This document shows positions 1 to 64,000 of a stretch of DNA of 64,000 nt, piece after piece. Under the pieces are notes generated by a model. It did not search any database and was not told where the DNA came from. It was given only the letters and a program-made list of their open reading frames with translations. Source of the stretch: Lachnospiraceae bacterium (GTDB taxonomy: Bacteria > Bacillota > Clostridia > Lachnospirales > Lachnospiraceae); the NCBI GenBank assembly GCA_017439675.1, contig JAFSIQ010000044.1, positions 62,001 through 126,000 of the forward strand, read 5' to 3'. Position numbers and translations under genes: made by a program. The stretch's first letter is position 1, and each line of letters starts with the position of its first letter.

Positions 1-2
1 GA

Positions 3-740
3 GAGTTGTCAGGTGTAACAATTACCATTTCATCTTTAGAGGATGCAGAATTTACACCAATTACATTTGTGACTACAAATGTACCGAAGAATCTTAGTTT
101 GGATTCCTTTAAGCGCAATGTAAATTACATTATGTCTGAAACGGATGTGCCAAATGGATATACCTATGCAGAGGACGTTACATTTAGAATTGATGACAAT
201 GATGTTGTCTATGTCAATGGTATGGCTGCGAGTGACCGAACAGTAACGATGATAAATACAAAGTTTAATGTTTTCGTTGCAAAGATGGTAGAAGGCGAAG
301 ATACATTGCTTGCAGGTGCAAAGCTATCTATTGTAGATGAAGCTACTGGAACAGTGGTATATTCTTGGAAGACCAAGGAAAAGGTAAAGAAGATTCCTGT
401 GAATAAGCTGATGGCTAGTACGGAAACAGAAAAGATTATCTATGTTTTGAAGGAAACGAGTGCACCGGAAGGCTATGAGGTGGCGAAAGAAATTCGTTTT
501 TATATTGCAAGTAACGGTGATGTATATGTTATTGACGAGGGTGGAAACGAAACCTTGATGAAGGATGACACCATTACCATGTACGATACGCCAAGTGAGG
601 ATGGAGATACTGGAACAAAGACCACTAGCAAGAAGACTGGTGATGCGACTCCGATTAAAGCAATTGTAATGCTCTTTGTATTGTGTCTTGCAGGGTTTGT
701 TGGATTATTCTTTGTACGTCGGAGAAGAAATGAACAATAA
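3..740 (+). CDS. Sortase-anchored surface protein, SpaA/Cna-B-like domains (5' truncated)
   Basis: The reading frame is open to the left edge, so only the C-terminal part of the protein is seen; the TTG at 6 is not a credible start. Two copies of a prealbumin-like (Cna-B/SpaA-type) pattern are visible, each ending in a 'VLKETSAPEGY'-like or 'MSETDVPNGY'-like signature typical of pilin and adhesin subunits that form intramolecular isopeptide bonds. The end carries a sorting signal: KKTGD, a hydrophobic segment (AIVMLFVLCLAGFVGLFFV) and an RRRR tail. The sorting motif reads S-K-K-T-G-D rather than L-P-x-T-G, with Lys where Pro is expected. It probably sits in the cell wall after sortase cleavage. 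The family call is firm; the ligand or pilus role cannot be inferred. Confidence 0.85.
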   Translation, partial: ELSGVTITISSLEDAEFTPITFVTTNVPKNLSLDSFKRNVNYIMSETDVPNGYTYAEDVTFRIDDNDVVYVNGMAASDRTVTMINTKFNVFVAKMVEGEDTLLAGAKLSIVDEATGTVVYSWKTKEKVKKIPVNKLMASTETEKIIYVLKETSAPEGYEVAKEIRFYIASNGDVYVIDEGGNETLMKDDTITMYDTPSEDGDTGTKTTSKKTGDATPIKAIVMLFVLCLAGFVGLFFVRRRRNEQ

Positions 741-792
741 TCAAGTTAAATGGTTTGTTTAGACAAAGTTAATTTTATGACACAAGTTTATG

Positions 793-838
793 GGAAGTGT
801 TGTTAGGTGAATAAAAACCTTTGCAACACTTCCTTTTC
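793..838 (+). terminator. Rho-independent terminator of the surface protein gene
   Basis: GGAAGTGTTG at 793-802 pairs perfectly with CAACACTTCC at 824-833, with an inner AGGT/ACCT pair, followed by TTTTCT. It lies 53 bases after the stop codon of the surface protein. Confidence 0.85.
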
Positions 839-849
839 TATGCTATAAT
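821..849 (+). promoter_or_regulatory. Sigma-A promoter of pnp (overlaps upstream terminator)
   Basis: TTGCAA at 821-826, a 17-base spacer and TATAAT at 844-849, preceded by TG to give an extended -10 (TGCTATAAT). The -35 box lies inside the 3' arm of the preceding terminator hairpin. The predicted start near 856 leaves a 5' leader of about 140 bases before pnp. Confidence 0.7.
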
Positions 850-863
850 TATGAAGATTGTGA

Positions 864-934
864 TAAGGCAGAAACCGAGACTTCTGAAGTGCTTACAATT
901 CATGTGCGAGTAGTTCAGTTGTTTCGGTGTCTTA
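864..934 (+). promoter_or_regulatory. Structured 5' leader of pnp
   Basis: TAAGGCA (864-870) and GAAAC (871-875) can pair with GTTTC (921-925) and TGTCTTA (928-934), with a two-base GG bulge; an inner CTGAA/TTCAG pair is also possible. The leader between the predicted start (about 856) and the AAGGAGA ribosome site (about 982-988) is therefore folded. PNPase mRNAs in other bacteria are known to be autoregulated through a leader stem; whether that holds here is inference. Confidence 0.45.
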
Positions 935-998
935 CCCAAGATATCCGGACCTGTAAGTCAGAGACGGATGAGAATATTATTTTATAAGGAGAACAGAT

Positions 999-3086
999 AT
1001 GTATAAGAAGTTTGAAATGGAACTTGCCGGTAGAACACTTCGTGTAGACGTCGGACGAGTTGCAGCACAGGCAAACGGTGCGGCATTTATGCATTACGGC
1101 GATACAGTTGTATTATCTACAGCAACTGCATCAGAGAAACCAAGAGAGGGAATTGATTTCTTCCCACTTTCTGTAGAGTATGAAGAGAAGTTATATTCCG
1201 TAGGAAAGATTCCTGGCGGATTTAATAAGAGAGAGGGTAAGGCAAGTGAGAATGCAATTCTTACTTCCCGTGTAATTGACCGTCCGATGCGTCCGTTATT
1301 TCCTAAGGATTATCGTAACGATGTAACACTTAACAACCTTGTAATGAGCGTTGACCCAGAGTGTTCCCCAGAACTTACTGCAATGTTAGGTTCTGCAATT
1401 GCAACTGCAATTTCGGATATTCCGTTTGACGGACCATGTGCAACAACACAGGTTGGTTTGATTGACGGTGAGTTTGTATTTAATCCAAATGAGGCACAGA
1501 ATGCAGTTTCAGATTTGAAGCTTACTGTTGCATCTACAAAGGAAAAGGTTATCATGATTGAGGCTGGTGCCAACGAGGTTCCAGAGGATAAGATGATTGA
1601 GGCAATTTATGCTGCACATGACTTGAACCAGAAGGTAATTGAGTTCATCGAGCAGATTGTTGCTGAGTGTGGAAAGCCAAAGCATTCTTACACGAGCTGT
1701 GCAATTCCTGAGGAGTTGTTTGCAGCAATTAAGGAGATTGTTCCACCAGCAGAGATGGAAGCAGCTGTATTTACAGATGAGAAGCAGGTAAGAGAAGAGA
1801 ATATTCGTCAGATTACCGACAAGTTAGAAGAAGCATTTGCTGACAAAGAAGAGTGGTTAGCAGTACTTGGTGAGGCTATTTACCAGTACCAAAAGAAGAC
1901 GGTTCGTAAGATGATTTTAGTTGACCAGAAGAGACCGGATGGTCGTGCAATGTCACAGATTCGTCCTCTTGCAGCTGAGATTGACATTATTCCAAGAGTA
2001 CACGGCTCTGCTATGTTTACTCGTGGACAGACGCAGATTTGTAATGTTACTACTTTGGCACCGCTTTCAGAGGCGCAGAAGATTGATGGTTTGAACTTAT
2101 TAGAGACCAACAAGAGATATATGCATCAGTATAATTTCCCTTCATACTCTGTAGGTGAGACGAAGCCATCCCGTGGTCCGGGACGTAGAGAGATTGGACA
2201 TGGTGCTTTGGCGGAGAGAGCATTGTTAGCAGTTCTTCCTTCTGAGGAGGAATTCCCATATGCTATTCGTACTGTATCTGAGACATTTGAGTCTAACGGT
2301 TCTACCTCAATGGCCTCTACTTGTGCGTCTTGTATGTCCTTGATGGCAGCAGGTGTACCAATTAAGAAGATGGTAGCAGGTATCTCATGTGGTTTGGTTA
2401 CTGGTGATACGGATGATGAATATGTATTGTTGACTGATATTCAGGGTCTTGAAGATTTCTTCGGTGATATGGACTTCAAGGTAACTGGTACAAAGGATGG
2501 TATCACAGCAATTCAGATGGATATCAAGATTCACGGTTTGACAAGACCTATCGTTGAGGGTGCTATCCAGAGAACAAGAGAAGCAAGAATGTTCATTATG
2601 GATGAGGTTATGTCTAAGGCAATTACTGAGCCTCGTGCAACCGTTGGTGAGCTTGCACCAAAGATTTGTACCATGAAGGTTGACCCAGAAAAGATTGGTG
2701 AAATCATTGGTCAGAGAGGTAAGACAATCAACTCCATTATTGAAGAGACCGGTGTTAAGATTGACATTGATGACGAGGGTACAGTTGCTGTTTGTGGTGT
2801 TGACCAGGCAGGAATTGATAAGGCGCTTAAGATTATTCACTCAATTGTAGATCCGATTGAGGTTGGTAATGTATATGAAGGTAAGGTTGTTCGCATTATG
2901 AACTTCGGTGCTTTCGTTGAACTTTCACCAAACAAAGATGGATTGATTCACATTTCTAAGCTTTCTAAGGAAAGAGTAGCAAAGGTTGAAGATGTTGTGA
3001 ATATTGGCGATACAGTTAAGGTTAAGGTTCTTGAAGTGGACCGCATGGGTAAGATTAGCCTAAGCCTTAAGGATGTAGAAGAGTAA
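999..3086 (+). CDS. pnp: Polyribonucleotide nucleotidyltransferase (PNPase)
   Basis: A 695-residue protein of normal PNPase length. It performs phosphorolytic 3'-5' degradation of RNA and is a core enzyme of mRNA turnover. Two RNase PH-like domains are visible (first with 'GGFNKREGK' and 'RVIDRPMRPLFP', second with 'RRPDGR'-like KRPDGRA and 'TRGQTQ'), followed by a KH domain from about residue 555 with the IGQRGKTI loop and an S1 domain from about 622 with 'GAFVELSPNKDGLIHIS'. The ATG has an AAGGAGA site. rpsO, the usual upstream neighbour, is absent; pnp instead has its own promoter and leader and is closed by a terminator, so it looks monocistronic. Confidence 0.97.
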   Translation: MYKKFEMELAGRTLRVDVGRVAAQANGAAFMHYGDTVVLSTATASEKPREGIDFFPLSVEYEEKLYSVGKIPGGFNKREGKASENAILTSRVIDRPMRPLFPKDYRNDVTLNNLVMSVDPECSPELTAMLGSAIATAISDIPFDGPCATTQVGLIDGEFVFNPNEAQNAVSDLKLTVASTKEKVIMIEAGANEVPEDKMIEAIYAAHDLNQKVIEFIEQIVAECGKPKHSYTSCAIPEELFAAIKEIVPPAEMEAAVFTDEKQVREENIRQITDKLEEAFADKEEWLAVLGEAIYQYQKKTVRKMILVDQKRPDGRAMSQIRPLAAEIDIIPRVHGSAMFTRGQTQICNVTTLAPLSEAQKIDGLNLLETNKRYMHQYNFPSYSVGETKPSRGPGRREIGHGALAERALLAVLPSEEEFPYAIRTVSETFESNGSTSMASTCASCMSLMAAGVPIKKMVAGISCGLVTGDTDDEYVLLTDIQGLEDFFGDMDFKVTGTKDGITAIQMDIKIHGLTRPIVEGAIQRTREARMFIMDEVMSKAITEPRATVGELAPKICTMKVDPEKIGEIIGQRGKTINSIIEETGVKIDIDDEGTVAVCGVDQAGIDKALKIIHSIVDPIEVGNVYEGKVVRIMNFGAFVELSPNKDGLIHISKLSKERVAKVEDVVNIGDTVKVKVLEVDRMGKISLSLKDVEE

Positions 3087-3123
3087 GATGTATTACATCC
3101 TGCGGAGCGTTTTAAGTGACATC

Positions 3124-3152
3124 TTGAAATGTGACGTATATCAGAATATAAC
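3124..3152 (+). promoter_or_regulatory. Candidate promoter for the GH94 gene
   Basis: TTGAAA at 3124-3129, 17-base spacer, TATAAC at 3147-3152. The predicted start (about 3158) falls at the foot of the pnp terminator hairpin, so the downstream mRNA would begin with that hairpin. Confidence 0.45.
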
Positions 3153-3158
3153 TAAAAA

Positions 3159-3187
3159 GGGACTACCTTAAGGCAGTCCCTTTTTTT
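3159..3187 (+). terminator. Rho-independent terminator of pnp
   Basis: GGGACT-a-CC / GG-c-AGTCCC stem with a TTAA loop followed directly by seven T residues; an A tract on the 5' side gives some reverse-strand symmetry. Only 21 bases separate it from the next start codon. Confidence 0.9.
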
Positions 3188-3208
3188 ACAAATCGAAAGG
3201 AGTAAGAT

Positions 3209-5605
3209 ATGCAATACGGTTATTTTGACGAAGCAGCAAAAGAATATGTGATTACCAGACCGGATACACCGGCTCCTTGGGTTAATTATTTGGGTTCACC
3301 GGCATATGGAGCGATTATTTCCAATAATGCAGGTGGTTACAGTTTTGAGAAGAGTGGTGCACACGGTAGAATCATCCGTTACATTTTTAATCAGTTTGAT
3401 CAGCCGGGAAGATACATCTATTTGAGAGATGAGGAGAGTAAAGATTATTGGTCTACATCTTGGCAACCGGTTGGAAAATCAATGGATGAATATAAGAGTG
3501 AGTGTCACCATGGTACCGGATATACCAACATGATTGCAGAGTATGCCGGTATTCGTTCGGAAGCACTTTATTATGTTCCGCTTAACAAGAGCTATGAGGT
3601 GTGGAGAGTAAAGTTGACAAATCAGTCCGATAAGACAAGAAAATTATCAACTTTTGGTTATTGTGAGTTTACGAATGATAGCAATTATGAGCAGGATCAG
3701 GTAAATTTGCAGTATACCTTATTTATTACCAAGACATACTTTAATAAGAATCGTATTTATCAGACGATTAATGAAAATATTAAGGATGATGTGGATGGCA
3801 ATAAGAACACATCTAGATTCTTTGGTTTGGCAGGAGCAGATGTTGCTTCTTATTGTGGTGACAAGGAGTGTTTCCTTGGAAGATATCACGGATATAACAA
3901 TCCGGTTTCTGTAGAAAATGGTGTTTGTGATAATTCGCTTAACTACAATTCCAATGCCTGTGGTGCTTTACAGACTGCGGTGGAATTACAGCCAGGTGAG
4001 AGTAAAGTATTTACCTTTGTATTAGGCATGAAAAATGATGCGGATGCAGAAGCGATTTTGAATCAGTATCAAAATGTTGAGGCTACTACAGAAGCAGAGT
4101 TAAATGAACTTAAGACTTACTGGCATGGTCAGTTGTCTCATTTACAGGTGCATACTCCGTCTGACAGTTTTAATAATATGGTTAACACATGGAATGCATA
4201 TCAGTGCTTTATGACATTTATCTGGTCAAGAGCAGCGTCCTTTACCTACTGTGGACTTCGTAATGGTTACGGATATCGTGATACCGTACAAGATATTCAG
4301 GGTATCATTCATTTGAATCCGGAGATGGCATTGGAGAAAATACGTTTTATGCTATCTGCGCAGGTGGACAATGGCGGTGGACTTCCGCTTGTTAAATTCA
4401 ATCACAATGCAGGTCATGAAGATACACCAGATGATGCATCCTATGTAAAGGCAACTGGACATCCTGCATATCGTGCAGATGACGCATTATGGTTGTTCCC
4501 AACGGTTTATAAGTATATTGCAGAGTCCGGTAATGTAGATTTTATTGATGAAGTAATTGTGTTTGCTAATGGTGGTGAAGGCACTGTATATGAACATTTG
4601 AAAAGAGCAATTGATTTCTCTATGAACCGTTTGGGTAACCATGGTATGCCAGCAGGTCTTCATGCGGACTGGAATGACTGTTTGCGTCTTGGAAAGCAGG
4701 GTGAGTCTAGCTTTGTGGCAATGCAGTTATATTATGCGATGACAGTTCTTCGCAAGTTTTCTGAGAAGAAGAATGATACTGAATACATTGCATATTTGGA
4801 TAAGATTCAGAAGGAATTAGGAGATATTATCCAAGATACCTGTTGGGAAGATGACAGATTTGTTCGTGGATATAAGGAAGATGGAGAGATTATTGGTTCA
4901 AAGCATCATCCTGAGGCAAATATGTGGTTGAATCCACAATCATGGGCAGTCATCTCTGGTCTTGCTACAAAAGAACAGGCAGAGTTGGCATTAGAGTCAG
5001 TTCATCGCGAGCTTTCTACACCATATGGTGTTAGGCTTATGGCACCTTCTTATGTGAATCATGCATTTGATGGAGCATTGATGTTATTGTTCAACCCATC
5101 TACCAAGGAGAATGGCGGTATTTTCTCACAGCCACAAGGTTGGATTATCTTGGCAGAAGCATTGATGGGACATGGTGACAGGGCATTTGAGTATTTTAAT
5201 AATTCTTCACCAGCTTCTATGAATGACAAGGCAGAGATTCGTAAGTTAGAGCCGTATTGTCACGGTCAGTTTACAGAGAGTAGCGAGTCGCCATTTGAAG
5301 GACGCTCGCATGTACACTGGTTGACTGGTACTGCATCTACCGTAATGGTAGGTTGTGTGGAGGGTATTCTTGGTCTTCGTCCGGATTTTGAGGGAATTTG
5401 CATCAATCCTGCAATTTCTTCAGAGTGGCAAGAATTTACCATGGACAAGGATTTTCGCGGCAAGAAGCTTCATGTTACGGTTAAGAATCCTAATGGAAAA
5501 CAGTCCGGCGTTTCTAAGCTTATCCTGAATGGAACAGTATTAGAAGGAAATTATATCAAGGCAGATTTGCTTACTGATATCAATGATATTGTAGTTGAAT
5601 TATAG
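3209..5605 (+). CDS. GH94 disaccharide phosphorylase, cellobiose phosphorylase-like
   Basis: A 798-residue cytoplasmic enzyme with no signal peptide, of the normal GH94 length. The family splits beta-linked disaccharides with inorganic phosphate, giving an alpha-sugar 1-phosphate and saving one ATP. The start 'YGYFDEAAKEYVITRPDTPAPWVNYLG' and the AGGYSF segment are family hallmarks. The active-site block 'HADWNDCLRLG' (about 485-495) holds the conserved Asp that serves as general acid. The region 'GGGLPLVKFNHNAGHEDTPDD' and 'YRADDALWLFPT' looks more cellobiose-type than chitobiose-type, but substrate (cellobiose, chitobiose, laminaribiose or another) cannot be fixed by eye. No sugar transporter or regulator adjoins it. 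AAAGGAG lies before the ATG. Confidence 0.88.
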   Translation: MQYGYFDEAAKEYVITRPDTPAPWVNYLGSPAYGAIISNNAGGYSFEKSGAHGRIIRYIFNQFDQPGRYIYLRDEESKDYWSTSWQPVGKSMDEYKSECHHGTGYTNMIAEYAGIRSEALYYVPLNKSYEVWRVKLTNQSDKTRKLSTFGYCEFTNDSNYEQDQVNLQYTLFITKTYFNKNRIYQTINENIKDDVDGNKNTSRFFGLAGADVASYCGDKECFLGRYHGYNNPVSVENGVCDNSLNYNSNACGALQTAVELQPGESKVFTFVLGMKNDADAEAILNQYQNVEATTEAELNELKTYWHGQLSHLQVHTPSDSFNNMVNTWNAYQCFMTFIWSRAASFTYCGLRNGYGYRDTVQDIQGIIHLNPEMALEKIRFMLSAQVDNGGGLPLVKFNHNAGHEDTPDDASYVKATGHPAYRADDALWLFPTVYKYIAESGNVDFIDEVIVFANGGEGTVYEHLKRAIDFSMNRLGNHGMPAGLHADWNDCLRLGKQGESSFVAMQLYYAMTVLRKFSEKKNDTEYIAYLDKIQKELGDIIQDTCWEDDRFVRGYKEDGEIIGSKHHPEANMWLNPQSWAVISGLATKEQAELALESVHRELSTPYGVRLMAPSYVNHAFDGALMLLFNPSTKENGGIFSQPQGWIILAEALMGHGDRAFEYFNNSSPASMNDKAEIRKLEPYCHGQFTESSESPFEGRSHVHWLTGTASTVMVGCVEGILGLRPDFEGICINPAISSEWQEFTMDKDFRGKKLHVTVKNPNGKQSGVSKLILNGTVLEGNYIKADLLTDINDIVVEL

Positions 5606-5620
5606 TTTATGTGGATTGGC

Positions 5621-5657
5621 GAATCGTAACTAGGAAGCATCTTCATAGTTACGATTC
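5621..5657 (+). repeat. Intergenic 12-bp perfect inverted repeat
   Basis: GAATCGTAACTA (5621-5632) and TAGTTACGATTC (5646-5657) are perfect complements with a 13-base loop. No T run follows (TAATATAC), so it is a poor intrinsic terminator; the AAAGGAGG ribosome site of the next gene starts 9 bases on. It could be a 3'-end stabiliser of the GH94 message or a regulatory hairpin of the PAP2-like gene. Confidence 0.7.
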
Positions 5658-5678
5658 TAATATACAAAGGAGGGGCGT

Positions 5679-6155
5679 ATGGAAATCTTACAGACTTTGA
5701 TTCATAATAAAATGTTTATGGCACCCCTTTTGAGTTGGGCAATTGCGCAAGTGGTAAAGACGTTTATTAACTTTGTCATTACTAAGAAGTTTAATCCGGA
5801 ACGTTTGATTGGCAGTGGTGGTATGCCAAGTTGTCATTCGGCAACTGTAATCGGACTAATGTATGCCACTGCGTATTGCAAAGGAATTGATGGGTTTGAG
5901 TTTCCGTTAGCAACAACACTTGCAATTATCGTTATGTATGACGCGATGAATGTTCGTATGGAAACAGGAAAACAATCTATCGTGCTTAATTTTATTTTGA
6001 AGAATGAAGAAATAATGAAACAGTTAAAGGATGTGGAGAGAGAAGAGTGGCCCGGAATTATTCTAAAAGAATATGTAGGACACACCCCACTTCAGGTATT
6101 AGGTGGAATTGTAACGGGGTTAATTGTTGCATATTGTGTATGTCGTTTCCTGTAA
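5679..6155 (+). CDS. Divergent PAP2-family membrane protein (DUF212, YuiD-like)
   Basis: A 158-residue integral membrane protein with about four hydrophobic segments. The sequence 'GGMPSCHSATVIGL' (about residues 47-60) and 'YDAMNVRMETGKQ' (about 87-100) match the DUF212/YuiD family, which is related to acid phosphatase/vanadium haloperoxidase (PAP2) proteins; the PSxHS core is retained. The physiological substrate of the family is not known. The ATG follows a strong AAAGGAGG site, and a hairpin terminator closes the gene, so it is probably transcribed with or after the GH94 gene only. Confidence 0.8.
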   Translation: MEILQTLIHNKMFMAPLLSWAIAQVVKTFINFVITKKFNPERLIGSGGMPSCHSATVIGLMYATAYCKGIDGFEFPLATTLAIIVMYDAMNVRMETGKQSIVLNFILKNEEIMKQLKDVEREEWPGIILKEYVGHTPLQVLGGIVTGLIVAYCVCRFL

Positions 6156-6191
6156 TCCCTGTGAATAACTTCATAAAGAATAAGCGATAAT

Positions 6192-6218
6192 AAGAAGGAG
6201 GAGTATTCCTCCTTCTTT
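6192..6218 (+). terminator. Hairpin terminator after the PAP2-like gene
   Basis: AAGAAGGAGGA (6192-6202) pairs perfectly with TCCTCCTTCTT (6207-6217) across a GTAT loop, followed by TGTGTT. The U tract is short. The stem includes an SD-like GGAGGA that would be masked. Confidence 0.7.
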
Positions 6219-6304
6219 GTGTTATAACATCTGACAAGCGTATACACAACGAGCGAGTGGAACTTGATAAGTTATAAATATATAGTTTGAATAGGAGAAT
6301 CAAT

Positions 6305-7024
6305 ATGTATCAAGAAAGTCAGTGCGATAAGGGATTGTGTAAAATGGAATTAGAACAGCAGCGGACAAAGGCACTTAACGAAACTGGACAGGCGGATTTG
6401 TCTGAAAATGAATACGGGTATCGGATTCATTTGTTGAATATCATTGGCGAGATAGAAGGACATCAGTGCATGGGTCCTGTGACTAAAACCACCAAATATG
6501 AGCATGTGTTGCCGGAGCTTGCTAGAGTGGAGGAGGATGATTCGGTAGACGGGCTTATGGTTTTGTTAAACACAGTAGGTGGTGATGTGGAAGCTGGGCT
6601 TGCCATTGCAGAAATGATAGCATCCCTATCCGTTCCGGTGGTGACGTTATTGCTTGGCGGAGGGCATTCCATTGGAGTACCATTGAGTGTATCAGGAGAT
6701 TATTCCTTTATTGTTCCTACCGCAACTATGGTGGTACATCCTATTCGAATGAATGGAACGGTATTAGGTGTTAAACAAAATTATGAATACATTGACCGAA
6801 TGCAGGATAGAATCGTATCCTTTACTTGCGCTCATTCTGATATATCTGAGGAGGATATGAAAGGTTTGATGTTTAACACAAAAGAGCTGACCAAGGATAT
6901 TGGAAGTGTGTTGGTGGGAGAGGAGGCAGTAAAAATGGGTTTGATTAACGAGGTTGGTGGGATTCATGAAGCATTTTGTTATTTATATGGGTTGATAAAT
7001 CAGAAAAAAAATAGTAGTATATAG
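6305..7024 (+). CDS. tepA: ClpP-like serine protease, TepA family
   Basis: A ClpP/crotonase-fold protein of 239 residues. The start is placed at the ATG at 6305 because TAGGAGA lies just upstream; the TTG at 6287 would put the ribosome site inside the gene. The nucleophile region GGGHSIG (Ser about 122) and 'MVVHPIRMNG' (His about 145) match the ClpP catalytic layout, with the GxxAS Ala replaced by His. The fragment 'TVGGDVEAGLAIAEMIASL' is the usual ClpP oligomer region. In Bacillus, tepA (ymfB) sits next to spoIIIE and was linked to protein export and spore degradation; the same neighbour here (ftsK 94 bases on) supports the call. The exact substrate is unknown. Confidence 0.85.
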   Translation: MYQESQCDKGLCKMELEQQRTKALNETGQADLSENEYGYRIHLLNIIGEIEGHQCMGPVTKTTKYEHVLPELARVEEDDSVDGLMVLLNTVGGDVEAGLAIAEMIASLSVPVVTLLLGGGHSIGVPLSVSGDYSFIVPTATMVVHPIRMNGTVLGVKQNYEYIDRMQDRIVSFTCAHSDISEEDMKGLMFNTKELTKDIGSVLVGEEAVKMGLINEVGGIHEAFCYLYGLINQKKNSSI

Positions 7025-7117
7025 ATATTGTGGTGTACTGTGTTTGGTGACACAAGGTATCGTTGTATAGAGAATCGTTTTCATATGATTATGGAACAGA
7101 AAAGGGAGGTTATCAGC

Positions 7118-9784
7118 TTGGCTGGTAGTAACAATAATAATCGAGCAAAACAATCGAATAGAAGGACAAGTCAGTCCAGTGGCAAATCAAATACGTCAAG
7201 TAGTAGAACTAGGGGCACCATGAAGAAGGCAGTTTCTGAAGAGAGAGAGAGCACATTAGGTGCGGAGATTAAGGTGTGGATTATTGGTGCTGTAATGCTG
7301 ATTCTTGAACTGGGAAATTTCGGCGTCTGTGGTTTCTTTAACTATGTTAGTAAGTTCTTATTTGGACTATTTGGTGTAGTGCAGTATGCGTTACCGCTTG
7401 CCGTCTTATTTGCTGTCTTTTTCTTACATGTCAATGAGTATAAAAAACGCGCAGTAGAAAAGGTGGTAATTGGAAGTCTTGTGTTGCTCTGTTTTGGTAT
7501 GATAGGGCAATTGGTAGCTGGTGTGGAGGAGTACAAGTTTACGAGAATCTTCATGCAGGGGTTTGAGGATCAGCTTGGCGGTGGAATTCTCTGTGGTTCC
7601 TTTACTTATCTTTTGCATGCCATGGTCGGTGAAGTTGGTACATATATCATTATTATTTTGGCTGTTATTATTTGCATCGTGATGTTTGCTGAGTTTTCGG
7701 TAATTGGATTTATCAAAGGTACGGTGAAGGATATATCCGAATTGAACCATGGCGATGATGCTTTCGAGGATGAAGTAGCCAATGAGAGAAAGTGTCTTGG
7801 GGCAAAAAAGAAGAACAAAGATTTTGAAGAAATTGTCAAGGAAGATTACCCAGGAGACAGGGATGACGTATTTACAGAGAGAAAGAAAGCTTCTATATTA
7901 GATAGTATTTCTGTGTTGCCGGCAGATAGCGATCAAGGAATTTTGCCTTCGAAGAAGGTGGATAAGCTTCCACTGAATGAAGAGGTTCATGAGATTACTA
8001 TGGATTACGACATCAATCTTCCGGGAGAGAATATGGATCATTTCTTTGTATCAGAAACTGACAAGGACGTATTCAAAGAGGAGGCCAAGAAAAAAGGCAG
8101 AAAAACGAAGGTAAAACCCAATATTGTTCCCGCTGTTTTGCCAGGTGAAACAGCTAATGCAGGGGAATTAAAGGCTGTGGCGTCTAATACTAATGTGTCG
8201 CTTGGTGATTCTGAACAGACAATTACGGATTTAAAAATGGAGAACAAAACCGTTGCAGCAGTTAAGACTATGTCGGCGAAAGAGGTAAGAAAGAGTGATG
8301 CAGAATATCGCTATCCACCGCTTGAGTTATTGCAGAGAGGCAAAGCCTCCGCGGCTACAAAGGAAGAAACTATCCGTCAGAATGCTATTAAGCTTCAGGA
8401 GGTATTGAAGAGCTTTGGGGTCAACGTAACAATGACCAATTATAGCTGTGGTCCATCAGTTACTCGATATGAAATGGTTCCCGAGCAGGGGGTTAAGGTG
8501 AGTAAGATTACAGGTCTTGCAGATGATATTATGATGAATTTGGCAGCCCAGAGCATTCGTATTGAGGCTCCGATTCCTGGTAAGTCAGCGGTGGGTATTG
8601 AGATACCAAACGGTTCTAGAAGTGGTGTTGGCTTTAGAGAATTGATAGATACGGATAAGTTTATCAAGCATCCATCAAAGATTTCTTTTGCGGTTGGAAA
8701 AGATATTGAAGGTAATGTAGTGGTGGAAGACATTGCTAAGATGCCGCATTTGTTGATTGCAGGTGCTACTGGTTCTGGTAAATCTGTTTGTACCAATACG
8801 CTAATTATGAGTATTCTTTACAAGGCAAGACCGGATGAGGTAAAGCTCATATTGATTGACCCGAAACAGGTGGAATTAAAGGTTTATAATGGCATTCCGC
8901 ATTTATTAACCCCGGTTGTGACAGACCCTAAAAAAGCAGCTGGTGCGCTGAATTGGGCAGTTGCAGAGATGACTAAGCGTTATCAGATGTTTTCTGAGTG
9001 CAACGTCCGTAATATACAGGGATATAATGAAAAAGTACAAGATTTACAGAGCTCTGGTGCAGTAGAAGAAGAGAAGCTTGAAAAAATGCCACAGATTGTG
9101 ATTATTGTGGATGAGCTCGCGGACCTTATGATGGTTGCGAAAGGTGAGGTGGAAGAGGCGATTGTGAGATTGGCTCAGCTTGCAAGAGCAGCAGGTATTC
9201 ATTTGGTGATTGCGACCCAGAGACCATCTGTTGATGTTGTTACTGGTTTGATTAAGGCGAATGTGCCATCTCGTATTGCACTTTCAGTATCATCTGGTGT
9301 GGACTCTAGAACCATTATTGATAGTGTCGGTGCAGAAAAATTGTTGGGGAATGGTGACATGTTGTTCTATCCGACGATGTATCCAAAACCAGTTCGTGTA
9401 CAGGGTGCTTACATATCAGATGATGAGGTTGTAAATGTAGTTGAATACCTAAAAGCACAAAATGGTGAGTCATCTTATAGTGAAGAAGTCACTAGTCAGA
9501 TTTCTTCTGCTAGTTCTAATAGTGGTGCTACCACAATTGGAGATGGTGGTTCAACCAATGATAAGGACGAGTATTTTGTTCAGGCTGGTCGATTCATCAT
9601 AGAGAAAGATAAGGCATCCATTGGTATGTTACAGAGAATGTTCAAGATTGGTTTTAACCGTGCTGCCCGTATCATGGATCAGCTCTTTGAGGCGGGTGTG
9701 GTAGGACCAGAAGAGGGAACAAAGCCAAGACAGGTATTAATGAGTGAAGAACAGTTCGAAGAATATATTGATGAGTATTTTTAA
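7118..9784 (+). CDS. ftsK: DNA translocase FtsK/SpoIIIE
   Basis: Membrane-anchored ATP-driven DNA pump that moves chromosome ends through the division or sporulation septum. The start is the TTG at 7118 behind AGGGAGGT (888 residues); an upstream TTG at 7028 has no ribosome site. A Ser/Asn/Arg-rich cytoplasmic start is followed by four membrane segments (about residues 45-205), a charged linker of about 200 residues, then the RecA-like motor with Walker A GATGSGKS (about 549) and Walker B IVIIVDELADLM (about 660), and a C-terminal gamma winged helix with 'GFNRAARIMDQLEEAG'-like text that recognises KOPS/SRS. Whether it serves division, sporulation or both is not decided by sequence alone. Confidence 0.95.
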   Translation: MAGSNNNNRAKQSNRRTSQSSGKSNTSSSRTRGTMKKAVSEERESTLGAEIKVWIIGAVMLILELGNFGVCGFFNYVSKFLFGLFGVVQYALPLAVLFAVFFLHVNEYKKRAVEKVVIGSLVLLCFGMIGQLVAGVEEYKFTRIFMQGFEDQLGGGILCGSFTYLLHAMVGEVGTYIIIILAVIICIVMFAEFSVIGFIKGTVKDISELNHGDDAFEDEVANERKCLGAKKKNKDFEEIVKEDYPGDRDDVFTERKKASILDSISVLPADSDQGILPSKKVDKLPLNEEVHEITMDYDINLPGENMDHFFVSETDKDVFKEEAKKKGRKTKVKPNIVPAVLPGETANAGELKAVASNTNVSLGDSEQTITDLKMENKTVAAVKTMSAKEVRKSDAEYRYPPLELLQRGKASAATKEETIRQNAIKLQEVLKSFGVNVTMTNYSCGPSVTRYEMVPEQGVKVSKITGLADDIMMNLAAQSIRIEAPIPGKSAVGIEIPNGSRSGVGFRELIDTDKFIKHPSKISFAVGKDIEGNVVVEDIAKMPHLLIAGATGSGKSVCTNTLIMSILYKARPDEVKLILIDPKQVELKVYNGIPHLLTPVVTDPKKAAGALNWAVAEMTKRYQMFSECNVRNIQGYNEKVQDLQSSGAVEEEKLEKMPQIVIIVDELADLMMVAKGEVEEAIVRLAQLARAAGIHLVIATQRPSVDVVTGLIKANVPSRIALSVSSGVDSRTIIDSVGAEKLLGNGDMLFYPTMYPKPVRVQGAYISDDEVVNVVEYLKAQNGESSYSEEVTSQISSASSNSGATTIGDGGSTNDKDEYFVQAGRFIIEKDKASIGMLQRMFKIGFNRAARIMDQLFEAGVVGPEEGTKPRQVLMSEEQFEEYIDEYF

Positions 9785-9857
9785 GAGATATAGTTTCAAG
9801 TACTGAAGGATAAGATTGGGACAAATCAATAATTTGAAGGGAAAAGAAATCAATCTC

Positions 9858-9886
9858 TTGACGAAACCTATAACAATCGTTACAAT
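9858..9886 (+). promoter_or_regulatory. Sigma-A promoter of fhs
   Basis: TTGACG at 9858-9863, a 17-base spacer and TACAAT at 9881-9886; start predicted near 9893, giving a leader of about 90 bases. No clear terminator separates it from ftsK. Confidence 0.65.
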
Positions 9887-9980
9887 TACTTGAATGTTAA
9901 TTTGATATAGGTGATACGTGCATATGTGTCGTTTAACCATAAGGATTATATAAAGAATAGTTATAATAAAGGAGATTTGT

Positions 9981-11648
9981 ATGAAAACAGATATTCAAAT
10001 CGCGCAGGAAGCACAAATGGTACATATCAAGGAGGTGGCTGCCAAGCTTGATATTGCAGAAGAAGAATTAGATTTGTATGGTAAGTATAAGGCAAAGCTT
10101 TCAGATGAGTTGATTCAGCGTATTGAGAAGAATCCAAACGGTAAGCTTGTTTTAGTTACTGCAATTAATCCTACCCCAGCAGGAGAAGGAAAAACTACTA
10201 TTACTGTTGGTTTGGGTCAGGCGCTAGGTAAGATGGGTAAGAAGGCATCCATTGCGCTTCGTGAACCGTCTCTAGGACCATGCTTCGGTGTGAAGGGTGG
10301 TGCTGCTGGTGGAGGTTATGCACAAGTCGTTCCGATGGAGGATTTGAATCTTCATTTTACAGGTGATTTTCACGCTATTACTTCAGCTAATAATTTGCTT
10401 GCGGCTATGTTAGATAATCACATTCAGCAGGGTAACTCCTTGAATATTGATACAAGACAGATTATTTGGAAAAGATGTCTCGATATGAATGACCGTGTGC
10501 TTCGCAATATTGTTGTGGGTATGGGAAGCAAGATGGATGGTTATGTGAGAGAGGATCATTTTGTTATTTCTGTAGCGTCCGAGATTATGGCAATTCTTTG
10601 TCTTGCAAATGATATGGAAGACTTGAAGGATAAGCTTTCTAAGATTGTTGTTGCATATTCTGTGGAGGGGAAGCCAGTAACTGCTGCTGACTTAAAGGCA
10701 GTAGGAGCTATGGCGGCATTATTGAAGGATGCTTTGAAGCCAAATTTGATTCAGACATTAGAGCATACTCCAGCATTTGTTCACGGTGGACCATTTGCGA
10801 ATATTGCTCACGGATGTAATTCTGTTCGTGCAACAAAGCTTGCGTTAAAGCTTTCTGATATTGTGGTTACAGAAGCAGGGTTTGGAGCTGATTTAGGTGC
10901 GGAGAAATTCTTAGATATCAAGTGTCGTAAGGCTGGTATTTCTCCGGATGCAATTGTAATTGTGGCAACGGTTCGTGCCTTGAAGTACAATGGTGGTGTG
11001 GCTAAGGCTGACTTAAATCAGGAAAATATCGATGCATTAAAGGCCGGTATTGTTAATCTTGAAAAACACATTGAGAATTTGCAACAGTACGGTGTACCAA
11101 TTGTGGTAACATTGAATCAATTTGTTACAGATACAGAAGCAGAGTTGTCCTTTGTTCAAGAGTTTGTTGAGAATATGGGATGTGATTTTGCACTTGCTAA
11201 GGTTTGGGAGCAAGGTGGCGAAGGCGGAATTGCTTTAGCAGAGAAGGTCGTGGATGTATTAGAGAATAAGAAGGCAGATTTTAAAATGCTTTATGAGGAT
11301 GACATGTCCTTGGAAGACAAGATTCATACGATTGCCACTAAGATATATGGTGCTAACGGTGTGAATTATACTGCGGCAGCGAAGAAGCAGTTGCAGACAA
11401 TTACAGACTTAGGATTTGGTAATCTTCCTGTTTGTATGGCAAAGACACAGTATTCCTTGTCTGATGACCAGACAAAGCTTGGTCGTCCAGCGGATTTTGA
11501 TATTAGTGTTAGGGATGTATATGTAAATGCGGGTGCAGGCTTTGTGGTTGCTATTACGGGTTCTATTATGACTATGCCAGGACTTCCTAAAGTTCCTGCG
11601 GCAGAAGGCATTGATGTGGTTGATGATAAGATTGTTGGATTGTTCTAG
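9981..11648 (+). CDS. fhs: Formate--tetrahydrofolate ligase
   Basis: A 555-residue enzyme making 10-formyl-THF from formate, THF and ATP; the normal length for the family. Recognised by '[24 protein letters not shown]' (P-loop, about residues 57-80), '[40 protein letters not shown]' and '[13 protein letters not shown]'. It feeds folate-bound formyl groups into purine and formylmethionine synthesis and, with folD 257 bases downstream, forms the central part of the methyl branch of one-carbon metabolism. No other Wood-Ljungdahl gene is in the window, so acetogenesis cannot be claimed. AAAGGAG precedes the ATG. Confidence 0.98.
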
Positions 11649-11717
11649 GTTGAGTAATTAATACAATTTCTATGAATTGAATTACATGCTGCTTTAACTG
11701 GGGTTGAATGAGGATTT

Positions 11718-11921
11718 ATGATTAACAAATACATCAGAATAATGAGCGTTGCACCGCAATCAACCATTGGCAGATTGTTTCGAAAAAGCACACAAGATGA
11801 TTCTAAAACTGTTCAAGAAATTGTAGCAGATGAAGAAATATCTGATATAGAGAATATTGTAAAACCTAAAGAAGATGAAAGTGATAGAAGGAAGGAGTAT
11901 GAGGATGGCACAGTTAATTGA
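11718..11921 (+). CDS. Small hypothetical protein between fhs and folD
   Basis: A possible 67-residue protein, not recognised. It starts with a basic, mildly hydrophobic segment (MINKYIRIMSVAPQSTIGRLF) and continues as an acidic tail with no domain signature. A weak GAGG lies four bases before the ATG. It fills most of the fhs-folD gap and overlaps the folD start by 17 bases, carrying the folD ribosome site inside its own end, which would allow translational coupling. It may equally be a chance open frame; related genomes would decide. Confidence 0.4.
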   Translation: MINKYIRIMSVAPQSTIGRLFRKSTQDDSKTVQEIVADEEISDIENIVKPKEDESDRRKEYEDGTVN

Positions 11922-12750
11922 TGGTAAATTAATTAGTCAACAGATTAAAGATGAATTAAAGGAAAAGGTAGCCAACTTAAAAGCGGACGGTAAAGAAATC
12001 GGTATGGCAGTAATTCAGGTTGGTAATGACCCTGCCTCATCTGTTTATGTCGGTAACAAAAAGAAGGCGTGTGAGTATATCGGTATTCGTTCCGAAAGCT
12101 ATGAGTTACCAGAGGAGACAACGCAGGATGAATTGATTGCATTGATTGAGAAGTTGAATGCGGATGATAAAATTCATGGCATTTTGGTACAGTTGCCAGT
12201 GCCAAAGCATATTGACGAGGATACGATTATCAAGGCAATTTCTCCGAAAAAGGATGTAGACGGTTTCCATCCACAGAGTGTAGGCGCGTTAAGTATCGGA
12301 CAGCCAGGATTTGTTTCCTGTACTCCAGCGGGTGTGATTCAGCTTCTTAAAAGGAGTGGTGTAGAGATTGAGGGCAAGGAATGTGTTGTGATTGGCAGAA
12401 GTAATATCGTTGGTAAACCAATGTCATTATTGCTTTTGAGGGAAAATGGTACGGTGACCATTACACATTCCAAAACGAAAGACTTGAAAGAGGTTTGTAA
12501 AAGAGCAGATATTTTAGTTGTTGCAATTGGAAGACCGAAAATGATAGATGCTTCTTATGTGAAAGAGGGAGCGGTAGTGATTGACGTAGGTATTCACAGA
12601 GGTGAAAATAACAAGCTTTGTGGTGATGTGGATTTTGATAGTGTGGAACCGATTGCATCTGCTATTACACCAGTACCTGGTGGTGTGGGACCAATGACAA
12701 TTGCTATGTTGATGAACAACTGTGTAGAAGCAGCAACGATGTTTGAGTAA
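11905..12750 (+). CDS. folD: Methylene-THF dehydrogenase / methenyl-THF cyclohydrolase
   Basis: Bifunctional folate enzyme, 281 residues from the ATG at 11905, chosen because AAGGAG lies seven bases upstream (an ATG at 11899 is only one base from it). The signature 'YVGNKKKACEYIGI' includes the active-site Lys, followed by 'ILVQLPVPKHIDED', 'PKKDVDGFHP', 'CTPAGVIQLL' and the nucleotide-binding 'VIGRSNIVGKPMSLLL'. It interconverts methylene- and 10-formyl-THF with NADP+ and works with Fhs just upstream. Confidence 0.97.
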   Translation: MAQLIDGKLISQQIKDELKEKVANLKADGKEIGMAVIQVGNDPASSVYVGNKKKACEYIGIRSESYELPEETTQDELIALIEKLNADDKIHGILVQLPVPKHIDEDTIIKAISPKKDVDGFHPQSVGALSIGQPGFVSCTPAGVIQLLKRSGVEIEGKECVVIGRSNIVGKPMSLLLLRENGTVTITHSKTKDLKEVCKRADILVVAIGRPKMIDASYVKEGAVVIDVGIHRGENNKLCGDVDFDSVEPIASAITPVPGGVGPMTIAMLMNNCVEAATMFE

Positions 12751-12850
12751 TGGTTTGTGGTAATAATCACGTTTGATTCACAAGTGAATACAAGGTATGC
12801 TTGTTTGGTTGGATGTGGTTGGATAATAATGTAAAAGGATTGATTCATTT

Positions 12851-14176
12851 ATGGTTCAAATATTATTCGTTTCTCTTGGCTGTGATAAGAATTTAGTAGA
12901 CAGCGAAGTTATGCTCGGCTTATTGCAGGAGAAAGGATATTCAATTACAAATGAAGAAAAAGAAGCAGAAGTGGTGGTGATTAATACCTGTTGTTTTATT
13001 CATGATGCAAAAGAAGAGAGTATTGAAAGCATCATCGAAATGGGAAAATTAAAAGAGACGGGTAAACTTAAAGCGTTGATTGTGACTGGTTGTTTGGCAC
13101 AGCGTTATAAGGAAGAGATTACGAAAGAATTGCCAGAAGTGGATGCTATTCTTGGAACTACTAGCACGGAAGAAATTGTCCATGCAGTGGAACGTGTGTT
13201 AGATGGAAAGGGGTATCAACATTTCGAGGATATCAATTATCTGCCACCAAGCCATGAGACTCGTGTGATTACCTCAGGAACCCATATGGGATATTTGAAG
13301 ATTGCAGAAGGGTGTGATAAGCATTGTACATACTGTATTATACCTAAAGTCAGAGGTAATTTTAGAAGTGTTCCTATGGAGGATTTGATAAAACAGGCGA
13401 GATATTTAGTTTCTTGTGGAATTAAAGAATTGTGCCTTGTGGCACAGGAAACCACATTGTACGGAAAGGATATATACGGTGAGAAAGCACTTCCAAGGTT
13501 ACTTCGGGAACTATCTAAGATAGAGCACTTAGAATGGATTCGGTTGTTGTATTGTTATCCGGAAGAGGTTACCGAAGAATTGATTTTGGAAATTCGGGAT
13601 AATCCAAAGGTATGTCATTACATGGATATGCCATTACAGCATTCAGAGGACGCTATCTTGAAGCGTATGGGAAGAAGAACCACCAAGGAAGAGATAAAAA
13701 AGACAATTGCACGCATCCGGGAGTTGGTTCCTGATATGGTTCTTAGAACCTCTTTGATTGCCGGTTTTCCAGGAGAGACCAAAGAAGAGCATAACGCATT
13801 GTTAGCATTTATTGATGAAATGGAATTTAATCGTCTCGGTGTTTTTACATATTCACCAGAGGAGGATACACCGGCTGCATTGTTTGATAATCAAGTAGAT
13901 GAAGAGACAAAAGAACTTTGGCGCGATGAGATTATGGAACTTCAACAAGAGGTTTCGTATGACTTGAATGCATCTATGGTTGGAAAACGTATGCGAGTTA
14001 TTGTAGAGGGGTATCTCTACAAGGAGCAGATGTATATGTGTCGTTCCTATATGGATGCACCAGACATTGATGGATGTGTGTTTGTTGCTTCGGAGGAAGA
14101 ATTGTTATCTGGTGATTTTGTGGATGTTGTGATAACAGATTTTAATGAATATGATTTGATAGGAGAGATACAATGA
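12851..14176 (+). CDS. rimO: Ribosomal protein S12 methylthiotransferase RimO
   Basis: Radical-SAM enzyme of 441 residues that adds a methylthio group to an aspartate of S12. The N-terminal MTTase domain starts 'ILFVSLGCDKNLVDSEVM', with further cluster cysteines at 'NTCCFI' and 'TGCLAQ'; the radical-SAM CxxxCxxC is in 'EGCDKHCTYCIIP' (about 155); a TRAM domain ends the chain. 'LGCDKNLVDSE' favours RimO over the tRNA enzyme MiaB. The ribosome site is weak (AAAGGA, about 12 bases before the ATG). It overlaps pgsA by four bases (ATGA), a classic coupled pair. Confidence 0.95.
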   Translation: MVQILFVSLGCDKNLVDSEVMLGLLQEKGYSITNEEKEAEVVVINTCCFIHDAKEESIESIIEMGKLKETGKLKALIVTGCLAQRYKEEITKELPEVDAILGTTSTEEIVHAVERVLDGKGYQHFEDINYLPPSHETRVITSGTHMGYLKIAEGCDKHCTYCIIPKVRGNFRSVPMEDLIKQARYLVSCGIKELCLVAQETTLYGKDIYGEKALPRLLRELSKIEHLEWIRLLYCYPEEVTEELILEIRDNPKVCHYMDMPLQHSEDAILKRMGRRTTKEEIKKTIARIRELVPDMVLRTSLIAGFPGETKEEHNALLAFIDEMEFNRLGVFTYSPEEDTPAALFDNQVDEETKELWRDEIMELQQEVSYDLNASMVGKRMRVIVEGYLYKEQMYMCRSYMDAPDIDGCVFVASEEELLSGDFVDVVITDFNEYDLIGEIQ

Positions 14177-14748
14177 ATTTACCAAACAAATTAACTATTT
14201 TAAGAGCGGTTTTAATTCCTTTTTTTCTTGTAGCATTGTTATGTGATGCCAATTATGGCGGTTTTGTTCCATATGGTAATTGGATTGCATTAGCAATCTT
14301 TGCTGTTGCATCTATCACGGATATGTTGGATGGTATGATTGCAAGAAAGTATAATTTGGTCACTAATTTTGGAAAATTTATGGATCCGCTTGCGGATAAG
14401 CTTCTTGTATGCTCTGCCATGATTGCCTTTGTTGAGCTTGGCAGAATACCTTGTTGGATTGTCATTGTGATTATTGCGAGAGAATTTATTATTAGTGGAT
14501 TCCGTTTAGTGGCGGCAGACAACGGTATAGTAATTGCCGCAGGAATTTGGGGGAAGATTAAGACGGCAGAGCAAATGGTAATGCTTTGTATCTTGATTGC
14601 AGATTTTGGAAGTGTCTTTCCTAATGTGAGTGATGGCATTACGGTGTTTGAAATGATACTTATCTATGTTGCGTTGGCATTAACCATTATTTCCTTGATT
14701 GATTATTTGGTGCATAATAAGGGTGTTTTGGCTGAGAATAACAAATAG
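14173..14748 (+). CDS. pgsA: CDP-diacylglycerol--glycerol-3-phosphate phosphatidyltransferase
   Basis: Integral membrane enzyme of 191 residues that makes phosphatidylglycerol phosphate, the first committed step to anionic phospholipids. The CDP-alcohol phosphotransferase motif D-x2-D-G-x2-A-R-x8-G-x3-D-x3-D is seen as 'DMLDGMIARKYNLVTNFGKFMDPLADK' (about residues 55-80). About five to six membrane segments follow. Its start overlaps the rimO stop, and a strong terminator lies 58 bases after its end. Confidence 0.95.
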   Translation: MNLPNKLTILRAVLIPFFLVALLCDANYGGFVPYGNWIALAIFAVASITDMLDGMIARKYNLVTNFGKFMDPLADKLLVCSAMIAFVELGRIPCWIVIVIIAREFIISGFRLVAADNGIVIAAGIWGKIKTAEQMVMLCILIADFGSVFPNVSDGITVFEMILIYVALALTIISLIDYLVHNKGVLAENNK

Positions 14749-14805
14749 ATTATAGGGAATGTAAAAGCAAGGTGAATTTGATTTTTTGCAAATAAAATAG
14801 TAGCG

Positions 14806-14861
14806 AAAAGGGTATAAGATACGTATGTTAAGTGGCACATCTTATATCCTTTTGTTTTTTG
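14806..14861 (+). terminator. Rho-independent terminator after pgsA
   Basis: A 15-base stem, AAAAGGGTATAAGAT (14806-14820) with ATCTTATATCCTTTT (14839-14853), one G-U pair, then GTTTTTTG. It ends the rimO-pgsA unit. Confidence 0.85.
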
Positions 14862-14940
14862 TTGAAAAACTTAATATTTTTATGTTAGTTTACTCTTAAA
14901 ATGTGGGAACAAAACAAATCCATTTTTGGACAAGTTTTCC

Positions 14941-14969
14941 TTGAAATTACCATGTAAAAGTACTAAAAT
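14941..14969 (+). promoter_or_regulatory. Candidate promoter of the sodium decarboxylase cluster
   Basis: TTGAAA at 14941-14946, 17-base spacer, TAAAAT at 14964-14969. A second possible -10, TATAAT at 15011-15016, lies downstream with a weaker -35 (GTTTAC, 16-base spacer). Either would serve the gene starting at 15039. The rest of the 290-base gap is AT-rich with nothing else recognised. Confidence 0.55.
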
Positions 14970-15038
14970 ATATATTGGCTAAAATTTGGTTTACTTACCG
15001 AAGTGAGCCTTATAATAAATTTAAACGGAGGGCTAAAA

Positions 15039-16454
15039 ATGAGCAATAAACTTACGTTGTCAGCAAGTGATAGAATTGCAGCATTACTTGATGACTCAAG
15101 TTTCGTTGAAGTTGGTGCTTACGTGACAGCTAGAACAACCGACTTTAACACCCAGGATCATGAAACACCGGCAGATGGTGTCGTAACAGGTTACGGTACA
15201 ATTGACGGAAGATTAGTGTATGTGTATAGCCAGGATGCTAAGGTATTAGGCGGTTCTGTTGGCGAAATGCATGCAGCAAAGATTGCGAAAATCTACGATA
15301 TGGCACTTAAGATGGGTGCACCGGTAATTGGTTTGGTAGATTGTGCAGGTTTAAGATTACAGGAGGCAACGGATTCTTTAAATGCATTTGGCAGCATTTA
15401 TTTGAAACAGTCAATGGCTTCTGGTGTGGTACCTCAGATTACAGGTATCTTCGGCGTATGTGGTGGTGGTAGTGCGATTATTCCTGCATTATCCGATGTT
15501 ACATTTATGGTAAAGAATCAGGCAAAGTTATTTGTTAATACTCCGAACGCCTTGGATAGCAACTATATTGAGAAATTAGATACATCTGCAGCAGAGTATC
15601 AGGGTAGCAACAATGCCTTGGTGGATGAAGTGCTTGAGGATGATGCGGCTGTACTTGGAAAGATTAGACAGGTTGTTGCAATGCTTCCTTCTAATAATGA
15701 AGATGATGCTCATTATGCAGATTGTTTGGATGATTTGAATAGAGAAATTCCTAATTTAGAAGGCCTTGCTGATGATGCAAGAGCAGTGCTTACTCATATT
15801 GCAGATAATAATGTATTCGTTGAATTGAAGAAGGAATATGCAAAGGATATGGTAATTGGCTTTATTAAGCTTAATGGAATGACAGTTGGTTGTGTGGCAA
15901 ATCAGGTAGCTGATGGCGGAGATATGTTGTCTACAAAGGGAGCTTATATTGCAGCTGAGTTTGTAAACTTCTTAGATGCATTCAGTATCCCTGTATTGAC
16001 TTTGACTAATGTTAGGGGTTATAAGGCAACAATTGCTGAGGAAGCAGGCATTGCTAAGGCTACTGCTAAGCTTACATTTGCATTTGCCAATGCAACAGTT
16101 CCTAAGGTTAACTTAGTAATGGGTAATGCAATGGGTAGTGCATATCTTGCAATGAACTCTAAGTCAATTGGTGCAGATATGGAGTACGCTTGGAATACTG
16201 CAAAGATTGGAACAATGGATCCTGAAGCAGCAGTTAAGATTATGTATGCAAAAGAAGGCTATGACGCAGAACAGATTAAGGCAGCAAAAGAAGAGTATAC
16301 TGCTAAGATGTCTAGTGCAGAAGCGGCAGCTAAGCGTGGCTTTGTAGATGACATTATTGATGGTGCAGCAACTAGAAAACGTTTGATTGCAGCATTCGAG
16401 ATGCTTTACACAAAGAGAGAAGATAGACCATTAAAGAAGCATGGTACAGTTTAA
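15039..16454 (+). CDS. Acyl-CoA carboxyltransferase (12S / MmdA-like subunit)
   Basis: A 471-residue crotonase-fold carboxyltransferase, starting at the ATG behind ACGGAGGG. Family members move CO2 between biotin and an acyl-CoA. The general pattern is clear ('DGVVTGYGTIDGRLVYVYSQDAKVLGGSVGEMHAAKI', 'YKATIAEEAGIAKATAKLTFAFANATVPKVNLVMGNAMGSAYLAM'), but the usual CoA-side block 'NDSGGARIQEG' is here 'VDCAGLRLQEA', and the protein is about 40 residues shorter than typical PccB/MmdA. It is the first gene of a five-gene run with a biotin carrier, Na+ pump and OadA-like subunit. Substrate (methylmalonyl-, malonyl- or another acyl-CoA) is unresolved. Confidence 0.85.
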   Translation: MSNKLTLSASDRIAALLDDSSFVEVGAYVTARTTDFNTQDHETPADGVVTGYGTIDGRLVYVYSQDAKVLGGSVGEMHAAKIAKIYDMALKMGAPVIGLVDCAGLRLQEATDSLNAFGSIYLKQSMASGVVPQITGIFGVCGGGSAIIPALSDVTFMVKNQAKLFVNTPNALDSNYIEKLDTSAAEYQGSNNALVDEVLEDDAAVLGKIRQVVAMLPSNNEDDAHYADCLDDLNREIPNLEGLADDARAVLTHIADNNVFVELKKEYAKDMVIGFIKLNGMTVGCVANQVADGGDMLSTKGAYIAAEFVNFLDAFSIPVLTLTNVRGYKATIAEEAGIAKATAKLTFAFANATVPKVNLVMGNAMGSAYLAMNSKSIGADMEYAWNTAKIGTMDPEAAVKIMYAKEGYDAEQIKAAKEEYTAKMSSAEAAAKRGFVDDIIDGAATRKRLIAAFEMLYTKREDRPLKKHGTV

Positions 16455-16470
16455 GAGAGGAGATAGCTAC

Positions 16471-17355
16471 ATGAAAATGAAGAAAATTGTTTTGATGTTT
16501 TCAATGATTGCTGTTCTCTTTACAATGACTGGCTGTAGTGATGGTCAGGAACATGTTGATTTTGAATATTCTGAAACGAGCATTATCAGTGATACAATCC
16601 TACAGTCTTATGAACTTCAGAATGTGAACGATGCCTATCGTGCATTGTTGGCTAATTCCGAAGAGGAAGATGCTGAGATTTTGTTAACAGCAGTGAACAA
16701 TTTTGATACTGCTGTTGATGAATGTGGAACGTTTGTTGGATATCGATTGACAGATGGAACCGACATGAAGGTTGATTTTAATACTATGGACAATGAGACA
16801 TATAATGTTTTGTTGGCGAATGTTGAGTCCACAGTAGAAGAGAATGGTAATACAGTTGTTGTTAATGTAACAGCTATTCATGAAAAGTGTGATGTGATTT
16901 ATACTTTTGTTTATGAAAGAAATCCTGAAGCTGATTACATGTATCAGTTGTATCAGCAGCAAGTAAGCAATTACAAAATTAAGGAAGTTACAGTTGCTCA
17001 GGATTACTCTTTAGCTGAGAAAATGGAGAAAGCGGCTTATAATACTTTGATGGGTATGGGAACTGTATTTATTGTATTAATATTTATATCAGTTATTATT
17101 GCTCAGTTTGAAAAGTTGAATAAGATTTCTACAGCTTTTAGTGCTTGGTGGGATAATCTGAAGAACAAAAAGACTGCAGAAGAAGCAGTGGAAGATGTTG
17201 CGACACCAGTTACTGTAGCATCAGTTGCAGCATCAGCTCCAATGGATGATTCACAGTTGGTTGCAGTAATTACGGCTGCAGTGGTTGCGGCTAGTACAGC
17301 GAATGGCGGAACTGACAAGTTGATTGTTCGTTCCATTCGAAAGGCAAAAAGATAA
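16471..17355 (+). CDS. OadG-like subunit with lipoprotein N-terminal domain
   Basis: A 294-residue protein starting at the ATG behind GAGGAGAT. It opens with a lipoprotein signal (MKMKKIVLMFSMIAVLFTMTGC; Cys about 22), then an exported domain of about 170 residues, then one membrane segment ('TLMGMGTVFIVLIFISVIIAQFEKL', about 190-215) and a cytoplasmic tail ending with 'LVAVITAAVVAAS...LIVRSIRKAKR'. The membrane segment and tail are those of OadG, the small gamma subunit of Na+-pumping decarboxylases, which is normally about 80-130 residues and has no exported domain. The lipidated extension resembles DUF3887-type domains, but this is not certain. Its place between carboxyltransferase and biotin carrier genes supports the OadG role. 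Confidence 0.75.
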   Translation: MKMKKIVLMFSMIAVLFTMTGCSDGQEHVDFEYSETSIISDTILQSYELQNVNDAYRALLANSEEEDAEILLTAVNNFDTAVDECGTFVGYRLTDGTDMKVDFNTMDNETYNVLLANVESTVEENGNTVVVNVTAIHEKCDVIYTFVYERNPEADYMYQLYQQQVSNYKIKEVTVAQDYSLAEKMEKAAYNTLMGMGTVFIVLIFISVIIAQFEKLNKISTAFSAWWDNLKNKKTAEEAVEDVATPVTVASVAASAPMDDSQLVAVITAAVVAASTANGGTDKLIVRSIRKAKR

Positions 17356-17374
17356 TTATAGGAGGAATATCAGA

Positions 17375-17758
17375 ATGAAGAATTATAGAATTACAGTGAA
17401 TGGCGTAGCATATGACGTAGCAGTAGAAGAATTAGGTTCAGGCGCAGTTGCACCAGCAGTTGCAGCACCAGTTGCAGCACCAGTTGCAGCACCAGTAGCA
17501 ACACCTGCGGTAGCTCCAGCACCAGTAGCAAGTGGCGCAGCTGGCGCGGTTAAGATTGAGTCTCCAATGCCAGGTAAGATTCTTGCAATTAAGGCTAATG
17601 TTGGACAGGCAGTTAAAAAAGGCGATGTTGTAATGATCCTTGAGGCTATGAAGATGGAGAATGAGATTACAGCACCTGAAGATGGAACAGTAGCAAGTAT
17701 TAATGTTGCAGTAGGTGATAGTGTAGAATCCGGCGATACTCTTGCTTCATTGAACTAA
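17375..17758 (+). CDS. Biotin carboxyl carrier protein
   Basis: A 127-residue biotinyl domain protein starting behind TAGGAGGA. A short N-terminal part is followed by an Ala/Pro/Val-rich swinging linker (about residues 30-55) and the biotinyl domain 'ESPMPGKILAIKANVGQAVKKGD...ILEAMKMENEI', with the biotin attached to Lys of EAMKME. It carries CO2 between the two carboxyltransferases of the cluster and the membrane pump OadB. It resembles the 1.3S subunit of transcarboxylase and the gamma subunit of methylmalonyl-CoA decarboxylase. Confidence 0.93.
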   Translation: MKNYRITVNGVAYDVAVEELGSGAVAPAVAAPVAAPVAAPVATPAVAPAPVASGAAGAVKIESPMPGKILAIKANVGQAVKKGDVVMILEAMKMENEITAPEDGTVASINVAVGDSVESGDTLASLN

Positions 17759-17797
17759 TTAATGTGAACAATTCATTTTAGACAGGAGGCAGTGAGA

Positions 17798-18928
17798 ATG
17801 GATTACGTTTGGACGACGTTGCAGAACTTGGCTGGACAAACCGCATTCGCAAATCTTTACTGGGGTAACTTTGTAATGATTGGTATTGCTTGTGTGTTCC
17901 TTGTTCTTGCAATCAAATTTGGCTTTGAGCCACTTTTATTGGTTCCGATTTCCTTTGGTATGTTGTTGGCGAATATGTTCCCTGGCATCATAGCAGAAGG
18001 CGGACTTTTACACTATTTCTATTTGTTAGATGAATGGAGTATTTTACCATCCTTGATTTTCTTGGGTGTGGGTGCGATGACAGACTTTGGTCCGTTGATT
18101 GCGAATCCTAAGAGCTTCTTGCTTGGTGCCGCTGCGCAGTTTGGTATTTATTCCGCATATTTCTTTGCTATTTTGTTGGGATTTAATGATAAGGCAGCAG
18201 CAGCAATTTCCATTATCGGTGGTGCGGATGGACCTACTTCCATCTTCTTGGCAGGTAAGCTTGGAATGGGTGGAACCTTAATGGGACCAATTGCGGTAGC
18301 AGCATATTCTTATATGGCATTGGTACCGGTTATTCAGCCACCAGTTATGAAGCTTCTTACAACAAAGAAAGAGCGTCAGATTAAAATGGAACAGTTAAGA
18401 CCAGTTTCTAAGTTGGAGAAGATTTTGTTCCCAGTTATTGTTACAATTGTGGTAGTATTGATTTTGCCTACAACTGCACCATTGGTTGGTATGTTGATGC
18501 TTGGAAACTTGTTCCGTGAATGTGGTGTTGTTAAACAGTTGACAGAAACAGCATCCAATGCCCTTATGTATATTGTAGTAATTTTACTTGGTACATCTGT
18601 TGGTGCAACTACAACCGCACAATCATTCCTTAATTGGGATACAATTAAGATTGTTATTCTTGGTTTGATTGCGTTCATTATCGGTACGGCCGCAGGAGTT
18701 TTATTTGGTAAGTTGATGTGCTGGGCAACCAAGGGAAAGGTAAATCCATTGATTGGTTCGGCAGGTGTATCTGCGGTTCCTATGGCAGCTCGTGTATCAC
18801 AGAAGGTTGGTGCAGAGGAAGATCCTACTAACTTCTTGTTAATGCATGCAATGGGACCGAACGTGGCAGGTGTTATCGGTACTGCGGTAGCAGCCGGTAC
18901 ATTTATGGCTATCTTTGGAGTATTCTGA
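17798..18928 (+). CDS. oadB: Sodium-translocating decarboxylase beta subunit
   Basis: A 376-residue membrane protein with about nine to eleven hydrophobic segments. AGGAGG lies eight bases before the ATG at 17798, so the GTG at 17792 was not used. OadB/MmdB/GcdB decarboxylates carboxybiotin and couples this to export of Na+. The motifs '[13 protein letters not shown]' (about 140-152), which contains the Asp used for ion and proton movement, and '[21 protein letters not shown]' (about 265-285) are those of the family. Its neighbours supply biotin carrier, gamma subunit and carboxyltransferases. Confidence 0.95.
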
Positions 18929-19029
18929 TAACCAGGGTTATAAGATTGCGACAGTTTGAAGAACGAGGCAATCCGTTGTTATCAATAGTAAGGTGATAAA
19001 AGTTATAAATATTTATGGAGGAAATAATA

Positions 19030-20451
19030 ATGGCAAAACAGGCAGCAAAACCGGTAGGAATTACCGAGACAATATTACGTGATGCGCATCAGTCATTAGT
19101 TGCTACCCGTATGAGTACAGAACAGATGCTCCCTATCATCGAGAAGATGGATCAGGTTGGTTATCATTCTGTAGAGTGCTGGGGTGGTGCAACATTTGAT
19201 GCTTCCCTTCGTTTCTTAAAGGAAGATCCATGGGAGAGACTTAGAAAGTTAAAAGACGGCTTTAAGAATACAAAATTGCAGATGTTATTCAGAGGTCAGA
19301 ATATTTTAGGTTACGCTCCATATGCAGATGATGTGGTAGAGTATTTTGTACAGAAGTCAATTGCAAACGGTATTGATATTATTCGTATCTTTGACTGTTT
19401 AAATGACCTTCGTAACTTGGAGACAGCAGTTAAGGCTGCTAACAAAGAAAAAGGACATGCGCAGATTGCACTTTCCTATACATTAGGTGATGCTTACACC
19501 ATGGAATACTGGAAGGATATTGCGAAGAAGATTGAGGATATGGGTGCAGATTCTATCTGTATCAAGGATATGGCTGGTCTTTTGGTTCCATCTGCAGCAA
19601 CTGAGTTAGTTCAGGCGTTAAAGGATGGTACATCATTGCCAATTCAGCTTCATACACACTACACATCAGGTGTGGCAGCAATGACATATTTGAAGGCTGT
19701 TGAAGCAGGATGTGATGTGATTGATACAGCAATGTCTCCACTTGCTATGGGTACCTCTCAGCCAGCAACTGAGGTTATGGCTAAGACATTTGAAGGAACA
19801 GAGTTTGATCCGGGATTTGATCAGAACTTGTTGGCAGAGATTGCTGATTACTTCAAGCCAATGAGAGAAGAATGGTTAGCATCTGGATTGTTAGATCCTA
19901 AGGTTATGGGTGTTAATATTAAGACCTTGTTATATCAGGTACCAGGTGGTATGTTATCGAACCTTGTTTCACAGTTAAAGGAAATGAAACAGGAAGATAA
20001 GTTTGATGAGGTGTTAGAGGAAATCCCACGTGTTCGTAAGGACTTTGGTGAGCCCCCACTAGTTACACCATCTAGCCAGATTGTAGGTACACAGGCTGTG
20101 TTGAATGTAGTAATGGGTGAAAGATATAAGAACATGACTAAGGAATCTCGCGAATTATTGGCTGGTAAGTATGGTCAGACTGTAAAACCAATGAATCCAG
20201 ATGTTCAGAAGATTGCTTTGGATGCACTTGGTATGAAAGAGCCAATTACACATCGTCCAGCAGACGATATCGAGCCACAACTTGAGAAGTTAGAGAAAGA
20301 AGTGGCGCAGTATAAGCAACAGGATGAAGATGTACTTTCTTATGCATTGTTCCCACAGGTTGCTACCGACTTCTTCAAGTATAGAGAAGCACAGCAGACT
20401 AAGGTAGATGCATCAGTTGCAGACACAGAGAATGGAGTTTATCCAGTATAA
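19030..20451 (+). CDS. Oxaloacetate decarboxylase alpha / pyruvate carboxylase subunit B (5S-like)
   Basis: A 473-residue TIM-barrel carboxyltransferase starting at the ATG six bases after GGAGGA. 'TETILRDAHQSLVATRMSTEQMLPI' and 'SVECWGGATFDASLRFLKEDPWERLR' are family signatures; 'CIKDMAGLL' holds the biotin-reacting Lys and 'LHTHYTSG' the metal-binding His pair. It moves CO2 between oxaloacetate and biotin, giving pyruvate. It ends without a biotinyl domain, so it resembles the 5S subunit of transcarboxylase and must use the separate carrier protein encoded two genes upstream. A 102-base gap before it holds a small TTATCA/TGATAA inverted repeat. Confidence 0.93.
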   Translation: MAKQAAKPVGITETILRDAHQSLVATRMSTEQMLPIIEKMDQVGYHSVECWGGATFDASLRFLKEDPWERLRKLKDGFKNTKLQMLFRGQNILGYAPYADDVVEYFVQKSIANGIDIIRIFDCLNDLRNLETAVKAANKEKGHAQIALSYTLGDAYTMEYWKDIAKKIEDMGADSICIKDMAGLLVPSAATELVQALKDGTSLPIQLHTHYTSGVAAMTYLKAVEAGCDVIDTAMSPLAMGTSQPATEVMAKTFEGTEFDPGFDQNLLAEIADYFKPMREEWLASGLLDPKVMGVNIKTLLYQVPGGMLSNLVSQLKEMKQEDKFDEVLEEIPRVRKDFGEPPLVTPSSQIVGTQAVLNVVMGERYKNMTKESRELLAGKYGQTVKPMNPDVQKIALDALGMKEPITHRPADDIEPQLEKLEKEVAQYKQQDEDVLSYALFPQVATDFFKYREAQQTKVDASVADTENGVYPV

Positions 20452-20466
20452 TTAAAAGCTAATGTG

Positions 20467-20513
20467 AAAGACAAATAAAATACATTTAGGATTTTATTTG
20501 TCTTTCTTTTTTG
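20467..20513 (+). terminator. Rho-independent terminator of the decarboxylase cluster
   Basis: AAAGACAAATAAAAT (20467-20481) pairs perfectly with ATTTTATTTGTCTTT (20491-20505), followed by CTTTTTT. Confidence 0.9.
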
Positions 20514-20595
20514 CGTTTTATTAATTTATTTATATTTTATAAATGAAATAAATACCAGGATGCATTCTTGAGTAATTATGCAGGAGTTGTTTTGG

Positions 20596-21828
20596 ATGAA
20601 TATGATATCTAATGTAATTGTGGTTGGCGGTGGTGCCGCCGGTATGATGGCAGCAATCTTTGCTGCACGGAATGGAAAAAAAGTCACGTTAATCGAACAG
20701 AATGAAAAATTAGGTAAAAAATTGTTTATCACAGGAAAGGGTAGATGTAATTTTACCAATGCATGCGATACGGAGGATTTGTTTCAAAATGTGGTGACAA
20801 ATCCTAAGTTTTTGTATAGTGCATTTTATTCTTTTTCGAATCAGATGGTAATGGATTTTTTTGAGGAGATTGGTTTACCATACAAGGTTGAACGTGGGAA
20901 TCGAGTATTTCCGGCCTCGGATCATTCTTCCGATGTAATTAAAGTGTTAGAACGTGAAATGGATAGAGAAAATGTTAAGATTTTACTGAACACAAAGGTG
21001 AAATCTTTGATTATAGAAGATAATGTATGTAAAGGTGTCGTTTTGCAAGATAAGAAATGTATGTTGGCAAACAGTGTAATTGTTGCAACTGGCGGTGTAT
21101 CGTATCCTAGAACAGGAGCTTGTAAGGATGGATATCGTTTTGCAGAAGTTGCAGGACATAGTATTGTAAAAGCACAACCTTCTTTAGTTCCCTTTGAGTT
21201 GTCAGATTCATGTTGTAAGGATGTTATGGGGATTTCATTAAAGAATGTTTCAGTGACAATCTATGCAGATGGGAAGAAGGTTTACTCTGATTTTGGAGAG
21301 ATGTTATTTACCCATTTTGGTGTCAGTGGACCGATTATTATTAAAGCGAGTGCGTATATTCATAAATATCTTGATAAGAAATTATCGTTGACGATTGATT
21401 TGAAACCTGCATTAGATGACAAACAGTTAGATGAGCGAATACTGAAAGATTTTAAAATCTTTCAGAATAAACAGTTGAAGAATAGTTTGGATAAGTTACT
21501 GCTTCGTTCGCTGATTCCAATTGTAATTGAAAAGAGTGGATTAGATGGAGAAAAGAAGATTAATGAAATTACAAAAGAGGAACGGCGTAAGCTCGTTTAC
21601 ACAATAAAAAATCTACCTTTTACAATGACGGGATTGCGAGGCTTTGATGAAGCAATTATTACTAAGGGTGGCGTGAAGGTAAAAGAGATTGATCCGGGAA
21701 CCATGGAATCGAAACTTATATCAAGTTTATACTTTGTTGGTGAAGTATTAGACTTAGATGCATTGACTGGAGGATTTAACTTGCAGATTGCATGGTCTAC
21801 AGGCTATCTGGCTGGGGTGAGTTGTTGA
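20596..21828 (+). CDS. Flavoprotein of the HI0933/BaiN family
   Basis: A 410-residue FAD-dependent oxidoreductase. The start at 20596 has AGGAG nine bases upstream. The Rossmann 'VIVVGGGAAGMMAAIFAARNGKKVTLIEQNEKLGKKLFITGKGRCNFTN' is the HI0933 family signature, and the end 'FVGEVLDLDALTGGFNLQIAWSTGYLAG' is its conserved C-terminus. Members have been tied to bile-acid dehydroxylation (BaiN) and described as aminoacetone oxidases, but this location next to cmk and ispH is common to many Clostridia and points to a housekeeping role. Function is unproven. Confidence 0.9.
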   Translation: MNMISNVIVVGGGAAGMMAAIFAARNGKKVTLIEQNEKLGKKLFITGKGRCNFTNACDTEDLFQNVVTNPKFLYSAFYSFSNQMVMDFFEEIGLPYKVERGNRVFPASDHSSDVIKVLEREMDRENVKILLNTKVKSLIIEDNVCKGVVLQDKKCMLANSVIVATGGVSYPRTGACKDGYRFAEVAGHSIVKAQPSLVPFELSDSCCKDVMGISLKNVSVTIYADGKKVYSDFGEMLFTHFGVSGPIIIKASAYIHKYLDKKLSLTIDLKPALDDKQLDERILKDFKIFQNKQLKNSLDKLLLRSLIPIVIEKSGLDGEKKINEITKEERRKLVYTIKNLPFTMTGLRGFDEAIITKGGVKVKEIDPGTMESKLISSLYFVGEVLDLDALTGGFNLQIAWSTGYLAGVSC

Positions 21829-21850
21829 GATGAGTAGAATATGTTAAAAT
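21822..21850 (+). promoter_or_regulatory. Candidate promoter at the end of the BaiN-like gene
   Basis: TTGTTG at 21822-21827, 17-base spacer, TAAAAT at 21845-21850. It overlaps the stop codon of the BaiN-like gene and would drive the DUF3592-like gene and cmk. Confidence 0.4.
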
Positions 21851-21871
21851 GTAAGTCTTAGGAGGTTGAAT

Positions 21872-22654
21872 ATGTTAAATAAGATTAACAAAACAGAGTG
21901 TTTGGTTGCCTTGGGCTTATGTTTGATATTGGCTATTGTGATGAAGGTATCCTATTCATCACGGTTGGCAGATGAAAAAAGCAAACATATTTCTAGAGAG
22001 CCGTTTTTACCAGTTATGGGTACGATGCATACATATGATGAATATGAAGAAATTGAATATAGGGATTCAGATGATGATGGTCATTATACAAAACGCCGTA
22101 CAATCAAATACAACATTACTTATTCATATGTTGTAAATGATACCATTTACTATATGACTGTCTATGATAAAACATCTTTAGATAGCACAATTACACTATA
22201 TTATAATCCTAGTAATCCTCAACAAACATCTTTTTTTGCTACATATGAGGATGCAGTTGAAGGCTTTAAAGTTGTTAAAATTATAGGGGATGTATTTGTA
22301 ATATTATCTGTTCTCTTAGGTTGCTTTACTGTTTATAGGACATTTATATATAAGACGCCTGATGAACTTGGTGGTGTGGTTGTTAAGGATGATTTTACAT
22401 CCTTTGACAAAGGAGGAGAGTATGACGATTTTAAACAGGAAGAAATTCTAAGTGATTATGGTGTTGTGGCAACAGATAATTTCGATTATATTAGTACAGT
22501 GAAGCGTCCGAATATGGTGATACCAGATCAGGGGGACAAGCTGGATGTGGATAAAGTGGAGACTATTCCGTTTCCGGAGAAAATATCCTCTAAGGAGAAG
22601 GTTGTCTTATACACAGAAGACGAATATGAAGATATGATAAATAACAAAATGTGA
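21872..22654 (+). CDS. Membrane protein with DUF3592-like exported domain
   Basis: A 260-residue protein starting at the ATG behind AGGAGG. Two membrane segments (about residues 10-28 and 130-152) flank a beta-rich extracytoplasmic region with 'KYNITYSYVVNDTIYY' and 'ITLYYNPSNPQQT', the pattern of DUF3592 domains ('v.Y.v.G..y......G..v.v.Y.P.nP'). A cytoplasmic acidic tail of about 105 residues follows. The function of this domain is unknown. It lies 18 bases before cmk and probably shares its transcript. Confidence 0.7.
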   Translation: MLNKINKTECLVALGLCLILAIVMKVSYSSRLADEKSKHISREPFLPVMGTMHTYDEYEEIEYRDSDDDGHYTKRRTIKYNITYSYVVNDTIYYMTVYDKTSLDSTITLYYNPSNPQQTSFFATYEDAVEGFKVVKIIGDVFVILSVLLGCFTVYRTFIYKTPDELGGVVVKDDFTSFDKGGEYDDFKQEEILSDYGVVATDNFDYISTVKRPNMVIPDQGDKLDVDKVETIPFPEKISSKEKVVLYTEDEYEDMINNKM

Positions 22655-22672
22655 TGGACAAGGAGAAAAGAT

Positions 22673-23338
22673 ATGGCAAGTATAGCGATTGATGGACCGG
22701 CAGGAGCTGGAAAAAGTACGATAGCAAAATTAGTTGCAAAAAAGATGGGATATATTTATGTAGATACTGGTGCGTTGTATCGTGCAATTGCGCATTATCT
22801 CGTAATCAACCAAATTGATATTGAGAATGAAGATGCACTCGCGAAAGCCTGTGAAGGTATTTCTGTGTCAATTCAATACGAACAGGATGTACAGCAGGTA
22901 TATCTCAATGGAGAAAATGTTACCCCGTTTTTGCGAACAGAAGAAACCGGTAATATGGCATCGAAATCATCTGCAAAAGCACCGGTTCGTGCGGCACTTT
23001 TGGATTTGCAACGAGATATGGCAAAGGAATATAATGTAGTGATGGATGGAAGAGATATTGGAACTAATGTGTTGCCGAATGCAGAAGTGAAGATTTATCT
23101 CACAGCATCATCAAAAGAAAGAGCCAACCGTAGATATAAGGAATTGTTGGAAAAGGGTGAAAATGCAGATTTTGGGAAAATTGAAGCTGACATTATTGAG
23201 AGAGATGAGAGAGATATGAACCGAGACATAGCTCCGCTTAAACAGGCTGAGGATGCTGTATTAGTTGACAGCTCTGATATGGGGATTGATCAGGTGGTTG
23301 ATGTGATTATGTCAGTGGCACAAAATGCATTGCCATAA
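22673..23338 (+). CDS. cmk: Cytidylate kinase
   Basis: A 221-residue nucleotide kinase phosphorylating CMP and dCMP. The P-loop 'IDGPAGAGKSTIAKLVAKKMGYIYVDTGALYRAI' is at the start, 'MDGRDIGTNVLPNAEVKIYLTAS' in the middle, and 'RANRRYKEL' and 'ERDERDMNRDIAPLKQAEDA' near the end, as in all Cmk proteins. AAGGAGA precedes the ATG. It is followed after 42 bases by ispH-S1, matching the cmk-rpsA or cmk-ispH linkage of Firmicutes. Confidence 0.97.
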   Translation: MASIAIDGPAGAGKSTIAKLVAKKMGYIYVDTGALYRAIAHYLVINQIDIENEDALAKACEGISVSIQYEQDVQQVYLNGENVTPFLRTEETGNMASKSSAKAPVRAALLDLQRDMAKEYNVVMDGRDIGTNVLPNAEVKIYLTASSKERANRRYKELLEKGENADFGKIEADIIERDERDMNRDIAPLKQAEDAVLVDSSDMGIDQVVDVIMSVAQNALP

Positions 23339-23380
23339 AGATATAATCGAAACAGATTTTGGCGGTAAAAGGAGTTGTTT

Positions 23381-25348
23381 ATGGAAGTAATATTGGCAAA
23401 AACAGCATGATTTTGCTTTGGTGTAAAACGTGCAGTGGATACGGTGTATGAACAGGTGGGAAAAGGTAACATTTATACCTATGGTCCGATTATACACAAT
23501 GAGGAAGTAGTAAAAGATTTGGAATATAAGGGTGTTCGTGTAATCGAGAATGTAAAAGACATACAAGCTCTAGAAGAGGGAACGGTGGTTATTCGTTCGC
23601 ATGGAGTCGAACGAAGTATATATGATGTAATTCAAAAAAAGGGGTTGGAATTGGTTGATGCCACTTGCCCTTTTGTTAAGAAAATACACAATATTGTTGA
23701 TAAAGATAGTAGCGATGGTAAGACGATTATCATTGTGGGCAATCGAAACCATCCTGAAGTAATGGGAATTGTTGGTTGGTGTAATTCAGAACCGATTGTG
23801 TTAGAATCGGTTGAGGAAGCGAAGGCACTTTCCTTCGAGAAGCATCAGGAGATTAGCTTAGTTTCCCAAACGACCTTTAATCACAAGAAATTCAATTCTA
23901 TAGTTGAAATTTTCGAGAAAAAAGGTTATAATATAACCGTTTATAACACCATATGCAATGCAACAGAAGAAAGACAGAAGGAAACAGCTTCTATTGCGCA
24001 GCAGGTAGATGCGATGATTGTTATTGGTGGAAGAAACAGTTCTAACACACAAAAGCTATATGATATTAGCAAAAAAGAATGTGGAAATACTTACTATATA
24101 CAGACACTCGTTGATTTGGATTTGGCTGCTTTTGAATCCGTTGGTAGGGTAGGTATTACAGCAGGGGCATCTACCCCTAATCATATTATTAAGGAGGTTC
24201 ATGGTAGCATGGCAGAAGATTTTGGAAAAATGTTTGAGGAAAGTTTAGCTGACGAGAGTAGAATTAGCGTTGGCAAGGTGGTTAAAGGAACCGTTATTGA
24301 TGTTAAAGAGGATGAAATTATTTTGAACATCAACTACAAGGCAGATGGAGTAATTACAAAGAGTGAATACTCTACTGACATGAATATTTCGTTGAAGGAT
24401 AAGGTTCAGGTTGGTGAGACAATTGAAGCTAAGGTTGTGAAGACGAACGATGGCGATGGACAGGTGTTATTGTCTGTTAAGCGTGTGGCTGCTGAAAAAG
24501 CCAACGAGAAGCTTGAAGAGGCATTTAATAACGAAGAAGTATTAAAGGGTGTTGTAACTCAGGTATTAGATGGCGGTTTGAGTGTTACTGTTGAAGAAGC
24601 TAGAGTATTTATTCCGGCAAGTCTTGTATCTGATGTATACGAGAAGGATTTAACAAAGTATAAGGGTCAAGAAGTTGAGTTCAAGATTACAGAATTCAAT
24701 CCTCGTAAGAGAAGAATTATTGGTAACCGCAAGATGTTAATTGAGGTAGAGAAGAAGGCTGCAAAGGAAGCGTTATTTGCAAAGATTAACGTTGGTGATA
24801 CAGTGGAAGGAACTGTTAAGAACGTTACGGACTTCGGTGCATTTATTGATTTGGGTGGTGCAGACGGATTACTCCATATTTCAGAGATGTCATGGGGAAG
24901 AGTTGAGAACCCTAAGAAGTTATTCAATGTTGGTGATGCTGTTAAGGCAATCATCAAGGATATTCAGGGTGAGAAGATTGCGCTTAGTCTTAAGTTTGAG
25001 GATAGCAATCCTTGGTTGACAGCTGCTGAGAAGTATGCAGTTGACAATGTTGTTACTGGTAAGGTTGCTAGAATGACAGATTTTGGAGCATTTGTGGAGT
25101 TAGAGCCTGGTGTAGACGCTTTGTTGCACGTTTCTCAGATTGCAAAAGAGCATATTGAGAAGCCATCAAGTGTTTTATCTGTAGGACAGGAAATCGAAGC
25201 AAAGGTTGTAGATTTTAGACTAGAGGATAAGAAGATTAGTCTCAGTATGAAGGCTTTACTTCAGGATGATGTAACAGAAGAAGTTGCAGAAGCTGCGGTA
25301 GAAGAAGTTGTAGAGGAAACAGTAGAAGAAACTGCAACAGAGGAATAA
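23381..25348 (+). CDS. ispH: IspH (HMBPP reductase) - ribosomal S1 fusion, interrupted by an in-frame TGA at codon 10
   Basis: The natural start is the ATG at 23381 behind AAAGGAG: MEVILAKTA, then TGA (23408-23410), then FCFGVKRAVD. The stop replaces the conserved Gly of the GFC motif; one base change (GGA to TGA) explains it. Beyond it the frame stays open for about 645 residues. IspH residues are otherwise intact in E. coli-like numbering: Cys12, His39, His74, Cys96, His124, Glu126, Cys192 and the SxN block near 220-222. It makes isopentenyl and dimethylallyl diphosphate. From about residue 290 four S1 RNA-binding domains follow, then an acidic tail. A GTG at 23435 would omit Cys12, a 4Fe-4S ligand, and lacks a ribosome site. 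Either a real nonsense allele or a sequence error. Confidence 0.9.
23408..23410 (+). other. Premature in-frame TGA in ispH
   Basis: Codon 10 of ispH reads TGA where the family has Gly before Phe-Cys. TGA is used as a normal stop elsewhere in the window (oadB, BaiN-like gene, ruvA), so it is not a sense codon in this genome. Confidence 0.9.
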
Positions 25349-25358
25349 TTTGAATTCT

Positions 25359-25392
25359 AACCTCGCTTTAGCTGTGCTAAGGCGAGGTTTTG
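25359..25392 (+). terminator. Rho-independent terminator after ispH-S1
   Basis: AACCTCGCTTTAGC (25359-25372) pairs with GCTAAGGCGAGGTT (25376-25389) over a TGT loop, one G-U pair, followed by a short T run. Confidence 0.85.
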
Positions 25393-25464
25393 TGTTATGT
25401 CGATTGCAGGTGTGTGAAGCACGGAGTAATCGGCTTATAACAAGGATGATTGGGGGAATATCAC

Positions 25465-26241
25465 ATGGCATATGATTATGAAAATTTCAAACAAGATGTA
25501 TATAAGTTGACCAACATCAATTTGTCTATGTATAAGGAACGACAGATGAAACGACGTATTGAGTCGCTGATGAATCGAAAAGGCTATACTACCTTTGATA
25601 CATATTTTCAGGCGATGAAGAAAGATGATTCCTTATTGCGTTCCTTTGTAAGCTATCTAACAATCAATGTTTCGGAGTTTTATCGTAATCCGAAGCAATG
25701 GGAAGTGTTTGAGGAACAGATGATTCCGTATTTGAAGAGTCAATTTGGCAATAAGGTTAATATATGGAGTGCAGCTTGTTCCACTGGAGATGAACCATAT
25801 ACGATTGCTATGTTACTAGCAAAGCATTTTCCAATCAACCAGATAAAGGTTCTAGCGACGGATATAGATGACGACGTGTTGGCAATTGCGCAAACAGGTT
25901 ATTATCAAGCGAGAAGCTTAGAACGATTACCGAAAGAATTACTCGCAAAACATTTTACTAAGAGTGGCACGGGTTATCAAATCAATGATGATATCAAACA
26001 TTGTGTGGAATTTAAGAAGCATAATTTGTTGGAGGATAAGTATCCGACAGGAATGCATATGATTGTGTGTCGCAATGTTGTAATCTATTTTACGGATGAA
26101 GCAAAAGACGATGTTTATTCAAAGTTCCATCAAACGTTGGCGGACAAGGGAATGCTGTTTATTGGCAGTACAGAACAGATTATTCATGCAAAAGAAATCG
26201 GATTCGAGTCAACTAACTCCTTTTTTTACAAGAAGGTATAA
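25465..26241 (+). CDS. cheR: Chemotaxis protein methyltransferase CheR
   Basis: A 258-residue SAM-dependent methyltransferase that methylates glutamates of chemoreceptors. The start is the ATG behind GGGGGA. The N-terminal helical CheR domain ('MKRRIESLMNRKGYTTFDTYF...SYLTINVSEFYRNPKQW') and the catalytic domain ('NIWSAACSTGDEPYTIAMLL', 'VLATDIDDDVLAIAQTGYY', 'DMIVCRNVVIYF'-type motif) are complete. No other chemotaxis or flagellar gene is nearby, so it is an orphan; it may serve receptors elsewhere or have another target. Confidence 0.93.
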   Translation: MAYDYENFKQDVYKLTNINLSMYKERQMKRRIESLMNRKGYTTFDTYFQAMKKDDSLLRSFVSYLTINVSEFYRNPKQWEVFEEQMIPYLKSQFGNKVNIWSAACSTGDEPYTIAMLLAKHFPINQIKVLATDIDDDVLAIAQTGYYQARSLERLPKELLAKHFTKSGTGYQINDDIKHCVEFKKHNLLEDKYPTGMHMIVCRNVVIYFTDEAKDDVYSKFHQTLADKGMLFIGSTEQIIHAKEIGFESTNSFFYKKV

Positions 26242-26266
26242 TGTTAGTTGAGTTGCGGAGCAGTAT

Positions 26267-26304
26267 AAAACACTATCCCGTGATGATATTGGGATAGTGT
26301 TTTT
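26267..26304. terminator. Bidirectional terminator between cheR and the exonuclease gene
   Basis: AAAACACTATCCC (26267-26279) and GGGATAGTGTTTTT (26291-26304) form a stem with a T run on the + strand and an A tract that gives a T run on the - strand; it lies between two convergent genes. Confidence 0.9.
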
Positions 26305-26311
26305 ATATTGA

Positions 26312-27409
26312 TTATTTGGAGTTGATAAATTTGGCTAAAACAGCCCGTACATATCGTTCAATTCCTTCTATATCTGCTTGTTGTAAAGAAGAGAGAAGTT
26401 GATATCGTTCTTTTTCCTTTCGGTCTTTGGCAAACTGTTCCGGATGTTCTGATTCAAAACAAGGTATAAAGATATCTCGCCTTTTAATATAACAGGTATC
26501 CCTAGTGGCTTTTACACGATTCGAAGAGGAAACATAGGATGCAACACTTTTATGGATTGCATAGTCCTCTAGGGGTAAATAATAGTAGTTTTTATAATCC
26601 CCATAATAATACTTTAAAGTGTCTTTCGTGATAGGGATTTGTAAAAGTGCTTTTTCACCCATGGCATTTAGGTAGAATCCGTTTTTGAAGATGGAAATTC
26701 GTTTTGGTAAATGACATTCTGGGTTTGTGTGCATGGTGAGATTCAGGGTGTCATTTTCTTTTTCGAAGGAAAATGACTTGATGGATAGTTGTTCAAAAAA
26801 GGCGGGGTAACATAAAATTTCACTTAGTTTTGGCATTCCTAGCAAATCATCACGGTTGTGCAACAATAAGTTATGTTCCGATAGTGCATCTTGCTTTACA
26901 ATAAATTTTTGGTAAACGGAAATCAGTTCTCCACCGTGAAAGCAGTCCGTTCGTTCGATTTCTAAAAACTCTTCAAGGTTCACCTGTTTCATATGCTCCA
27001 TGCAAAGAATTTCCTTGTAAGACCGGATGATTTTATAGATATCTAATTGCTGAAGCTTCAATACAGAAGATGTATCAATTTTTAGTAGTTCCCCTTTATT
27101 TTTTATGTAAGGCAAATCAAATCCATTTCCGTTGAAATGTACTAAATGTGTGTATTGCTTGCAAAACGTCACAAAGGCAGACAAAAGCTCAGCTTCGCTT
27201 TTTCCATCATCATTAAACCACTGACGGATGCAAATGTTGTCAGATTCATACCACAGCACACCAATCAGATATAATGTAGTGTGTTGTGCGAGAAATCCGG
27301 TGGTTTCAATATCAAAAAATAGTAGTCTGCTATCCGGGTAAAAATGCTGGTAATAGATGGGTATCCGGTTGGTATTATCACAAGAAATTTGATAGTTAAT
27401 TACTTTCAT
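26312..27409 (-). CDS. RNase H-like DEDD exonuclease-domain protein (YprB-like)
   Basis: A 365-residue protein read on the - strand from the ATG at 27409, which has AGAGGA eight bases upstream; an ATG ten codons earlier lacks a site. The exonuclease motifs are 'FFDIETTGF' (Exo I, Asp and Glu), 'HFNGNGFDLPYI' (Exo II) and 'HNRDDLLGM' (Exo III). This is the YprB-type ribonuclease H-like domain, of unknown nucleic-acid substrate. In Bacillus, yprB lies beside a helicase gene; none is here. The C-terminal third is rich in Tyr and Lys and not recognised. It is divergent from ruvA. Confidence 0.8.
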   Translation of the reverse strand: MKVINYQISCDNTNRIPIYYQHFYPDSRLLFFDIETTGFLAQHTTLYLIGVLWYESDNICIRQWFNDDGKSEAELLSAFVTFCKQYTHLVHFNGNGFDLPYIKNKGELLKIDTSSVLKLQQLDIYKIIRSYKEILCMEHMKQVNLEEFLEIERTDCFHGGELISVYQKFIVKQDALSEHNLLLHNRDDLLGMPKLSEILCYPAFFEQLSIKSFSFEKENDTLNLTMHTNPECHLPKRISIFKNGFYLNAMGEKALLQIPITKDTLKYYYGDYKNYYYLPLEDYAIHKSVASYVSSSNRVKATRDTCYIKRRDIFIPCFESEHPEQFAKDRKEKERYQLLSSLQQADIEGIERYVRAVLAKFINSK

Positions 27410-27538
27410 TATACAATTCCTCTTCTTTGTATTATCCATGTATATCAGTCATGGATGTAACTTTGGTAATCAGCTTTCAGTTATAAAATTTTAATCATAA
27501 CTTTCGTCTCTATAATAATAGCATAATAGAAAAGAATG

Positions 27539-27547
27539 TGCTATAAT
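27539..27547 (+). promoter_or_regulatory. Extended -10 promoter of ruvA
   Basis: TGCTATAAT (27539-27547), identical to the pnp extended -10, with no good -35. Another TATAAT lies at 27511-27516. The divergent 184-base region must also hold the promoter of the - strand exonuclease gene, which I could not place. Confidence 0.5.
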
Positions 27548-27592
27548 GTTCTTGCTTATCGAAGATTATATTATGAAAGCAGAGAGGTTTAT

Positions 27593-28207
27593 ATGATTGG
27601 TTATATAAAGGGTACAATAGAAGGAATTCTCCCTGATAGTATTCTTCTTGAAAATAACGGAATAGGCTATCGAATTTTGACATCTGGGATGGTGTTAGGT
27701 CACATTGAAGGTATCCATCAGGAGACCATGTTGTTTACATATCTGTATGTGAGAGAAGATGAGATGACTTTGTTTGGTTTTCCAACAACGGAGGAACTAG
27801 ACACCTTCAAATTATTGTTAGGAGTAAATGGCATTGGACCGAAAGCAGCATTGGCAATTCTTTCTGTGTTATCTGTTCGTGATTTATCTCTTGCCATTAT
27901 GGCAGAGGATACAAAGGCAATTACAAAGGCTAACGGAATTGGAACAAAGGGAGCCAATAGAGTTATTATGGAATTAAAGGATAAACTGTCAATAGATGAT
28001 TACTTAACTACAGAGAGTGGGTATGAAAATGATGGCGTATCCGCTACAAATGCGGTTAGTCATAATGGTATGGAGGATGCAGTGCTGGCTTTGGTAAGTC
28101 TTGGATATTCAGAATTTGAAGCAATGAAAGCGATTAAGCAGATTCCTGATGCAGAACAGATGGAATCGGAAGTGCTGTTGAAACAAGCGTTGAAGAAAAT
28201 GTTTTGA
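27593..28207 (+). CDS. ruvA: Holliday junction branch migration protein RuvA
   Basis: A 204-residue DNA-binding protein that holds four-way junctions for the RuvB motor. The start is the ATG behind GAGAGG, giving the usual 'MIGYIKGTI' beginning. OB domain first, then tandem helix-hairpin-helix motifs ('LLGVNGIGPKAALAILS' about 70-87 and 'ITKANGIGTKGANRVIMELKDKL' about 105-128), a flexible linker and a C-terminal three-helix domain ('DAVLALVSLGYSEFEAMKAI') that contacts RuvB. ruvB follows after 42 bases. Confidence 0.97.
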   Translation: MIGYIKGTIEGILPDSILLENNGIGYRILTSGMVLGHIEGIHQETMLFTYLYVREDEMTLFGFPTTEELDTFKLLLGVNGIGPKAALAILSVLSVRDLSLAIMAEDTKAITKANGIGTKGANRVIMELKDKLSIDDYLTTESGYENDGVSATNAVSHNGMEDAVLALVSLGYSEFEAMKAIKQIPDAEQMESEVLLKQALKKMF

Positions 28208-28249
28208 TGAAATAGGTTTTGTATAATATAATGAAATGAATGGTATAGT

Positions 28250-29260
28250 ATGATTGATAGAATGATTAGTACCCAGATAATGCCGGAGGATGTGAAGATT
28301 GAGAATAATCTAAGACCAACCATGTTGGCAGATTATATTGGGCAGGAAAAAGCAAAGAACAACTTAAAAGTATTTATAGAAGCAGCAAGGAACCGAGGTG
28401 AAGCCTTGGATCACGTGTTACTTTATGGACCACCAGGCCTAGGTAAAACAACCATGGCATCTATTATTGCCAATGAGATGGGAAGTCATCTAAAGATTAC
28501 CTCCGGTCCTGCGATTGAAAAACCAGGTGAATTGGCTGCAATCCTCAACAATTTGAATGAGAATGATGTGTTGTTTATTGATGAAATTCATCGTTTGAAT
28601 CGTCAAGTGGAAGAGGTATTGTATCCAGCTATGGAGGATTTTGCCATTGATATTATGATTGGTAAGGGGCAGGCGGCAAGAAGTATTCGCTTGGATTTAC
28701 CACATTTTACCTTGGTGGGTGCCACAACGAGAGCAGGAATGCTGACTGCACCACTGAGAGACCGCTTTGGTGTAGTGAATCGATTGGAATTTTACTCCAA
28801 AGAAGAGTTGGCAACTATTGTGGAACGCTCTGCCGATGTGCTGGGTATTACTATTGATAATAGAGGTGCTTTAGAAATTGCAAAACGCTCAAGAGGAACC
28901 CCTCGCCTGGCGAATCGGTTGTTAAAGCGTGTCAGAGATTTTGCAGAGGTTTCTTTTGAGGGACATATCAGCGAGGAAGTGGCAATTATGGCATTGAATC
29001 GTTTGGAGGTGGATTCATTTGGACTTGACCAGATTGACCGTAATATCATTTTAACTATGATAGAGAAATTCAGCGGAAAACCTGTGGGGTTAGATACGTT
29101 AGCCGCCGCCATTGGTGAAGATGCAGGAACGATTGAAGATGTATATGAACCGTATTTGATTCAGAATGGCTTGTTGTCCCGCACTCCGAGAGGGAGGGTT
29201 GCCACAGAGGTAGCGTATCGACATTTTGGATTAGAACACTTATTAGATAAAGGAGAGTAG
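28250..29260 (+). CDS. ruvB: Holliday junction helicase motor RuvB
   Basis: A 336-residue AAA+ ATPase driving branch migration. '[19 protein letters not shown]' and Walker A '[22 protein letters not shown]' are at the start, Walker B '[12 protein letters not shown]' and '[17 protein letters not shown]' (sensor 1 and arginine finger region) follow, and the C-terminal winged helix has '[26 protein letters not shown]'. It is paired with ruvA upstream and lies two bases before zapA. Confidence 0.98.
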
Positions 29261-29262
29261 TT

Positions 29263-29664
29263 ATGGCAGATAAGAATGATATCCCTGTAGTGATTAATGG
29301 AAGAATCTATAATTTAAGCGGATATGAGGATACAGAGTATTTACAGGAAGTGGCGAATTACATGAACAGTAAGATTGCGGAGTGTAAGGCATCGGATGGT
29401 TTTCGCAGATTAAATGCAGAATATCAGAATATTTTACTTGCAATCAATATTGCAGATGATTATTTTAAGGTAAAGAATGAAACGGGTCAGTTAGTTGCAA
29501 AGGATGACGAGAAAGAAAAGCAGATTTATGATTTGCGTCATGAAGTGATTGAAACCCAGATTAAGTATGAATCTGCTATGCGTCTTGTTGAAGAGTATAA
29601 AGAGCAGATTAACGCATTACAAAGAGAGATTATCCAGATTAATGCAGAGAAGTCAAGACAGTAG
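29263..29664 (+). CDS. zapA: Cell division protein ZapA
   Basis: A 133-residue protein that bundles FtsZ filaments at the division site. The N-terminal 'VVINGRIYNLSGYEDTEYLQEVANYMNSKI' is the ZapA fold; a long coiled coil occupies about residues 70-130. It is translated right after ruvB, with AAAGGAGAG across the ruvB stop. Its position before a U32 peptidase gene is normal in Clostridia and Bacillus. Confidence 0.92.
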   Translation: MADKNDIPVVINGRIYNLSGYEDTEYLQEVANYMNSKIAECKASDGFRRLNAEYQNILLAINIADDYFKVKNETGQLVAKDDEKEKQIYDLRHEVIETQIKYESAMRLVEEYKEQINALQREIIQINAEKSRQ

Positions 29665-29697
29665 TGGAATGTATAGAAACAATTGCGAGGTAAGATA

Positions 29698-32064
29698 ATG
29701 AAACCAGAGATTTTAGCTCCGGCTGGCTCTATGGAAGCTATGAAGGCGGCTGTACATGCCGGAGCCAATGCGGTTTATCTAGGTGGTAATCGGTTCGGTG
29801 CCCGGGCCTATGCCAATAATTTTGATGAAACAGCATTGGTAGAAGCAATTGAATATTGTCATTTGTATGGTGTTAAGGTTTATTTGACTATTAACACCTT
29901 ATTTCGTAATGAGGAAATTTCAGAGTTGTTTGATTATTTGTGTCCCTTGTATGTTGCTGGATTAGACGCAGTTATCGTACAGGATTTTGGTGTGATGCGA
30001 TGCATCCATTTGTGGTTTCCGGATTTGCCAATTCATGCCTCTACGCAGATGACGATTACTACACCATATGCGTATAAATTGTTAAAGAATTATGGTGTCA
30101 CACGTATTGTTCCAGCAAGAGAATTATCCATGGATGAGATAAAGGATTTAAAACGAGGTAGCGATGTACCAGAGATTGAAGTTTTTGTACAGGGGGCACT
30201 CTGTTATTGTTATTCTGGTCAGTGTCTTATGAGTTCTGTTTTAGGAGGAAGAAGTGGAAACAGAGGACGATGTGCACAGACCTGTAGATTGCCCTATGCT
30301 CTGCTAGATGAGCAAGGGAACTCAATTTCTACAAAGGGCGATTACCTATTAAGTCCTAAGGATTTGTGTGGATTAGATGCAATACCAGATTTGATAGCAG
30401 CAGGTGTGGACTCCTTTAAGATTGAAGGAAGGATGAAACGTCCGGAATATGTGGCAGTGTGTGTGCGTGCCTATCGCAAAATGGTGGATGCGTGGTATGA
30501 GGGAACATTTTCAGATGCCTTAGTACAACATTATAAAAAAGAAATGGCACAGGTGTTTAACCGAGGAGGTTTTACCAAAGGATATTATTATCAGAAAAAC
30601 GGAAAGGATATGATGTCGATTAAACATCCGGGTGATATTGGCGTTTGTATCGGGAAGATTGTATCCATTCAAAAAAATCGGATTTCTATAGCGTTAAAAG
30701 AATCTGTTTCTAAGGGGGATATTTTGATTCCAGATGGAGAAAAGGATAATGTAACCCTTACAAGTAATGTGGATGGCAATGAAGGCGCAGTCGTTGTGTT
30801 AAATGCACCAAAGACAGGAAAACTCCACAAAGGGCAGATGGTATATCGAACTTGGAGAGCGACTTTAATGCAGGAATTATCAGAATATGTTACTACGCAG
30901 AAAATGATTCCAATTAAAGGAAGACTTTTTCTTCATACTGGTGAACAGGCAAAGCTTTCCTTAAAGGTTTCGCTGAACGAAATGTGTTATGAGATATGTT
31001 GTTGTGGAGAAACGGTTTTGCCTGCATCCAATAAACCGTTAACAATAGAGACGGTTGAAGATAAGATCGGAAAGCTTGGAAACACAAGATATTATTTTGA
31101 CGAGCTTGAGTTTGATATCAGTGAAGACGCATTTTATCCACTAAAAGCGTTAAAGGATTTGCGTAGAAGGGCACTTTTGGAATTGGAACAAAGGATTCTT
31201 TCTTCATGCAGGAGAGCTTTGGTTGAAAAACAGCCAGTGCCTGAGATTGATACCACCCAGAGTGAGAGCTATGCCGAAAAAACGGTTATGGTTTCTACTG
31301 CGGAACAATATGATGTAGTCAAACAATTTGGTTGTTTTGACAAAATATATTTGGATGTGCAGTATTTTTCTGATGCGTGGCTTTGGGATGCTATAGAGAG
31401 TGATAAGAATAGAGCACTCGGGATTGTATTGCCACCGATTTTGCGAAAAAGTTATTTGAAACAAATCGAGGATATGATAACCAAATTGCAAGAAAAAGAA
31501 ATACAAGTGGCGATGGTGGTACGCAATGTGGATGAATTATCCATGTTGAGGCAGTTTGGTTATTTGGGACGGGTGATTGCGGATTATAGTCTATATACCA
31601 TGAATGACCAATCTAGAGAGTTTATAAGGGATTTATTTGAGAATGCAGTTATTACCCTTCCGGTGGAATTAAATGAGCAACAACTGAAAAAACTAAAAAG
31701 AGTATGTGATAATTCTGAAATGGAAGTATACGGATACCAACAGTTAATGGTAAGCGGTCAGTGTTTGCAAAACACAACCAATGTGTGTAACAGGAAAGGT
31801 TCTCGTTTTGTCATGCAGGATCGATATCTTAAGAATTTCTTCATTTTCTCAATATGTAAATACTGTTATAATCTGATATATAACGGAATTCCTACCGTGT
31901 TGTATGATTTGACAGATAGAGATTGGTTGCAGGATGTGTCGAAGCGGTTTCATTTTACAAAAGAAAGCAGAGAAGAGGTTTGCTCAATACTCGATGCATT
32001 TCAGAAAGGTGAGATGATTGATTGTGAGAGAACCAGAGGACATTACAAACGTGGAGTGGAGTAG
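29698..32064 (+). CDS. U32 family peptidase-like protein with DUF3656
   Basis: A 788-residue protein starting at the ATG behind GAGGT. The N-terminal U32 domain begins 'PEILAPAGSMEAMKAAVHAGANAVYLGG', with the family motif 'FVQGALCYCYSGQCLMSSVLGGRSGNRGRCAQ-CRLPY' (about 160-195), whose cysteines are thought to hold an iron-sulfur cluster, and 'SFKIEGRMKRPEYVA'. The central DUF3656 region and C-terminal half are longer than in the 400-residue members. Relatives hydroxylate 23S rRNA (RlhA) or tRNA (TrhP) rather than cutting peptides, so an RNA-modifying role is likely though unproven. Adjacent to zapA, as in many Firmicutes. Confidence 0.88.
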   Translation: MKPEILAPAGSMEAMKAAVHAGANAVYLGGNRFGARAYANNFDETALVEAIEYCHLYGVKVYLTINTLFRNEEISELFDYLCPLYVAGLDAVIVQDFGVMRCIHLWFPDLPIHASTQMTITTPYAYKLLKNYGVTRIVPARELSMDEIKDLKRGSDVPEIEVFVQGALCYCYSGQCLMSSVLGGRSGNRGRCAQTCRLPYALLDEQGNSISTKGDYLLSPKDLCGLDAIPDLIAAGVDSFKIEGRMKRPEYVAVCVRAYRKMVDAWYEGTFSDALVQHYKKEMAQVFNRGGFTKGYYYQKNGKDMMSIKHPGDIGVCIGKIVSIQKNRISIALKESVSKGDILIPDGEKDNVTLTSNVDGNEGAVVVLNAPKTGKLHKGQMVYRTWRATLMQELSEYVTTQKMIPIKGRLFLHTGEQAKLSLKVSLNEMCYEICCCGETVLPASNKPLTIETVEDKIGKLGNTRYYFDELEFDISEDAFYPLKALKDLRRRALLELEQRILSSCRRALVEKQPVPEIDTTQSESYAEKTVMVSTAEQYDVVKQFGCFDKIYLDVQYFSDAWLWDAIESDKNRALGIVLPPILRKSYLKQIEDMITKLQEKEIQVAMVVRNVDELSMLRQFGYLGRVIADYSLYTMNDQSREFIRDLFENAVITLPVELNEQQLKKLKRVCDNSEMEVYGYQQLMVSGQCLQNTTNVCNRKGSRFVMQDRYLKNFFIFSICKYCYNLIYNGIPTVLYDLTDRDWLQDVSKRFHFTKESREEVCSILDAFQKGEMIDCERTRGHYKRGVE

Positions 32065-33450
32065 ATGGCTAGCATTATTATGAATGTATCAAAATATGTA
32101 ATTTTGATACTGATGGCTCTTTATACATTGTCTTGTTTTACAATATTTCAAGCAGATAGTGATGGAGAGAAAAGTAGAAAACTGAATAAGCAGATTATAT
32201 ATGTGTTTTTGATTCATTTCCTAAGTTATTTGACGTTGGCGTTAGATGATGCGGAGAATATTAAGAATATTGTAGTCTTTTATGGGGTGCAGATTTTTGT
32301 GGCCGTGCTTTATATGTATATCTATCATGTCATTTATCCGTACTCCTCAAGGGTGATTGCCAATAATATGAGTTTTTTGCTTTTGATTGGCTATACCATG
32401 TTGACGAGATTAGATTTTTCTTTGGCAAAGAAGCAGTTTATCATTGCCACAGCATCTCTGGTATTGGTATCTATTATTCCGTGGATTATGGACAGATATA
32501 AGAATCTTAGAAGATATGGAATTGCTTATGGTATTATAGGCATTCTTGCACTGAGTCTGGTTTTTGTTATTGGTGTGGAGCAGTATGGTTCCAGAAACTG
32601 GATTAGTCTGTTTGGAATTACGATTCAGCCGTCGGAATTTGTTAAGATTTTGTTTGTGTTCTTTATTGCTAGTATGCTTTCCAAACATAGAGATTTTAAG
32701 CAGGTGTGTGTGATAACCGGATTTGCCGGTGTACACATGGCGATTCTAGTGTTGGAAAAGGATTTGGGTGGTGCGCTCATTTTCTTTGTTATATTTATCT
32801 TCATGATTTATGTGGGAACTGGCAAACTTCGATATCTGCTTGCCTATATAACCGGTGGTGTTATGATGGTCTTATTGGCATTTGTTTTGTTTAAAGACAG
32901 ACTCTTTGACCATGTTATGATTCGTGTCAATGTGTGGAGAGACCCGTGGGCAGATATCAGTGGAGATGGATACCAGATTACCCAGTCTCTGTTTGCTATT
33001 GGCAGTGGTGGATATTTTGGTGCAGGTCTTACTAAAGGATCGCCGGATGTAATTCCTGTCAGTGAAAGCGATTTCATTTTTTCGGCTATTGCGGAGGAGT
33101 TTGGTGTACTGTTTGCCATGGCATTGTTATTGGTATGCTTTAGTTGTTTCATTTGTTTTATCAATATTGCCATGAAGGTGCGCAATCGATTTTATAAAAC
33201 CATGGCATTTGGATTTGCCATTTGTTATATGTTTCAGACATTTTTATCCATAGGTGGAGTGACGAAGTTTATCCCTTCAACGGGAGTAACGATACCGTTG
33301 GTGAGCTATGGAGGCAGTTCTGTACTAAGTTCTCTGGTGATGTTTTCAATTATGCAGGGAATCAGTACAATTGAGAATAAAGAGGCGAAAAAGATTGAAG
33401 AAGAGAGAAGAAACCTCGAAGAAGCCGCAAGAAAAGCGCAGAAGGCGTAA
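32065..33450 (+). CDS. SEDS peptidoglycan glycosyltransferase (FtsW/RodA/SpoVE family)
   Basis: A 461-residue membrane protein with about ten to twelve segments, starting directly after the U32 stop codon. SEDS proteins polymerise glycan strands from lipid II. Signatures include 'GSRNWISLFGITIQPSEFVKILFVFFIASML' and 'QSLFAIGSGGYFGAGLTKGSPDVIPVSESDFIFSAIAEEFG', with the catalytic Asp in the latter block, and 'GVTIPLVSYGGSSVLSSL' near the end. The C-terminus is a charged helical tail. Partnering with the overlapping penicillin-binding protein suggests a cognate synthase pair; FtsW, RodA and SpoVE cannot be told apart by eye. Confidence 0.93.
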   Translation: MASIIMNVSKYVILILMALYTLSCFTIFQADSDGEKSRKLNKQIIYVFLIHFLSYLTLALDDAENIKNIVVFYGVQIFVAVLYMYIYHVIYPYSSRVIANNMSFLLLIGYTMLTRLDFSLAKKQFIIATASLVLVSIIPWIMDRYKNLRRYGIAYGIIGILALSLVFVIGVEQYGSRNWISLFGITIQPSEFVKILFVFFIASMLSKHRDFKQVCVITGFAGVHMAILVLEKDLGGALIFFVIFIFMIYVGTGKLRYLLAYITGGVMMVLLAFVLFKDRLFDHVMIRVNVWRDPWADISGDGYQITQSLFAIGSGGYFGAGLTKGSPDVIPVSESDFIFSAIAEEFGVLFAMALLLVCFSCFICFINIAMKVRNRFYKTMAFGFAICYMFQTFLSIGGVTKFIPSTGVTIPLVSYGGSSVLSSLVMFSIMQGISTIENKEAKKIEEERRNLEEAARKAQKA

Positions 33451-34918
33451 GAAGGATGAGCAGCAGCTTACTCCCGAGCAACAGGCGTTTTTGGAACGGG
33501 AAGAAAAAATCGAGAAAATCAATGAAAAACTGAATAGACCAGTGCTAGGAATAACCTATCTGTTTGCTTTCTTGATTATTGGGCTGATGGGCTATATCTT
33601 GCATTTCATGATTGTGGAAAAAGATCAGGTTATTGCAAATGCTGCTAATAGTCGATTGGATAAGTATGCGGCAAATGTGAACCGGGGCGATATTATGACC
33701 AGTGATGGAAAAGTGGTGGCTACGAACAAAGGTGATAACAGATACTATCCATATGACAATCTCTTTGCTCATGCAGTGGGATATTCTGAATATTCCAAAG
33801 CAGGAATTGAACTGATAGGAACCTATTATCTGTCTGACAGTAATGCGAATGTATTTGAGAAGTTTGTGAATACCTTAAGAGAAGAGAAAAATGAAGGAGA
33901 TACGGTCGTTGCAACCTTGGATTATGATTTGCAAAAAACTGCATATGATGCACTTGGAAATGCAGACGGAGCGGTAGTTGTAATGGAACCGGATACCGGT
34001 AAGATTCTTGCTATGGTTTCTAAGCCAGACTTCAATCCTAATGATATTGATGCTGTGTGGGAAGAGGCTAATCGGGAAGGTTCTGAAAGCTCTGTATTGT
34101 TGAATAGAGCTAGCCAAGGTTTGTATCCACCGGGTTCTACATTTAAGGTGTTGACTACACTTTCCTATATGCGACAAAACCCAATTGAGTATAAGCGTTA
34201 CAGCTACGATTGTTCCTTGCAGGAAAGTATTTTTAACGGTGTATCTGTACATTGCTATAATCACAAGACCCATGGAGAACAGGATTTGTCGTCAGCTCTT
34301 GCTAATTCCTGCAATCAGGCATATGCAGACATTGGTACTCAATTAGACGTGGAAGCGTGGAGAGATACTCTGGAGGAATTTCTGTTTAACAAGTCACTTC
34401 CCTATACAGATGCAAGTGCTACTAGCCGATTCTATTTAGAAGGTGATACGGATAAAGGATATATTCCACAGACGGCATTCGGACAGGGCGATACTCTGAT
34501 TTCACCATTGCACAATGCCATGATTATGGCTACCATAGCCAATGGTGGTTTGATGATGAAACCGTATATGATTGACAGTGTTGAGAATTATAAGGGTGCG
34601 AGAATTAAGAAATTTTCTCCGTCCTCTTATGCGACGCTTATGACTGCAAGGGAAGTAGAGATTCTCACCTCTTATCTTCAAAAGGTGACGGAGGAGGGGA
34701 CTGCTGCGGATTATTTTGATAGTGCCGATTATCGGGTTGCCGGAAAGACTGGAACTGCGGAATATGCCAATGGAGCTCATGATTATTCATGGTTTGTAGG
34801 CTTTAGCAGTGTGGAACATCCAGAGGTTGTGGTCAGTGTATTGGTGGAACAATCCGATGTGAATGGTGTAAAGGCCACTGCTGTAGCAAGGCAGGTTTTG
34901 GATGCATATTATCAGTGA
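33371..34918 (+). CDS. Penicillin-binding protein 2-like transpeptidase
   Basis: Up to 515 residues; a class B penicillin-binding protein crosslinking the glycan made by its SEDS partner. The start is uncertain: TTG at 33371 or TTG at 33395 (AGAGG nine bases upstream), both inside the preceding gene. A very basic cytoplasmic tail is followed by one membrane segment ('GITYLFAFLIIGLMGYILHFMI', about 60-82), a short dimerisation domain and the transpeptidase domain with S-x-x-K in 'PGSTFKVL' (about 256), S-x-N in 'ANSCNQAY' (about 315) and 'AGKTGTAEY' (about 457). The N-terminal domain is smaller than in most PBP2s. Confidence 0.92.
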   Translation: MRIKRRKRLKKREETSKKPQEKRRRRKKDEQQLTPEQQAFLEREEKIEKINEKLNRPVLGITYLFAFLIIGLMGYILHFMIVEKDQVIANAANSRLDKYAANVNRGDIMTSDGKVVATNKGDNRYYPYDNLFAHAVGYSEYSKAGIELIGTYYLSDSNANVFEKFVNTLREEKNEGDTVVATLDYDLQKTAYDALGNADGAVVVMEPDTGKILAMVSKPDFNPNDIDAVWEEANREGSESSVLLNRASQGLYPPGSTFKVLTTLSYMRQNPIEYKRYSYDCSLQESIFNGVSVHCYNHKTHGEQDLSSALANSCNQAYADIGTQLDVEAWRDTLEEFLFNKSLPYTDASATSRFYLEGDTDKGYIPQTAFGQGDTLISPLHNAMIMATIANGGLMMKPYMIDSVENYKGARIKKFSPSSYATLMTAREVEILTSYLQKVTEEGTAADYFDSADYRVAGKTGTAEYANGAHDYSWFVGFSSVEHPEVVVSVLVEQSDVNGVKATAVARQVLDAYYQ

Positions 34919-34977
34919 TGGAATCTTATAATAGAGAGTAGAATCATTTGTGATTTGCAAATAATTATAACTTTATC

Positions 34978-35006
34978 TTGCGTTTTCCCTTATTAGTTGC
35001 TATACT
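34978..35006 (+). promoter_or_regulatory. Promoter of the Nudix gene
   Basis: TTGCGT at 34978-34983, 17-base spacer ending in TGC, and TATACT at 35001-35006 (extended -10). Confidence 0.6.
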
Positions 35007-35070
35007 TTATTCAATTAACAGCACACCAATATGGTGGAACATTTTGTTTCACATGATAGGAGGAACAGCT

Positions 35071-35523
35071 ATGATAGAAGCAGTAAGCTGTGGTGGTGTG
35101 GTAATCTTCAGAGGCAAGGTATTGTTGCTTTATAAGAACTATAAGAATAAGTACGAAGGCTGGGTTTTACCGAAAGGTACGGTTGAAGAAGGCGAAGAGT
35201 ACAAAGAGACGGCACTTCGTGAAGTGAGAGAAGAGACAGGTGTAAGTGCCCAGATTATTAAGTATGTGAATAAGAGTAATTATACTTTTAATACCGCATA
35301 CGACGTAGTGAATAAAGATGTGCATTGGTATCTGATGATGGCTGACAGCTATTACAGCAAACCTCAACGTGAGGAATACTTTATGGATTCTGGATACTAT
35401 AAGTACCATGAAGCTTATCATTTGTTGAAGTTTCCGAATGAGAAGCAGATTTTGGAGCAGGCTTATAGTGAGTATCAGGATTTGAAGCAAAGTAATCTTT
35501 GGGGTTCTAAGAAGTATTTTTAA
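35071..35523 (+). CDS. Nudix hydrolase
   Basis: A 150-residue protein starting at the ATG behind AGGAGG. The Nudix box G-x5-E-x7-R-E-x2-E-E-x-G is present as 'GTVEEGEEYKETALREVREETGV' split over residues about 32-54; it binds the metal that hydrolyses nucleoside diphosphates linked to another group. The C-terminal 'HLLKFPNEKQILEQA' resembles diadenosine polyphosphate or MutT-type members, but the substrate is undetermined. It has its own promoter and terminator. Confidence 0.9.
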   Translation: MIEAVSCGGVVIFRGKVLLLYKNYKNKYEGWVLPKGTVEEGEEYKETALREVREETGVSAQIIKYVNKSNYTFNTAYDVVNKDVHWYLMMADSYYSKPQREEYFMDSGYYKYHEAYHLLKFPNEKQILEQAYSEYQDLKQSNLWGSKKYF

Positions 35524-35524
35524 G

Positions 35525-35555
35525 AAAAAGGTCAGAAGTTATTCTGACCTTTTTC
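35525..35555 (+). terminator. Rho-independent terminator after the Nudix gene
   Basis: AGGTCAGAA (35529-35537) with TTCTGACCT (35542-35550), flanked by five A and followed by TTTTC. Confidence 0.9.
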
Positions 35556-35641
35556 TGTGTAAATGGTCAATGAGAAGAAGTTTAGTAAGATTATCATAAA
35601 AAGGATAAGTCTATCAATTGAGAAGATAGGAGAGAGGATAC

Positions 35642-36454
35642 GTGAAGAAGAAAATAATCAATACTCTAATGGTTTTATGTCTAATTGTTGCGTTAGGATG
35701 CGGTGGATATCTCATTTATTACTATCACACTAGTGCTAAAACTGAGGATGCATTTGATGATTTGCGAAGTTTAAAGTTGGAAGCATCACAAGGGGAAGAT
35801 GTAATTCCGGAATCTGATGAAAAGGAGAAACAAATGGATGTGGTTAATATAGGGGGTGTGGAGGTCCAACGAAAGTTTGAGAAATTATATCGTGCAAATA
35901 AAGATTTTGTGGGTTGGTTAACCATCGAGGATACCTTGGTGGATTATCCAGTTATGCATACTCCGCAGGATGCAGAAAATGGAGAGTTTTATATTCATCG
36001 GGATTTTGAGATGAATTATTCGTCAGCAGGATTGCCGTTCATAGATGGGAATTGTATTATTGACAATCCAACAGACAATATTATTATTTATGGACATAAC
36101 ATGAATTCTGGAACCATGTTTCATGATATTATTCAGTATGAAAACCAAGAATTTTATGAGACGCATAAGACATTTACCTTTGACACAATATATTGTGATG
36201 GTACCTATGAGGTGGTTGCGGCATTTTATGGACAGGTGTTACCAGAGGAATCTACCGATTTCAAATATTATGAATTTGTAAATGCTGCCAATGAGGAAGA
36301 GTTTATGACTTTTGTAGATAACGTCATTGCTATGTCGGCAATTGACACGGATGTGGTGGTAGAGTATGGAGACGAGTTGGTTACGCTGTCTACCTGCGCG
36401 TATCACGTGAAGGATGGAAGGTTTGCTGTCATTGCAAAAAAAATTAAAGAATAA
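35642..36454 (+). CDS. srtB: Class B sortase
   Basis: A 270-residue membrane-anchored transpeptidase that starts at GTG behind AGAGAGGA. An N-terminal signal-anchor ('NTLMVLCLIVALGCGGYLIYYY') is followed by the SrtB fold. The catalytic trio is visible: His in 'IIIYGHNMNSGTMF' (about 140), Cys in 'VTLSTCAY' (about 247) and Arg in 'DGRFAVIAKK' (about 257). SrtB enzymes attach haem-uptake or pilus proteins to the wall; no substrate gene adjoins it, though a protein with a SKKTGD sorting signal lies at the left end of the window. Confidence 0.93.
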   Translation: MKKKIINTLMVLCLIVALGCGGYLIYYYHTSAKTEDAFDDLRSLKLEASQGEDVIPESDEKEKQMDVVNIGGVEVQRKFEKLYRANKDFVGWLTIEDTLVDYPVMHTPQDAENGEFYIHRDFEMNYSSAGLPFIDGNCIIDNPTDNIIIYGHNMNSGTMFHDIIQYENQEFYETHKTFTFDTIYCDGTYEVVAAFYGQVLPEESTDFKYYEFVNAANEEEFMTFVDNVIAMSAIDTDVVVEYGDELVTLSTCAYHVKDGRFAVIAKKIKE

Positions 36455-36469
36455 TTTGTAAAATTGTTA

Positions 36470-36498
36470 TTGACAAATTGTCGGTGGCATACTATAAT
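36470..36498 (+). promoter_or_regulatory. Consensus promoter of tRNA-Leu
   Basis: Perfect TTGACA at 36470-36475, 17-base spacer, perfect TATAAT at 36493-36498; the strongest promoter in the window, as usual for tRNA genes. Confidence 0.9.
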
Positions 36499-36519
36499 AA
36501 CCTTCGTTGGTTTAACCAA

Positions 36520-36603
36520 GCCGATGTGGCGGAATTGGCAGACGCACCAGACTCAAAATCTGGCGGTGGTGACATCGTACCGGTTCGACTCCGGTCATCG
36601 GCA
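36520..36603 (+). tRNA. tRNA-Leu (CAA)
   Basis: An 84-base class II tRNA. Acceptor arms GCCGATG (36520-36526) and CATCGGC (36596-36602) pair fully, with discriminator A at 36603. The anticodon stem CCAGA/TCTGG encloses the loop CTCAAAA, giving anticodon CAA (Leu, codon UUG). A long variable arm follows, then the T arm CCGGTTCGACTCCGG. The CCA end is not encoded. It stands alone between its promoter and terminator. Confidence 0.96.
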
Positions 36604-36604
36604 T

Positions 36605-36637
36605 AAAAAGACACAGATTTTCATCTGTGTCTTTTTT
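36605..36637 (+). terminator. Terminator of tRNA-Leu, also facing the repressor gene
   Basis: AGACACAGAT (36609-36618) with ATCTGTGTCT (36623-36632), preceded by A5 and followed by T5. The symmetry would also terminate the - strand repressor gene. Confidence 0.88.
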
Positions 36638-36721
36638 GTGTATACATTTGAGTAGGATTCACCTTGTTCGATTACATAGCAATCCTAGTAGATAAGAGAG
36701 CTTATATGTAGCTGTTTATTG

Positions 36722-37450
36722 CTATCTGTAGTGTTCAATGTTAAATTCTTTGGCAACCTTTAGCACTACACCGATTATCTGATACTTGTGAAGTTCCTTT
36801 GTAGGAATTAGCTTGCCGAATCGATTGATTGGTTCGTAGCCAAGAGGTGTATTTTTGCGAAGGAAAATGCGTCCAGCATCATTTGTACAAAACACAATAT
36901 CGTTGATTTCTGGAGCCTGTTGTTGCGACAACAATAAAATATCATTTACAAAGTATGTAGGTTCAAAATGGCTAGAGGGGATTTTGATTCCTAAAGCAAG
37001 CTTTTCCTTGAGTTCATCAGGATAATCAGTAATGTCAAGAAATTCGTATTTGCTAGTATCGTAATAAAACCCATCCTTCATATTACCGATTGGTTTGAAA
37101 ACACACAGGGTATGGATGCCTTTGGTGCTGTGTTGTGCAGTTGTATGTTCTTCAATATCTATTAGTGCAAGGACTGCACGTTTTGAGTGTTCAGAAAGAT
37201 TACGGAATTTTTTAACCATATTTTCTTCTCGAACGGTAAAGTGAGAACGTCCGATTAAGCTGTCCACTGAACAATCTAATACATGGGCAATTTTTAGAAT
37301 AGAGGACAACTTGATGTCCTGTGATTTTCCATAAATGATGGAACGCAGGGTATCCTCTGATATGTCCGCTTGAGTTGCAAGATAATTTAGTGAAATTTTG
37401 CTCTTCTGAAGTTGTTCCTTTAGGTTCTGTCGAAAATAAATTAAATCCAT
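36722..37450 (-). CDS. XRE-family transcriptional regulator with S24-like C-terminal domain
   Basis: A 242-residue protein on the - strand, ATG behind GGAGG. The N-terminal helix-turn-helix (about residues 5-65; 'LNYLATQADISEDTLRSIIYGKSQDIKLSSILKIAHVLDCSVDSLIG') is of the Cro/CI type. The C-terminal part 'SSHFEPTYFVNDILLLSQQQAPEINDIVFC...GRIFLRK' resembles the LexA/CI S24 fold, but the canonical G-D-S-M is not intact, so self-cleavage is doubtful. No phage genes surround it. It diverges from mutY and may act on the shared 184-base region. Confidence 0.8.
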   Translation of the reverse strand: MDLIYFRQNLKEQLQKSKISLNYLATQADISEDTLRSIIYGKSQDIKLSSILKIAHVLDCSVDSLIGRSHFTVREENMVKKFRNLSEHSKRAVLALIDIEEHTTAQHSTKGIHTLCVFKPIGNMKDGFYYDTSKYEFLDITDYPDELKEKLALGIKIPSSHFEPTYFVNDILLLSQQQAPEINDIVFCTNDAGRIFLRKNTPLGYEPINRFGKLIPTKELHKYQIIGVVLKVAKEFNIEHYR

Positions 37451-37483
37451 TCAATACCTCCAAAAAAATATTTAGAATATACT

Positions 37484-37497
37484 ACCATAATATTGGT
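37484..37497. promoter_or_regulatory. Candidate operator in the repressor-mutY divergent region
   Basis: An imperfect dyad ACCA-TAATAT-TGGT sits 34 bases upstream of the repressor start and about 45 bases from the mutY -35 box. Assignment to the neighbouring XRE protein is inference. Confidence 0.3.
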
Positions 37498-37539
37498 ATA
37501 AATTGCTAGTCCTAATATTAAATGATATAGAAAAGTAAT

Positions 37540-37568
37540 TTGTATTTGTAGCGGATAAATGGTATGAT
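37540..37568 (+). promoter_or_regulatory. Promoter of mutY-polA-coaE
   Basis: TTGTAT at 37540-37545, 17-base spacer, TATGAT at 37563-37568; start near 37575. Confidence 0.55.
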
Positions 37569-37634
37569 ACTGTATGATTATGAAAAAAAGTATGATAATA
37601 ATTTTTTTGTAGTAGAATTAATATTGGTGAATAT

Positions 37635-38675
37635 ATGGAAGACAGATGGATTAAGATTAAGAAACCACTTCTTGATTGGTATAACACCGCTCACCGGCAA
37701 TTGCCTTGGCGGATGACGAAAAATCCATATTATGTATGGATTTCAGAAATTATGCTCCAACAGACGAGAGTGGAAGCGGTTAAAGGTTATTATAGTCGTT
37801 TTTTGGAAGAAATACCGGATGTCATGTCACTTGCTAGGATTTCAGAGGAGCGTCTGTTAAAGTTATGGGAAGGACTTGGCTATTACAACCGTGCTAGGAA
37901 TTTACAAAGGGCAGCTATACGGATTATGGAGGAATATCAGGGAGAATTTCCGAAGGAGTATGAACAGGTGTTAGATTTGCCTGGAATTGGTGAATATACA
38001 GCGGGGGCTATTTGTTCTATTTGTTATAATTTACCAACGCCGGCAGTAGATGGCAATGTACTTCGTGTTATGACTAGGGTGAGTGAGTGGAATGCATGTA
38101 TTGATGATGCAAGTACCAAGAAAATGGCAAGAGAAATTTTGCTTGTGCTATATGAAGAAGGAAACTGTAGTGATTTGACTCAGGCTTTGATGGAACTTGG
38201 TGCGGTTATATGTATACCCAATGGAGAACCAAAATGCCAGGAATGTCCTTTACGGGCAATGTGCATGGCAAGAAAGAATCATACCTATGCCAATTTGCCG
38301 GTTCGAAAGGAGAAACAGCAACGCCGTATTGAGAAGAAGACAGTATTTGTATTGCGCGCAAATGGGCAATACGGTATTCGAAAGAGAGCGGATAAAGGAT
38401 TGCTTGCCGGCATGTGGGAGTTTCCACATGTGGATTCTAATATGACACCATCCGAAGCAATGACATATTTGAGTAAGCAGGGGCTTGAGCCGGTTTTATT
38501 GGAAAGAGAAGTTCCCTATACCCACATTTTTAGTCATGTAGAATGGAGAATGAAGGCGTATTATATTGCTTGCCAGAATCAATGCAAGGAGCTTAATTGG
38601 GTGGCATACGAAGACTTGGAGGAAACTTATGCATTACCTACTGCGTTTAAGGCATTTTTAGAAAAGGAGTTATAA
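37635..38675 (+). CDS. mutY: A/G-specific adenine glycosylase MutY
   Basis: A 346-residue DNA repair enzyme removing adenine mispaired with 8-oxoguanine. 'LPWRMTKNPYYVWISEIMLQQTRVEAVKGYY' contains the catalytic Glu; the helix-hairpin-helix 'LDLPGIGEYTAGAICSI...PAVDGNVLRVMTR' contains the catalytic Asp. The iron-sulfur cysteines are spaced C-x7-C-x2-C-x5-C (about 191-208). The C-terminal half is the MutT-like 8-oxoG recognition domain ('KGLLAGMWEFPH', 'YTHIFSHVEWRM'). It begins an operon with the anti-sigma-like gene and polA, linking it to base excision repair synthesis. Confidence 0.96.
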   Translation: MEDRWIKIKKPLLDWYNTAHRQLPWRMTKNPYYVWISEIMLQQTRVEAVKGYYSRFLEEIPDVMSLARISEERLLKLWEGLGYYNRARNLQRAAIRIMEEYQGEFPKEYEQVLDLPGIGEYTAGAICSICYNLPTPAVDGNVLRVMTRVSEWNACIDDASTKKMAREILLVLYEEGNCSDLTQALMELGAVICIPNGEPKCQECPLRAMCMARKNHTYANLPVRKEKQQRRIEKKTVFVLRANGQYGIRKRADKGLLAGMWEFPHVDSNMTPSEAMTYLSKQGLEPVLLEREVPYTHIFSHVEWRMKAYYIACQNQCKELNWVAYEDLEETYALPTAFKAFLEKEL

Positions 38676-38676
38676 A

Positions 38677-39183
38677 ATGACTTGTCTAGAAGCACAATCT
38701 AAGATTATAGCCTACATTGACTATAATCTGGATAAGGAACAGAAAAAAGAGTTTTTGAGGCATATTCAATGCTGTGAAAATTGTAGAGAGGAATTGGATA
38801 TATATTATACCATGATTGAGGGTATGAGACAGTTGGACAGCAATCAATCTTTATCCGAGGATTTTTCTGTGAAATTGTCCAATCGTATGGAGCATGAAAT
38901 GAAACAGAGTCGGAAAAAGAGGAGTCTGTTACGTTCTTCGGTGCTTCTTTTGGTGGTGGCTACTTTTTCGGCTGTGATGATTGGATATGTGAATTTTCTG
39001 GATATGTTGCACCAAGATGAGCAGGCGAAATTAAAGGAAGCACAGGGGCAATATTATTACAGTAGAACCTTTAAGGAGCTTATGTTTGAACCGGAAGAAA
39101 TCGAATATACCATCAACGTGGAATCTACAGAGAAGGAATCGACATTCTACGAGAAGGTGAGACAGTATAATGCAGTAAATTGA
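38677..39183 (+). CDS. Zinc-finger (zf-HC2) anti-sigma-like membrane protein
   Basis: A 168-residue protein starting one base after mutY. The N-terminal zinc-binding motif H-x3-C-x2-C lies in 'FLRHIQCCENCREEL' (about 29-40), typical of anti-sigma factors that hold ECF sigma factors at the membrane. One membrane segment (about 88-108, 'SSVLLLVVATFSAVMIGYVNF') and an exported region of about 55 residues follow. No sigma gene is beside it, so the partner is unknown. Its fixed place between mutY and polA suggests co-expression with DNA repair. Confidence 0.8.
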   Translation: MTCLEAQSKIIAYIDYNLDKEQKKEFLRHIQCCENCREELDIYYTMIEGMRQLDSNQSLSEDFSVKLSNRMEHEMKQSRKKRSLLRSSVLLLVVATFSAVMIGYVNFLDMLHQDEQAKLKEAQGQYYYSRTFKELMFEPEEIEYTINVESTEKESTFYEKVRQYNAVN

Positions 39184-39212
39184 TAGAAATATTGATGAAA
39201 TGGAGAGGGAAT

Positions 39213-41849
39213 ATGGAAAAGATTTTATTGGTAGATGGCCACAGCATATTAAATAGAGCATTTTATGGTCTTCCAGACTTAACGAATTCCAAGGGACAGC
39301 ATACCAATGCAGTACTTGGATTTGTCAATATCATTTTAAAGGTGTTAGAGGAGGAAAAGCCAACTCATTTTGCGGTAGCATTTGATGTGCACAAAAAGAC
39401 TTTTCGCCATGAAATGTTTGAGGATTATAAGGGGACGAGAAAAGGAATGCCAGAGGAACTTCGAAGCCAGGTTCCATTGATGAAGGAATTGCTATGTGCC
39501 ATGGGCGTCACAGTATTAGAAGCTCCAGGATATGAGGCGGATGATGTGATTGGAACCTTATCCCGAATAGGGGAACGGGCAGGCATGGAGGTTTCTGTGT
39601 TGTCTGGCGATAGAGACTTATTGCAATTAGCTACCGAGCGTGTTTTGATTAAAATTCCGAAGACAAAGGGTGGGCAGACGACAGTAGAAAACTATCATGC
39701 AGAAGATGTGGTTGCACTTTATGGCGTGACACCAATGGAATTTATTGATATGAAAGGATTGATGGGGGATACATCAGACAATATCCCAGGTGTACCAGGA
39801 ATTGGTGAGAAGACAGCTGGGAAAATAATTTCCACCTATCACACAATTGAGAATGCTTATGCGCATGTAGAGGAAATTACTCCGAAGAAAGCCAAGGAAA
39901 ATCTTACAGAGTTTTATGAACAGGCGATTATGAGTAAAGTGCTTGCCACAATCAAATGTGATGCACCAATTGACTCTAGGCTAGAGGATATGGTGTATCA
40001 GGATCTGTTTACCTCGAAGGCGTATGAAATGGTAAAGCAATTGGAACTAAAAAGTCTCTTAAAGCATTTTGACGTGGCGGAGGAGAAGGTAGAATTGACC
40101 TTTGTCACTAATTTAATAACGGATTTAGGAGACATGGAAGCGTATTTTTCTACACTTATGAATTGCAAGGAAATAGGTGTGTTTGCTATGTGCGAAAACA
40201 AGGAATTTTTGGGCATGGGAATTACTAGGGATGGCAAACAGGCAGATTTTATTGTGTGTTCTATGTTTATAACGGAAGAGCTGATTGCACAGCGTTTTAT
40301 GGAAGTGTATGTGAAGAATCCGCATTTAACCATTATTACAAACGATTTGAAAGCCCTGCTAAAGACGTTGCCAATTCCTTCTGAAGGGCGTGTTTGGGAT
40401 ACTTCTGTTGCAGCGTACCTGCTTCGCCCTTTGAAGGATACCTATAGCTATGATGACATTGCTAGAGATTATTTGGGTGCAACTATTCCGACTAGAAAAG
40501 AATTGTTAGATAAGATGGCAATTTCCGTCTTTGTGATGCAGGAAGAAAAAGTGATGCAGTATCTCTCTTATGAAATCTGTGTGCCTTGCCTTGCGTGGTC
40601 AAAGCTACAGGCGGATTTACAAGACATGGGAATGTATGAGCTTTATAAAGAGATTGAGATGCCGACAGTATATGTGTTAGAGCATATGGAAAAAGAAGGT
40701 ATTCGCGTAGATGCGGTAGCATTGCAGGAATACAGCCGGATGTTAGGTGAGAAGGTTAAGAATTTAGAGGAACAGATTTATCAGGAAGCTGGGGAAGAAT
40801 TTAATATCAATTCACCGAAGCAATTAGGAGAGGTTTTGTTTGATAAGCTAAAGCTTCCGGGTGCGAAGAAGACAAAAACGGGATACTCTACTAACGTGGA
40901 CGTTTTGAACAAGTTAAAAAATGATTACCCGATTGTGGAGCATGTATTAGAATATCGTCAGGTTGCCAAATTAAAATCCACTTATGCAGACGGTTTGTCT
41001 GTTTACATTGGAGAGGATGAACGCATTCACGGAACCTTTAACCAAACGATTACGGCTACAGGAAGGATTAGTTCTACAGAGCCAAACCTACAGAATATCC
41101 CGATGAAGACGGAGCTTGGAAGAAGTATTCGCAAGGTTTTTGTTCCGAAGGATGGCTATGTATTTGTAGATGCAGATTATTCCCAAATTGAATTGCGTGT
41201 GTTGGCTCATTTTTCGGAAGATGAGAAGTTGATTGCTGCTTATAACGAGAATCAGGATATTCATGCATTGACTGCCTCGCAGGTGTTTGGGGTTCCAATT
41301 GAGGAAGTGGATGATTTGATGCGTCGCAATGCAAAGGCGGTCAATTTTGGTATTGTATATGGAATTAGTGCGTTTGGCTTGTCTGAGGATTTGGACATTT
41401 CTCGCAAGGAAGCCACAGCGTACATTGACAGTTACTTTAACACCTATCCAGGAATCAAGATGTTCTTGGACGGCTCGGTGGAGTCAGCAAAGGAAACTGG
41501 AATGATTCGAACCATGTACGGACGCATTCGTCAGATACCGGAGCTTTCGTCATCCAATTTTATGCAGAGAAGCTTCGGTGAGCGTATTGCTATGAATTCG
41601 CCGATACAAGGAACAGCAGCCGATATTATTAAGATTGCTATGATTCATGTACATGAACGTTTGCAAAGAGAAAAGCTACGCTCTAGTTTGATATTACAAA
41701 TTCATGACGAGCTTTTGATTGAAACCCATAAGGAAGAAGTAGAGATTGTGAAACAGATTATCAAAGAGGAAATGATGCAGGCTGCTACGTTATCAATTCC
41801 GTTAGTGGTATCTGTCAGTGTGGGAGATACATGGTATGATGCAAAATGA
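39213..41849 (+). CDS. polA: DNA polymerase I
   Basis: An 878-residue family A polymerase; the start is the ATG behind GAGAGGG, 33 bases into the longer open frame. The 5'-3' exonuclease comes first ('LLVDGHSILNRAFYGLP', 'APGYEADDVIGTLSR', 'GDTSDNIPGVPGIGEKTAGKII', to about 290). The middle domain keeps the fold but lacks the D-x-E metal residues of a 3'-5' exonuclease, so proofreading is probably absent, as in Bacillus and Taq. The polymerase domain has motif A 'DADYSQIELRVLAHFS', the O-helix 'RRNAKAVNFGIVYGIS' and motif C 'LQIHDELLIE'. It completes primers and repair patches. Confidence 0.97.
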   Translation: MEKILLVDGHSILNRAFYGLPDLTNSKGQHTNAVLGFVNIILKVLEEEKPTHFAVAFDVHKKTFRHEMFEDYKGTRKGMPEELRSQVPLMKELLCAMGVTVLEAPGYEADDVIGTLSRIGERAGMEVSVLSGDRDLLQLATERVLIKIPKTKGGQTTVENYHAEDVVALYGVTPMEFIDMKGLMGDTSDNIPGVPGIGEKTAGKIISTYHTIENAYAHVEEITPKKAKENLTEFYEQAIMSKVLATIKCDAPIDSRLEDMVYQDLFTSKAYEMVKQLELKSLLKHFDVAEEKVELTFVTNLITDLGDMEAYFSTLMNCKEIGVFAMCENKEFLGMGITRDGKQADFIVCSMFITEELIAQRFMEVYVKNPHLTIITNDLKALLKTLPIPSEGRVWDTSVAAYLLRPLKDTYSYDDIARDYLGATIPTRKELLDKMAISVFVMQEEKVMQYLSYEICVPCLAWSKLQADLQDMGMYELYKEIEMPTVYVLEHMEKEGIRVDAVALQEYSRMLGEKVKNLEEQIYQEAGEEFNINSPKQLGEVLFDKLKLPGAKKTKTGYSTNVDVLNKLKNDYPIVEHVLEYRQVAKLKSTYADGLSVYIGEDERIHGTFNQTITATGRISSTEPNLQNIPMKTELGRSIRKVFVPKDGYVFVDADYSQIELRVLAHFSEDEKLIAAYNENQDIHALTASQVFGVPIEEVDDLMRRNAKAVNFGIVYGISAFGLSEDLDISRKEATAYIDSYFNTYPGIKMFLDGSVESAKETGMIRTMYGRIRQIPELSSSNFMQRSFGERIAMNSPIQGTAADIIKIAMIHVHERLQREKLRSSLILQIHDELLIETHKEEVEIVKQIIKEEMMQAATLSIPLVVSVSVGDTWYDAK

Positions 41850-41882
41850 TACCCCATAGATAGAATTGAAAGAGGTGTTTCT

Positions 41883-42473
41883 TTGAGAATTATTGGAATA
41901 ACGGGCGGAATTGGAACTGGCAAAAGTACCATTTTGAATATTTTAAAAACAGATTATAACGCCTATATTGTGGAAACGGATAAGCTTGCACATAGCCTTA
42001 TGTTGCCAGGAAAAGTTGCATATAAGCAAATTGTAGAATCGTTTGGAAGTACTATTCTTCAGGAAGGTGGCATGATTGACCGGCAGATGTTAGGGAGTAT
42101 TGTTTTTCGAGATAAAGCTGCGTTGCAACGCTTAAATGGAATTGTACATCCTGCGGTGAAAAGCTATATTCGTGATGATATTGCGTTAAAGAAGCAAGAG
42201 GGAGTTGTTGATTATTATGTGATAGAAGCAGCTCTTTTGATTGAAGATGGCTACAAGGCAATTTGTGATGAGCTTTGGTATATCTACGCAAATCAGGATG
42301 TACGTCTTGCCCGTTTGTTGGATGGACGTGGTGGTGATGAACAAAAGTGGATCGATATTATGGCGAATCAGGCGACGGACGTATATTATCAGGAGCATTG
42401 TGATGTGACAATTGACAATGGCAAAGATATAGAAAACACTATTTTACAGGTGAAGCAATTATTGTACAAATAA
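41883..42473 (+). CDS. coaE: Dephospho-CoA kinase
   Basis: A 196-residue kinase for the last step of coenzyme A synthesis. It starts at TTG 41883 behind AAAGAGGTG, giving 'MRIIGITGGIGTGKSTILNIL' with the P-loop; 'VETDKLAHSLM' and 'IVHPAVKSYI' are further family motifs. The polA-coaE order is common in Firmicutes. The end of the gene contains the -35 box for the FtsA-like gene. Confidence 0.95.
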   Translation: MRIIGITGGIGTGKSTILNILKTDYNAYIVETDKLAHSLMLPGKVAYKQIVESFGSTILQEGGMIDRQMLGSIVFRDKAALQRLNGIVHPAVKSYIRDDIALKKQEGVVDYYVIEAALLIEDGYKAICDELWYIYANQDVRLARLLDGRGGDEQKWIDIMANQATDVYYQEHCDVTIDNGKDIENTILQVKQLLYK

Positions 42474-42490
42474 AACAAATATGGTATAAT
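42462..42490 (+). promoter_or_regulatory. Promoter of the FtsA-like gene
   Basis: TTGTAC at 42462-42467 (inside the coaE end), 17-base spacer, TATAAT at 42485-42490. The predicted start, about 42497, coincides with an ATG. Confidence 0.65.
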
Positions 42491-42496
42491 GGCGAT

Positions 42497-42607
42497 ATGT
42501 TTTATAATATTTACAAGAGTGAAGCCATGCGTCGGATTGCGCGTGAAATGTGCAGTGTGATGCGGGTGTTATTTGCACGGTTTGATTATTTTTACTATGG
42601 AGATTAA
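42497..42607 (+). CDS. Possible leaderless small ORF before the FtsA-like gene
   Basis: A 36-codon frame (MFYNIYKSEAMRRIAREM... ending FYYGD) whose ATG lies at the predicted transcription start and whose stop is three bases before the next ATG. It is basic and aromatic-rich and not recognised. The GGAG ribosome site of the FtsA-like gene is inside its last codons. It may be a coupling peptide or simply a chance frame. Confidence 0.3.
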   Translation: MFYNIYKSEAMRRIAREMCSVMRVLFARFDYFYYGD

Positions 42608-42610
42608 AAT

Positions 42611-44926
42611 ATGGCAGCAGTTACGAAATTTCCAGAACCTTTGGTTTTTGGATTGGATATTGGAACAAGAAGTATTGTGGGAACCGTTGGATATCGGGAC
42701 GGAAAGCAATTTCATATTGTAGCACAATGTGTGAAGTATCATGATACAAGAGCAATGATGGATGGCCAGATTCATGATATTAATAAAGTGGGCGAAGAGA
42801 TTGTATATGTGAAGGAGAATTTAGAACAACAGCTTCAAGGACGCAAGTTGAAGGAGGTTTGTATAGCTGCTGCTGGACGTGTATTGAAAACTTCTTTGGC
42901 AAAGGCGGATTATGATTTTACGGACACTACGGTAGTGACTCAAGAATACATACACTCTTTAGAGATGCTAGGTGTAGAGACTGCCCATGAACAGATGTTG
43001 AAAGAAAATGATACAGATGTTAAGTTTTTCTGCGTGGGTTATACTGTTGTCAAATATTTTTTGAATGATTTTGAAATTTCCAATTTGGAAGGTCATAAGG
43101 CACATAAGATTGGTGCAGAGGTATTGGCTACATTTTTACCAGAAGAGGTTGTAGATGGATTGTATGCTGCTGTGGCATTAGCAGACCTAGAGATTGCCAA
43201 CATGACATTGGAGCCGATTGCTGCTATTCAGGTTGCCATTCCCGACAGTTACCGTTTGTTGAATATTGCACTTGTGGATGTGGGAGCAGGAACGTCGGAT
43301 ATCTGTATTACAAAGGATGGAACCATTGTAGGATATGGAATGCTTCCAAAAGCAGGCGATGAAATTACAGAAAAGTTAATTAAGGAATATTTGGTGGATT
43401 TTGCAACTGCGGAAAAGATTAAAATGATTGGTCCCAGAAAGAAGAATTTGGTATATAAAGACATAATGGGTGTCAGTCAGAAGGTTACTCCGCAGGAGGT
43501 CTATGATAAAGTCAATGATACAGTAGATAGCATTACAGAACAGATTGCAAAACGAATTGTGAATTTGAATGGAGATAAGCCTGTTTCGGCTGTGTTTGTT
43601 GTCGGTGGTGGTGGCAAGATACCAGGCTTTACGGATAAGCTTGCTGCTCATTTAGACTTACCATCAGAGCGTGTTGCACTTCGCGGCGAAGAAGTGTTGG
43701 GCTTTGTAGATATTCACGTGGAAGATGTGAAGAAGGATCCACTGTTGGTAACTCCAATTGGTATTTGTTTGAATTTTTATGATCAGAAAAATCGCTTTAT
43801 TTATCTGACTGTGAATGAGGAACGTGTGAAGCTATATGACACGGATAAGTTGACTGTATTTGATGCGGCTTTGGCATATGGGTTATCAAACGATGCCATA
43901 TTCCCAAAACGTGGAGCAGATTTGAATTACACCTTGAACGGAAAAAAGAAGTTTGTTCGTGGCAAAGCTGGAGAGCCCGCAGTAATCACCTTGAATGACG
44001 TAGAAGTGGGAATGAATCATTTGATTCAGGCAGGTGACCGTATTCAGATTATAGAGTCTACATCTGGAGAGGACGCAAAGGCTGTTCTCAACGAAGTGGC
44101 AGATTTGGATGCTACGATTTCCTTTGTAGTGAATGATGTGACTGTGAATTGTCCAAAGGTTGCCAGTGTGAATGGCAAATTAGAATCTGAATTTTATGAA
44201 TTGAATGAGGGAGATAAGATAGACGTTCTCAATTATTATACTTTGTCACAATTGATGCAATTTATGGATATCGAGACACCGCATGAAGTGTTTGTCAATG
44301 GTGCAAGAGCAGGTGCAGACACAAAGATTTACGAGAATTTTAATGTGGCTTGGATTGATAAAGAGGAAGCATATAAGGCGCAACGGTTTGTAGAGGACGA
44401 AGTGGTTGAAGATGATTCTGAGGTTGATGAGTCAGATATGGCAAGTTCTTTGGATAATAGTTTAGATATTACACAAGAAACGGTAACTTTGAAGTCCGTA
44501 TTTGACGCACCTATATTTGATAAATCGGTGAGTGGAAAAGCAGCAGTTGAGACATCTACTGTTGATGATACCACATTGACAGAAATTCCGCCGAAGCGAA
44601 ATCTTGACAGCGTGCAGGAGATTTTGTTTGATCAGCCCGGTACGACAAGCTCTGCGCAGATGACAAAGCAGGATTTGGTGAATCAGTGGATTGAAAATGC
44701 ACATCGCAATGCTCCTGATATAGAGATGCGGGTTTCGGTGAATGGAAAGAATATATTATTGACAGGGAAGTCGTCTTATGTGTTTGTTGATGTGTTTGAC
44801 AAGTATGAATTTGATTTGAAAAATGTTAGAGGTTCAAAGCTTGTACAGACCATTGATGGTGCGGAGGCACAACATTTTAGCCCATTACATAATGGAGCGG
44901 TAGTAGAGATTTATTGGAAGGAATAG
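42611..44926 (+). CDS. Enlarged FtsA-like cell division/actin-fold protein
   Basis: A 771-residue protein. Residues about 10-400 have the actin/HSP70 fold of FtsA: 'FGLDIGTRSIVGTVGYRDG' (phosphate 1), 'VDVGAGTSDICITKDG' (phosphate 2) and 'VFVVGGGGKIPGFTDKLA' (adenosine loop), with an inserted 1C-like part between. Classical FtsA is about 400-420 residues; here another 350 follow, made of several short beta-rich units with recurring 'vNG..........GD.i.i' patterns (near 440-490, 510-560, 570-600 and 695-770), separated by an acidic linker (about 605-690). This long form is known from clostridial genomes; its partners are not. It may act in division or in another membrane assembly. Confidence 0.8.
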   Translation: MAAVTKFPEPLVFGLDIGTRSIVGTVGYRDGKQFHIVAQCVKYHDTRAMMDGQIHDINKVGEEIVYVKENLEQQLQGRKLKEVCIAAAGRVLKTSLAKADYDFTDTTVVTQEYIHSLEMLGVETAHEQMLKENDTDVKFFCVGYTVVKYFLNDFEISNLEGHKAHKIGAEVLATFLPEEVVDGLYAAVALADLEIANMTLEPIAAIQVAIPDSYRLLNIALVDVGAGTSDICITKDGTIVGYGMLPKAGDEITEKLIKEYLVDFATAEKIKMIGPRKKNLVYKDIMGVSQKVTPQEVYDKVNDTVDSITEQIAKRIVNLNGDKPVSAVFVVGGGGKIPGFTDKLAAHLDLPSERVALRGEEVLGFVDIHVEDVKKDPLLVTPIGICLNFYDQKNRFIYLTVNEERVKLYDTDKLTVFDAALAYGLSNDAIFPKRGADLNYTLNGKKKFVRGKAGEPAVITLNDVEVGMNHLIQAGDRIQIIESTSGEDAKAVLNEVADLDATISFVVNDVTVNCPKVASVNGKLESEFYELNEGDKIDVLNYYTLSQLMQFMDIETPHEVFVNGARAGADTKIYENFNVAWIDKEEAYKAQRFVEDEVVEDDSEVDESDMASSLDNSLDITQETVTLKSVFDAPIFDKSVSGKAAVETSTVDDTTLTEIPPKRNLDSVQEILFDQPGTTSSAQMTKQDLVNQWIENAHRNAPDIEMRVSVNGKNILLTGKSSYVFVDVFDKYEFDLKNVRGSKLVQTIDGAEAQHFSPLHNGAVVEIYWKE

Positions 44927-44929
44927 CCT

Positions 44930-46624
44930 ATGGATTCAACATCTGTTTTTGAAATTCAAAAAAAAGGAATATTGCTGCATCGACTGGTGTATATTATTTA
45001 TTTGCTGCAGAGAGTGTTATTGCAGGCACTTCGGGAGGAAGTCTCTCTTTTTAACACTATTTTGATTGTAGTTTCTATTGCTGTGTGTTTTATCGCAGAG
45101 GAGTTTTCTTATCGCAAGAATTATTTTGATAGTGTATTATATGTTAAGATATTGCGTTATACACAATGTATAGCATCTGTGTTAATGATTGGTTTTATGC
45201 AGATGTATGACGGCTCGGAGGTCGCTATTATCAGCTTTGTCTTGTTGTTTATGATAGACTTCTTTCTAGCTATGGAAGTTAGTGACAAGGAGAAGGTGCT
45301 CAGCTGTGTTGCTATGGTGGGAGTTCCCCTCATTGTTGTTATCGTGATTAAGATGTCAATTAGTTTGGGATATGAGTGGTTATTCCTGTTCTTTGATGCA
45401 ATTATTTTGCTAGTTGTCCTGTTCTTTGAAGCGTACTATTTTGTAGATTACAACGACAAAAAGGATAAGCTTATTTATAGTCAGCAACGTGCGTTTGATG
45501 AGCTTGTAGAGAAGAATGAAAATATTCTTAATATGCAGGACAAAATTAAGAATACCAATTTTCAGCTCAATATTCAAAAGCATGACTTACAAAACGCAAA
45601 TCATCAAATTCAATTGGCAAACAAGGAAATGGTTGCCCAGGCGGAAATTCTACATTACATATCTATGTCCTTTGATATGTCAAAGATTTCCAACCAGATT
45701 ACAGAATCCATTATGATGGTTAGGCAACTGGGATTTTGTGGAGTTTATATTAAAGAAGGTGCTTATTTGAATAAGCATCCAAACTATGTAATTAAAACCA
45801 CTATGGGACAGTTGCACCGAAAGATTAAGGATTCTATTGAGGATTTGTATACAGAAGTAGTGGAACGAGGCGAAACGGAAGTGTTTTTACATGATGATGA
45901 AACTAGTCGGATTCCGTTTTTGAGAAATGTGAATATTAATTCTGTATATATGAAGCTTTTGGGTACAGAGGAAGAAAATTATGGTCTCTTTATTATCGGT
46001 GATAGCAGACGGAATCTGTTTCGGGATAATATGTCATTTTATGATGTGATTATGGCGCAGTATGATATTGCGATTCAGAATACGAAGACATACAATGAAA
46101 TGCAACAGATGGCACGTAAGGACGGTTTGACAGGTATCAATAACCGCATCTACTTTAATCAGTTGTTTCAGGAAAATGTACAACAGGTTATTCGTGAAGA
46201 TGGTTGTATGAGTGTTGCACTGTTTGATATTGATAAATTCAAGTCTGTTAATGATACGTATGGACATTTGGCAGGAGATGAGGTCATTAAGTGTATTGCC
46301 ACTGTAGCAGAACAGTGCATAGAAAAGTATAACGGATTTGTATGTCGGTACGGTGGTGAAGAGTTTGTGGCTGCGCTGCCGAATACAAAGTTAGAAGTCG
46401 CGCAACCTATCATTGAAGAGCTGTTTGATGAGATTTGTAGTAAGGTGGTCTTATATAACGAATACACAATTCCGATTAGTATTAGTATTGGTTTGACATC
46501 CTATCCAGAGATTTGTAAGAATCCGGATGAATTGCTAAAACGCGCAGACTGGTGCATGTATTATGCAAAGGAGCATGGAAGACATCAGATTAATGTAGAT
46601 GATGGTAGTATTGAACGTGTATAA
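44930..46624 (+). CDS. Membrane-bound diguanylate cyclase (GGDEF)
   Basis: A 564-residue protein. Six or so membrane segments (residues about 15-175) are followed by a coiled coil (about 185-245), a GAF-like region (about 250-385) and a GGDEF domain (about 400-560) with 'DGLTGINNRIYF', 'ALFDIDKFKSVNDTYGHLAGDEV' and the active-site 'RYGGEEF'. It should make cyclic-di-GMP from GTP. The RxxD inhibitory site normally nine residues before is K-Y-N-G here, so product inhibition is probably missing. It starts three bases after the FtsA-like gene, with GGAAGGA upstream, and precedes ackA. Confidence 0.92.
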   Translation: MDSTSVFEIQKKGILLHRLVYIIYLLQRVLLQALREEVSLFNTILIVVSIAVCFIAEEFSYRKNYFDSVLYVKILRYTQCIASVLMIGFMQMYDGSEVAIISFVLLFMIDFFLAMEVSDKEKVLSCVAMVGVPLIVVIVIKMSISLGYEWLFLFFDAIILLVVLFFEAYYFVDYNDKKDKLIYSQQRAFDELVEKNENILNMQDKIKNTNFQLNIQKHDLQNANHQIQLANKEMVAQAEILHYISMSFDMSKISNQITESIMMVRQLGFCGVYIKEGAYLNKHPNYVIKTTMGQLHRKIKDSIEDLYTEVVERGETEVFLHDDETSRIPFLRNVNINSVYMKLLGTEEENYGLFIIGDSRRNLFRDNMSFYDVIMAQYDIAIQNTKTYNEMQQMARKDGLTGINNRIYFNQLFQENVQQVIREDGCMSVALFDIDKFKSVNDTYGHLAGDEVIKCIATVAEQCIEKYNGFVCRYGGEEFVAALPNTKLEVAQPIIEELFDEICSKVVLYNEYTIPISISIGLTSYPEICKNPDELLKRADWCMYYAKEHGRHQINVDDGSIERV

Positions 46625-46665
46625 AATATTTCTTAACTGGACAACTAGATTATGGAGGTAGAAAG

Positions 46666-47856
46666 ATGAATGTTTTCGTTGTGAACTGCGGTAGTTCATC
46701 GTTAAAGTATCAATTGATTAACATAGATACGGAAGCGGTGATTGCAAAGGGAATATGTGAAAGAATTGGAATTGACGGTCGCTTGAAGCATAAGCCGACA
46801 GGGAAGGAAGAGGTGTCAAAAGAGGTTGCTATGCCAGACCATAAAAGTGCGGTTTCCTATGTTTTAGAAGCCTTGACGGATTCTTCTTATGGTGTGATTA
46901 AGGACTTGAGTGAGATTGATGCTATTGGACATCGTGTTGTACATGGTGGCGAGAAGTTTGCAAGTTCTGTTGTGATTACAGATGATGTAATTAAGGCTAT
47001 TGAAGAGTGCAATGATTTGGCACCACTTCATAATCCGGCGAATTTGATTGGTATTGCAGCATGCGGAGAGTTGATGCCGCAGGTTCCTATGGTTGCTGTA
47101 TTTGATACGGCATTTCACCAGACTATGCCTAAGAAGGCTTATATGTATGGATTGGCGTATGAATATTATGAAGAATACAAGATTCGTAAATATGGTTTCC
47201 ATGGAACATCACATAGTTTTGTGTCAAAGCGGTTAATTGAAATTCTAGGAAAGACAGGACAGACATCTAAGGTGATTATTTGTCATTTAGGAAATGGTGC
47301 TTCTGTTACGGCGGTACAGGATGGAAGATCTGTGGATACAAGTATGGGATTTACCCCGTTAGATGGATTGATTATGGGAACTAGAACAGGAAGTATTGAT
47401 CCGGCAGTTGTTCAGTATATTGCTGATAAAAAAGGATACACCATTGACGAGGTCATGGATGTATTGAATAAGAAATCCGGTGTGGATGGTCTTTCGGGTG
47501 TGTCTAGCGATTTTAGAGATTTAGATGAAGCTAGTATGGCAGGCGATGAAAAAGCAATTCTTGCACTTGAAATGTTTGCATATCGTGCTGCACAGTATAT
47601 TGGCGCCTATGTGGCATCTATGAATGGTGTCGATGCGATTGCATTTACAGCTGGTATTGGTGAGAATGATGACAAGGTTCGTGCTGCTATTTGTCAGTAT
47701 CTTGGATATCTTGGGATTACTTTAGATGAAGAGGCAAACAAAGTGAGAGGAAAAGAAGCGAAAATTACGACAGCAGACTCTAAAGTACCTGTTTATGCGA
47801 TTCCAACTAATGAGGAACTTGCTATTGCAAGAGAGACTGTAGCACTCGTGAAATAA
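46666..47856 (+). CDS. ackA: Acetate kinase
   Basis: A 396-residue enzyme of the normal length that turns acetyl phosphate and ADP into acetate and ATP. Signatures 'VFVVNCGSSSLKYQLIN', 'AVFDTAFHQTMP', 'YGFHGTSHSFVSKR', 'HLGNGASVTAV' and 'TPLDGLIMGTRTGSIDP' are complete. The ATG follows TGGAGG. The usual partner pta is not beside it. It points to fermentative acetate production. Confidence 0.98.
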   Translation: MNVFVVNCGSSSLKYQLINIDTEAVIAKGICERIGIDGRLKHKPTGKEEVSKEVAMPDHKSAVSYVLEALTDSSYGVIKDLSEIDAIGHRVVHGGEKFASSVVITDDVIKAIEECNDLAPLHNPANLIGIAACGELMPQVPMVAVFDTAFHQTMPKKAYMYGLAYEYYEEYKIRKYGFHGTSHSFVSKRLIEILGKTGQTSKVIICHLGNGASVTAVQDGRSVDTSMGFTPLDGLIMGTRTGSIDPAVVQYIADKKGYTIDEVMDVLNKKSGVDGLSGVSSDFRDLDEASMAGDEKAILALEMFAYRAAQYIGAYVASMNGVDAIAFTAGIGENDDKVRAAICQYLGYLGITLDEEANKVRGKEAKITTADSKVPVYAIPTNEELAIARETVALVK

Positions 47857-47883
47857 AGAAAGTTTTCCACTTTTAAAATAATG

Positions 47884-47912
47884 TTGACAAAGTTTTTCAA
47901 AATATGTATAAT
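47884..47912 (+). promoter_or_regulatory. Consensus promoter of yceD-rpmF
   Basis: Perfect TTGACA at 47884-47889, 17-base spacer and TATAAT at 47907-47912, 31 bases before the yceD ATG. Confidence 0.85.
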
Positions 47913-47942
47913 AGCTGACGTGTGAGTTTAGGAGATGAAAAC

Positions 47943-48476
47943 ATGTTGTTAAACTTATATGATGTAATATCTGTTGTAGGCAGGGAAGAGGTTGTACAAG
48001 CTGAACTCGGTAATTTAGTATCAAGCTATCACGGTGAAGCAATCAAGGTAACTGGTAAAGACTCCTTTGAGGTTACATTGAAAAGTGTATCGAAGGATAA
48101 CATTACGGTTTCTTGTCAGGTGAATGTACAGATGATTCGTACTTGTAGCAGATGTTTGGAAGAGGTTGAATGTGAATATCCATTGACCATTTTCCGCAAT
48201 ATTAATGTGGCAAAGAAAGAAGCGTATGTAGAGGATGCTTCTGATGCCGATGAGATAAGTTATATTGAAGACTGTAATCTGGATGTAGACATGCTCGTTT
48301 TGGATGAGTTATATACTGTAATTCCAATGAATATTCTTTGTAAAGAGGATTGTCAAGGGATTTGTAAAGTATGTGGAACCAATCTGAATGAGAGCACATG
48401 TAATTGTGACCAGACGGTTCCAGATCCAAGAATGGCAGTTTTTAGTGATATCTTCAATCAATTTAAGGAGGTGTGA
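47943..48476 (+). CDS. yceD: YceD/DUF177 family protein
   Basis: A 177-residue protein starting at the ATG behind TAGGAGA. The conserved zinc-type cysteine pairs are 'IRTCSRCLEEVECEY' and 'CKEDCQGICKVCGTNLNESTCNC' near the end. YceD is linked to 23S rRNA accumulation and is nearly always next to rpmF, as here (three bases apart). Its exact molecular role is not settled. Confidence 0.9.
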   Translation: MLLNLYDVISVVGREEVVQAELGNLVSSYHGEAIKVTGKDSFEVTLKSVSKDNITVSCQVNVQMIRTCSRCLEEVECEYPLTIFRNINVAKKEAYVEDASDADEISYIEDCNLDVDMLVLDELYTVIPMNILCKEDCQGICKVCGTNLNESTCNCDQTVPDPRMAVFSDIFNQFKEV

Positions 48477-48479
48477 ATA

Positions 48480-48656
48480 ATGTCTATCTGTCCAAAGAAC
48501 AAATCTTCAAAGGGAAGAAGAGATAAGAGAAGAGCTAACTGGAAGATGACTGCTCCAACTTTAGTAAAGTGTTCTAAGTGTGGAGAGTTGATGGTTCCTC
48601 ACAGAGTTTGTAAGAAGTGTGGAAGCTACAACAAGAAAGAAATCGTTGAGGCTTAA
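48480..48656 (+). CDS. rpmF: 50S ribosomal protein L32
   Basis: A 58-residue protein (MSICPKNKSSKGRRDKRRANW...) with four zinc-binding cysteines in two C-x2-C pairs ('CSKCGELM', 'CKKCGSY'), the zinc-binding form of L32. The ATG lies just after the yceD stop, with AAGGAGGTG at the yceD end as ribosome site. A hairpin follows. Confidence 0.97.
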   Translation: MSICPKNKSSKGRRDKRRANWKMTAPTLVKCSKCGELMVPHRVCKKCGSYNKKEIVEA

Positions 48657-48680
48657 TCTTAATAACATAGCAAGTTTAAT

Positions 48681-48712
48681 GAATCCGAGAGAATACGTCT
48701 CTCGGATTCTTG
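48681..48712 (+). terminator. Terminator after rpmF
   Basis: GAATCCGAGAGA (48681-48692) pairs perfectly with TCTCTCGGATTC (48698-48709); the U tract (TTGCGTTT) is weak. Confidence 0.7.
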
Positions 48713-48751
48713 CGTTTAAATTAAGATTTTTTGATTTACATAAGATTTTAC

Positions 48752-48780
48752 TTGCTTTTTTTTGAAAATAGTGTTATTCT
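48752..48780 (+). promoter_or_regulatory. Candidate promoter of the rimP-nusA-infB operon
   Basis: TTGCTT at 48752-48757, 17-base spacer, TATTCT at 48775-48780. The transcript would start near 48787 and carry a leader hairpin. Confidence 0.45.
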
Positions 48781-48804
48781 TTCATGGTAACATATTGATT
48801 CGGT

Positions 48805-48833
48805 AAGAGAGTGGGCAATTTGTCCACTCTCTT
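48805..48833 (+). promoter_or_regulatory. Leader hairpin of the rimP operon
   Basis: AAGAGAGTGGGCA (48805-48817) pairs with TGTCCACTCTCTT (48821-48833), one G-U pair and a three-base loop. It lies about 20 bases after the predicted start and 42 before the rimP ATG. There is no clean T run, so it is more a leader element than a terminator. Confidence 0.55.
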
Positions 48834-48875
48834 TACGTCTTGTTTTAAAATTGAATAAAGGAAGGTGGTCATTTT

Positions 48876-49349
48876 ATGACTAAGAAAGAAATCGAGTCTA
48901 CCTGTGAAGAATTAGTGTTGCCGATTATTGAAGAACGCGGATTTGAACTGGTGGATGTAGAGTATGTGAAGGAAGGCTCGAATTACTATTTGCGTGTATA
49001 TGCAGATAAGGAGGGTGGAATAACCATTAACGATTGTGTGGATGTTAGTCGTGCACTGAATCCGTTATTAGATGCCTATGATAAGGAATTTAAGGATGCG
49101 TATATTCTTGAGGTTAGTTCACCGGGGCTTTTGCGACCATTAAAAAAAGACAAGGATTTTGCTAGAAATCTTGGCAAAATGGTAGAAATCAAATTGTTTA
49201 AGCCGTTAGATGATAACAAGGTAAAAGAATTTGAAGCAGAATTAAAGGAATATGATGAAAAGACAATTACAGTACTCACTGAAGAGAATGAGGAAGCTGT
49301 TATTGATAGAAGTAACTTAGCGCTAGTTCGATTGGCGTTTGAATTTTAA
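48876..49349 (+). CDS. rimP: Ribosome maturation factor RimP
   Basis: A 157-residue protein needed for 30S subunit assembly. 'ELVDVEYVKEGSNYYLRVYADKEGGITINDCVDVSRAL' and 'YILEVSSPGLLRPLKKDKDFARNLGKMVEIKLF' are the two family blocks. AAGGAAGGTGG precedes the ATG. It is the first gene of the conserved rimP-nusA-ylxR-ylxQ-infB-rbfA run. Confidence 0.96.
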   Translation: MTKKEIESTCEELVLPIIEERGFELVDVEYVKEGSNYYLRVYADKEGGITINDCVDVSRALNPLLDAYDKEFKDAYILEVSSPGLLRPLKKDKDFARNLGKMVEIKLFKPLDDNKVKEFEAELKEYDEKTITVLTEENEEAVIDRSNLALVRLAFEF

Positions 49350-49381
49350 GAATACGATACAATAAAGGAGGAGTCGGAAAA

Positions 49382-50617
49382 ATGACGGAATTAATGCTTG
49401 CGTTAGAGCAAATTGAAAAGGAGAAAGGAATTTCAAAGGAAGTAATTATTGAAGCAATTGAAAAATCATTATTGGATGCCTGTAAGAAGGATTTTGGAAA
49501 AAGCGATAATGTAACAGTGAATATGGATCGTGAAACTGGTGCAATCGAGGTATTTGCTGCTAAGACAGTTGTAGAAGAAGTCGCAGATGAAGCAACAGAG
49601 CTTGCGATTGAGAAGGCATTGATGCTTAGTAAGAAGCACAAGGTTGGAGATGTTGTCAATGTGGAAATTACTCCAAAGAACTTTGGTCGTATTGCAGCAC
49701 AACAGGCTAGAAGCGTAATTGTTCAAACAATCAAAGAAGAAGAAAAAAAGGCACTTTATGAACACTTTTATTGCAAGGAAAAGGATGTAGTAACAGGTGT
49801 TGTTCAGCGTTATGTCGGAAAGAATATTTCCGTTAGTTTGGATGACAAAATGGATGCATTACTGATGGAAAATGAACAAATTAAGTCTGAACATTACAGA
49901 CCGACAGACCGTATTAAGCTTTATATTGTCGAAGTAAAGGAAACAAACAAGGGACCAAAGGTAATTGTTTCTCGTACACATCCAGAATTAGTAAAGCGTT
50001 TGTTTGAGAAAGAGGTTACGGAAGTGGCAGACGGTACTGTTGAAATCAAGTCCATCTCCCGTGAAGCTGGTTCTCGTTCGAAGATTGCAGTATGGTCGAA
50101 CGACCCAAATGTAGATCCAGTAGGTGCTTGTGTAGGATTAAATGGTAATCGTGTTAATACAATAGTAGATGATTTGAAGGGTGAAAAGATTGATATTATC
50201 ACATGGAGTGAAGATCCAGCAATCTTTATCGAGAATGCATTAAGTCCATCCAAGGTTGTAGATGTAAAAGTGGATGTGGATGAAAAGAGTGCAAGAGTCG
50301 TAGTTCCAGACTACCAGTTGTCCTTAGCAATTGGTAAAGAGGGACAGAATGCCCGCCTTGCTGCAAGATTGACCGGTTATAAAATTGATATTAAGAGTGA
50401 ATCACAAGCGAGAGAAGCTTATGGTTATGATGACGAGTATGATGACTACGATGATTATGACGAGTATGATGAGTATGATGAAGAGTATTCTGATGATGAG
50501 TATGCAGACGAGAGCTATGCTGATGAAGAATATGATGAGTATGATGAAGAATATGCAGACGAAGAGTATTCTGATGATGGATACGATGATGATGAATACG
50601 ATGATGAGGAAAAATAA
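49382..50617 (+). CDS. nusA: Transcription factor NusA with acidic Tyr-rich tail
   Basis: A 411-residue RNA polymerase-binding factor controlling pausing and termination. The N-terminal RNAP-binding domain (about 1-125), an S1 domain ('EKDVVTGVVQRYVGKNISVSLD', about 135-200) and two KH domains ('SRTHPELVKRLFEKEVTEVADGTVEI', 'ACVGLNGNRVNTIVDDLKGEKIDII', 'AIGKEGQNARLAARLTGYKIDI') are present; the last ends at about 345. The remaining 65 residues are almost only Asp, Glu and Tyr with a few Ser and Ala (50423-50614), in place of the long acidic domains of proteobacterial NusA. This tail is encoded by GAT/GAA/TAT repeats. ylxR follows. Confidence 0.96.
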   Translation: MTELMLALEQIEKEKGISKEVIIEAIEKSLLDACKKDFGKSDNVTVNMDRETGAIEVFAAKTVVEEVADEATELAIEKALMLSKKHKVGDVVNVEITPKNFGRIAAQQARSVIVQTIKEEEKKALYEHFYCKEKDVVTGVVQRYVGKNISVSLDDKMDALLMENEQIKSEHYRPTDRIKLYIVEVKETNKGPKVIVSRTHPELVKRLFEKEVTEVADGTVEIKSISREAGSRSKIAVWSNDPNVDPVGACVGLNGNRVNTIVDDLKGEKIDIITWSEDPAIFIENALSPSKVVDVKVDVDEKSARVVVPDYQLSLAIGKEGQNARLAARLTGYKIDIKSESQAREAYGYDDEYDDYDDYDEYDEYDEEYSDDEYADESYADEEYDEYDEEYADEEYSDDGYDDDEYDDEEK

Positions 50618-50663
50618 AATTGTAGTCGTTGGTATTAGATGATTTGAATAGGATGTGATAGAT

Positions 50664-50933
50664 ATGGCTAAAAAATCCCCACTTCGCAAGTGTGTTGGTT
50701 GTGGTGAAATGATTGCAAAAAAAGAAATGCTCCGTGTTGTAAAGACAAAAGAGAATGAAGTTTTGTTAGACATCACTGGAAAAATGAATGGTAGAGGAGC
50801 GTATTTACATTTCAGCAAAGAATGCTTTGATAAGGCAGTGAAGTCAAAGGGTCTGGAGCGTTCCTTCAAAATGTCTATTAGCCCAGAAGTTTATGAAAAA
50901 CTAAGTGAGGAGATGATAGACATTGGTGAATAA
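50664..50933 (+). CDS. ylxR: YlxR (DUF448) RNA-binding protein
   Basis: An 89-residue basic protein with the family motif 'RKCVGCGEMIAKKEMLRVVKTKENEVLLDITGKMNGRGAYLHFSKECFDKA'. The start is the ATG at 50664. Structures of relatives suggest RNA binding; YlxR is reported as a nucleoid-associated or RNase P-interacting regulator in some species. It overlaps ylxQ by 11 bases. Confidence 0.93.
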   Translation: MAKKSPLRKCVGCGEMIAKKEMLRVVKTKENEVLLDITGKMNGRGAYLHFSKECFDKAVKSKGLERSFKMSISPEVYEKLSEEMIDIGE

Positions 50934-51246
50934 TAAAGCATTGTCCATGTTAGGAATTGCAACAAAGGCAGGAAAAACTGTTACTGGTGAGTTTTCAACG
51001 GAAAAGGCAGTTAAGGAAGGTTCCGCATTTTTAGTTGTAGTTGCAGCAGATGCATCAGATAATACCAAAAAGAAGTTTCGAAATATGTGTGATTATTATC
51101 AAGTAACAATCAAAATATTTGCAGATAAAAATGCGTTGGGAAATGCTTGTGGAAAAGAATTTAGAGCTTCCCTTGCGGTCACAGATGAAGGATTGGCAAA
51201 TGCAGTAATTAGGCAAATTGATAGTTATGGTAATTTGGAGGTGTAA
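50923..51246 (+). CDS. ylxQ: L7Ae-family RNA-binding protein YlxQ
   Basis: A protein of about 107 residues starting at TTG 50923 or GTG 50926; both overlap the end of ylxR, with a GAGGAG about a dozen bases before. 'MLGIATKAGKTVTGEFSTEKAVKEGSAFLVVVAADASDNTKKKF' is the L7Ae/L30e fold. Relatives bind kink-turn RNA. It lies four bases before infB, its usual position. Confidence 0.92.
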   Translation: MVNNKALSMLGIATKAGKTVTGEFSTEKAVKEGSAFLVVVAADASDNTKKKFRNMCDYYQVTIKIFADKNALGNACGKEFRASLAVTDEGLANAVIRQIDSYGNLEV

Positions 51247-51249
51247 CCA

Positions 51250-53958
51250 TTGGCAAAAATCAGAGTATATGAATTAGCAAAAAGTCTTGATAAAGACAGC
51301 AAAGAAATAATAGAGATTTTGAAAAAAGAAGGTGTAGAGGTTAAGAACCATATGAGTTCTATTGAAGAAGCAGATGCGAATAAGGTTCGTGGAAGATTTG
51401 TGAAAAAGACGGTTTCCGAAACAAAACCAGCTACTACACAGACAAAGCAGGAAGTGCCAGTTAAAAAGGAAGAATCTGAAGTAAAGCCTGTCAAAGCAGC
51501 AGCATCACAGGTTGACAGACGTGAAAGACCAGATGGCAGACCACAGGGTGATAGACGCGAGAGACCAGACGGTAGACCGCAAGGGGAGAGGCGCGAGAGA
51601 CTAGACAGCAGACCACAAGGTGATAGACGTGAGAGACCGGATGGTAGGCCGCAGATTGACAGACGTGAAAGACCGGATGGTAGACCGTATGGTGATAGAC
51701 GCGAGAGACCACAGGGTGATAGACGTGAAAGACCAGATGGCAGACCACAGGGTGATAGACGTGAAAGACCGGACGGTAGACCATATGGTGATAGACGCGA
51801 GAGACCACAGGGTGATAGACGTGAAAGACCAGATGGCAGACCACAGGGTGATAGACGCGAGAGATCGGATGGTAGACCATATGGTGATAGACGTGAGAGA
51901 CCGCAGGGTGATAGAAAAGAATTTGGTGATAATCGTGGTGGAATGAATAACCGTCGTGACGGAAGAAGAGATGACAGAAGAGAAGAAAAGATTTCCATCC
52001 CTGCACCGATGGATAGAGCATCTATGGATCGTGAGCGTATTGAGCGTCACAAAGAAAAGAAGGAAAGAGAAAAGACCTCTTTGTTCGAGGATGGAGATAA
52101 TAGAAAGAGAGCTCGTAAGAAAAATGAGCATTTTGTTGTAAAGGGTACAAAACCGGTTAACAAACCGGTACAAAAGCCAAAACCAAAGGAGCCAGAAGAA
52201 CCAGTAATTCGTACAATTGAGTTGCCAGAGGTATTAACAGTTCAGGAATTGGCAGATAAGGTTAAAACACCAGTTTCACAGTTGATTAAGAAGTTGTTCT
52301 TAGCAGGTGAAATGGTGACTGTGAATACAGACCTTGATTTTGAAAAGGCAGCAGAAATTGCTTTGGAGTATAACTGCATTGCGGAAGAAGAGGTTAAAGT
52401 AGATGTCATTGAGGAGATGCTTCGTGAAGAGGAAGAAGATGAATCTTTGATGAGCGAGCGTCCACCGGTAGTCTGTGTAATGGGTCACGTTGATCATGGT
52501 AAGACCTCTCTTTTGGATGCTATCCGTGCAACCCATGTAACAACCGGTGAGGCTGGTGGTATCACACAGCATATTGGTGCCTACACCGTTGAAGCAAATG
52601 GTCAGCAGATTACATTCTTAGACACTCCAGGTCATGAGGCATTTACTGCTATGCGTATGCGTGGTGCTCAGTCTACAGATATTGCTATCTTAGTGGTTGC
52701 AGCGGATGACGGTGTTATGCCACAGACCGTTGAGGCGATTAACCATGCTAAGGCTGCTGGTATTGAGATTATTGTTGCAGTGAATAAGATTGATAAGGAA
52801 AGTGCAAATGTTGAGCGCGTGAAGCAGGAATTGGTTGAGTATGAATTGATTGCAGAGGATTGGGGTGGATCTACAGTATTTTGTCCGGTTTCTGCACATA
52901 CTAAGGAAGGTATTGATAACTTACTTGAAATGATTCTGTTGACAGCAGAAGTGTTAGAGCTAAAAGCAAACCCTAACCGTAAAGCTCGTGGTATTGTCAT
53001 TGAAGCTGAGCTTGATAAAGGTCGTGGACCGGTTGCAACTATGTTGGTTCAAAAGGGTACTATGAAGATTGGTGATACCATTGCAGTTGGTAGTGCTTAT
53101 GGTAGAGTACGTGCAATGATTAACGATAAGGGACAGAATGTTAAGGAAGCAGGTCCTTCACAGCCAGTTGAGATTCTCGGTTTGAATGGTGTTCCAGCAG
53201 CAGGTGAAATCTTTGTGGCAACTAAGAATGAGAAGGAAGCTCGTACTATGGCTGAGACTTACATCGCTCAGGATAAAGAGAAGTTATTAGCTGAGACAAA
53301 GGCTAGAATGTCATTGGATGACTTGTTCTCACAAATTCAGGCAGGTAATGTGAAGGAATTGAACTTAGTGGTTAAGGCCGATGTACAGGGTTCTGTAGAG
53401 GCAGTGAAGCAGAGCTTACTTAAGTTATCCAACGAAGAGGTTGTTATCAAGGTTATTCATGCTGGAGTTGGTGCAATCAACGAGTCAGACGTTATTTTGG
53501 CATCTGCTTCCAATGCGATTATTATTGGATTTAACATTCGTCCGGATGCACAGGCTAAGGATGTGGCAGAGAGAGAAAAGGTAGACTTGAGACTTTATAA
53601 GGTTATTTATAACGCAATTGAGGATATTGAAGCAGCGATGAAGGGCATGCTTGATCCTGTGTTTGAGGAACAGGTGACAGGTCACCTGATTGTTCGTCAG
53701 ACCTTTAAGGCGTCTGGTGTTGGTACCATTGCAGGCTGTTTTGTTACAGATGGCTTGATTCGAAAGAAATCAAGTGTTCGTATCACTCGTGCGGAAGAAC
53801 TAATCTATGAAGGTCCTCTTGCTTCCTTGAAGCGTTTCAAAGATGATGTAAAAGAAGTTAAAAATGGATTTGAGTGTGGTATCGTATTAGAAGACTTCAA
53901 TGATTTGAAGGAAGATGATATGATTGAGGCTTACGAAATGGTAGAGGTGCCACGTTAG
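51250..53958 (+). CDS. infB: Translation initiation factor IF-2
   Basis: A 902-residue GTPase that brings initiator tRNA to the 30S subunit. It starts at TTG behind GGAGGTG. Residues 1-55 are the IF2N domain ('[35 protein letters not shown]'); about 88-220 are a 12-residue Arg/Asp/Pro/Gly repeat; a second IF2N part lies about 325-380. The G domain has G1 '[14 protein letters not shown]' (about 412), G2/G3 '[10 protein letters not shown]' and 'DTPGHEAF', and G4 'NKID'. Domains II-IV end with '[10 protein letters not shown]'. The repeat region is unusually long and regular compared with most firmicute IF-2 proteins. Confidence 0.97.
51511..51906 (+). repeat. 36-bp tandem repeats inside infB
   Basis: Twelve units coding for (G)[11 protein letters not shown] or -PY: nine full 12-residue units and three shortened 8-residue units (GDRRERPQ). 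The pattern 12+12+8 recurs, giving a higher-order unit of 96 bases. Third-base differences between units show that it is not brand new, but near-identical long stretches suggest recent duplication or conversion. Confidence 0.92.
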
Positions 53959-53970
53959 AAAGGAATTAGA

Positions 53971-54375
53971 ATGAGACGTACAAGTATTAAGAATACGCGT
54001 ATCAATGGAGAGGTTCAAAAGGAGCTTTCTCGGATTATTAGTCGTGAGATTAAGGATCCGAGAATTCATCCAATGACCACTGTTACAGAAGTATTTGTTA
54101 CTTCGGATTTAAAGGAGTGTAAAGCATATATATCTGTACTCGGTGATGAGCAGGAGCAGGCGGATACCCTTGCAGGGCTTAAGAGTGCTGCGGGTTATAT
54201 TAGGAGAGAGCTTGCTAGAAGTATCAATCTCAGAAATACACCTGAGATTACCTTCTATATGGATCAGTCTATTGAATATGCGATAAACATGTCAAAAAAG
54301 ATTGATGATGTGCTTCGTAGTCAAGGTGGAACTGTAGCACATGAAGATGCAACAGATTCTGATTTGGATGAGTAA
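53971..54375 (+). CDS. rbfA: Ribosome-binding factor A
   Basis: A 134-residue KH-fold protein for late 30S maturation. 'RINGEVQKELSRIISREIKDPRI' and 'VTEVFVTSDLKECKAYISVLG' and 'LRNTPEITFYMDQSIEYAINMSKKIDDVL' are the family blocks. It starts 12 bases after infB with AAAGGAAT upstream. Confidence 0.96.
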   Translation: MRRTSIKNTRINGEVQKELSRIISREIKDPRIHPMTTVTEVFVTSDLKECKAYISVLGDEQEQADTLAGLKSAAGYIRRELARSINLRNTPEITFYMDQSIEYAINMSKKIDDVLRSQGGTVAHEDATDSDLDE

Positions 54376-54386
54376 TAAGGAGTAGT

Positions 54387-55340
54387 ATGAACGATTTTTT
54401 ACGAGAAATTGAGAATGCAGATACCATAGTAATACTAGGACACACACGTCCCGATGGGGACTGTGTGGGTTCTTGTCTTGGTGTTTACAATTATGTGTTA
54501 GATAATTATCCGGAAAAGCAAGTAGATATTTATTTGGATGATTTTAAGGAAGAATTCATGTTTTTACGTGGAGCAGACAGAATTCTACATAGTAAGCAAG
54601 ATAAGACCTATGATTTGTGTCTTTCGTTGGACAGTGGTGATTTGGATAGACATGGTGAATTTGTTTCCTATTTTCATGATGCAAAGCGTACTGTGTGTAT
54701 CGATCATCACATTAGCAATGTGGGATTTGGTGATGTTTGTTTTGTAAAGACGGAGTGTAGTGCTGCTGCAGAGGCAATTTATATGCTACTAGAACAGGAT
54801 AAAATCAGTCAGGAGTGTGCAGAGTGTCTATATCTTGGTATAGTACATGATACTGGCGTGTTTAAGTACACGAATACCACAAGACAAACTATGGAAATTG
54901 CAGGAATGTTGATTGAAAAGGGTGCAAGAAGTCCGTTGGTGATTGATGGTACATTTTACAAGAAGACATTTTTGCAGAATAAAATATTAGCCAAGGCTTT
55001 AGATTCTGCATTTCTGATGTTTGACGGTAAGGTGATTGTATCTTGTCTGACAAGGGATGTGTTTGACGAATTTGGTGCTACAAATTTGGATACAGAAGGT
55101 GTAGTGGATGCATTGCGTATTACAGAGGGTGTGGAATGTGCACTTTGGATGTATGAATATCCGAAAGAAGGAACCTTCAAATGTTCTCTTCGCTCCAACG
55201 AATTGGTAAATGTCAATTTGATTGCGTGTAGCTTGGGTGGCGGTGGTCACATAAAGGCTGCTGGTTGTGAGATAGAGGGAGAGAAGGACACCATTATTCT
55301 CAAGATTACAGAAATGATAAAAGAACAATTGGGCGAGTAA
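54387..55340 (+). CDS. nrnA: DHH-family phosphoesterase (NrnA-like oligoribonuclease/pAp phosphatase)
   Basis: A 317-residue protein with DHH and DHHA1 domains. Metal-binding motifs are 'ILGHTRPDGDCVGSCLG', 'DSGD' and 'CIDHHISN', then 'GIVHDTGVFKYTNTT'; the end 'LGGGGHIKAAGCEIEG' is the substrate-binding GGGH motif. NrnA degrades short RNA and 3'-phosphoadenosine 5'-phosphate. Placement between rbfA and truB is conserved in Firmicutes. Confidence 0.93.
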   Translation: MNDFLREIENADTIVILGHTRPDGDCVGSCLGVYNYVLDNYPEKQVDIYLDDFKEEFMFLRGADRILHSKQDKTYDLCLSLDSGDLDRHGEFVSYFHDAKRTVCIDHHISNVGFGDVCFVKTECSAAAEAIYMLLEQDKISQECAECLYLGIVHDTGVFKYTNTTRQTMEIAGMLIEKGARSPLVIDGTFYKKTFLQNKILAKALDSAFLMFDGKVIVSCLTRDVFDEFGATNLDTEGVVDALRITEGVECALWMYEYPKEGTFKCSLRSNELVNVNLIACSLGGGGHIKAAGCEIEGEKDTIILKITEMIKEQLGE

Positions 55341-55370
55341 AAGAAATGCAAAAGGGATGTAGGTGAGATT

Positions 55371-56288
55371 ATGTATAACGGTGTAATCAATGTGTACAAA
55401 CAACCGGGATTTACCTCCTTTGATGTGGTGGCGAAGCTTCGGGGGATTTTAAAACAGAAAAAAATTGGTCATACCGGAACCTTAGACCCAGATGCGGAAG
55501 GTGTTTTGGTTGTGTGTCTGGGGAAAGCCACAAAGCTTTGTGATGTGCTGACGGACAAAGATAAAAGTTATGAAGTAGTTTTAAAGCTAGGAATTACCAC
55601 AGATACGGAGGATAGTTCGGGAAATGTTCTTTCAAAGTCCGATGTAACAGTATCTGAGGTGCAGGTGAGAAAGGTGATTGCCTCGTTTGTGGGAGAATAC
55701 GACCAGATTCCCCCAATGTATTCTGCCATAAAGGTGAATGGAAAGAAACTTTATGAGCTAGCTAGAGAGGGAATTGAAATTGAAAGAACCCCAAGAAGGG
55801 TAATCATTCATTCTATCGATATTCTTTCGGTTGATTTACCGTATATCAAGATGAAAGTTTCCTGTGGAAAGGGAACGTATATCCGTAGTCTTTGTAGGGA
55901 TATTGGAGAACAACTTGGATGTGGTGGAATTATGGACAAATTGGTCCGTGGAAGTGTTAATGCTACAGAAACTGGTAAAGTGTTTACTGCGGAGGATGCA
56001 TTAACTTTGTCACAAATAGAAGAGCTGATTCGAAATGGTACAATAGAGGAATATATTTTATCCATTGATTCCTTATTCCCAACTTGTAAAAAGTGTCAGG
56101 TGAATATAGAGGGGCAAAAAAAGCTTATGAATGGAAATATTTTGAAGTCTAAGGATTTTCAGGGTGAGCAACCGGATAAAGTCGATGGAAGTATTAGTCT
56201 AATATATGATAAAGATGGTACATTTACCGCAACTTATCAGTATGTAGCAAAGATGCATTGTTGGAAAGTGAATAAGATGTTTTTGTAA
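55371..56288 (+). CDS. truB: tRNA pseudouridine-55 synthase TruB
   Basis: A 305-residue enzyme making pseudouridine at position 55 of tRNAs. 'GVINVYKQPGFTSFDVVAKLRGILKQKKIGHTGTLDPDAEGVLVVCLGKATKL' contains the catalytic Asp; 'YDQIPPMYSAIKVNGKKLYELAREG' and 'CGKGTYIRSLCRDIGEQLG' follow. The end carries a PUA-like part. A 98-base gap without a clear terminator leads to ribF. Confidence 0.97.
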   Translation: MYNGVINVYKQPGFTSFDVVAKLRGILKQKKIGHTGTLDPDAEGVLVVCLGKATKLCDVLTDKDKSYEVVLKLGITTDTEDSSGNVLSKSDVTVSEVQVRKVIASFVGEYDQIPPMYSAIKVNGKKLYELAREGIEIERTPRRVIIHSIDILSVDLPYIKMKVSCGKGTYIRSLCRDIGEQLGCGGIMDKLVRGSVNATETGKVFTAEDALTLSQIEELIRNGTIEEYILSIDSLFPTCKKCQVNIEGQKKLMNGNILKSKDFQGEQPDKVDGSISLIYDKDGTFTATYQYVAKMHCWKVNKMFL

Positions 56289-56386
56289 TAAACTAGATTT
56301 GAAAGTGTTATTGCAGGGGCGATTTAGTTAATAAAATTCAAATGTGTAAGTTTAATTTGATACAGCAGCGTGAGTAGGAGCAGAAT

Positions 56387-57304
56387 ATGATATATTTACA
56401 AAATGAAGAGGCACGACAATTTCATATTACTAATACAGCGGTAGCATTGGGTAAGTTTGATGGAATTCATGTGGGACACCAGATGTTAATAGATGGATTA
56501 CTTGAAGAGAAAAAGCAAGGTAGAATCGCGTTGGTGTTTACCTTTGGAGAAAGTCCTCTTGCTGTGTTGTCCGGAGGTTCAAGAAAGAACATATACACTC
56601 CTGAAGAAAAAGCATTATATTTCGAAGAACTGGGAGTAGATGTGTTGTTGGAATATCCATTCACAAAGGAATTTGCATCAATATATCCTGAACAGTTTGT
56701 GGAGGAGTGCTTAGTAAAGCAATTAGGCGTTTCCTCAGTGTATATAGGTGAGGATTTTCGGTTTGGAAAAATGCGAATGGGAAATGTTTCGCTGTTGAAA
56801 TCTCTGGGCGCACAGTATCATTTTGAAACGCATGCAATTCCAAAGAAGACATTACATGGAAAGGTAGTAAGCTCCACGGGAATTCGAGATATGTTGGAGT
56901 CTAATCTTTATATTGCGAATGACATGTTAGGAAATCCATATTTTGTATATGGTGCAGTGGTTCATGGAAATCATTTAGGGCATACCATTGGTTATCCCAC
57001 TATCAACCAAGAAGTTTCTGAGCAAAAGTTAATTCCTGCATTTGGTGTATATGCAAGCAGAGTATGTATTGAAGGGATTTATTACAGAGGTATTAGTAAT
57101 CTTGGAAAGAAGCCTACTATTGATGGAGAACATCAGGTGGGATTGGAAACCTACATTTTAGATTATAATGGTGATTTGTATGGACGGTATCTCAAGGTAG
57201 AATTGTTGTATTTCATTCGTCCGGAAGAGAAATTTTCAGGAGTGATAGAATTGAAAAAACAGATTCATAACGATATTGAAGTGATGTTAGAGGAATCGCT
57301 ATAG
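56387..57304 (+). CDS. ribF: Bifunctional riboflavin kinase / FAD synthetase
   Basis: A 305-residue protein making FMN and FAD. The N-terminal adenylyltransferase has 'VALGKFDGIHVGHQMLI' and 'GEDFRFGKMRMGN'; 'VVSSTGIRDML' matches the conserved S-S-T-x-I-R block. The C-terminal kinase has 'VVHGNHLGHTIGYPTIN' and 'YRGISNLGKKPTI'. RBS TAGGAG. It ends the conserved operon and is 21 bases before the polyprenyl synthase. Confidence 0.97.
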   Translation: MIYLQNEEARQFHITNTAVALGKFDGIHVGHQMLIDGLLEEKKQGRIALVFTFGESPLAVLSGGSRKNIYTPEEKALYFEELGVDVLLEYPFTKEFASIYPEQFVEECLVKQLGVSSVYIGEDFRFGKMRMGNVSLLKSLGAQYHFETHAIPKKTLHGKVVSSTGIRDMLESNLYIANDMLGNPYFVYGAVVHGNHLGHTIGYPTINQEVSEQKLIPAFGVYASRVCIEGIYYRGISNLGKKPTIDGEHQVGLETYILDYNGDLYGRYLKVELLYFIRPEEKFSGVIELKKQIHNDIEVMLEESL

Positions 57305-57325
57305 TTAAATATATGGAGGGGTATA

Positions 57326-58210
57326 ATGGATTTAAAAACGGAATTGCAAAAAAGAATAGAAGAGATTGAAAGTGTAATCGTTGGTTACTTACCAGAAGAA
57401 GCAGGATATCAAAAAACAGTGATTGAGGCGATGAATTATAGTGTCTTAGCAGGTGGTAAGCGGATTCGCCCGATGCTGATGCAGGAAACCTACCGATTGT
57501 TTGGTGGAACTGGTAATATTGTTGAGCCATTTATGTGTGCACTAGAAATGATACATACATATTCTTTGGTACATGATGACCTTCCGGCTATGGATAATGA
57601 TGAGTATCGTCGCGGTAAGAAAACGACTCATGCGGTATATGGTGAGACTATGGGAATTCTTGCCGGTGATGGATTGCTTAATTACGCCTTTGAAGTTGTA
57701 AGTAGTGCATTTGATATAGAGTGTAGTGAAAATGTTGCTAAAGCAATGCAAATCCTTGCTAAGAAAGCTGGTATTTATGGTATGATTGGTGGTCAGGTGG
57801 CAGATATTGAATCCGAGAACAAGTCGGTTGGAATTGAGACTATTGAATTTATTCATAAGATGAAGACCGGCGCACTGATTGAGAGTGCCATGTTAATTGG
57901 TGCTGTACTTGCAGGGGCAACGGATGAGGATATGCAAAAGATAGAGCAGATTGCGACAGATATTGGTGTTGCTTTCCAAATTCAGGATGACATTTTGGAT
58001 TTAACTAGTACAACAGAAGTGTTGGGCAAACCAGTGGGTAGTGATGAAAAGAATCACAAGTCCACCTATGTTTCTTTAAAGGGATTGGAGCAGTCGAAGA
58101 AGGATGTAGAATATCTGTCTAATCGTGCTTTAGATACATTAGCTTCCTTGCCAGGGGAAAATGCATTCTTAGAGGAATTGATTCGTATGCTGATTGTGAG
58201 AGAAAAATAA
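57326..58210 (+). CDS. ispA: Polyprenyl synthetase (farnesyl diphosphate synthase type)
   Basis: A 294-residue all-helical prenyltransferase. The first Asp-rich motif DDxxD is in 'SLVHDDLPAMDNDEYRRGKKTTH' and the second in 'AFQIQDDILDL'; 'AGGKRIRPML' is the diphosphate site. It builds C15 or similar chains from IPP and DMAPP, the products of the IspH pathway encoded at 23.4 kb. The usual neighbours xseA/xseB and dxs are not here. GGAGGGG precedes the ATG. Confidence 0.92.
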   Translation: MDLKTELQKRIEEIESVIVGYLPEEAGYQKTVIEAMNYSVLAGGKRIRPMLMQETYRLFGGTGNIVEPFMCALEMIHTYSLVHDDLPAMDNDEYRRGKKTTHAVYGETMGILAGDGLLNYAFEVVSSAFDIECSENVAKAMQILAKKAGIYGMIGGQVADIESENKSVGIETIEFIHKMKTGALIESAMLIGAVLAGATDEDMQKIEQIATDIGVAFQIQDDILDLTSTTEVLGKPVGSDEKNHKSTYVSLKGLEQSKKDVEYLSNRALDTLASLPGENAFLEELIRMLIVREK

Positions 58211-58273
58211 ACAAAAAAATAATTTTCGGTTTGTTGCCTATCAAAAGTATTAGTACAATAAAATGAATTTAAT

Positions 58274-58317
58274 AAAATACACCATGTAAAGAAAAAATGC
58301 TTGACATGGTGTGTTTT
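58274..58317. repeat. Hairpin overlapping the ylxM promoter
   Basis: AAAATACACCATGT (58274-58287) pairs with ACATGGTGTGTTTT (58304-58317), one G-U pair, loop of 16 bases. It could terminate transcription from ispA, but its 3' arm also holds the ylxM -35 box. Confidence 0.65.
58285..58306. promoter_or_regulatory. Operator-like repeat, copy 1, over the ylxM -35 box
   Basis: TGTAAAGAAAAAAT-GCTTGACA: 22 bases differing at two positions from copy 2 at 58342. Arms TGTAAAG and CTTGACA are near-palindromic and the right arm includes the TTGACA -35 element. Confidence 0.55.
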
Positions 58318-58329
58318 ATTGTATATACT
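58301..58329 (+). promoter_or_regulatory. Promoter of ylxM-ffh
   Basis: Perfect TTGACA at 58301-58306, 17-base spacer, TATACT at 58324-58329; start near 58336, just before operator-like copy 2. Confidence 0.85.
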
Positions 58330-58341
58330 AGTCAAGGTTGA

Positions 58342-58363
58342 TGTAAAGAAAAAATACTTTACA
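58342..58363. promoter_or_regulatory. Operator-like repeat, copy 2, in the ylxM 5' UTR
   Basis: TGTAAAG-AAAAAATA-CTTTACA: a perfect seven-base dyad with an eight-base centre, 57 bases from copy 1 and ending two bases before the GAGGTG ribosome site of ylxM. Confidence 0.6.
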
Positions 58364-58375
58364 GAGGTGAAAGAT

Positions 58376-58732
58376 ATGGAAAAGATGGTTCGACAAGCGT
58401 TATTATTTGATTTCTATGGTGAACTTTTGACAGAACACCAGAAGAACATCTATTCCGATATTGTGTTAGATGATTTATCCTACTCAGAAGTTGCAAGAGA
58501 TGAAGGTATTAGCCGTCAGGGTGTATACGATCTTGTAAAACGATGTGATAAGATATTAGAAGATTACGAGAACAAGCTTCAATTAGTTGCAAAGTTTTTA
58601 GAGACAAAGGAACGCGTGAGTCAGATTCACGAATTGGCAACCGAGTTGAAGGGTATGACAGATAGAGAAGTCTTGCAAGAAAAACTCAATGAAATTGAGG
58701 AGATTTCCAAGGCGATTTATGAGAGCTATTGA
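58376..58732 (+). CDS. ylxM: YlxM helix-turn-helix protein
   Basis: A 118-residue protein starting at the ATG behind AGAGGTG. 'LLTEHQKNIYSDIVLDDLSYSEVARDEGISRQGVYDLVKRCDKILEDYENKL' is a sigma-70 region 4-like helix-turn-helix; a coiled-coil tail follows. YlxM is always next to ffh and is reported to modulate signal recognition particle activity in Streptococcus. The paired repeats over its promoter fit autoregulation, which is inference. Confidence 0.93.
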   Translation: MEKMVRQALLFDFYGELLTEHQKNIYSDIVLDDLSYSEVARDEGISRQGVYDLVKRCDKILEDYENKLQLVAKFLETKERVSQIHELATELKGMTDREVLQEKLNEIEEISKAIYESY

Positions 58733-58827
58733 CGAATTACAGTAGAGTGACCTGACATATATAGTAGTTCAATCAGATTGAATATCATGTATGTGAATGT
58801 TGATTCCGATTGCTAGGAGGCAAATAT

Positions 58828-60168
58828 ATGGCATTTGAGAGTTTATCAGATAAATTACAGAATGCATTTAAGAAGTTAAGAAGTAAGGGGGCGCTTACGG
58901 AGGCTGACGTTAAGGAGGCGATGAAAGAGGTTAAGCGTGCGTTACTAGAAGCAGATGTTAACTTTAAGGTGGTTAAGCAGTTTATCAATTCTGTCAGTGA
59001 ACGTGCAGTTGGTGAGGATGTGTTAAAGGGTCTTAATCCGGGACAGATGGTAATTAAGATTGTTAAGGAAGAGATGAACAAACTGATGGGTTCTGAGACA
59101 ACAGAGATTAAACTTCTTCCTTCGAATGAAGTGACAGTTATCATGATGTGTGGTCTTCAGGGTGCAGGTAAAACAACCACCGTTGCAAAGCTTGCAGGTA
59201 AATATAAGGAAAAGGGCAAGAAATGCCTGCTTACCGCCTGTGACGTGTATCGTCCCGCTGCCATTAAGCAGTTAGAGATTAATGGTGAAAAACAAGGAGT
59301 TCCTGTATTTACAATGGGGGCTAATAATTCACCAGTAGATATTGCAAAAGCCGCTGTGGAGCATGCAGCGAAGAATCATATACAGATTGTATTTTTAGAT
59401 ACCGCAGGACGTTTGCATGTAGATGAAGCCATGATGGAAGAGCTACAGCAGATGAAAGCAAATGTTGCGGTTACATACACCATTTTAACTGTGGATGCCA
59501 TGACAGGTCAGGATGCAGTGAATGTAGCTACTAACTTCAATGAACAGATTGGTATTGATGGTGTAATCCTTACAAAATTAGATGGTGATACCCGTGGCGG
59601 TGCAGCACTTTCCATCAAAGCGGTTACTGGAAAGCCTATTTTCTATGTGGGTATGGGTGAGAAGCTTTCCGACCTTGAGCAGTTTTATCCAGACCGTATG
59701 GCAAGCCGTATTCTTGGCATGGGTGATGTGGAATCTCTGATTGAAAAAGCACAGAATGCCATTGATGAAGACAAAGCCAAGGAAATGGAGCAAAAGATGC
59801 GAAAGGCAACTTTTGATTTCAATGACTTTTTAGATAGTATGGACCAGATGGAGAAGATGGGAGGATTACAGAGTATGCTTTCCATGCTACCTGGTATGGG
59901 CAATCAGTTGAATAATGTGGACGTGGATGAGAAGCAGATGAATCGTCCCAAATCCATTATTCTTTCCATGACGAAAGAAGAGCGTTCGAATCCAAAGATT
60001 TTGAATGCTAGCCGTAAGAAAAGAATTGCCAATGGAGCTGGTGTGGATGTCAGTGAAGTCAATCGTCTGATTAAGCAGTTTGAACAGATGCAGAAAATGA
60101 TGAAGCAGATGTCTGGTATGATGGGTGGTAAGCGTGGTAAACGTTTCCGCATGCCATTTGGATTCTAA
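58828..60168 (+). CDS. ffh: Signal recognition particle protein Ffh
   Basis: A 446-residue GTPase that targets nascent membrane proteins. The ATG at 58828 follows AGGAGG. N domain first, then the G domain with 'GLQGAGKTTTVAKLA' (about 110), 'DVYRPAAIKQL', 'DTAGRLHVDEAMM' and 'TKLDGDTRGGAALS', then the methionine-rich M domain that binds signal peptides and 4.5S RNA ('QMQKMMKQMSGMMGGKRGK'). No ffs RNA gene was seen in the window. Confidence 0.98.
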   Translation: MAFESLSDKLQNAFKKLRSKGALTEADVKEAMKEVKRALLEADVNFKVVKQFINSVSERAVGEDVLKGLNPGQMVIKIVKEEMNKLMGSETTEIKLLPSNEVTVIMMCGLQGAGKTTTVAKLAGKYKEKGKKCLLTACDVYRPAAIKQLEINGEKQGVPVFTMGANNSPVDIAKAAVEHAAKNHIQIVFLDTAGRLHVDEAMMEELQQMKANVAVTYTILTVDAMTGQDAVNVATNFNEQIGIDGVILTKLDGDTRGGAALSIKAVTGKPIFYVGMGEKLSDLEQFYPDRMASRILGMGDVESLIEKAQNAIDEDKAKEMEQKMRKATFDFNDFLDSMDQMEKMGGLQSMLSMLPGMGNQLNNVDVDEKQMNRPKSIILSMTKEERSNPKILNASRKKRIANGAGVDVSEVNRLIKQFEQMQKMMKQMSGMMGGKRGKRFRMPFGF

Positions 60169-60242
60169 TTGATGTAAAAACCATTATGGTTTGGACATAA
60201 AAGAGCACATAGTGTGCAAATATTAAAGGAGGTGAAATGACA

Positions 60243-60485
60243 ATGGTAAAGATGAGATTAAAGAGAATGGGATATAAGAGACATCCTTTCTATAGAATTG
60301 TAGTTGCAGATGCACGTTCTCCAAGAGATGGTAGATTCATCGAGGAAATCGGTACTTATGATCCTAATCAGGAGCCAAGCGTAGTTAAGGTTGACGCTGA
60401 GGCAGCTAAGAAGTGGTTAGCAAATGGTGCTCAGCCAACAGAGACAGTTGCTAAGCTTTTGAAGCAGGCAGGAATTGAGAAGTAG
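60243..60485 (+). CDS. rpsP: 30S ribosomal protein S16
   Basis: An 80-residue protein ([41 protein letters not shown]). The ATG at 60243 is ten bases from AGGAGG; another ATG at 60237 is four bases away and would add two residues. A small GCACA/TGTGC hairpin lies before the ribosome site. First of the S16-KhpA-RimM-TrmD-L19 group. Confidence 0.97.
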
Positions 60486-60506
60486 AACTTGGGAGGTTAT
60501 TCGTAA

Positions 60507-60734
60507 ATGAAGGAATTAGTAGAAGTAATAGCAAAATCCCTAGTTGATCACCCTGAACAGGTTGAAGTATTCGAGACTTCAAAGGATGACGCCATTTATG
60601 TTGAGCTTAAGGTTGCCCAGGAGGATATGGGTAAAGTAATCGGTAAGCAGGGTAGAATTGCAAAATCTATCCGTACAGTTGTGAAAGCAGCTGCTTCTAA
60701 GGGTGATAAGAAGGTAATTGTAGACATCAAATAA
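60507..60734 (+). CDS. khpA: KH-domain RNA-binding protein KhpA (YlqC)
   Basis: A 75-residue single KH domain with the GxxG loop in 'DMGKVIGKQGRIAKSIRTVVKAAASKGDKKVIVDI'. KhpA pairs with KhpB/Jag to control cell elongation and division through RNA binding in Firmicutes. RBS GGGAGG. It is followed by a long hairpin. Confidence 0.94.
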   Translation: MKELVEVIAKSLVDHPEQVEVFETSKDDAIYVELKVAQEDMGKVIGKQGRIAKSIRTVVKAAASKGDKKVIVDIK

Positions 60735-60755
60735 TTGTTGTTTACTTAAAAGTAC

Positions 60756-60829
60756 GTCGGTACTTAAATAGTTCCCATTCGGATACAAAAGGTCCTCAAT
60801 GGGAAGCTGTTTCAAGTACCGACTTATTT
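60756..60829 (+). terminator. Long hairpin terminator or attenuator after khpA
   Basis: GTCGGTACTT (60756-60765), AAATAG and TTCCCATT (60772-60779) pair with AATGGGAA (60798-60805), CTGTTT and AAGTACCGAC (60814-60823), a stem of about 24 pairs with two bulges, followed by TTATTTTTT. The first arm can instead form AAGTAC-GTCG-GTACTT (60750-60765), which excludes the long stem. The ribosome site of the next gene is directly behind. Confidence 0.7.
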
Positions 60830-60843
60830 TTTGGAGGAGTATA

Positions 60844-61146
60844 GTGAAGATTAGAATTCAATGGCTGCACAGTGTAGATTTAATATGGATTCCTGATATA
60901 ATAGAAAAAGATATACAGCGATACCAAGAGGATTTTATTATGTGGGTAGATGGAGTTTCTTTTGATGACAAGCTTAGGGAAGGGACTTGTTTTGGGACAG
61001 AGCATTTTGTCAATTATTTGAATGAATGGGTATTGACTGATATAGGAGAAACGAATGAAAAGGTGTCTATTATAGCACAGAATTATGAACCAGAGACTGA
61101 GAGAGAAAAGAAAGAATTTGATAATATGAAGAAGTTATATTTCTAA
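60844..61146 (+). CDS. Hypothetical protein between khpA and rimM
   Basis: A 100-residue protein starting at GTG behind GGAGGA. It begins 'MKIRIQWLHSVDLIWIPDIIEKDI', is slightly acidic, and has no signal, membrane segment or domain that I recognise. It is inserted into the otherwise conserved S16-KhpA-RimM-TrmD-L19 group and is preceded by a hairpin that may control its expression. Confidence 0.65.
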   Translation: MKIRIQWLHSVDLIWIPDIIEKDIQRYQEDFIMWVDGVSFDDKLREGTCFGTEHFVNYLNEWVLTDIGETNEKVSIIAQNYEPETEREKKEFDNMKKLYF

Positions 61147-61232
61147 TAATAAGTTTTTATAGGGTTACAAATGATAAAGAAAATAATGTTTGAAGAATGC
61201 AGAATGTTATAAAATGATATCTAGGAGGAAGA

Positions 61233-61742
61233 ATGGAAGATTTATTACAGATTGGTGTGATTACATCCACACATGGAATTCGTGGTGAGGTCAAGGTATT
61301 TCCTACTACGGATGACAACAAACGATTTAAGAAACTAAGGGATTGTTTCGTTGAATTTCGAGGCGAAATGCTTCCTATAAAAGCGAATGGATGTAAGTTT
61401 TTTAAGAACATGGTTATTCTCAAGTTTGAGGGTATTGATAATATTAACGACGTAGAAAAGTACAAGCAGTGCAAGCTGTATGTAGACCGTGCACATGCTG
61501 TAAAGCTTGAAAAGGATGAGTATTTTATAGCAGATCTAATTGGGACATCCGTTTATCGCGAAGATGGCGGTTTGCTCGGTGAGCTTACTGAGGTGATTCA
61601 GACGGGAGCCAATGATGTGTATGTGGTTACCAGTGAGGATGGTAAAGAGTTGCTGTTACCAGCTATTGCAGAATGTGTACTAGAAGTTAAGATTGAAGAA
61701 AAGAAAATGACGGTTCACGTGATGAAAGGATTGGAGGATTAG
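61233..61742 (+). CDS. rimM: 16S rRNA processing protein RimM
   Basis: A 169-residue 30S maturation factor with two beta-barrel domains: '[29 protein letters not shown]' and the PRC-barrel '[54 protein letters not shown]'. RBS AGGAGG. An extended -10 (TGTTATAAA) upstream might be a local promoter. One base separates it from trmD. Confidence 0.96.
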
Positions 61743-61743
61743 G

Positions 61744-62505
61744 ATGCATTTTCACATTTTAACATTGTTTCCAGAGATGGTAATGGATGGGCTTAACACT
61801 TCCATCACTGGACGGGCAATGAAGAATGGACATATTACAGTTGAAGCAACTAATATTCGGGATTTTGCAGAGAATAAGCATGGGCATGTAGACGACTATC
61901 CTTATGGCGGCGGTGCTGGAATGGTAATGCAGCCGGGTCCGGTGTACCGTGCGTATGAATATGTAAAGAATCAGATAGATGAGCGGATAAAGTCTAGCCA
62001 GGTAGATTCTCAAGTCACATCAGAAGAAAATTCTATGTTGGAGAATGATGGTGATTTTCAAAAAAAACCAAGAGTTATCTACATGACACCGCAAGGAAAG
62101 GTTTTCAATCAGTCCATTGCGGAGGAATTAGCAAAGGAAGAGGACTTGGTTTTGCTTTGCGGTCATTACGAGGGAATTGACGAAAGAGTGTTGGAAATGA
62201 TTGTAACCGATAACTTATCCATTGGGGATTATGTCTTGACGGGTGGTGAGCTTCCTGCTATGGTTGTAATAGATGCAGTTTCTAGACTGGTTCCGGGAGT
62301 TCTTAACAATGATGTAAGTGCAGAATTTGAAACATTTCATGACAATTTGTTAGAATATCCGCAATATACTAGACCAGAGGAATTTATGGGAAGAAAGGTG
62401 CCGGAGGTATTGCTTTCAGGACATCATAAGAATATTGACGCTTGGAGAAGGGAACAGTCTTTACAGCGCACAAAAGAAAGAAGACCTGATTTGTTGTCGG
62501 ATTAA
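61744..62505 (+). CDS. trmD: tRNA (guanine-N1)-methyltransferase TrmD
   Basis: A 253-residue SPOUT methyltransferase placing m1G37 on tRNAs. '[27 protein letters not shown]', '[19 protein letters not shown]', '[13 protein letters not shown]', '[29 protein letters not shown]' and 'YTRPEEF' are the knot and catalytic regions. A hydrophilic insert (about residues 82-110) lies in the usual flexible loop. GGAGGA precedes the ATG. Confidence 0.97.
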
Positions 62506-62519
62506 TAGGAGAAATGTAC

Positions 62520-63635
62520 ATGGAGCTTGGAGGATTTGGCTTTGAAAAGCCAGAGTTAATGAAAATTGCAGAGGAAATCTACAGCCTGCGACACAAACGA
62601 CAAGGATTAGAATTGGAGCTTACCAGTGAGGAGTTTCATCAATCTTATATCCCACAAAGAAGAAATTTGGCAAAAGGGGAAGTGTTCCAACGGTTTGCAC
62701 TTATCATACCAATTACAGCTATGTTGATTGGTTGTGTTATTTATTCGCTATATTATGTTATTAACGGGGCTGAAACGAGACAAAGTGGAGCAGATGGAGT
62801 TATTTTGTTGTTTGCAGCACTATTTCTAGCATTTGGTGGTTATACGGATGTTTTATTAATCAAACGTCAGATATACTTGATGCGCATATTATCATGGAGT
62901 GATAATCCAGAGATGGCTTATCGAAAAGGAATGGAAAATGGCGTTGTATCCATTCAGGGAGATGAACAGCATTCTAAGAACCGAATTGAGTCACTGAAAA
63001 GCTCTGTTGAGTCGATTGATTTGCAGATTATTGAATTAGAGGAACGTCAAAAACGATTGATGGCAGAGAAACAGCGCAGTGAAGCATTTCTCAAGGAAAA
63101 GGGTGTTTTGTTTGATGAAGACCCGAACAAGCCCCAAAAAAAGGGTGCGTTTTCACTTAAGGAGGATGCAACAGGTACATTAAATGCAGCAATGTTAGAT
63201 GAGATGTATGCAGTAGAGGAAAAATATTTAAAGGGATGTATTAACGACCTAGAGGTTGAAATTCACATCCTTAACAAACAAATTACGCAGCTTGATGATG
63301 ATTTTGAAGCAATCAAGCACAATATAATTATGACTGGCTGTGCATTTCTTTTTTTGTTAGCAATACAAGTATTTCTAAGTGGCGTTATTGGCTTTTTTAC
63401 CGCTTTGTTTTTTGCAGTGGCTAGTACTGCGTATATCATTTATATGGAAACAAAATGTAAACGGACAGTGGCCTTATATTTGATTGAACATGATAATAAT
63501 CTTATTAAGGAATATGCATTTTGTCACAATTTAGAGCCGATGCACAGAAAACGTTCAGAGATATTAGAACATATTGAGATATACAAACGTGAGCTGGCAG
63601 ATATTAAACTGAAACGCGAGAGGATTGTGTTTTAA
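62520..63635 (+). CDS. Hypothetical membrane/coiled-coil protein between trmD and rplS
   Basis: A 371-residue protein from the ATG at 62520 (AGGAG eight bases upstream; another ATG at 62514 is too close). Two membrane segments (about 58-80 and 88-108), a long coiled coil (about 150-270, rich in Glu, Lys and Leu), two more membrane segments (about 273-315) and a final coiled region are visible. No domain was recognised. The four-segment layout with a central coiled coil suggests a structural or scaffolding protein. Insertion between trmD and rplS is unusual. Confidence 0.75.
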   Translation: MELGGFGFEKPELMKIAEEIYSLRHKRQGLELELTSEEFHQSYIPQRRNLAKGEVFQRFALIIPITAMLIGCVIYSLYYVINGAETRQSGADGVILLFAALFLAFGGYTDVLLIKRQIYLMRILSWSDNPEMAYRKGMENGVVSIQGDEQHSKNRIESLKSSVESIDLQIIELEERQKRLMAEKQRSEAFLKEKGVLFDEDPNKPQKKGAFSLKEDATGTLNAAMLDEMYAVEEKYLKGCINDLEVEIHILNKQITQLDDDFEAIKHNIIMTGCAFLFLLAIQVFLSGVIGFFTALFFAVASTAYIIYMETKCKRTVALYLIEHDNNLIKEYAFCHNLEPMHRKRSEILEHIEIYKRELADIKLKRERIVF

Positions 63636-63653
63636 AAATATGCGAAATAATGC

Positions 63654-63682
63654 TTGCATTTTATAGTTACTTATGGTAAATT
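63654..63682 (+). promoter_or_regulatory. Candidate promoter of rplS
   Basis: TTGCAT at 63654-63659, 17-base spacer, TAAATT at 63677-63682; start near 63689. Confidence 0.5.
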
Positions 63683-63688
63683 TAATGA

Positions 63689-63800
63689 GTTGTGATTTCC
63701 CTTGGGAATTACATAGATTAGGGATGGTCCTCTGCGAGTTATATGTAAAACGTCTGCGAGACAGTCTTGTAAGAACATCTTATATTTTAAGGAGGTCGTC
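63689..63800 (+). promoter_or_regulatory. Structured leader of rplS (L19 leader candidate)
   Basis: About 110 bases with several possible stems: GTGATTTCCC with GGGAATTAC, and GTC-TGCGA-GAC, before AAGGAGG. Low-GC Gram-positive bacteria are known to have an autoregulatory L19 leader RNA; I cannot confirm membership by eye. Confidence 0.45.
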
Positions 63801-64000
63801 ATGAACGATATTATTAAGAACATCGAAGCTGCTCAGTTAAAGGCTGAGGTTACAGACTTCAACGTAGGAGATACAGTTAAGGTATCTGCAAAGGTAAAAG
63901 AGGGTAACAGAGAAAGAATTCAGGTTTTCGAAGGTACCGTAATTAAGCGTCAGGGTGGAAGCAACAGAGAAACATTTACAGTTCGTAAGAACTCTAACGG
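63801..64000 (+). CDS. rplS: 50S ribosomal protein L19 (3' truncated by window end)
   Basis: The first 66 residues of L19, ATG behind AAGGAGGTC. '[46 protein letters not shown]' is the family core. L19 lies at the 30S-50S interface. About half of the protein is beyond the edge. Confidence 0.97.

Follow-up and report, generated by a model that had tools for sequence, protein, structure and literature searches.

The ispH-S1 fusion gene of a draft Lachnospiraceae MAG, interrupted by an in-frame TGA at codon 10, very probably holds two expression units in one reading frame, the first of them struck by a TGA that is not decoded and that represents an error (the more likely origin) or a very recent null allele. 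The upstream start would yield IspH and IspH-S1, whilst a promoter, a ribosome-binding site and an ATG inside the ispH part would yield free S1 (Table 1). Because the TGA lies upstream of this promoter and start, a genuine stop would cost the cell IspH and IspH-S1 and spare free S1. The most likely reading of the conservation described below is that S1 is served by a separate promoter and start, which persist in fused and unfused genes alike, whilst the activity of the internal promoter, the use of the internal start and the presence of free S1 are what we infer from sequence comparison.

Table 1. Positions of the ispH-S1 gene and of the elements within it, numbered from the first base of the window
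Feature	Position	Strand	Evidence
ispH-S1 fusion gene, broken by a stop at codon 10	23381..25348	+	NF000907, PF02401 and PF00575 matches; one in-frame TGA
In-frame TGA at invariant Gly codon	23408..23410	+	All 105 rows from relatives have Gly; no other disabling lesion in ~59 kb compared
Synonymous-constraint block 1, around internal promoter	23864..23950 (far set), 23873-23947 (near set)	+	Below the 1% shuffle level
Putative internal sigma-70-type promoter, TTGAAA-17-TATAAT	23904..23932	+	11 of 12 positions; homologous site in 105/107 family-group loci
Synonymous-constraint block 2, upstream of and over S1 start	24053..24247 (near set), 24134-24235 (far set)	+	Below the 1% level
Conserved leader element, GTAGGTATTACNGCNGGGGCNTCNACCCC	24149..24177	+	Near-invariant in family group, third codon positions fixed
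Putative internal Shine-Dalgarno sequence for S1, AAGGAGG	24191..24197	+	All 107 S1-linked family-group loci have AGGAGG
S1 reading frame from internal ATG (MAEDFGKM...)	24209..25348	+	Coincides with the separate S1 start in unfused relatives

A stop codon at an otherwise invariant glycine

The window, meaning the whole stretch of 64,000 nucleotides analysed, is part of contig C32 of the MAG of its host, a gut bacterium (1.99 Mb in 50 contigs, 70% complete), whose closest named relatives are mostly Lachnospiraceae MAGs. Profile matches place cmk upstream and a cheR gene downstream of ispH-S1. The preliminary description had identified the gene as an IspH-S1 fusion, and the part behind the TGA indeed scored above the cut-offs of NF000907 (bifunctional IspH/S1; 720.8 bits, cut-off 624) and TIGR00216 (279.5, cut-off 187.85). 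The ATG at 23381 follows AAAAGGAG and opens the translation MEVILAKTA*FCFGVKRAV, behind whose stop 645 open codons run on through IspH and S1 to the stop ending at 25348, as had been described. Cys12 of IspH is a ligand of its cluster, and its codon (23414-23416) lies behind the TGA, leaving the frame interrupted between the start and this first cluster-ligand cysteine. GTG 23435, the first listed start downstream of the TGA, lies beyond the Cys12 codon, and initiation there would lose the cysteine, in agreement with the earlier account, in which the ligand role was background knowledge.

Comparison with relatives confirmed that the TGA replaces a conserved glycine and revealed no second TGA at this codon, the homologous triplets being GGC (n = 46), GGA (n = 33), GGT (n = 21) and GGG (n = 5). 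These counts derive from 112 loci, of which six gave no row and 106 did, one row being the window's own locus, and among the 106 rows at least six pairs represent the same contig reached via two collections. Across related genomes (89 of 98 with a match), the window's own copy was the single interrupted ispH among 92 matches, and no stops were found inside ispH among the best-scoring matches listed for a wider set of 397 genomes (384 with a match). A whole-genome search also reported one TGA in the ispH frame, although this reflects the same assembly and hence gives no independent confirmation. The nearest ispH relative shared 86.4% protein identity, and no conspecific genome was found. Three genomes of the same genus (G004, G016 and G022, 86 to 95% complete) gave no ispH match, probably owing to assembly gaps.

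Sequence error or recent null allele

The TGA is probably either a consensus error of the assembly or a very recent mutation. Behind it, ispH evolves normally, with a pN/pS of 0.215 in the 14 pairs that include the window copy versus 0.228 in 91 other pairs, and with a single private replacement among columns that do not vary in the other sequences, versus 0-7 in 14 relatives; a long-dead gene is therefore very unlikely. Relaxed selection on ispH was rejected as an explanation of its raised dN/dS relative to neighbouring genes, which also appeared in pairs without the window copy and is traceable to synonymous sites that diverge little towards the 3' end of the gene.

Aligned to genes from four of the genus's other 25 genomes, 59,270 bases (47,833 in the window and 11,437 of 115,714 in the flanking contig) contained this one stop and no frameshift, as judged from non-overlapping genes of at least 120 aa with matches of at least 55% identity, any stop five residues or fewer from the end of a match being ignored. 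The many stops in a looser first scan were dropped, as they lay mostly in spurious antisense frames on the minus strand, with a few at plus-strand gene ends or in intergenic sequence. Elsewhere, in three other draft genomes (L065, L067 and L069), the ispH alignment shifts frame mid-gene, probably through indels in the draft sequence, indicating that lesions in draft ispH copies do occur.

A sequence error had been put forward from the outset as the sober alternative, and it is supported. We favour a consensus error clearly over a real allele, by judgement rather than measurement, because loss of ispH should be lethal to a cell that has no alternative route. The other origin would be a genuine nonsense mutation that arose recently in the assembled strain or in part of its population, tolerated through isoprenoid precursors from elsewhere or carried by a minority of cells; it takes the smaller share between the two origins and appears rather improbable. 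Such an allele would fit the clean remainder of the window, where errors are evidently rare, which counts mildly against an error, and it would still allow S1 to be made from its own signals. Weighing against it are the frame changes in the three draft relatives, the lack of any sign of relaxed selection, the retention of IspG and the genomic survey of isoprenoid routes, in which neither a second ispH nor HMG-CoA synthase was found.

The preliminary description had proposed a second ispH or another isoprenoid route as ways to accommodate a genuine stop, neither of which emerged from the 70%-complete MAG: ispH gave a single match in the whole MAG, and HMG-CoA synthase, the one family of the mevalonate route tested, was not detected. 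The MEP pathway, of which ispH is, the TGA aside, an ordinary gene, is represented by IspG (L112, G000:C36:273-1295); DXR was not found in the MAG, and with IspG beginning only 273 bases into its contig, the DXR gene may have fallen beyond the contig's edge. Type II IPP isomerase gave a weak partial match below cut-off, and the plasmid collection gave no match. At 70% completeness, the missing part of the genome could hold another copy of ispH, selB, a suppressor tRNA or an alternative route.

Putative expression signals for S1 within ispH

The putative promoter was scored in 142 distinct loci as a site with at most two mismatches to TTGACA/TATAAT at the homologous position. Within the family group it was present irrespective of gene arrangement, in 68/68 fused and 37/39 unfused loci with S1 next, as well as in the one locus (L091) whose contig ends before S1 (1/1). 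The two exceptions were L067, whose register slips at a frame change in the ispH alignment, and L101 (TTGATT-17-TATGAT). The family group comprises loci not marked as same order, and 75 of its 107 S1-linked members were assigned by default without a taxonomy check; among the 32 from handled genomes alone, 31 carried the promoter. In other families, it was found in 5/25 loci with S1 and 1/9 without S1 seen, as judged on 1.5-1.6 kb downstream. Of these nine, L214 runs off its contig and L222, with a reading frame of 659 codons, is probably a fused locus, leaving seven useful loci, one of which carried the promoter (1/7). Part of this promoter contrast reflects phylogeny, as the S1-less controls are more distant. 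The match of the promoter sequence alone falls within chance expectation, with three sites found versus 5.6 expected at 9 of 12 positions, so that conservation is what supports an internal promoter.

AAGGAGG is positioned eleven bases before ATG 24209, and AGGAGG recurred in the contig-cut family-group locus (1/1) and in 24/25 other-family loci with S1, compared to 0/7 alignable loci without S1 seen. Outside the family group, this contrast appears cleaner than that of the promoter. In 39 of the 107 S1-linked family-group loci, ispH and S1 are separate genes, and S1 then typically begins ATGTCAGAA just behind GAGGAGGTT or AAGGAGGTT, a stretch that at the same time codes for the C terminus of IspH.

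Synonymous constraint in the 3' third of ispH

Four-fold-site divergence among 15 loci falls toward the 3' end of ispH, with successive 40-codon bins at.58,.71,.63,.67,.33,.40 and.07, compared to.55-.64 for cmk and.44-.57 for S1 in the same loci. Constraint was assessed by comparing codon diversity in 15-codon windows with 500 shuffles that permuted it between codons for one and the same amino acid, using a near set of 22 loci (20 aligned over most of block 1 and 21 over most of block 2) and a more distant far set, in which the corresponding numbers were 49 and 52 of 58 loci. The minimum observed/expected diversity in block 1 was 0.22 in the far set (1% level 0.56) and 0.25 in the near set (1% level 0.40), whilst block 2 reached 0.10 in the near set (1% level 0.40) and 0.42 in the far set (1% level 0.56). 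The lowest values in the 500 shuffles were 0.30 (near) and 0.50 (far), above the minima of both blocks. Between 24053 and 24133, constraint was seen in the near loci (from 24053 onward) upstream of where it begins in the wider set (from 24134 onward), and this stretch is possibly a genus-specific part of the leader.

Fourteen codons were fixed for one synonym, defined as a share of at least 90% where the gene-wide share is at most 60%, and 13 of these fell in blocks 1 and 2, which together account for 30 of the 125 eligible codons (hypergeometric p 9e-9, an optimistic value given that the data used to define the blocks overlap with those tested). Were this constraint a by-product of codon preference in IspH, S1 would be made only as part of the fusion. 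That the GITAGASTP region of IspH is conserved at the protein level is compatible with such a by-product, as are the sparse occurrence of the promoter in S1-linked loci outside the family group and an 8-codon-window test in the far set, where the value of 0.55 misses the 1% level (0.49) and lies within the 5% level (0.59). We nonetheless consider codon preference an unlikely explanation, given that no shuffle was as low as either block in 15-codon windows, that the over-conserved codons cluster in the blocks, that the promoter is kept in fused and unfused loci alike and that AGGAGG is absent from all seven alignable loci without S1 seen.

The leader element upstream of S1

Within the leader element of the family group, individual synonyms are used far above their gene-wide share (in brackets): GGG 98% (20%), ACC 98% (25%), GGT 95% (30%) and GTA 92% (26%). 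The Gly GGG and Thr ACC codons flank GGGGCNTCNACCCC, and a short GGGG/CCCC hairpin within the element is suggestive only, as folding tests were negative and the Gly and Thr third positions are nearly invariant in the family group, so that covariation there is uninformative. A structured ribosomal-protein leader was considered and rejected: Rfam returned no match for the leader (the best hits, below threshold, were unrelated, and a further search found a tRNA only), and folding of the leader did not depart from that of shuffles (z -0.75, 45/200 shuffles as good). For 24 windows of 90 nt ending at 24190, folded in 30 of the 107 loci, the mean synonymous-shuffle z likewise ranged from -1.00 to 0.55. 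In E. coli, the rpsA leader mediates autoregulation by S1; the present arrangement resembles it in having a conserved sequence upstream of S1, but differs in the missing Rfam match and the negative folding tests.

Evidence against recoding of UGA

Programmed or efficient readthrough of the UGA to give full-length IspH-S1, including insertion of selenocysteine or reassignment to glycine, is so poorly favoured that we regard recoding of codon 10 as very unlikely, the intact and constrained frame behind the TGA notwithstanding. No relative examined has a stop at codon 10, whereas a programmed stop would be conserved among them. A code in which UGA means glycine would leave it unused as a stop, whereas the earlier view that TGA is an ordinary stop in neighbouring genes was borne out by 44 hand-picked plus-strand ORFs of the window, which end in TAA (n = 25), TAG (n = 10) or TGA (n = 9). 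The genome also has a prfB gene (L223, G000:C38), which reads RDSL, CTT TGA C and then DIPIKK in the +1 frame. We take CTT-TGA-C to be the familiar autoregulatory frameshift site of release factor 2, and its retention leads us to presume that UGA is a stop here; the "1 TGA" reported for prfB as a candidate second recoded gene was rejected as this ordinary arrangement. NCBI table 25 (UGA-to-Gly) is the code of Absconditabacteria/Gracilibacteria, and the present case shares with it a UGA at an expected glycine position, but concerns a single site in a window that otherwise uses UGA as a stop, with Lachnospiraceae as relatives.

A selenoprotein would call for SelB and tRNA-Sec in the genome, and searches of the 70%-complete MAG returned nothing over cut-off for either selB or tRNA-Sec. 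Within the genus, tRNA-Sec was marginally over cut-off in one of 26 genomes (G024, 47.1 versus 47). The UCA anticodon was absent among the 18 tRNA matches in the MAG, itself an incomplete tRNA set, and in its minimum-energy fold tRNA-Trp had an anticodon stem of 6 pairs, missing from the centroid, which is weak evidence against readthrough. The RNA 3' of the TGA folded no better than shuffles (z -0.83, 40/200 shuffles as good). The readthrough that had been suggested as one way out for the cell is unsupported on each of these counts, and the codon-10 TGA serves as a warning against taking single stops in draft MAGs for recoding.

Implications for S1 expression in Lachnospiraceae

Gene-internal promoters and overlapping ribosome-binding sites are known from bacterial operons. 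The present arrangement is similar in that the promoter and Shine-Dalgarno sequence of the downstream gene would lie inside the upstream coding sequence, but differs in that these signals are also retained when ispH and S1 are fused in a single frame. The preliminary description treated the ispH-S1 fusion as one unit, whereas the S1 part has, inside ispH, conserved promoter and Shine-Dalgarno sequences of its own. The gene agrees with the IspH-RPS1 fusions of NF000907 and of a 2015 study (PMC4746011) in domain order and family, scoring above the NF000907 cut-off, but differs from them in its interruption at codon 10. Topics of that study include the structure of the protein, its binding of Rho and the roles it may play, and the words "promoter", "internal" and "Shine" have 0 occurrences in the main text.

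Extended to the whole of Lachnospiraceae, we lean modestly towards the view that the ispH coding sequence doubles as an S1 promoter and a leader of ~270 nt, in which GTAGGTATTACNGCNGGGGCNTCNACCCC may control S1. Cells with the fused gene would make IspH-S1 as well as free S1, so that a broken ispH start would spare S1. The IspH-S1 "Rosetta stone" fusion is then probably not the sole S1 product, and an internal S1 module would offer a simple reason for the coexistence of fused and separate arrangements in one family. Ultimately, the leader would represent a compact conserved element, present in many gut bacteria, that is a candidate for the control of S1.
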